A stretch of 22,977 bases of DNA from a virus: positions 1-22,977 of IMG/VR virus record IMGVR_UViG_3300021356_000183. The stretch is one strand, 5' to 3'. The notes beneath the pieces were generated by a model, which searched no databases, was not told the origin of the DNA, and was given only the letters and a program-made list of their open reading frames with translations. Each line of letters opens with the position of its first letter. Within the stretch, counting starts at the first letter, position 1. Below, in pieces: positions 1 to 22,977 of the stretch. The translations under genes were made by a program, and so were the position numbers.

Positions 1-8
1 ATCATCTT

Positions 9-3000
9 TTATTGTCCTCTTCTTGAGCTTACTCCTCTCCTAATTCTTGACCCCGATTGACCTCTTACTTTGTCTTCACTTTTCGATCCACCTCTTTTTG
101 TTGGGAAATACTCTTCTCCTTCTTGCTCCTCTACTTTCTTCGCTCTAGCTTCTCTTGTTTTAGATTTATAATATTCAGGTTTGTACGATTCAGTAATACC
201 AAGAGCGTTCATTGCTTCTTCAATTTTAACATCTTCGTCTGTAGCTATAGACATATTGTATATGGCTATAAACGGATCAGCCTGAGCTCCAAGTGCAATT
301 TCAGCTATAGGTCTTAATGTTTTATTAAAGTAACCATCTGTCTCCTGTAGCTTTACTGTTTTTCTGTACAACTCTAAGAAGGGGTTTGGACCTTCTGTTA
401 CGGTATATCTTTTTTTCTTATCGAAGTAACTATCTCCTCTTCCTTTTATTATAATTTGTGCACCTATATCCATTCCTTCAGCAGCAGTACCAACTATAGG
501 TATTTGATAGAATAAATTAAATCCTGATAAAGCTTTCATTACATCGTTCCATACTGCATAAAGATCATCATCATCACCAAAAGCAAATTTAAATATATTA
601 CTTGCAGCCACAAAAAGAGCATTAGCTAATCCTAAATGAAGAGCCAATGTTCTAACGTCTTTTTGTCTTGGCATTTTACCTTTAGATAAAGACCTGCCTA
701 TATTAGTTGAACTTAATAAAACTTTATTTAACATTGCAAACCCTGTGCTACCAAATTGAACTACAGCTCTAGTTATTACATCATTTCTGTTTTGAAGCCA
801 ATTTCTATCAGACCCTCTTCTAGTTTGTTGAGAGCTATTATAATCGTTGAATTTTTTAAGTGCTTCCTCTTGATCCATGCCGTTTTCAATATCTCTTTTA
901 TACACAGCTAAATGACCCATAACACCCAAAACATCACCTATTGATGTGAAAAAACCTTTAGCTGTCCTAAATCCTGAAATAGCTCTCCCTGTCTTACTAT
1001 ACCTCTTAGCCTTGTCTATAAGTGCGAGCTCTCTTCCGGACTCCAAAGAAAAGGTTTCACCCCTTGCTGCCTGTAGTATACGCATTTTAGCATCAGGCGA
1101 AATATCCATCATCTGACTTATTGATCCATATTTACCTACTAAATCTTTAGATATAGATCCATATACTTTAGCTAAGTCGATTAAAAACATAGGTAGATCT
1201 ATGGCAGCATTCATCTTTCCTTTATTATATCTATATCCGTCAAATGCATTTATAGATGATGTAGATTGCTTTATAGTCTGCACAGGCTTAAATGCCAACA
1301 CATAGCTACTAAACTTGCTTTGCACTTTATTCATTAGTTTAGTTAAACTGCTATCTAATGCATTTGGACTAATATCATTCTGAATAAGAATTCTCATCAT
1401 GTTATCTATAGATAAAGCCTGTAGTAATGTTTTAACAGATGGTATATTTAAAAATGAATTTAGCTCTTTAGTACCAACAGTATAAGCCTTGTATTTTTCC
1501 ATACTATTTACATACCTATCAAGAGCTTCGATGAATCCCAATCTATCTAAATCAACATCTTGATCTTGGGCATTTCTTTGTTTCAGATGGGCAGATGTTT
1601 CTGCATCAAGAATCATTTCAAAGTTATTGTTTGCTAGAAACTCTTCTTTCATATCTACATCAACTTCAGTAAACAAAGGAAAGTAATCAGCTATATAACC
1701 TAAGTCTCTTCCATTAACCTCAGTAAAAACTTTATTTATACCTTCATAATAATCATTACTAAGAAAATCAACAAGACCATCAGCAAAATCAGTTAATTCT
1801 TTTCCAAGGTATTCTTTAATTCTTTTTTTATTTTCTGCATTAAGACCCATTTTTTCTAATTGGGCATTTGCCTTTTCATTTAATGTCAATGCATATAAAT
1901 GAAGAACATCACTAGAAGCAAATAAATTCCTTGTATCCTTTCCCGTTTTACTATTTACCATTCCGGGAAGAACTAAGTTAGGCAAAGAATGTAGTTTAAT
2001 CTTCACATCTTTATAATTATCGAAACCAAATGATTTTGCTATATTGTCAAATTTTTCTTTTGTCTTAAATAATCCATCAAGACTTTTTGTGTGCATTATA
2101 TTTAGTTTGTCATAAACATTTTCCCTTACTACATTTTTACCTTCTATTGCAAGGTCAGCTATATTAGATAAAACCTCTGTACTAACCAATGGATTAATAA
2201 GCCATTGAAGCATTTCGACAGGTTTAGTATACTTTACATTTTTAACAAACTCTTTTAGTTTTTGAGGTATGTTATTTTTATTCCATCGCTTATATAAGTC
2301 GTCTAGCTTACGTCTTCTTTGAGCTCTTGTTAATGGAACTCCGTCTTCATCAAACAGTTCAGGATTGGTTTCAATTATCTGCTCATTTGCTTTTGCCTCA
2401 ATATCTGCCTGTTTTTTTGATTTAATAGCATTTGATGCTTTCAGCCTTTCAATTGATTTTTTTGTCATTTCTTTGACTTGATCAAAAACTTTTTGCACCT
2501 CCTCTAATGACATATCGTAAATGCCATTAAACATATCATACGCAAGTTGATCATTAAGAAGGTCTCTTTCTTTTTTAGATAATGACTCACCTTTGCTTGA
2601 CCTTTGTTGTAGCTCTTTAATTACTGCTGCATTTTCATTTAGTCTTGATTGTAATTTAATCAATCTATCTGATGCTTGTTTAGCTACTTTCTTGTCACTA
2701 CTCTTTGACTTTTTTATATCGCCTATAATAGATTTAGCTTGTATGTAAAAATTCTTTAATGTCGGGTCAATTGATTTATCTTTTAATTTAGATTTATTTC
2801 TTACTTGTCCTACAATTTTATTAGCTAAGGAATTTCTAGTTAAGTTGCGTACTTTTTCTAATTCATCAAAAGCTTTATCTGCCTCTCTTTTTATGTTACC
2901 AATATTTGTACGGTCTATTATCTTTATTAACTTACTTATTGATGTTTTTGTATATTCTTGAGATTGAATTAAGTTATCAATGATAAAGTCTTTTATTTCT

Positions 3001-6000
3001 TTTTTAACTTTAGTTAAATCTCTAGACCCAATCTTTCTGTTTTTTAGATTCTTTCTTATGTTTTCTATTTTCTTTCTAAATGTAAAGTTACCTTGATCTA
3101 GATCGATAGACTCCTGAATACCTATTAATATTTCTTGCTGAACCTGTGGGTTTTGTTCTTTAAATATAGGGTCAGCTTTTACTATTTTAGTTGCTTCTTG
3201 ACGTATTTTTGTGGCAGTACTTTTTTTGTTTTTACTTATGTACTTATCTAGCTTCTTTTTTGTATTTTCAAATAATTTAATTGCATTAGATATACCACCT
3301 GAAATACGTTCAAACTGTTTTGGTATTTTTGTAAAAACATCAAAATCAACCTCTAATGCAGCATCTATGTCTTTTTTCTTAAACTTCTTTTCTTGAAGCA
3401 TCTCACGTATGGTTGCATTATTATATCCCTTACTTCTACCAAACGCTACAATGTCATATATTGATTTATTGTCAGGGGCTAACATTAATTGCATTTCATT
3501 TTCAAATGCAACCTTTTCTGCTTCTTCAAAAGCCTTTTCCTCTGATAGTAAATCTGCAACAACTGCTTCTGTAAATTCATCAAGAGATAAATCTTGAAGT
3601 TGTTCTGATGTTAAATTAGATATACCTGTTATCTTTTTTACAAAATCAAATAATTGATCTATCCAAGCCTTAAAGTTTTTCTTTATGGCAGCGTTTACAA
3701 AAGATTGTCCTTTATTACCAATAGCAGTAGCAAGTGCCTCTTCAAGAATGTATTGATTTATTTCTGATTCTGTAGCACCATCAGCCTTCATCTTTTTTAT
3801 AATATTCTTGTATGCCTTATTGTTTCTTATGTCAGATTCATACTTAGTTCCTTTTACTAAAGCTATACCTTTATTGTATAAATCAGGAGATAGCTCTCTT
3901 GCAGTATTCATCCATATATGACCAAACTCGTGTATTGGAGTGTTGTAATTTTCTAAGCTAGGATTTAAATACAACTTTCCATTTACTATAGCACCATATA
4001 ATTTTTGCTTTTTATTTGTTATTAGTTTTTGATCATATAGGTCTTTAAATAATTTTTTAAATTGAACTTCATCCGAAACAACCTCTACATTTGGAAAAGC
4101 CTTAGCTAACTTAGTTACAAATCTTTCATAGTTTGTTTTTTGAGCGGCTTCTACAACAAATTTCTTTTGTGCGTTAAGTTCTGCTTGACGTTTAGCGTCA
4201 GCTTTTGCCTGTCCTGATGTGGTTCTTTTTGTTTTGGCAGCTCCTTTTTCTCTTTCTTTTTTTGTTGTCTTCCTTCTTATTACACCATCAATTTTTGCAT
4301 TTATTGTATTTAATATATCTTTATTTACTGAGTAAAAAGGTACAGTCTCACTCATCATTGCCACAACCTCACCTCTTATATACACAGGATAATTTTCATG
4401 TGTTTTTATACCTTCTTTTTCTTGCTGCTCCCTAGTTACAATAGCGTCATCTATATTGTCTTTTGTGATAGGTTTACCATTCTCGTCCGTTATTTTTAAT
4501 ACCATAGTCATCGCACCCATCGGAAGATCTGATGCAAATTGCTCTTTATTTTCATCACGGATTGACTCTATGAATATACCTTCTTCGCTAAACAGTTTAC
4601 CAATTTTTGTTTTTGATTTAATGTCCGTTGATGGCAATACATCTCTAAATATTTTTGCTCTAGTGTCTACATCTAAATTAGCAAATTCTTTAGCAAAGTC
4701 GTCTATATTTTTAGACTCTGATGCTGCTTTGTGAACTTGCTTAGTTTTTTTCTTGTATTTTTTTGATTTTATATCATCCATCATGGCTTTAAAAATATTT
4801 TGCCCATTTGGAGATTGTTTTATCTTATCAACAAGAGAATTAAATACCGTAATGTTTGAGTCAAACGCAGGAGTATCCATATTAAATACTACAGTATAAT
4901 CTGAATCAATAGACCCTTTTATTATTTCTCTTGCAGCTTCAGGAGTTATTGATGCCCAAGCTATACCTTTTCCGTAAACTCCATCTTGCACACCAAAAAA
5001 TGGTCCTCCCATTTTATTTTTATCAACTTTAAGTTGATCAGCCATAGCTAGATTTATTTTCTTACCCTCTAAATCTTTAAGGGTCATTTTTTTGCCTATT
5101 CTTTTTGCAAGTTCAGCATTTTCTATAATAGTAACAGGGATGGCTTTTGCAGATGACTCTGAAACAATATATGTTTTTTCACTTAACTCAGGCTGAAGTT
5201 CTTCCATAAGCTGTTTAGCTCTTTTGTTGAGCTTTACATCTTTACTTGGGTCTGTAGTTTCTAGCTGAAATTGACCTGTAGCTTCATCATTAATTGTTTT
5301 CTTTAAATCTTCTTCTATTGATTCTGACTCAATCGCAGCTTCTTCAATAACATCTTCTGATGTTTCTAATATGGCATCATCTTTTATGATGTATTGCTCT
5401 TCAACTACACCTCTTGAATCACGAGTAATTAGTTTTACAACCTGAGCATCTGAGTCATCAATAAGTTTTTCTTCTTGTCTTCTTACTTCACTTACAGGTT
5501 GATTCGTATCTTCTACCTGTACTACATCAACAGTAGTGCCGGCAGGGACTGTGAATTTTTTAAGTGGCTGATCTCCTTTGTAGTCGCTAGCTAATTGTTC
5601 GTCAACAGCAGCAAAGCTACCTTTCTTTACTTTGTGTACTGAGAAAGGCTTGCCGTCTTTTTTCTTAGGCTGCATACCCTTAAATAAGGTTTGCTCCTCA
5701 GTAGTTGTTATTTGCTCTCCCGGAGTCTTAGCTTGTTCAAGCTCAACTTTTACTTCAGGTGCAGCTTCTTCAGTTACTTTTTCTTTAACTTCAACTTCAG
5801 GTGCAGCTTCTTCAGCTACTTTATTTTTTTTCTCAAAACTTTCTTTTGCATTTGAAAAGAATCCTGACTCAATTAATTGCTTGCCTGTAAAAACTGTATA
5901 TCCTCGATCTGAATCTTTTACACCTTCATATGAGGTAAGATCTTTTGGAACAACCCTGAAGGCATATTTTTTATTTCTTAATATACCACCGTTCTCTACA

Positions 6001-8930
6001 ATTGCTTTTTCCTCCTCAGTTAATGATGCATCAAACAGAGGTGCAATTTTAAATATAGCAGCATCACCTACAAGCTTAGTTCTTTTATTTTTTGGTCTTA
6101 ACTCTTTAGTGTTTGCTATCTCCTGTATCTCTTGTGTTATCTCAGATATTTTTGGAGCAAAAGCACTAGCTTTAACCTCAGAAGAAGAAAGTTCTTCTTT
6201 AGCCTTAAGTAATTCCATTAATCTGATTTCTACATCCTTTTTATTTTTTGAAGGAGTTGTCTCCCCTGCATCTAATAATTCATTTGCATCTTTTTGGAAA
6301 CCTGCATTCTTTTGTATCTTTTGGTTTGTTTCTTTGGATATCTTACCTAAAGCTTCTTGGTTATTAGCCCAAACAGATATTTCCTTTGCTGATGCATTAT
6401 CGTTTACAAAATTAGAAATATTGGTCAGCTTATCTGCAACTTTTTTGTCGCTATCTAGCTTACCATCCATGTACATATTTATAACAGCAGTAGGTGTATG
6501 CTGACCAAAAGCACCTGCCATTTCAGCTAATATTTCCTTAGCGTCAAGCTCTTGACCGGCATTTATCATTGCAGCTGCTTCTCCTGCACCCTCCATTATT
6601 GGATCAAATACAAATCTCTCTGCTGCAAAAGATGATATTTTTTTACCCCTAGATGCAGTTCTAGATGTTTTAAAAACTCTTCCTGCCATACCTGTAGAAA
6701 GGTAATCCATCATGGCAATAGGTATACCTCTCTTTAAACCTATTTCTTTACCTTCTTTCCAAACAAGATCGTCTTTTAAACCTTTAGCTAAAGACATAGG
6801 ATCTTGCACATCATATCCCTGATTAGTTATAGCCTCTAATACTGCATTGGTGTATTCTAGTGCCAAAGCCGTAGCTGCCACACCTGTCCTTAAACCCTTT
6901 GCTGCACCTGCAAGAGTTCCACCCGGACCAAATAAACTACCCAATCCTGCACCGGTAATTGTAGTTGCAGGGACTACTTTAATACCATATGGGAGCATTT
7001 GAGTAAGTGATTCAGAAGCTAATGTTAAACCAAGTTCAATCGGATCTCTTCTAAAAGCTCTAAAAGCTTCCATAAATCCTTTAGCTGCATGAAACCTGTA
7101 TTGAGCTCTTCCTGTCTTGCCTGTTTCAGCATCCTCCATGTATTGTATTAGCCTTTTAGCGAAATCCAATGTTGATGCATCATCAGGTAAGTCAGTAATA
7201 CCTAAAGATACTTTTAGTATTTCATTCTGTGCTTTTCCTCTACTTAAACCAACCTTCCCTGCATTTAGTATTGATTGTGCATCGTTTACAAACTCATCTC
7301 TAAAATTTTTATCAAACTTTGTGTTTATGTATGACTTAGACCATTCGTACTCATTTGCCAAGATAGTGTTTTGCGATTTAAGTAATTTATAGTTTGTTAT
7401 AAAATCATCGTAGCTTTTTGGATTTATATTAGCAGGTGGCTTAAAGTTTGTCTTAATTGCTTCTTCTATATCTAAACCAAAAGTTTCTTTGAAGTAATCT
7501 TTAGTTTGATTCAGACCTTCGTCTAAAATAGTTTTTTCCTGTATAACAGCAGCTAGATTTTTACCAATAGATTTCTCATATTCTTTTTGCTCTTTAGCCT
7601 GAAGTGCATCCCAATCTTCCTTCGCCCTCATTACATCTTCATTTTGATCAAAATAGCTGTATAAGAAATCTCTTCTAGATTCTAGCTCAGACTCTATTTC
7701 ATTTATATCATCTCTCCTGTATCCGTTTATATAAAGATCTCCATATTTTTCTTTTTCTTCTTTAGTTAGAGATGAATCATTAAAAGGCATACCCTCTATA
7801 AAGTCTAATTTTTCTTCAACCTTATTAAACTCCTCCTCATTCTTTTTTAGCTCTCCATAGTTTAAACCTCTTTTGTTAAAAAAATCAATGTATTCTTGCT
7901 CTTTTTTATTTCCTACATCACGACCTTCTGATATGTTATAATCTGCTATAGTAGCATTACTTTTTATAAAATCTTTTAAACCATCGATTTCCGATTGGTC
8001 GGAAAAGAAAGACTGAAGGTCTACAGTATATGTTTTCTTGTTGGGTGCAGTTACTTCTAATGCATCACCGATTCCGGTTTCAAAAAAAGAAAAACCATAA
8101 TCCCCGAACTCTTTTGCAAAATATTCTTTTGCATCTGTTTCATTAAGATTTATGCTTTCTTTATTTATTGTTTCTAATTTATCTATAAATTCAGGGGTAG
8201 ATATTAAAAGATTTCTAGCATTAATTTCATCTTGTTCTTTTTTGTTTTTCTCCCTCTCTTCTTCTTGTTGTCTTTTTTTAAGCTCTATTTCTATATCGGG
8301 CTTAGCTGCAAGATATTCTTCATATTCTTGCATTTTTTCTGTAGGAATTTCAGGCGATGTAGTTTCAGCCTGTGGTATCTCTTCTTGAGATACACCAAGA
8401 CTAATTTCTGAATCTGAAAAATCTTTATCTTCAGACATAGGATCAAAAATATCTTTGTCAAGTGGTCTTCTTTGCTTAATAGCAAACTCAGGTAGCTCTC
8501 CACCTTCAAAAACTTCTCCTTCAATTGGCTGCTCTTCTTGCTCTGTTTTTGGAGCTTCTTTTGTTACGGTTTCTTCAGTATCTGACTCAACCTCTTCTGT
8601 TGGAGTATCTATAGTTTCTCCAACAAGCTGTATATCTTCTTCATCTGACGATGAGTCCGAAGAACCATTTTTTCCCTGATCCTGTTCTGTAGTAGATTCC
8701 GTAGTGTTTTTTTTCCCCCCAATAGGCTTTGATTTGTCTTTTTTTTTTGGAGGGTCTATTGTATATTTTGATTTAAATTCTTCAAAAGAGTTAGTATATA
8801 AACCTTCTTCAGAAACAGTATCAAATACTTTTTGAACATATTTGTCATCTTTGTATTGATCCTGAAACTCTTCATAAGATTTAGTGTAGTAACCCTCTCC
8901 TTTTATTGTATCGTATAATTTTTTTAACAT
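9..8930 (-). CDS. Giant multidomain virion protein with metallopeptidase domain
   Basis: This 2973-residue protein has visible parts in this order. Two copies of a 'LYDT..EGxYTxSxEEF' unit (5-26 and 35-56, period 30). An acidic low-complexity linker (about 60-165). Charged helical stretches. A hydrophobic Gly/Ala-rich segment (about 645-705), then an amphipathic region to about 825. A short tandem repeat EEAAPEV (about 1038-1060). A globular region (about 1280-1400) with MADQL and GGPFFGVQDG. A zinc metallopeptidase signature HEFGH at 1667-1671 with candidate third ligand E1730/E1731 (EEALATAIG). Lys-rich helices (about 1867-2216). A C-terminal region with a hydrophobic helix near 2763-2790 ending GDDDD, and a basic tail. 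The arrangement matches phage 'polyvalent' proteins (MPTase-type peptidase, perhaps an LPD38-like C-terminus), thought to be packaged and injected. The peptidase may mature the protein itself or attack host targets; this is unproven. The stop is 8 bases from the window edge, so the gene is complete. Confidence 0.8.
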   Translation of the reverse strand: MLKKLYDTIKGEGYYTKSYEEFQDQYKDDKYVQKVFDTVSEEGLYTNSFEEFKSKYTIDPPKKKDKSKPIGGKKNTTESTTEQDQGKNGSSDSSSDEEDIQLVGETIDTPTEEVESDTEETVTKEAPKTEQEEQPIEGEVFEGGELPEFAIKQRRPLDKDIFDPMSEDKDFSDSEISLGVSQEEIPQAETTSPEIPTEKMQEYEEYLAAKPDIEIELKKRQQEEEREKNKKEQDEINARNLLISTPEFIDKLETINKESINLNETDAKEYFAKEFGDYGFSFFETGIGDALEVTAPNKKTYTVDLQSFFSDQSEIDGLKDFIKSNATIADYNISEGRDVGNKKEQEYIDFFNKRGLNYGELKKNEEEFNKVEEKLDFIEGMPFNDSSLTKEEKEKYGDLYINGYRRDDINEIESELESRRDFLYSYFDQNEDVMRAKEDWDALQAKEQKEYEKSIGKNLAAVIQEKTILDEGLNQTKDYFKETFGLDIEEAIKTNFKPPANINPKSYDDFITNYKLLKSQNTILANEYEWSKSYINTKFDKNFRDEFVNDAQSILNAGKVGLSRGKAQNEILKVSLGITDLPDDASTLDFAKRLIQYMEDAETGKTGRAQYRFHAAKGFMEAFRAFRRDPIELGLTLASESLTQMLPYGIKVVPATTITGAGLGSLFGPGGTLAGAAKGLRTGVAATALALEYTNAVLEAITNQGYDVQDPMSLAKGLKDDLVWKEGKEIGLKRGIPIAMMDYLSTGMAGRVFKTSRTASRGKKISSFAAERFVFDPIMEGAGEAAAMINAGQELDAKEILAEMAGAFGQHTPTAVINMYMDGKLDSDKKVADKLTNISNFVNDNASAKEISVWANNQEALGKISKETNQKIQKNAGFQKDANELLDAGETTPSKNKKDVEIRLMELLKAKEELSSSEVKASAFAPKISEITQEIQEIANTKELRPKNKRTKLVGDAAIFKIAPLFDASLTEEEKAIVENGGILRNKKYAFRVVPKDLTSYEGVKDSDRGYTVFTGKQLIESGFFSNAKESFEKKNKVAEEAAPEVEVKEKVTEEAAPEVKVELEQAKTPGEQITTTEEQTLFKGMQPKKKDGKPFSVHKVKKGSFAAVDEQLASDYKGDQPLKKFTVPAGTTVDVVQVEDTNQPVSEVRRQEEKLIDDSDAQVVKLITRDSRGVVEEQYIIKDDAILETSEDVIEEAAIESESIEEDLKKTINDEATGQFQLETTDPSKDVKLNKRAKQLMEELQPELSEKTYIVSESSAKAIPVTIIENAELAKRIGKKMTLKDLEGKKINLAMADQLKVDKNKMGGPFFGVQDGVYGKGIAWASITPEAAREIIKGSIDSDYTVVFNMDTPAFDSNITVFNSLVDKIKQSPNGQNIFKAMMDDIKSKKYKKKTKQVHKAASESKNIDDFAKEFANLDVDTRAKIFRDVLPSTDIKSKTKIGKLFSEEGIFIESIRDENKEQFASDLPMGAMTMVLKITDENGKPITKDNIDDAIVTREQQEKEGIKTHENYPVYIRGEVVAMMSETVPFYSVNKDILNTINAKIDGVIRRKTTKKEREKGAAKTKRTTSGQAKADAKRQAELNAQKKFVVEAAQKTNYERFVTKLAKAFPNVEVVSDEVQFKKLFKDLYDQKLITNKKQKLYGAIVNGKLYLNPSLENYNTPIHEFGHIWMNTARELSPDLYNKGIALVKGTKYESDIRNNKAYKNIIKKMKADGATESEINQYILEEALATAIGNKGQSFVNAAIKKNFKAWIDQLFDFVKKITGISNLTSEQLQDLSLDEFTEAVVADLLSEEKAFEEAEKVAFENEMQLMLAPDNKSIYDIVAFGRSKGYNNATIREMLQEKKFKKKDIDAALEVDFDVFTKIPKQFERISGGISNAIKLFENTKKKLDKYISKNKKSTATKIRQEATKIVKADPIFKEQNPQVQQEILIGIQESIDLDQGNFTFRKKIENIRKNLKNRKIGSRDLTKVKKEIKDFIIDNLIQSQEYTKTSISKLIKIIDRTNIGNIKREADKAFDELEKVRNLTRNSLANKIVGQVRNKSKLKDKSIDPTLKNFYIQAKSIIGDIKKSKSSDKKVAKQASDRLIKLQSRLNENAAVIKELQQRSSKGESLSKKERDLLNDQLAYDMFNGIYDMSLEEVQKVFDQVKEMTKKSIERLKASNAIKSKKQADIEAKANEQIIETNPELFDEDGVPLTRAQRRRKLDDLYKRWNKNNIPQKLKEFVKNVKYTKPVEMLQWLINPLVSTEVLSNIADLAIEGKNVVRENVYDKLNIMHTKSLDGLFKTKEKFDNIAKSFGFDNYKDVKIKLHSLPNLVLPGMVNSKTGKDTRNLFASSDVLHLYALTLNEKANAQLEKMGLNAENKKRIKEYLGKELTDFADGLVDFLSNDYYEGINKVFTEVNGRDLGYIADYFPLFTEVDVDMKEEFLANNNFEMILDAETSAHLKQRNAQDQDVDLDRLGFIEALDRYVNSMEKYKAYTVGTKELNSFLNIPSVKTLLQALSIDNMMRILIQNDISPNALDSSLTKLMNKVQSKFSSYVLAFKPVQTIKQSTSSINAFDGYRYNKGKMNAAIDLPMFLIDLAKVYGSISKDLVGKYGSISQMMDISPDAKMRILQAARGETFSLESGRELALIDKAKRYSKTGRAISGFRTAKGFFTSIGDVLGVMGHLAVYKRDIENGMDQEEALKKFNDYNSSQQTRRGSDRNWLQNRNDVITRAVVQFGSTGFAMLNKVLLSSTNIGRSLSKGKMPRQKDVRTLALHLGLANALFVAASNIFKFAFGDDDDLYAVWNDVMKALSGFNLFYQIPIVGTAAEGMDIGAQIIIKGRGDSYFDKKKRYTVTEGPNPFLELYRKTVKLQETDGYFNKTLRPIAEIALGAQADPFIAIYNMSIATDEDVKIEEAMNALGITESYKPEYYKSKTREARAKKVEEQEGEEYFPTKRGGSKSEDKVRGQSGSRIRRGVSSRRGQ
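5752..5815 (-). repeat. Direct repeat inside the giant gene
   Basis: A 22-base sequence (starting acttcaggtgcagc on the plus strand) occurs identically at 5752-5773 and 5794-5815, a 42-base period. It encodes the repeated EEAAPEV segment, an acidic, alanine/proline-rich linker of the giant protein. Identity at the DNA level suggests a recent duplication and a site prone to copy-number change. Confidence 0.85.
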
Positions 8931-8950
8931 ATTAATTTACTATATGTATT

Positions 8951-10726
8951 TTAATCCAAACTACCTCTTTTGGCTATTCTTGCAATAAGCTCATCATCGC
9001 CATTATTTATTATAAATGTTTTTAGTTTTTCAATAGTATCTGTAGGCTTTATCGCTAACTTTTTACCATTTTGAAGGTTATAATAATCAATTCCTCCCGT
9101 TCTAGTTCTGTTTTTCACAGGACCTACATATCTTTCTAAATACTTAGTTATAATTCCCTCTACTTCTTTGTCTTCAAAATCTTTTCTATAAACATCTGTT
9201 CCTAAATCAAATGCTGACTCATCTTTTATTGTTGCTTCTACCCTATCTCTTGCAGTTTTCCCTCTAACTGATTTTGATGTTAGTTTAGAGTGCGGTTTGT
9301 CAGGATCATATTCAAATATTTTTAATGCATTAGCTACATTTTTTAACTGACCTTCACTAGTTCTCAAAAAGAAACCTGCACTTTCTTCTACCCAATTTTT
9401 CTGTGGCTTTAAGTTTCCATTTTCATCAAAAAAGTCTAGTGGTTCAGATCCTCCGCTTAAATATATTATTTCAACTTTATCTTTGTTTCTTACTATATCT
9501 GCAACGTCAGGATTTATGCTCTTTAATTTTTTTGCTGCATAGTTTAGCTGAGCTTGATCTCCATACCAAAGCTGAGCTATAAGCCCTACTATATCATTAG
9601 ATGAAATTTCATCAGGTTTTGGTGGTTTGTCAGTCTTAACTCTAGTAGCTTTTCTTATTCTTCCTGTTTCATCTGTATCAACCTTTCTATCTAACTTACT
9701 TCTAAGTTCTGCTTTTATCTTATCTTTAATTACCCCTCTTTGCTCTTCTGTTATATCTGCTTCTATCTGATTGTTAGCATTGTAAAATACCCTAACCTTA
9801 TCACTACCCTTACAGTCTTCTCCCGGATCGCATACGGAATATTCGTTTCCTGTTTTAGGATCTTTAGATACATAATCCATAAGTAATGACCTTAGGTTTT
9901 GAGGATTACTCATCATAGATTCAATGTACCCATTTTCAGCTTTTAGGTATTCTGCACTAATTTCTTTTAACTCATCAGGAACATTTACATCTGCACCTAG
10001 CCTAGTTATATCTTCAACAGTAGTTATTGTACCTGCTTTTTGGTAGTTAGCTAATTCCCTAAATACATATTGGAACTCGCCTAGGTCTGATGCAATATCA
10101 GTTATATTTTTGCTTGCATCATATATGTTAGGACTATCCATATATATGTTAGCTATTGCCTCCATACTAGCTACGTCTGTTGGATCTGTACTATTTACAA
10201 AACCACCTTTCCCATCAGGCACTAAACGATTAGCAACAACATTACCATTGTCCTGCATTACTAAAGTCATGTTGTTAAGGTCAGTAAACTTGTTTGATTT
10301 ATCTAAAAGCTGTTGGTTGAATTTACTTAGCTTACCTTCGTCAGCCTGTTTCATAAGTTCACCGTATCGAACATCAATAAGTTTTTTTAGTTCCATAGCC
10401 CTAGCAGTAGAATCAGTAGCTCGCTGCAATATAGTCATGTACTGCTTATTGCTTAGATCACCTCTGTCATACATTCTTTTGAAAGCACCTATCTTTGGTA
10501 TAACCTCACCCTGTGCAAATTCCATGAATCTTGTGTTCCAATCTGTATTAGCACCTAAAGGTATTTCTACATTTTTTGCTACTTCAGTTAGGTCTTCAAT
10601 AGCCTGAGCTCGTTGTTGCTTTCTTTGTTGTGCACCAAGAATTTTATCAGAAAACCCTTTGCTTACTTCAGCCCAATCTACCTGACTGTCTGCACCTCTT
10701 TCTACATATCCAAACTTACTTGCCAT
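8951..10726 (-). CDS. Putative virion-associated (cargo) protein
   Basis: This 591-residue protein is hydrophilic and mostly helical, without membrane segments. The N-terminus MASKFGYVERGADSQVDWAE, followed by a KGFSDKILGAQQRKQQ helix, is one I recall from large virion proteins of marine Bacteroidota phages. Residues 20-170 look like a helical bundle (EDLTEVAKNVEIPLGAN; RFMEFAQGEVIPK). One cysteine pair is present (SVCDPGEDCKG, about 300-310). The C-terminal part is beta/alpha mixed with RTGGIDYYNLQNGKKLAIKP. No catalytic motif is visible. It lies between the small ejection-protein candidate and the giant protein (20-base gap), which suggests that the three proteins are packaged or ejected together; that is inference from gene order. 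I do not know a specific function. Confidence 0.55.
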   Translation of the reverse strand: MASKFGYVERGADSQVDWAEVSKGFSDKILGAQQRKQQRAQAIEDLTEVAKNVEIPLGANTDWNTRFMEFAQGEVIPKIGAFKRMYDRGDLSNKQYMTILQRATDSTARAMELKKLIDVRYGELMKQADEGKLSKFNQQLLDKSNKFTDLNNMTLVMQDNGNVVANRLVPDGKGGFVNSTDPTDVASMEAIANIYMDSPNIYDASKNITDIASDLGEFQYVFRELANYQKAGTITTVEDITRLGADVNVPDELKEISAEYLKAENGYIESMMSNPQNLRSLLMDYVSKDPKTGNEYSVCDPGEDCKGSDKVRVFYNANNQIEADITEEQRGVIKDKIKAELRSKLDRKVDTDETGRIRKATRVKTDKPPKPDEISSNDIVGLIAQLWYGDQAQLNYAAKKLKSINPDVADIVRNKDKVEIIYLSGGSEPLDFFDENGNLKPQKNWVEESAGFFLRTSEGQLKNVANALKIFEYDPDKPHSKLTSKSVRGKTARDRVEATIKDESAFDLGTDVYRKDFEDKEVEGIITKYLERYVGPVKNRTRTGGIDYYNLQNGKKLAIKPTDTIEKLKTFIINNGDDELIARIAKRGSLD

Positions 10727-10735
10727 ATATTATAA

Positions 10736-11650
10736 TTAAAAACCTGTGTTACTACGTCCTCTAGGATAATCCAAAATATTCGGGCGAAGAAGTTGTTGAA
10801 GTTCCTGACGTGTGACAGGCATACCACCTTCCCCATCAACGTAAAAACCGGGATCAATACCGGGATCAAACTCAACACCCTGCCCAAGATCATCTCCCTG
10901 AGCAAAACTAAAAATTGGATCGTAAGGGTTAAATTGAGTTGTACTAGGCACTATAGGTGCTATAGGTGATGTCTGCATAACAGAAGACTGACCGGTATTA
11001 GATAATGAAGGAAGAGATGCACTTTCTACAGCATCTGTTACCCCCATTGCTGCAAGCTGTGCTTCTTGACGTCTTGCACGTCTATCTGCTATGTTAGCTT
11101 TTATTTTTCTTGATAGCTGTCCATCTGACATATCTGTTACTGTTGCTCCTAAACTTCCCAATGCCTCGATACCTCCTTCTTGACCTTCTTTAATTTGTTG
11201 ATCAAGATCAGACATATATAGTTCTTGACCTGCTTTTTCTTGAAGCTGCATCTGTGCTAGTGCATCATAATCTTGCTCTTGAGCACGTGCCTGTAATATA
11301 TTTAAATCATATATATCTCCTGCCATTCTAGATGCTATATCTGCATCTATCATTTGTTTTTGAGAATAAACACCACCCAATCTACCCATGCCTCTTTCAG
11401 ATTCTCTAAGTGCCTCTATAGCTTGTGCTGCTGAAACATTAGCTGCCTCTTGCCGTCTACGATAAGCTTCTTTTGCAAGACCAACTTTTAGGAGAGGGGT
11501 TTTTTCTACAAATTTTTTAGCTTTTGAAAATGCTCTTTCCGCATCCTTTTCTGCTTCTTTCTTTAATCTTGAAGATTCAGCTGCTTGCGAAAAGCTTTTA
11601 TATGCTCCATAAGCCTGTAAACCTAAAGCTATTGCTGTTCCTATTGCCAT
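10736..11650 (-). CDS. Putative internal virion/ejection protein
   Basis: This 304-residue protein begins with a short hydrophobic, glycine/alanine-rich segment (AIGTAIALGLQAYGAY) that is not a classical cleaved signal. Next is a long charged helical region (about 20-215) rich in Ala, Glu, Arg and Gln, with probable coiled coil (KKEAEKDAERAFSKAKKFVE; RRRQEAANVSAAQAIEALRE). The last 90 residues are Ser/Pro/Thr- and Gly-rich and likely flexible. A hydrophobic N-terminus plus helical body is typical of small ejected virion proteins such as T7 gp14, which line the channel through the cell envelope; the match here is by composition and position, not by motif. It lies 9 bases upstream of another internal-protein candidate. 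A tail needle or chaperone role is the alternative. Confidence 0.55.
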   Translation of the reverse strand: MAIGTAIALGLQAYGAYKSFSQAAESSRLKKEAEKDAERAFSKAKKFVEKTPLLKVGLAKEAYRRRQEAANVSAAQAIEALRESERGMGRLGGVYSQKQMIDADIASRMAGDIYDLNILQARAQEQDYDALAQMQLQEKAGQELYMSDLDQQIKEGQEGGIEALGSLGATVTDMSDGQLSRKIKANIADRRARRQEAQLAAMGVTDAVESASLPSLSNTGQSSVMQTSPIAPIVPSTTQFNPYDPIFSFAQGDDLGQGVEFDPGIDPGFYVDGEGGMPVTRQELQQLLRPNILDYPRGRSNTGF

Positions 11651-11658
11651 AATAATAT

Positions 11659-11680
11659 TCTTTGTGATTTAGCACAAAGA
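11659..11680. repeat. Inverted repeat overlapping the promoter box
   Basis: Plus strand TCTTTGTG (11659-11666), a 6-base spacer, then CACAAAGA (11673-11680): a perfect 8-bp inverted repeat. One arm contains most of the TATCTTTG box, so it could be an operator or a 5' hairpin at the start of the transcript. There is no T tract after it, so it is a poor intrinsic terminator. Confidence 0.5.
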
Positions 11681-11682
11681 TA
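11675..11682 (-). promoter_or_regulatory. Bacteroidota-type promoter -7 box (TATCTTTG)
   Basis: The minus strand carries TATCTTTG, the same octamer as at 19929-19922 and an exact TAnnTTTG match. It begins 6 bases after the stop codon of the 276-residue gene and ends 24 bases before the ATG at 11650. No clear TTTG -33 element is found at the usual distance. It could start a separate transcript for the internal virion proteins. Confidence 0.5.
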
Positions 11683-11688
11683 ATAAAT

Positions 11689-12519
11689 TTAAGGGAAACT
11701 TTTCATTACTTCTGATTCTACTGCAAATAACTCAACTTTTGTATTCTCTGAATACGTTAGGTTAAATACTGCATAATGTCCTAATACACCGTGAGATTCA
11801 GCAACTGAGTTCTTAATAAATAAGAATGTCTCTGTATTTGATGGTATTGGTGTAGTCCCGGCAGGCGTTGTATCTATGACCACATTATTTGTCCCTGCCC
11901 TAAGGTTTACATTGATAGCTGTTACGTTACCTGCATAAACAGGCTCATTAGTACCTGATAAGAAATAGAAGTAATCTCCTACACTTAATATGTTACCTAT
12001 CTGAACTGTTGTCGCAAAGTTTATTGTAGCAATACCTGCACCAATAACTACTGTTGTGCTTTGACCAATACCATTTAGTGAACGCAATGCAAATTCAGGA
12101 AGAGCGGCAGGTGTAGAACCTAGCCCTTCGTTTCTAATAAATGCATACCAACTTTGTTCTTTTTTCTCAAAATAATCAGAATCAATAAACCCTGAGTCCT
12201 GTATGTCAGTTTCTATTGTAGCTGCCCAACTATCGTCTCCCTCTAAATTAAGCGTTTTAAAGAGCTTATTTTGCAATGGGGCTACATTGAATACACTTTC
12301 TAGAGAAGATGGCTTGAAAGCCTCGTCAGGAGTTCCTACCTGAGTCCAAAAGTCGGTATAGAATGTATTTCTATTTTCATTTACATTATGACGGTAAAGA
12401 TTACCGCCTTTAAAAGTGTAAAAATAGTTATTCATTCCTATCATCCAATCAGGATAGTAGGTGTAAAAAGATGGGAATCCCTGTACCCCTTCGTCGTATG
12501 TTAGTGTATAATTTGCCAT
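11689..12519 (-). CDS. Tail protein resembling a detached nozzle C-terminal module
   Basis: This 276-residue protein contains GVQGFPSFYTYYPDWMIGMN (11-30), YYTF-like NYFYTFKGGNLYRHN (31-45) and NRNTFYTDF (49-57). These are followed by FNVAP and FKTLNLEGDDSW (87-98). A beta-rich insert occupies 175-237. The C-terminus holds ESHGVLGHYAVFNLTY and VELFAVESEVMKSF. In marine phage nozzle/structural proteins I remember, the 'FxSFxxYxPxxxxxxNxxYTFKxGxLYxHN...RNTFY...FKTLNxEG' block sits in the same polypeptide as a GxYDxxxxEY block, the latter being in the upstream 1528-residue protein here. A separate subunit docking on the nozzle is therefore a reasonable inference. The gene is tightly packed behind the 308-residue gene and is the last of the tail unit before the hairpin and promoter box at 11659-11682. 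Confidence 0.6.
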   Translation of the reverse strand: MANYTLTYDEGVQGFPSFYTYYPDWMIGMNNYFYTFKGGNLYRHNVNENRNTFYTDFWTQVGTPDEAFKPSSLESVFNVAPLQNKLFKTLNLEGDDSWAATIETDIQDSGFIDSDYFEKKEQSWYAFIRNEGLGSTPAALPEFALRSLNGIGQSTTVVIGAGIATINFATTVQIGNILSVGDYFYFLSGTNEPVYAGNVTAINVNLRAGTNNVVIDTTPAGTTPIPSNTETFLFIKNSVAESHGVLGHYAVFNLTYSENTKVELFAVESEVMKSFP

Positions 12520-12522
12520 ATC

Positions 12523-13449
12523 TTAACAGTTCGCTCTAGTTATTACTACTCCGTTTGCATCAACCTCAATATATTCAGTTGCATTTATCTTATAAAATCC
12601 TTGTGCCAACACATTTTGTCCGTATTCATCCGAAAATACCCAATCATTCACGGCAGGGTTTCCTGCTGTCCCTGATACCGGTGCATTATAAAATGTACTT
12701 CCTATTGTATATCCACAGGCAGTTGGAAAATCAGGAGCACCAAGACTTGAAGAGTATCCTGTTAAAAGCGTAGGGCATTCAACTATAACTGCAAACGAAT
12801 TTGTTGGACAAGCTGTTAGGTTAGCAAATTCTAACAATATAGCCTGAGGATCAGCATTAAGCTTAGGCACAACCATAACCGTAGTACCCGGTACTGCTGC
12901 TGTAGTAAGACTAAACTCTCCTGCCTGAGGAGTAATGCTTTGTATATTTCCCGTGTCTACAAACCCTGTTCCATCAACGTGATTATATATAGGTATGTCG
13001 CTATAAAGATTACCTGCTACAGGAACACATCCATCTAAAGTATTACCCAAATATGTGTAGCTATTAGGTACTGTGCTTCCGTGATATCCGTCTACAGGAG
13101 AACTTACCTTATTGTAAAGGACACCGTCATATGTGGCTTTAATACCCACAGGTGTAGAAGCCGGTGCAAATTTTATTATAACAGCACCCACATCAGAAAC
13201 AGCGTTACCTAAATCTACATTTAATGTAAATAGCCTTGCCACAGTAGAGCTACCTACTATAGAGCTACTTCCACAAGGTGTTAGGCATTCAGGGCATTGT
13301 ACTATTGGTAATAACAGGCAGCTAGCTTGCTCACGAACAATATTGCCGTCAGAGTAAAATCCATCTGCCGAACAGATAGTTAATTCGTCATCGTCAAAAA
13401 CTGCCGTTGAGTTTTCTAGTGTTGTTCCGTTTAAGTAGTATGTAGGCAT
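12523..13449 (-). CDS. Tail surface/fibre-like protein with duplicated end modules
   Basis: This 308-residue beta-rich protein has no signal peptide. Its N-terminus (16-60) reads AVFDDDELTICSADGFYSDG followed by a cysteine cluster with CPEC, C59 and others. A central Ig-like region (about 85-220) resembles one in the 1528-residue neighbour. Residues 269-308 repeat the pattern of the N-terminus (WVFSDEYGQ, AQGFY, final NC). I recall such 'VxxDxxLTxxAxDGFYS' modules ending in cysteine pairs from tail and fibre proteins of Bacteroidota phages; a role at the tail surface, perhaps in adhesion, is inference. The gene starts 11 bases after the nozzle stop, and 3 bases separate it from the next gene. 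Host-binding fibre, baseplate decoration or nozzle-bound accessory protein are all possible. Confidence 0.55.
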   Translation of the reverse strand: MPTYYLNGTTLENSTAVFDDDELTICSADGFYSDGNIVREQASCLLLPIVQCPECLTPCGSSSIVGSSTVARLFTLNVDLGNAVSDVGAVIIKFAPASTPVGIKATYDGVLYNKVSSPVDGYHGSTVPNSYTYLGNTLDGCVPVAGNLYSDIPIYNHVDGTGFVDTGNIQSITPQAGEFSLTTAAVPGTTVMVVPKLNADPQAILLEFANLTACPTNSFAVIVECPTLLTGYSSSLGAPDFPTACGYTIGSTFYNAPVSGTAGNPAVNDWVFSDEYGQNVLAQGFYKINATEYIEVDANGVVITRANC

Positions 13450-13460
13450 AATTTAATTTT

Positions 13461-16400
13461 TTAACATAAGCAGCAGGCGTTTGATTCCGTAGCTCCATAA
13501 CATAAATCTGTAGTTTCAGTAATTGTTCTATAATCCCAAATTAAATACAAGTAGCTACCTGAAGCCGGCATATTAAACTCGGCAAAGTATGTGTTTGGTG
13601 CACCTGTATTGTCTATTGGTGTAGCTGTTGTTGCTGCCGCCAATAATGCCTGCATGTCAACATCAGTATTATCATACAATGTATTAGTTCTTAAATATTT
13701 AAATCTATCGCTTGTTTCATCAAAAACAAAATCATCAAATCCAAACTTGTTGCATATTAATCTTACCGTAGCTGTATCAGATGGTATAATACCACCACCC
13801 TGTCTTCCTGACACTTCTTGATATTGAGATACTAATGGGTTATTAGTTCCTGTTGCAAACTCAACCGACTCTGAATGTAATGGAGATGTAAATGATCCAT
13901 CTGTCCATCTGTATTCATTATGTATGAATAAACCGGCTTCATCATCGCCTGTAAAGCATACATTAACTATTGTTATCTCTTCAGCATCGGGACAATTTAC
14001 TAATACCTGCAAAGTAGTTTCATCATTCGATAACACCGTAATATAAACAAACTGCTCAGAAACAGATTGCTTAGGGAATGTAAGCGTTCCCCCTGTTGTA
14101 ACATTACCTGAAAAGTAATCTACGCCATTGTAATTTGCATTGATTGAGAATCCCGGCAATGTTGATGAGTCTTGTATAACTTGATACTCAATGTCAATAT
14201 CTCCCACAAACTCTCCTACATCTACGCAGTATGTAGTAGCTTCTGTTTCTATAACTTTAAATGTTTTTCCAACACCACAAGGATCACAAGATAGTTCACT
14301 TGGTTTTAGTATATCGTTTGAGCTCAGAACGTATTCATCCATATATGGATCAAAACCTCCTAGCTTTTGAGTTTCAAATGACTCTATAAATAAATCTCTA
14401 AACCAACTACGCATACCCTGCTCAGATATCACGGTTAGTTTTTCATTTTGAGCTGCACTACCTTTAAGCTGTATTACAGCACCACGCTTAGCATCTGTAA
14501 AATACTTATCCATACCCCATTGAACGAAACTTTCAGGGTTGTTGGATATACCATATTCTTCTACACGAGCCACCTGCTTACCTAATATTTCAGGTACTGT
14601 GATTAGCGAGCTGCCACCCGTAGAGCCTGTTATCATTTCCTTACCCTGAAGAACGTATGATATTCTATCTTCTTGCAATGTAAGTATATCAGTCTCTCTT
14701 CCAAATAGTTTCTGAATAGTACCAAACGACTGTTCGAGTGGTTTAAAATTCAATAAACCTAAATTAAATTCATTAAGTTTATTTATATTATTTTCTTGAT
14801 TATAAATACCACTATATGTCAAATCAGCAAAACGATCTGCTTCTTTAAATTCTTTTTCACTTGTTGTTAAAACCCTATTTCCAAGATCAAATGTTTTTCC
14901 TACAATTGAATCTCTTACTCTGTAGCTTTCTGCACCATTACCAAATGCATAACAATTAAAAAAGTCTGTATTAATAATTGCAGGCTGTGCGTCTGTTTGG
15001 TCTTGTTCTCCTGTACCACTTCCACCTCTATGTAATCCCGGATATCTTGTACCTGTACCTACGTCAAAATATTCATATATTTCATACGTATCAGCAGATT
15101 CATACCACACATTAGGCAATGAATCCTGAGGCTGACTTTCAAAAAGAACAGCATTGTCAGCACGAACAACCCTAACTCTACCCTGAACAGTTGCCTGTCT
15201 TCTTTCACTTGATCCACAAGACTGAGGACCTTTACATATTAAAGCCGGTTTTAGCGATGACGCTGCATCTCCATCTACCCAATAAATAATATTTTTACCT
15301 AACTCGCAACTTGGTACAGTTGAAGCTGTTGTTTGATCACCAAGCCACTCTGTTACAAAAGTAAGACCTCCACCCACAATTAGAACATCAGGATTATCTA
15401 GGTATGATTGAAAGTTTTCTCCATTTAAAAATTGCAACATATTAGGGTAGTCCCTTGTTGCTGTAATTTCAATACTTATTTCGTATGTTCTTTGTTCACA
15501 ACCAAATAAATTAGCTGTACCATTTCTGTTGAATGAAAAGAACATCTCAACACGAGAACCCTGAGGAACATCAAAAGGAACAAAAGGACTACTATTAAGA
15601 CCCATAGAAAGCCTATTTCTATCTAAAACCGCACAGTTACCTGATGTTTTTTCTACGTGTGTCTGCAACCCTGTATCAATAACAGCATCAGCATCTTGCC
15701 CTACATTTATTGAGTTAGGACTTATTTTCATATAAGTTCCTGCCGGATTACCACTTGTAATCTCATCACTAGCAAAAACTTCTTTATCTAAAACAGTTGT
15801 ATATATACAACTCTGAGAAACGCCACTTCCATCTCTTTTTACAATCAATCTATCTCCCTTTTCTACCTTTAATGAATTTTCTCCATCAAGTAAAAAGTAA
15901 ATCATCCCGTCATTATTACCTACAAAATATATATTAGTAAATATAGAATTATATCCCGCTTCATCAGGTTTAATGATAAACTTATAATGGGTAGCCCATT
16001 CAGGTGCAATTTGCGTGGTAGGAATGGTAGCTTTTATATAGTTTTTAGATGCAGAGTTAGAACAAGGTATAGAAACTGTATTGTTGTCACTAACAAGACC
16101 TGTTGAAGATCTTCCAAACTCATCCATATAAACTATACCTACTTCATAGTTTCTGTTGCTATGAAGACTCTTAACATCTCCTAAAAGCTCAAAAGATGCT
16201 GCTGCACTTAATATATAATAAAATTCGTAAACCTTGCCGATGTCAGGATTATTTGCAGGATCTAATGTGTATTTAACATAAGGAAATCTGAATCCTATCG
16301 TCTTGCTAGTTGTGTTAAAAAGTATATCTACACCTTGGTTATTATCAGATACACCACCATTAGAATCTAACTGAACATTACTAAAAGACCCTGTAATATC

Positions 16401-18047
16401 ATCTCTACCTGTACCACTAGAAGTTTTAAATACCGGCGGTCCTGCGTTAGTTGTTTTTTGTATTGGTATTTTACAATTAAAAAAATCTGTTAATGTTGTA
16501 CCGGTACAAGATATAGAAGGATCAGCAGGATCATACATCGGTTTTATATTTCTATTAGGAGCAAGCCCTCCAATACCAATAGAATTTCTAAACTCAGCAC
16601 TATCTGCTAATTCATAAATATTATTATAATCTCTTGGTAGTGTAAAAATATGCGTTAAATCAAAAGCCGGCGTCCCTTGAGTGGCAGGATCAAGTATAGG
16701 AGCTGATGTGTTTGGATAAAATTCACTATGTATGAGAGAAAAATCAAAAATAATGCTAGCTCCTTCAACCAAATCTGAATCAGGTATACTGCTGAAATCA
16801 AAAGTAACTAATCCATCTGTTATAGTAGTGAGACCTAATGGATACTCTGCATCAGAAATGGTTTCGTCAATTTCAGTAATTTGATTTTCTTCACTAATTA
16901 AATCTACAAAGTATTCGATTTTTGTAGGATTTAACCCTCTTGTTAAATTATATCCATCTACATAGTTTCCATATATAAGCCTATTGCCCATCATTGTTTG
17001 TGCTAGAGCAGTTCTAGGCACATTATCATATAACCTTAATATTTCAGAATCAGGAAGTATGGTAAATATATTGCTATTATCAAAGGTAAAATTATAATCA
17101 GAATTATCTGCCAAACCTAGCTCAGCCTTATCTAATTTTTCTATTACTTTTATTGTGCTATCTTCAGCATCTTTAAATAATAAATCAATACCTACAACTA
17201 AAGGTCCTCCTGTGTTTACGGTAACACTAGCAGTATTAAACTTATTTGTCATGCCTTCATTTAAGCTAGTATCTATACTATACCTAAATGATTGAGGATA
17301 AAAAGCAGGTTGAGAAAAAGGAGATGTTGCTGAATAATCATTATCAGCATATCTATATCTGTATGCAAAACATATAAACCTATCCTCTAAAAAAGTTTCT
17401 AATGAACTAGTTTCTAATAAATCAACCGAAGGAGAAAACAAAGGTGGTTTTTTTATAACCTGTAATTCTTCTTCTAATATTTGAGGCTGTTTATTATAAT
17501 CAAAAGCTCTAGGAATTATAATTACCTGTAATGCAGGATCAGGATAGTTTCTTTTTACATTAATAAATCTTGGTGGATTTATGTTATCTGTAAAAAACAA
17601 TAAATCTTCTACTAAATCAATACCTGTTATAAGATAGTCAGGATTAAAGTTTAGTGTTGTGATTACATCATTTTTATTTACACTAATAACATGATATACT
17701 ATTTGATCTGTTAAAGTATTATATGATACTATCAAATCAATTTTACCAAGAGGTGCTTCTGTAGATACAGGAAAATCGCTATCGTGAACAAACCAATATA
17801 TTGTCTCGTTAGCTCCATCCTCATAAGCACCAATACATCTAGCAGATGTACTCAAAGGAACTCCTTTATATTGTAAAGTAGTTAGACCTAAGTTGCCCTT
17901 AGTGTTTTCTATTACACCGATCTCTGAATTTTCAGTAGACCCCATACGAACATTAATGGCATCTACATACTCACCGTTAGGTATAAGTCGTTCATCGACC
18001 GACTTATTCATTTTCCCTTTTATAAAGTTTCTTGTAATATTCGCCAT
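13461..18047 (-). CDS. Large tail nozzle/muzzle-type protein
   Basis: This 1528-residue, mostly beta-strand protein is the main tail component. Residues 7-52 hold the signature FIKGKMNKSVDERLIPNGEY followed by DAINV and GVIENTKGN, typical of beta-propeller tail nozzle proteins (T7 gp12/P22 gp10-like and crAss-like 'muzzle' proteins). A second conserved block lies at about 1110-1245: LTLQEDRISYVLQGK, VARVEEYGISNNPESF, KYFTDAKRGAV, GMRSWFRDLF and GGFDPYMDEYVL. After it comes an Ig-like region (about 1280-1355) and a cysteine-containing C-terminus ending CCLC. In relatives I remember, the DPxxxEYVL block is followed by a 'FYTFKGGxLYRHN' segment; here that segment is in a separate gene (12519-11689). 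No frameshift or gap is seen within the frame. The protein likely forms the tail channel and its distal cap. Confidence 0.75.
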   Translation of the reverse strand: MANITRNFIKGKMNKSVDERLIPNGEYVDAINVRMGSTENSEIGVIENTKGNLGLTTLQYKGVPLSTSARCIGAYEDGANETIYWFVHDSDFPVSTEAPLGKIDLIVSYNTLTDQIVYHVISVNKNDVITTLNFNPDYLITGIDLVEDLLFFTDNINPPRFINVKRNYPDPALQVIIIPRAFDYNKQPQILEEELQVIKKPPLFSPSVDLLETSSLETFLEDRFICFAYRYRYADNDYSATSPFSQPAFYPQSFRYSIDTSLNEGMTNKFNTASVTVNTGGPLVVGIDLLFKDAEDSTIKVIEKLDKAELGLADNSDYNFTFDNSNIFTILPDSEILRLYDNVPRTALAQTMMGNRLIYGNYVDGYNLTRGLNPTKIEYFVDLISEENQITEIDETISDAEYPLGLTTITDGLVTFDFSSIPDSDLVEGASIIFDFSLIHSEFYPNTSAPILDPATQGTPAFDLTHIFTLPRDYNNIYELADSAEFRNSIGIGGLAPNRNIKPMYDPADPSISCTGTTLTDFFNCKIPIQKTTNAGPPVFKTSSGTGRDDITGSFSNVQLDSNGGVSDNNQGVDILFNTTSKTIGFRFPYVKYTLDPANNPDIGKVYEFYYILSAAASFELLGDVKSLHSNRNYEVGIVYMDEFGRSSTGLVSDNNTVSIPCSNSASKNYIKATIPTTQIAPEWATHYKFIIKPDEAGYNSIFTNIYFVGNNDGMIYFLLDGENSLKVEKGDRLIVKRDGSGVSQSCIYTTVLDKEVFASDEITSGNPAGTYMKISPNSINVGQDADAVIDTGLQTHVEKTSGNCAVLDRNRLSMGLNSSPFVPFDVPQGSRVEMFFSFNRNGTANLFGCEQRTYEISIEITATRDYPNMLQFLNGENFQSYLDNPDVLIVGGGLTFVTEWLGDQTTASTVPSCELGKNIIYWVDGDAASSLKPALICKGPQSCGSSERRQATVQGRVRVVRADNAVLFESQPQDSLPNVWYESADTYEIYEYFDVGTGTRYPGLHRGGSGTGEQDQTDAQPAIINTDFFNCYAFGNGAESYRVRDSIVGKTFDLGNRVLTTSEKEFKEADRFADLTYSGIYNQENNINKLNEFNLGLLNFKPLEQSFGTIQKLFGRETDILTLQEDRISYVLQGKEMITGSTGGSSLITVPEILGKQVARVEEYGISNNPESFVQWGMDKYFTDAKRGAVIQLKGSAAQNEKLTVISEQGMRSWFRDLFIESFETQKLGGFDPYMDEYVLSSNDILKPSELSCDPCGVGKTFKVIETEATTYCVDVGEFVGDIDIEYQVIQDSSTLPGFSINANYNGVDYFSGNVTTGGTLTFPKQSVSEQFVYITVLSNDETTLQVLVNCPDAEEITIVNVCFTGDDEAGLFIHNEYRWTDGSFTSPLHSESVEFATGTNNPLVSQYQEVSGRQGGGIIPSDTATVRLICNKFGFDDFVFDETSDRFKYLRTNTLYDNTDVDMQALLAAATTATPIDNTGAPNTYFAEFNMPASGSYLYLIWDYRTITETTDLCYGATESNACCLC

Positions 18048-18048
18048 A

Positions 18049-18972
18049 TTATTTTAACCACTTATCTTGACCTCTTAGATTCATTAACAATCGTCCCGGA
18101 TGGATGTTGCTTATTCTTATCTTAGCGTTTCTCAATAAAGCAGTCTTTCTCTTCTGTGCTCTTCGTACAACGTACTCCTGCACATTGAGTTTACTATTTA
18201 GTATGGCATACTCGATATATGCGTACACATAATCTTCAAATAACTTATTTACACTAATTTTAGAATCGTCTCCACCTTCCATACCATCAGATACATACTC
18301 AAGTATACATAACTCGTCAGCCATATCTGAACTGAAGTTTATAACACCTGCCTTGCTATCAATCTTAAATGTAGGATTGAAGTTAGCAGTCTCTGTATTT
18401 AAACCATATCTCGCACCAATTGCATAATCAAAATACCAATTACCTTCGTAGAAGTATCCTTCAAACCCATCAAACTGATGACCTTGATTTAGGTATATGC
18501 TCTTCTTTTGCTTTGTAATTCTATCTAAATCAATCTGAGAAAACTGTGGAGATAGTGCGTTGCCATCTACATCAAATAATATTCTACCATTATTATCCTG
18601 CAAGTATGCTAAGGATGAGTTTATCTGAATATTCTCAGTTAGAGGTCTAAGTAAACCATCTTTGTATATATTAACTCTAACCCAATTAACGTAGTCTGAA
18701 GGTAATATATACCTCAAAGAGTCAGTTACTGTTAGCTCCAATACTTTAAGCTCCTTAAACGCATCGTAATTAAGTTCTTGTATTGCTCGCTTTGCGTGAA
18801 ACAATACCTTAAACCTTTCCTCGTTATTTACAAGTGAATGGTTTCCATTATACATCAACATAAAGTTGTTGACTATATCGTATAAGCTGACATATTGGTA
18901 TGAACCCCAATTTGCATCTTCAGGAGCTACGCCTCCATTTTCATAATATTGATACTGTGATAAATATGCCAT
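18049..18972 (-). CDS. Putative head-tail adaptor/ring protein B
   Basis: This 307-residue protein has a predicted helical N-terminal half with YVSLYDIVNNFMLMY (27-41) and FHAKRAIQELNYDAFKELK (58-76). A beta-rich centre follows, with LPSDYVNWVRV (90-100) and FEGYFYEGNWYFDYAIGARY. A helical, basic C-terminus (YVVRRAQKRKTALLRNAK) ends the protein. The overall shape, a helix bundle with an embedded beta-barrel, resembles T7 gp11-type tail tubular A/adaptor proteins, and I recall the motif 'AKRxIQELNYDA' from marine and crAss-like phage structural proteins. The gene overlaps its upstream partner by one base and is followed one base later by the nozzle gene, so the three are almost certainly cotranscribed. 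Adaptor, connector or ring protein are all possible names; no enzymatic motif is visible. Confidence 0.6.
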   Translation of the reverse strand: MAYLSQYQYYENGGVAPEDANWGSYQYVSLYDIVNNFMLMYNGNHSLVNNEERFKVLFHAKRAIQELNYDAFKELKVLELTVTDSLRYILPSDYVNWVRVNIYKDGLLRPLTENIQINSSLAYLQDNNGRILFDVDGNALSPQFSQIDLDRITKQKKSIYLNQGHQFDGFEGYFYEGNWYFDYAIGARYGLNTETANFNPTFKIDSKAGVINFSSDMADELCILEYVSDGMEGGDDSKISVNKLFEDYVYAYIEYAILNSKLNVQEYVVRRAQKRKTALLRNAKIRISNIHPGRLLMNLRGQDKWLK

Positions 18973-19907
18973 TACTCTTGATTATCTTTTTGTTCTTCTA
19001 AATTAGCAAACTGAACTACCTGAGCTTCTCTTATCTGTATGCCTGCGTATTGAAGTATTTTGGTAACCAAGTTAACTTCATCTTCAATAGGTAACTCAAA
19101 GTCTTGGTAGTCTAACTGTGATTGGTCAAACACAGGCTCTCCACTTGCTAATGTACTATATGTCCACTTAGGGTCTTTTGGATATCTAATATACTGACTA
19201 AATACCTGACCGGGATTATTTATTGTTTTCGGCAATACTGTTATTGAATCACTATTCAAAGAGTATGCCGGAAAAGTCTTAGTAGGTGCTGTAAGCACAG
19301 AGTTAGCTAGCATACTAATCTTGCTATTAGTCACCTTTTCTACCTCATAGTTCTCAGGTTTGAATATTGAATATCCATTTCCTGTAGATGTTGTTGGAGG
19401 AAATATATTATCTTCCAACCCAATTATTGTATTTGTAACACTTACAATTACTGATTGCTCTAATGTAAATAAGTTTACCGCAATATCTCCTACTGCAACA
19501 ACTCCTGAAAAACCACTATCCTGCATTGTAAAAGGCTGTGGACTTCCTAAGTTTGTTCCACTCTTTGCAAAGGTAGTGTATGCCAATACCTTATTTAATA
19601 AATAATAGTCATCTCCTGTTGTTGTTTGAGATGGTGTAAAATATTTATTGTAATTCTTTTGGTCAAAGTTCTTGATTACAGAAAACGTATCAATAGACTC
19701 TTCCATACCCTTAGTATCATCAGCATATCCCGTACCTGATATCCTAGCGTTCTCTTTATTGATAGCTGTATTGTAATCACTAAAGTAATTTTCAAAGATT
19801 TCTAGCTGTGCTTGCTTAGCAAACAGATTAAAATCCTGTGGAGATATATATCCATAGTTGTTCTTGTTAAGAACCGAAAAGACTGTATTTCTTACTGAGT
19901 TTATCAT
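18972..19907 (-). CDS. Putative head-tail adaptor/ring protein A
   Basis: This 311-residue protein has three parts. The N-terminal helical part (1-60) includes NKNNYGYISPQDFNLFAKQA and LEIFENYFSDYN. Residues 134-183 form a small beta module (VAVGD to GYSIF). The C-terminal part has YIRYPKDPKWTY, YQDFELP and a helix KILQYAGIQIREAQ. I recall this N-/C-terminal combination in structural proteins between capsid and tail nozzle genes in marine and crAss-like phages, where such proteins form rings joining the portal to the tail; the exact ring assignment here is inference. The gene starts a new transcription unit behind a terminator and a TAnnTTTG box. Its TAA stop overlaps the next ATG by one base (TAATG), suggesting coupled translation. 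Confidence 0.6.
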   Translation of the reverse strand: MINSVRNTVFSVLNKNNYGYISPQDFNLFAKQAQLEIFENYFSDYNTAINKENARISGTGYADDTKGMEESIDTFSVIKNFDQKNYNKYFTPSQTTTGDDYYLLNKVLAYTTFAKSGTNLGSPQPFTMQDSGFSGVVAVGDIAVNLFTLEQSVIVSVTNTIIGLEDNIFPPTTSTGNGYSIFKPENYEVEKVTNSKISMLANSVLTAPTKTFPAYSLNSDSITVLPKTINNPGQVFSQYIRYPKDPKWTYSTLASGEPVFDQSQLDYQDFELPIEDEVNLVTKILQYAGIQIREAQVVQFANLEEQKDNQE

Positions 19908-19921
19908 AATAAACTTTTGTA

Positions 19922-19929
19922 CAAAGATA
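19922..19929 (-). promoter_or_regulatory. Bacteroidota-type promoter -7 box (TATCTTTG)
   Basis: The minus strand reads TATCTTTG, an exact match to the Bacteroidota -7 consensus TAnnTTTG. It lies between the terminator and the ATG at 19907, with 14 bases between box and start codon, so the mRNA leader would be only a few bases long. A -33 TTTG element is not clear: the nearest is TTTTTC about 20 bases upstream, inside the terminator hairpin. It would drive the tail genes. Confidence 0.6.
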
Positions 19930-19931
19930 GC

Positions 19932-19965
19932 AAAAAAAAAGAGTCCGATGAAAAATCGGACTCTT
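19932..19965 (-). terminator. Intrinsic terminator after the 249-residue gene
   Basis: On the minus strand an 11-bp perfect stem (AAGAGTCCGAT / ATCGGACTCTT) closes a 5-base loop (TTTTC) and is followed by seven more T residues. It sits about 24 bases after the stop codon at 19989 and just upstream of a promoter box. It would separate the head transcript from the tail transcript. Confidence 0.92.
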
Positions 19966-19988
19966 GTAATATATAATATATATGCTCG

Positions 19989-20738
19989 CTATCCTTCTAT
20001 AAGATTCTCAAGCATTTTTAGTGAGTCAATACCTTCATCACTCTGCAAGTATGATGTTGCTAAATACAATGGGTCTTCATTGAATGGTACAACAAGCATT
20101 CTTGTTTTGTTAGATGGTGTATTAAACCATATCTCCTTTTTGTTTCTTCTAAAGGTTAATAACCCTTTATCAAAGAACAGTTGTACTGTACCTTGAACTT
20201 TTACAGTTGGGTCATTAATAGCTTCTAAAAAGTCACTTGGATTGCTTTTAGCGAAAATTAATATGTCTCTTTTTAATTCAGAAGTAGATATCTTGGAAGT
20301 ATCTTTACCAAACAATACACGAGACAATGATTCAATCTGCTCAATAGATAGTTTACTTGCTTCAACAAGTGCATCCACTTCTAAGTTAAGAATCTCAACT
20401 TCTCCTTCTGCATCTTTAGCTTCATTAACTTCTACAAATCTAACACCATTCATAGGGTGGTAGTGTAAAAATTCTTGAAGTACAGGATTGTTTTTAGGAA
20501 CGTGAAGCATACCATCTTCAAATACAACAGGCTCTAAAATTACATTGCCATCTTGTTCATCTTCAAATGGTGACTTTTGGTTTCTAGCATATCTAAGTGG
20601 TCTGTTCTCATTCTTTTCTTCATCGAAGTAAAGCAATGAATAGCTCCTAGAACTTTTCGTTGGTATCATAAACGATAATGGAGCTTTGTCTGATGTTAAT
20701 TTGTAGGTTTTAGCTACAGATATTTTTTTATTTTTCAT
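19989..20738 (-). CDS. Conserved phage protein of unknown function, capsid-adjacent
   Basis: This 249-residue soluble protein has no signal peptide or membrane segment. I cannot assign a function. The N-terminal third carries motifs LLYFDEEKNENRPLRYARN, QKSPFEDEQDG, LEPVVFEDGML and EFLHYHPMNG. The middle (about 110-180) is helical with an ELKRDILIFAK segment resembling a small helix-extended-loop (HeH/SAP-like) unit. The C-terminal third is beta-rich (KKEIWFNTPSNKTRMLVVPF). I recall very similar proteins directly downstream of capsid genes in uncultured marine phages, so position and sequence seem to be conserved together. A head-completion, decoration or DNA-associated head protein would fit. 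Strong terminators lie on both sides (20760-20788 and 19932-19965), making this the only single-gene unit in the window. No promoter box is visible in the 66-base leader, so it is probably expressed by read-through from the capsid gene. Confidence 0.9.
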   Translation of the reverse strand: MKNKKISVAKTYKLTSDKAPLSFMIPTKSSRSYSLLYFDEEKNENRPLRYARNQKSPFEDEQDGNVILEPVVFEDGMLHVPKNNPVLQEFLHYHPMNGVRFVEVNEAKDAEGEVEILNLEVDALVEASKLSIEQIESLSRVLFGKDTSKISTSELKRDILIFAKSNPSDFLEAINDPTVKVQGTVQLFFDKGLLTFRRNKKEIWFNTPSNKTRMLVVPFNEDPLYLATSYLQSDEGIDSLKMLENLIEG

Positions 20739-20759
20739 TTGATTTAATTTATAATTTTT

Positions 20760-20788
20760 AAAAAAAGGGGTGATATTTCACACCCCTT
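20760..20788 (-). terminator. Intrinsic terminator after the capsid gene
   Basis: Read on the minus strand, an 8-bp perfect stem (AAGGGGTG / CACCCCTT, with four consecutive G-C pairs) encloses an 8-base loop and runs straight into a T tract. The stem starts 17 bases after the capsid stop codon. It lies between the capsid gene and the 249-residue gene, so it probably sets the capsid transcript apart from less abundant read-through mRNA. Confidence 0.88.
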
Positions 20789-20804
20789 GTAATGTTAGTT
20801 ATTC

Positions 20805-22262
20805 TTAATCTTTAAAGATAAAGAAGTTGTTTGCACCCATAGTACATACAGCTCTCTCAGAAAGGAAGTGTACTTCCATTGCATCAAGGTCGCTGTTCAT
20901 TGCACCACCTGCTGAACCTGTAATCCACGTTTTGTAACGTCTATCTTCAGTCTCTGAAGCTCGGTAACGAACGTGTAAGAAAGGTCGCTTAGCATTCTTT
21001 CCAAGAACTTGGTCGTAAACAGTAGTAGAACCCGCAGGTACTAATAATCCGTTTACTGTATCTGTTCCTAAAGTAGAAGAAAGACCACCACGCATAGTTG
21101 GGTCGTTTAGGTATTTCCAATCAGTTTTGTAGAAATCATAACCTCTACGGAATCCTGTGAAACCTAAGTTAAGAGCCATATCCTTATCGTTGTCAAATAG
21201 TCCGTAAGACGTACCACCTGCACCGTAAGAATTTTGAGCTGCTAACATATCATCGATATCAAAACCAAACTCTCTGTTCAAGAAAATAACATTCTCTTCA
21301 ATAGAACCTTGCTTATCTAATCGTCTGATGATATTGTCAAAGTCAGCTAATGCCGCAGGATTACCACCTGCCCACACGTTTCCTCGGTCTTCTACTGTGT
21401 AGAAAATACCTTCAGAACCTTTGAAACCTGCTGTAAACGCACCTGAAGGGTTACCGCCTATGTTTTCTGCGGGAGTAGCTTCAATCATTGCTGTCTCTAG
21501 GTAATCATCAAAACGTAAACGAGTTTCGTGCTCAGACTTCAAGTACCAAAGGTATCCTGTAGCACCATTCTCAGTAGTAACCTCTACCCATCCGATTTGA
21601 GCCATATCAGAACCTGATACTGCATACTTATCTTTAAGGATAATTGGAGAAGTTTCGAAAATAGAATCATCAGCTTCTAAAGAACCGTCCATTCCGGCAG
21701 TTCCTTTTTTAAACTCAGAACCATAAATGAATATTTCATAAATGTTAGCTGCGTTATCATTGCTGATACCTGCTGACTCATAGAAAGCTACATCAATAGT
21801 TCCTGCTCCTGTATTTACTGCTGTAACGATAGCTTTATTAGTAGTAGCTACTGAACCTGTTAAGGTTTTAGGGCTAATCATAATAGTTTGACCTACTCGA
21901 ATAGCGATAGAACCTGCTGTAAGCCCTACTGCTGCACGGTCAGGTACTAATGCATCGTTAATAGTAAATGTAGCTGTATCTGAATTGGTCAATACAGTTG
22001 TAGTACAGTTTACATACTTAGTGTGAAGTCTTCCTTGCTCAGCCCATTTGATAAGGTCAGAGTTAGAAGGCATTTCTGCTCCTACCATTCTAAGGAATGA
22101 GGAGATTGTACGATTACCATATCTTTCAAATTCTTTTTCATAAGTATCAGGTAGATACTGATTCAAAAAATTGAAATCGGTAATATAATTTGTTGCGAGT
22201 GGGACTTGCTGTGCACTTGGCTGCAAATCAAACCCCGGTGTTGTTTGGACACTTCCTGCCAT
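20805..22262 (-). CDS. Major capsid protein
   Basis: This 485-residue protein is the best capsid candidate: its size is right, it follows a scaffold-like gene and it is followed at once by a strong terminator. The N-terminus (about 1-80) is helical and rich in aromatic residues (QYLPDTYEKEFERYGNRT). Residues 115-185 form a beta-rich insert (VGQTIMIS to EIFIYGSE). Residues 205-262 carry a conserved-looking stretch with DKYAVSGSDMAQIGWVEV and RLRFDDYLE. The C-terminal half is rich in glycine and aromatic residues and ends FFIFKD. I recall similar N-termini in capsid proteins of uncultured marine phages and crAss-like phages, whose capsids have the HK97 fold; that is from memory, not a search. 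The leader before the ATG is A-rich (AAAAAAGAAAAATT) with no real Shine-Dalgarno site, as expected for translation in Bacteroidota. Confidence 0.85.
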   Translation of the reverse strand: MAGSVQTTPGFDLQPSAQQVPLATNYITDFNFLNQYLPDTYEKEFERYGNRTISSFLRMVGAEMPSNSDLIKWAEQGRLHTKYVNCTTTVLTNSDTATFTINDALVPDRAAVGLTAGSIAIRVGQTIMISPKTLTGSVATTNKAIVTAVNTGAGTIDVAFYESAGISNDNAANIYEIFIYGSEFKKGTAGMDGSLEADDSIFETSPIILKDKYAVSGSDMAQIGWVEVTTENGATGYLWYLKSEHETRLRFDDYLETAMIEATPAENIGGNPSGAFTAGFKGSEGIFYTVEDRGNVWAGGNPAALADFDNIIRRLDKQGSIEENVIFLNREFGFDIDDMLAAQNSYGAGGTSYGLFDNDKDMALNLGFTGFRRGYDFYKTDWKYLNDPTMRGGLSSTLGTDTVNGLLVPAGSTTVYDQVLGKNAKRPFLHVRYRASETEDRRYKTWITGSAGGAMNSDLDAMEVHFLSERAVCTMGANNFFIFKD

Positions 22263-22287
22263 AATTTTTCTTTTTTAATTTTTAAAC

Positions 22288-22944
22288 TTATTTTTTACTT
22301 TTAATTTTTAAACCTCTACCTGAGTCGTTGCCGAGAGATTTAATCTGCATCCCGCCTTTAGAAGTTACTTCAGGTGCTTTGCGTTCAGACATATTAATGT
22401 TTTTCGTCTTACGCATCACATCATCAGTAGCCTCTGCCTTGCCTTGCTCATAAAAGAACTTAGCAAACTTTTCAGGATTCATTGCAATAGACAAAGCCTT
22501 ATGGTAACCTACTGCATCTTCGATAAGTCCATCTTCATTCAAAAACTTTTTTAAAAAAGTTGATGTGTCGGATTGAGCTTTCTTTAGTTCAGTAGCGTCA
22601 CCCGGAGAATAAGTTACCTTTTTATCGTCAAGCGTGAACTCAAAACCTTTGAACTCACTTCCGAATAAATCATTAGTTTTTTTAATAAACCAATCATGCT
22701 TTCTTTGTAACTCTTCTTCGTAAGTCTTTGATGACTCTATATATTGTTTATATGCCTCAAGGTCTTTCGCATCACTTTCAGAAATAGAACTCCGGCTTGA
22801 CTCAAGGGGAATCCTGTACTTTTCCTTCTGCTCATTGAAATACTTTTTAGCTTTAGCAATAGTCTTTTTTCTTGCTATTTTGATTTTCTTAATGTCTGAA
22901 TCATCATCTAGATCTTCATCAAAAGTGTAATCATCCATCAACAT
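22288..22944 (-). CDS. Probable capsid scaffolding protein
   Basis: This 218-residue protein is highly charged, predicted largely helical and has no membrane segment. It starts with an acidic stretch (MLMDDYTFDEDLDDD), continues with a lysine-rich helix and a central acidic/helical region, and ends in a basic tail (LKIKSKK). That composition, and its place 25 bases upstream of the major capsid gene, fit a scaffolding protein, which directs capsid assembly and is then removed. Acidic-to-basic polarity with a basic C-terminus that contacts the shell is common in phage scaffolds. The start is ambiguous: ATG codons exist at 22944 and 22938. An in-frame stop (TAA, 22972-22974) closes the frame upstream, so the gene is probably complete. 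No protease motif is visible. A capsid-associated protein of another kind is the alternative. The role rests mainly on position and composition. Confidence 0.6.
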   Translation of the reverse strand: MLMDDYTFDEDLDDDSDIKKIKIARKKTIAKAKKYFNEQKEKYRIPLESSRSSISESDAKDLEAYKQYIESSKTYEEELQRKHDWFIKKTNDLFGSEFKGFEFTLDDKKVTYSPGDATELKKAQSDTSTFLKKFLNEDGLIEDAVGYHKALSIAMNPEKFAKFFYEQGKAEATDDVMRKTKNINMSERKAPEVTSKGGMQIKSLGNDSGRGLKIKSKK

Positions 22945-22977
22945 ATCAATGTCTTCAAAGACTAATACTTCTTAAGT
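22945..22977. other. Right edge: no assignable gene
   Basis: On the minus strand this holds an in-frame TAA (22972-22974) upstream of the scaffold gene, then nine sense codons with no start before the ATG at 22944. The end of a preceding gene could lie here (short tails end in two other frames), but it is too little to identify. No promoter box or hairpin is visible. Confidence 0.4.

Follow-up and report, generated by a model that had tools for sequence, protein, structure and literature searches.

What does a virus do with a protein of 2,973 residues that carries a peptidase-like motif in its interior? The question is raised by a 22,977-base viral record, analyzed here over its full length and called the window, 38.8% of which is taken up by one open reading frame. 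The original prediction, made from the letters of the DNA, had described a gene of about 40% of the window encoding a packaged protein with a metallopeptidase core, of which the gene has been confirmed and the other two claims are supported. The reading that we favor, with a probability of roughly 0.6, is that the giant is the largest DNA-ejection protein of a crAss-related podovirus and delivers an active zinc metallopeptidase that acts during or after entry.

Layout of the giant protein and its family

The gene is a single complete open reading frame on the minus strand (9..8930), a strand left unnamed in the original prediction, with an ATG at 8930 and a stop at 11-9; the plus-strand reading of the same stretch contains many stops. 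The repeat, the acidic linker, the Gly-rich segment, the HEXXH motif, the Lys-rich helices and the basic tail that had been named beforehand are all present at the residues given for them. The chain begins with two EGxYTxSxEEF repeats (residues 1-57, 8760..8930, minus strand as for all features below; copies at residues 12-22 and 42-52), which resemble repeats at the start of many relatives, and continues with a poorly conserved, acidic low-complexity linker (residues 58-200, 8331..8759) that has a net charge of -24. Then come a conserved backbone module (residues 560-960, 6051..7253) with a Gly-rich hydrophobic stretch at about 640-700, a conserved unnamed domain (residues 1236-1560, 4251..5225), the zincin domain (residues 1597-1807, 3510..4142), a Lys-rich helical backbone module (residues 1807-2210, 2301..3512), with a net charge of +27 for residues 1850-2110, and a conserved C-terminal backbone module (residues 2210-2900, 231..2303) with hydrophobic stretches, one of them near 2765-2785. 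The basic tail (residues 2945-2973, 12..98) closes the protein, and its last 25 residues have a net charge of +6.

Scans of the giant with Pfam, PHROGs, NCBIfam and PADLOC returned nothing above cutoff, and the zincin is the only recognizable enzyme domain found in the chain. Several regions had been described as nameless; 560-960, 1236-1560 and 1807-2900 proved to be conserved modules of a protein family, although a library name is still absent for them. In one relative (L040) the 560-960 module gave a weak match to DUF6861, and PDB sequence searches with the 560-960 and 2210-2900 profiles yielded no relative. The modules 560-960, 1807-2210 and 2210-2900 recur together, and the first of them is present in 69 of 73 giants that were sampled by their C-terminus. 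Judging from composition and position, this backbone may work in membranes or in a conduit.

The family contains some irregular members. A homologue of 3,859 residues in MW202828 (L001:14524-26103) is misannotated as "reticulocyte binding/rhoptry protein" and has HEFGH twice; the domain copy around the first motif is diverged and shows no clear third Glu. In phage phi46:3 (L019:6055-12574), two open reading frames of 1,439 and 626 residues replace the giant, for which phi18:3 has a single one of 1,935 residues. A relative of 2,173 residues with the 1236-1560 domain, the zincin and backbone modules occurs in CP070801 (L184), a metagenome-assembled genome labelled Aenigmatarchaeota, and is likely to stem from a mis-binned phage.

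Gene neighborhood and probable packaging

The genes on the minus strand follow the order major capsid protein (20805..22262; phrog_13704, E 5e-99), two ring/tail proteins, a virion protein of 1,528 residues, a protein with a crassvirus muzzle C-terminal domain (11689..12519; PF25729, E 3.4e-15), proteins of 304 (10736..11650) and 591 residues (8951..10726), and the giant, which is the last gene of a morphogenesis block like those of crAss phages, T7 and N4. Within the crassvirus muzzle model this match is confined to the C-terminal end, and the 1,528-residue protein at 13461-18047 may represent the rest of the muzzle. The muzzle domain is a trait of the Crassvirales, but the relatives of the capsid protein are those of elemoviruses, Pervagoviridae and similar flavophages and come from phages of Flavobacterium, Cellulophaga and Maribacter. 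Because zincin matches in bacterial genomes fall nearly all into the Bacteroidota, the host probably belongs to this phylum.

After the tail genes, the giant is the third of a small-medium-giant series of putative ejection genes. Homologues of the small protein are phi38:1 gp99 (E 4e-8), elemovirus gp20 (E 6e-9) and Gundel_1 gp72 (E 3e-6), and the medium protein occupies the position of N4 gp51, T7 gp15 and phi40:1 gp100. In 49 of 50 relatives a homologue of the medium gene directly precedes the giant; the order including the small gene is kept in 39 of 40. The same order is found in T7 (gp14-16), N4 (gp52-50) and crAss001 (gp45-47), where the products are internal or cargo proteins. In the Cellulophaga phage phi40:1, gp99, gp100 and gp101 at the same position carry annotations from MS/MS proteomics, as does the giant gp123 of phi18:3. 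On account of its place in the block and of these positional equivalents in virions, the giant, which sits at the T7 gp16 and N4 vRNAP position, is very likely a packaged DNA-ejection protein, as had been predicted. The giants detected by MS/MS are shorter (1,691 residues for phi40:1 gp101 and 1,935 for phi18:3 gp123); phi40:1 gp101 is nearly identical in sequence to phi38:1 gp101, and neither the latter nor phi18:3 gp123 contains an HExxH motif or the zincin. The record of phi38:1 (NC_021796) bases its structural genes on "phi18:1_gp101" and similar entries, and phi18:1 has only 65 features; phi40:1, in which gp98-gp101 carry the MS/MS notes, was probably meant.

A predicted gluzincin domain within the giant

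The HEFGH motif (residues 1667-1671, 3918..3932) is the sole HExxH in the giant, in which 0.005 would be expected from composition, and the EEALATAIG segment that had been noticed together with it begins at residue 1730; both were confirmed. They lie in the best-conserved part of the giant, residues 1597-1807. H1667, E1668, H1671 and E1731 (3735..3737), the second Glu of EEALA and putative third zinc ligand, are invariant among 62 aligned relatives, an alignment in which some members were found by a pattern containing HEFGH and for which the zincin-based scan favors intact motifs. A sample without this bias was therefore assembled by collecting giants with a C-terminal query and keeping those with at least 1,000 residues upstream (n=73). 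The zincin of the window's type was found in 53 of them, all 53 with HExxH, and 15 of the remaining 20 have a diverged form with HE[VI]xHA. When the sample was clustered at 90%, 50 groups resulted: 36 with this zincin (type 1), 10 with the diverged zincin and HE[VI]FHA (type 2) and four without a zincin. HExxH is kept in all 46 zincin-bearing clusters, including 36 of 36 for type 1, and in type 2 the third Glu is present in NETMA-type motifs as read by eye. One of the four zincin-free clusters is truncated, and the remaining three comprise the shortest giants (1,726-1,993 residues). The zincin is missing from a few backbones and swapped for another subtype in others and thus appears as an important but replaceable module.

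A zincin fold had been predicted around residues 1600-1770, and the AlphaFold (AF2) model of the domain does contain one (pLDDT 93.4, pTM 0.90), with the HExxH helix (67-84 of the model) following a hairpin and the third Glu on a helix at 125-155. With its invariant ligands, this confident model supports the reading of residues 1597-1807 as a gluzincin and, with it, the metallopeptidase core of the original prediction. A Foldseek search of the PDB gave no firm match. Re-alignment to PDB structures ranked zincins first, all with Z below 8: domains of anthrax lethal factor reached 6-7, PPEP-1/Zmp1 5-6 and IrrE/PprI 5-6, so that the M34-like group of lethal factor and PPEP (5-7) lies within about 1-2 of IrrE/PprI. 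A PDB sequence search with the zincin profile found no relative and, in particular, no match to lethal factor or PPEP. Among viral structure models, the zincin matched that of Gundel_1 (TM 0.71) and one from an elemovirus structural protein; weaker matches were a crAss-like structural protein and numerous giants whose annotation names large polyvalent protein associated domains (LPD).

Profile comparisons connect the domain with the zincin of the N4 virion RNA polymerase (vRNAP). Type 2 aligns with type 1 with an hhalign probability of 95 (E 3e-8, 180 columns) and with the N4 zincin with a probability of 94 (E 1e-7), the reversed controls staying below 1; when the window's type was compared with the N4 zincin directly, the probability was 74 and the score 40.6, as against 25.5 with the motif masked and 16.9 for the reversed control. 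Iyer et al. (2017, PMC5512222) described the zincin-like MPTase of polyvalent proteins and classed N4 vRNAP with these; by way of the type-2 bridge, the giant's zincin is most likely a member of the same N4-type MPTase group. The label "polyvalent-type" is hence upheld for the peptidase part of the giant by the N4 bridge together with the structural matches to LPD-annotated giants. As in the MPTase proteins of Iyer et al., the third Glu sits on a helix that comes after the HExxH helix, the domain resides in giant phage proteins encoded beside virion genes, and more than one copy can occur (the giants of L001 and L084 carry two); unlike those, the giant's zincin is not recognized by Pfam, PHROG or NCBIfam models, and no second known enzyme was found in the chain. 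Polyvalent proteins combine at least two domains of disparate biochemical activity; in the giant the zincin alone is recognizable, and the 1236-1560 domain carries no assigned activity.

The second well-conserved domain, residues 1236-1560, lies just upstream of the zincin. Its AF2 model (pLDDT 88, pTM 0.82) had no firm PDB match with Foldseek, and the sequence had no library match; rows suggesting an ASCH/PUA-like fold had Z values of about 4, and this assignment was rejected as too weak. The domain is present in 16 of 36 type-1 clusters and one of 10 type-2 clusters. It also adjoins the zincin in proteins without the remaining backbone, a pairing whose persistence suggests that the two form a cassette. 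One of these proteins, of 1,338 residues (L067:7073-11089), consists largely of the two domains and lacks backbone modules; the other is a giant of 2,991 residues (L084:4979-13954) in which two zincin-family domains flank the 1236-1560 domain, the first without HExxH in the matched range.

Possible role of the zincin in comparison with known ejection proteins

Among characterized proteins, N4 vRNAP (gp50), whose C1 domain is a zincin (PMC12633501; PDB 9pnq, 9pnr, 11gp), offers a close parallel in arrangement: it is an ejected giant encoded after small and medium ejection genes, and its HExxH domain lies inside the chain, ahead of an extensive helical region. The C-terminal half as a whole agrees with the N4 CTD in order and nearly in length, but homology between the two is not borne out, as hhalign aligns the zincin part only. 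Gundel_1 gp74 (2,482 residues) from a Tenacibaculum phage (Pachyviridae; host strain AHE14PA) shares a zincin that is 36% identical, a related C-terminal module (2210-2900; E 1e-15 and 1e-18) and the position behind small and medium genes, but its N-terminal half is related to phi38:1 gp101 and elemovirus (elemoF) gp18, and it has no detectable 1236-1560 domain. It thereby links the group of phi38:1 gp101 with that of the window's giant. The crAss001 cargo protein gp47 likewise follows muzzle, C1 and C2, is found in virions and has one HExxH, but it differs in the location of this motif and shows no demonstrable sequence relation. Its HEAFH, in a zincin-like context at residue 2157 near the C-terminus (L101:18120-25145), was not accepted as homologous, being known from a single sequence with hhalign probabilities of at most 3, and is a lead only; a search for relatives of gp47 returned gp47 alone. 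T7 gp16, the largest of three ejection proteins encoded in the order gp14-gp15-gp16, is comparable in position, but no sequence similarity was found, and the endolysin domain annotated in gp16 was not found in the giant. HMM searches with the family modules against T7 gp14-16, crAss001 gp43-50 and N4 gp50-52 stayed at chance level, about that of reversed controls.

The sequence of events that we infer from these data would begin with packaging of the giant in the head, along with the small and the medium ejection protein from the adjacent upstream genes. At infection it would be threaded through the tail before the DNA, and its backbone (560-960 and 1807-2900) would help to form, or occupy, a conduit across the envelope. 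The zincin, preceded by the 1236-1560 domain, would be delivered as an enzymatic module into the envelope or the cytoplasm and might then act on a host protein or release domains of the giant itself, the two options that the original prediction had named. What weighs against this reading is that, apart from the bridge between the zincin and N4, the modules have no sequence match to T7 gp16, crAss001 gp47 or N4 vRNAP, that the PDB fold matches of the zincin reach only Z 5-7, and that phi18:3 gp123 and phi38:1 gp101, the near-twin of phi40:1 gp101, lack the zincin.

Invariance of the metal site speaks for catalysis, and we consider it probable that the zincin is an active zinc peptidase. The domain could instead bind zinc for a structural or packaging purpose and need not cut. 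N4 vRNAP requires its MPTase region for encapsidation (PMC5512222), and the N4 CTD represses transcription, both of which would fit such a role. However, the catalytic Glu of HExxH, which a zinc site of purely structural function could do without, is as invariant as the ligands, and a purely structural role is decidedly improbable. That the giant is a virion RNA polymerase or a polymerase-associated protein, as crAss001 gp47 is called, has in its favor the shared gene position with gp47, a virion protein with HEAFH near its C-terminus, and the fact that the zincin of N4 sits on a polymerase. Yet family-library scans of the giant gave no polymerase match, the structure models covering 1236-1560 and 1597-1807, and its modules show no similarity to crAss001 gp47, gp49 or gp50 or to the N4 polymerase; we regard this possibility as very remote.

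If the domain cuts, the time of cutting has to be considered. The zincin might process the giant or its neighbors before or during packaging, in the producing cell or in the capsid, as Iyer et al. (PMC5512222) inferred for P1 DdrB, a protein present in processed form in the head. Gene fusion and splitting in relatives such as phi46:3 would be in line with this, as would the lengths of the giants, because zincin-bearing backbones have at least 2,339 residues and the zincin-free ones are the shortest; this gap is partly trivial, however, given that the zincin-free giants lack other modules as well. No conserved cleavage site was identified, and N4 vRNAP, to whose zincin that of the giant is linked by profiles, is packaged uncleaved (PMC5512222), which argues against cleavage before packaging. 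Self-processing at this stage is in our view unlikely, and we lean towards a peptidase that acts after ejection. A more far-reaching and speculative idea, which we put forward with little confidence, is that the 1236-1560 domain and the zincin form a transferable device, a recognizer joined to a peptidase, which Bacteroidota phages insert into otherwise different injected giants, and that the slot is refilled by different zincin subtypes because successful entry depends on the cutting of a specific host protein.

Proteins of this kind are already known as polyvalent or ejection giants with an MPTase, for example N4 vRNAP. New are a family that escapes four family libraries, the domain upstream of the zincin and the occurrence of the zincin on one backbone in present, swapped and absent form. 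According to both the 2017 survey of polyvalent proteins (PMC5512222) and the recent structure of N4 vRNAP, the role of metallopeptidases in injected phage giants is still open. The family numbers more than 100 related giants, in which one backbone occurs naturally with the zincin, with a swapped zincin or without any, and Gundel_1 is a cultured relative with a zincin; this makes the question of what the zincin does directly testable.
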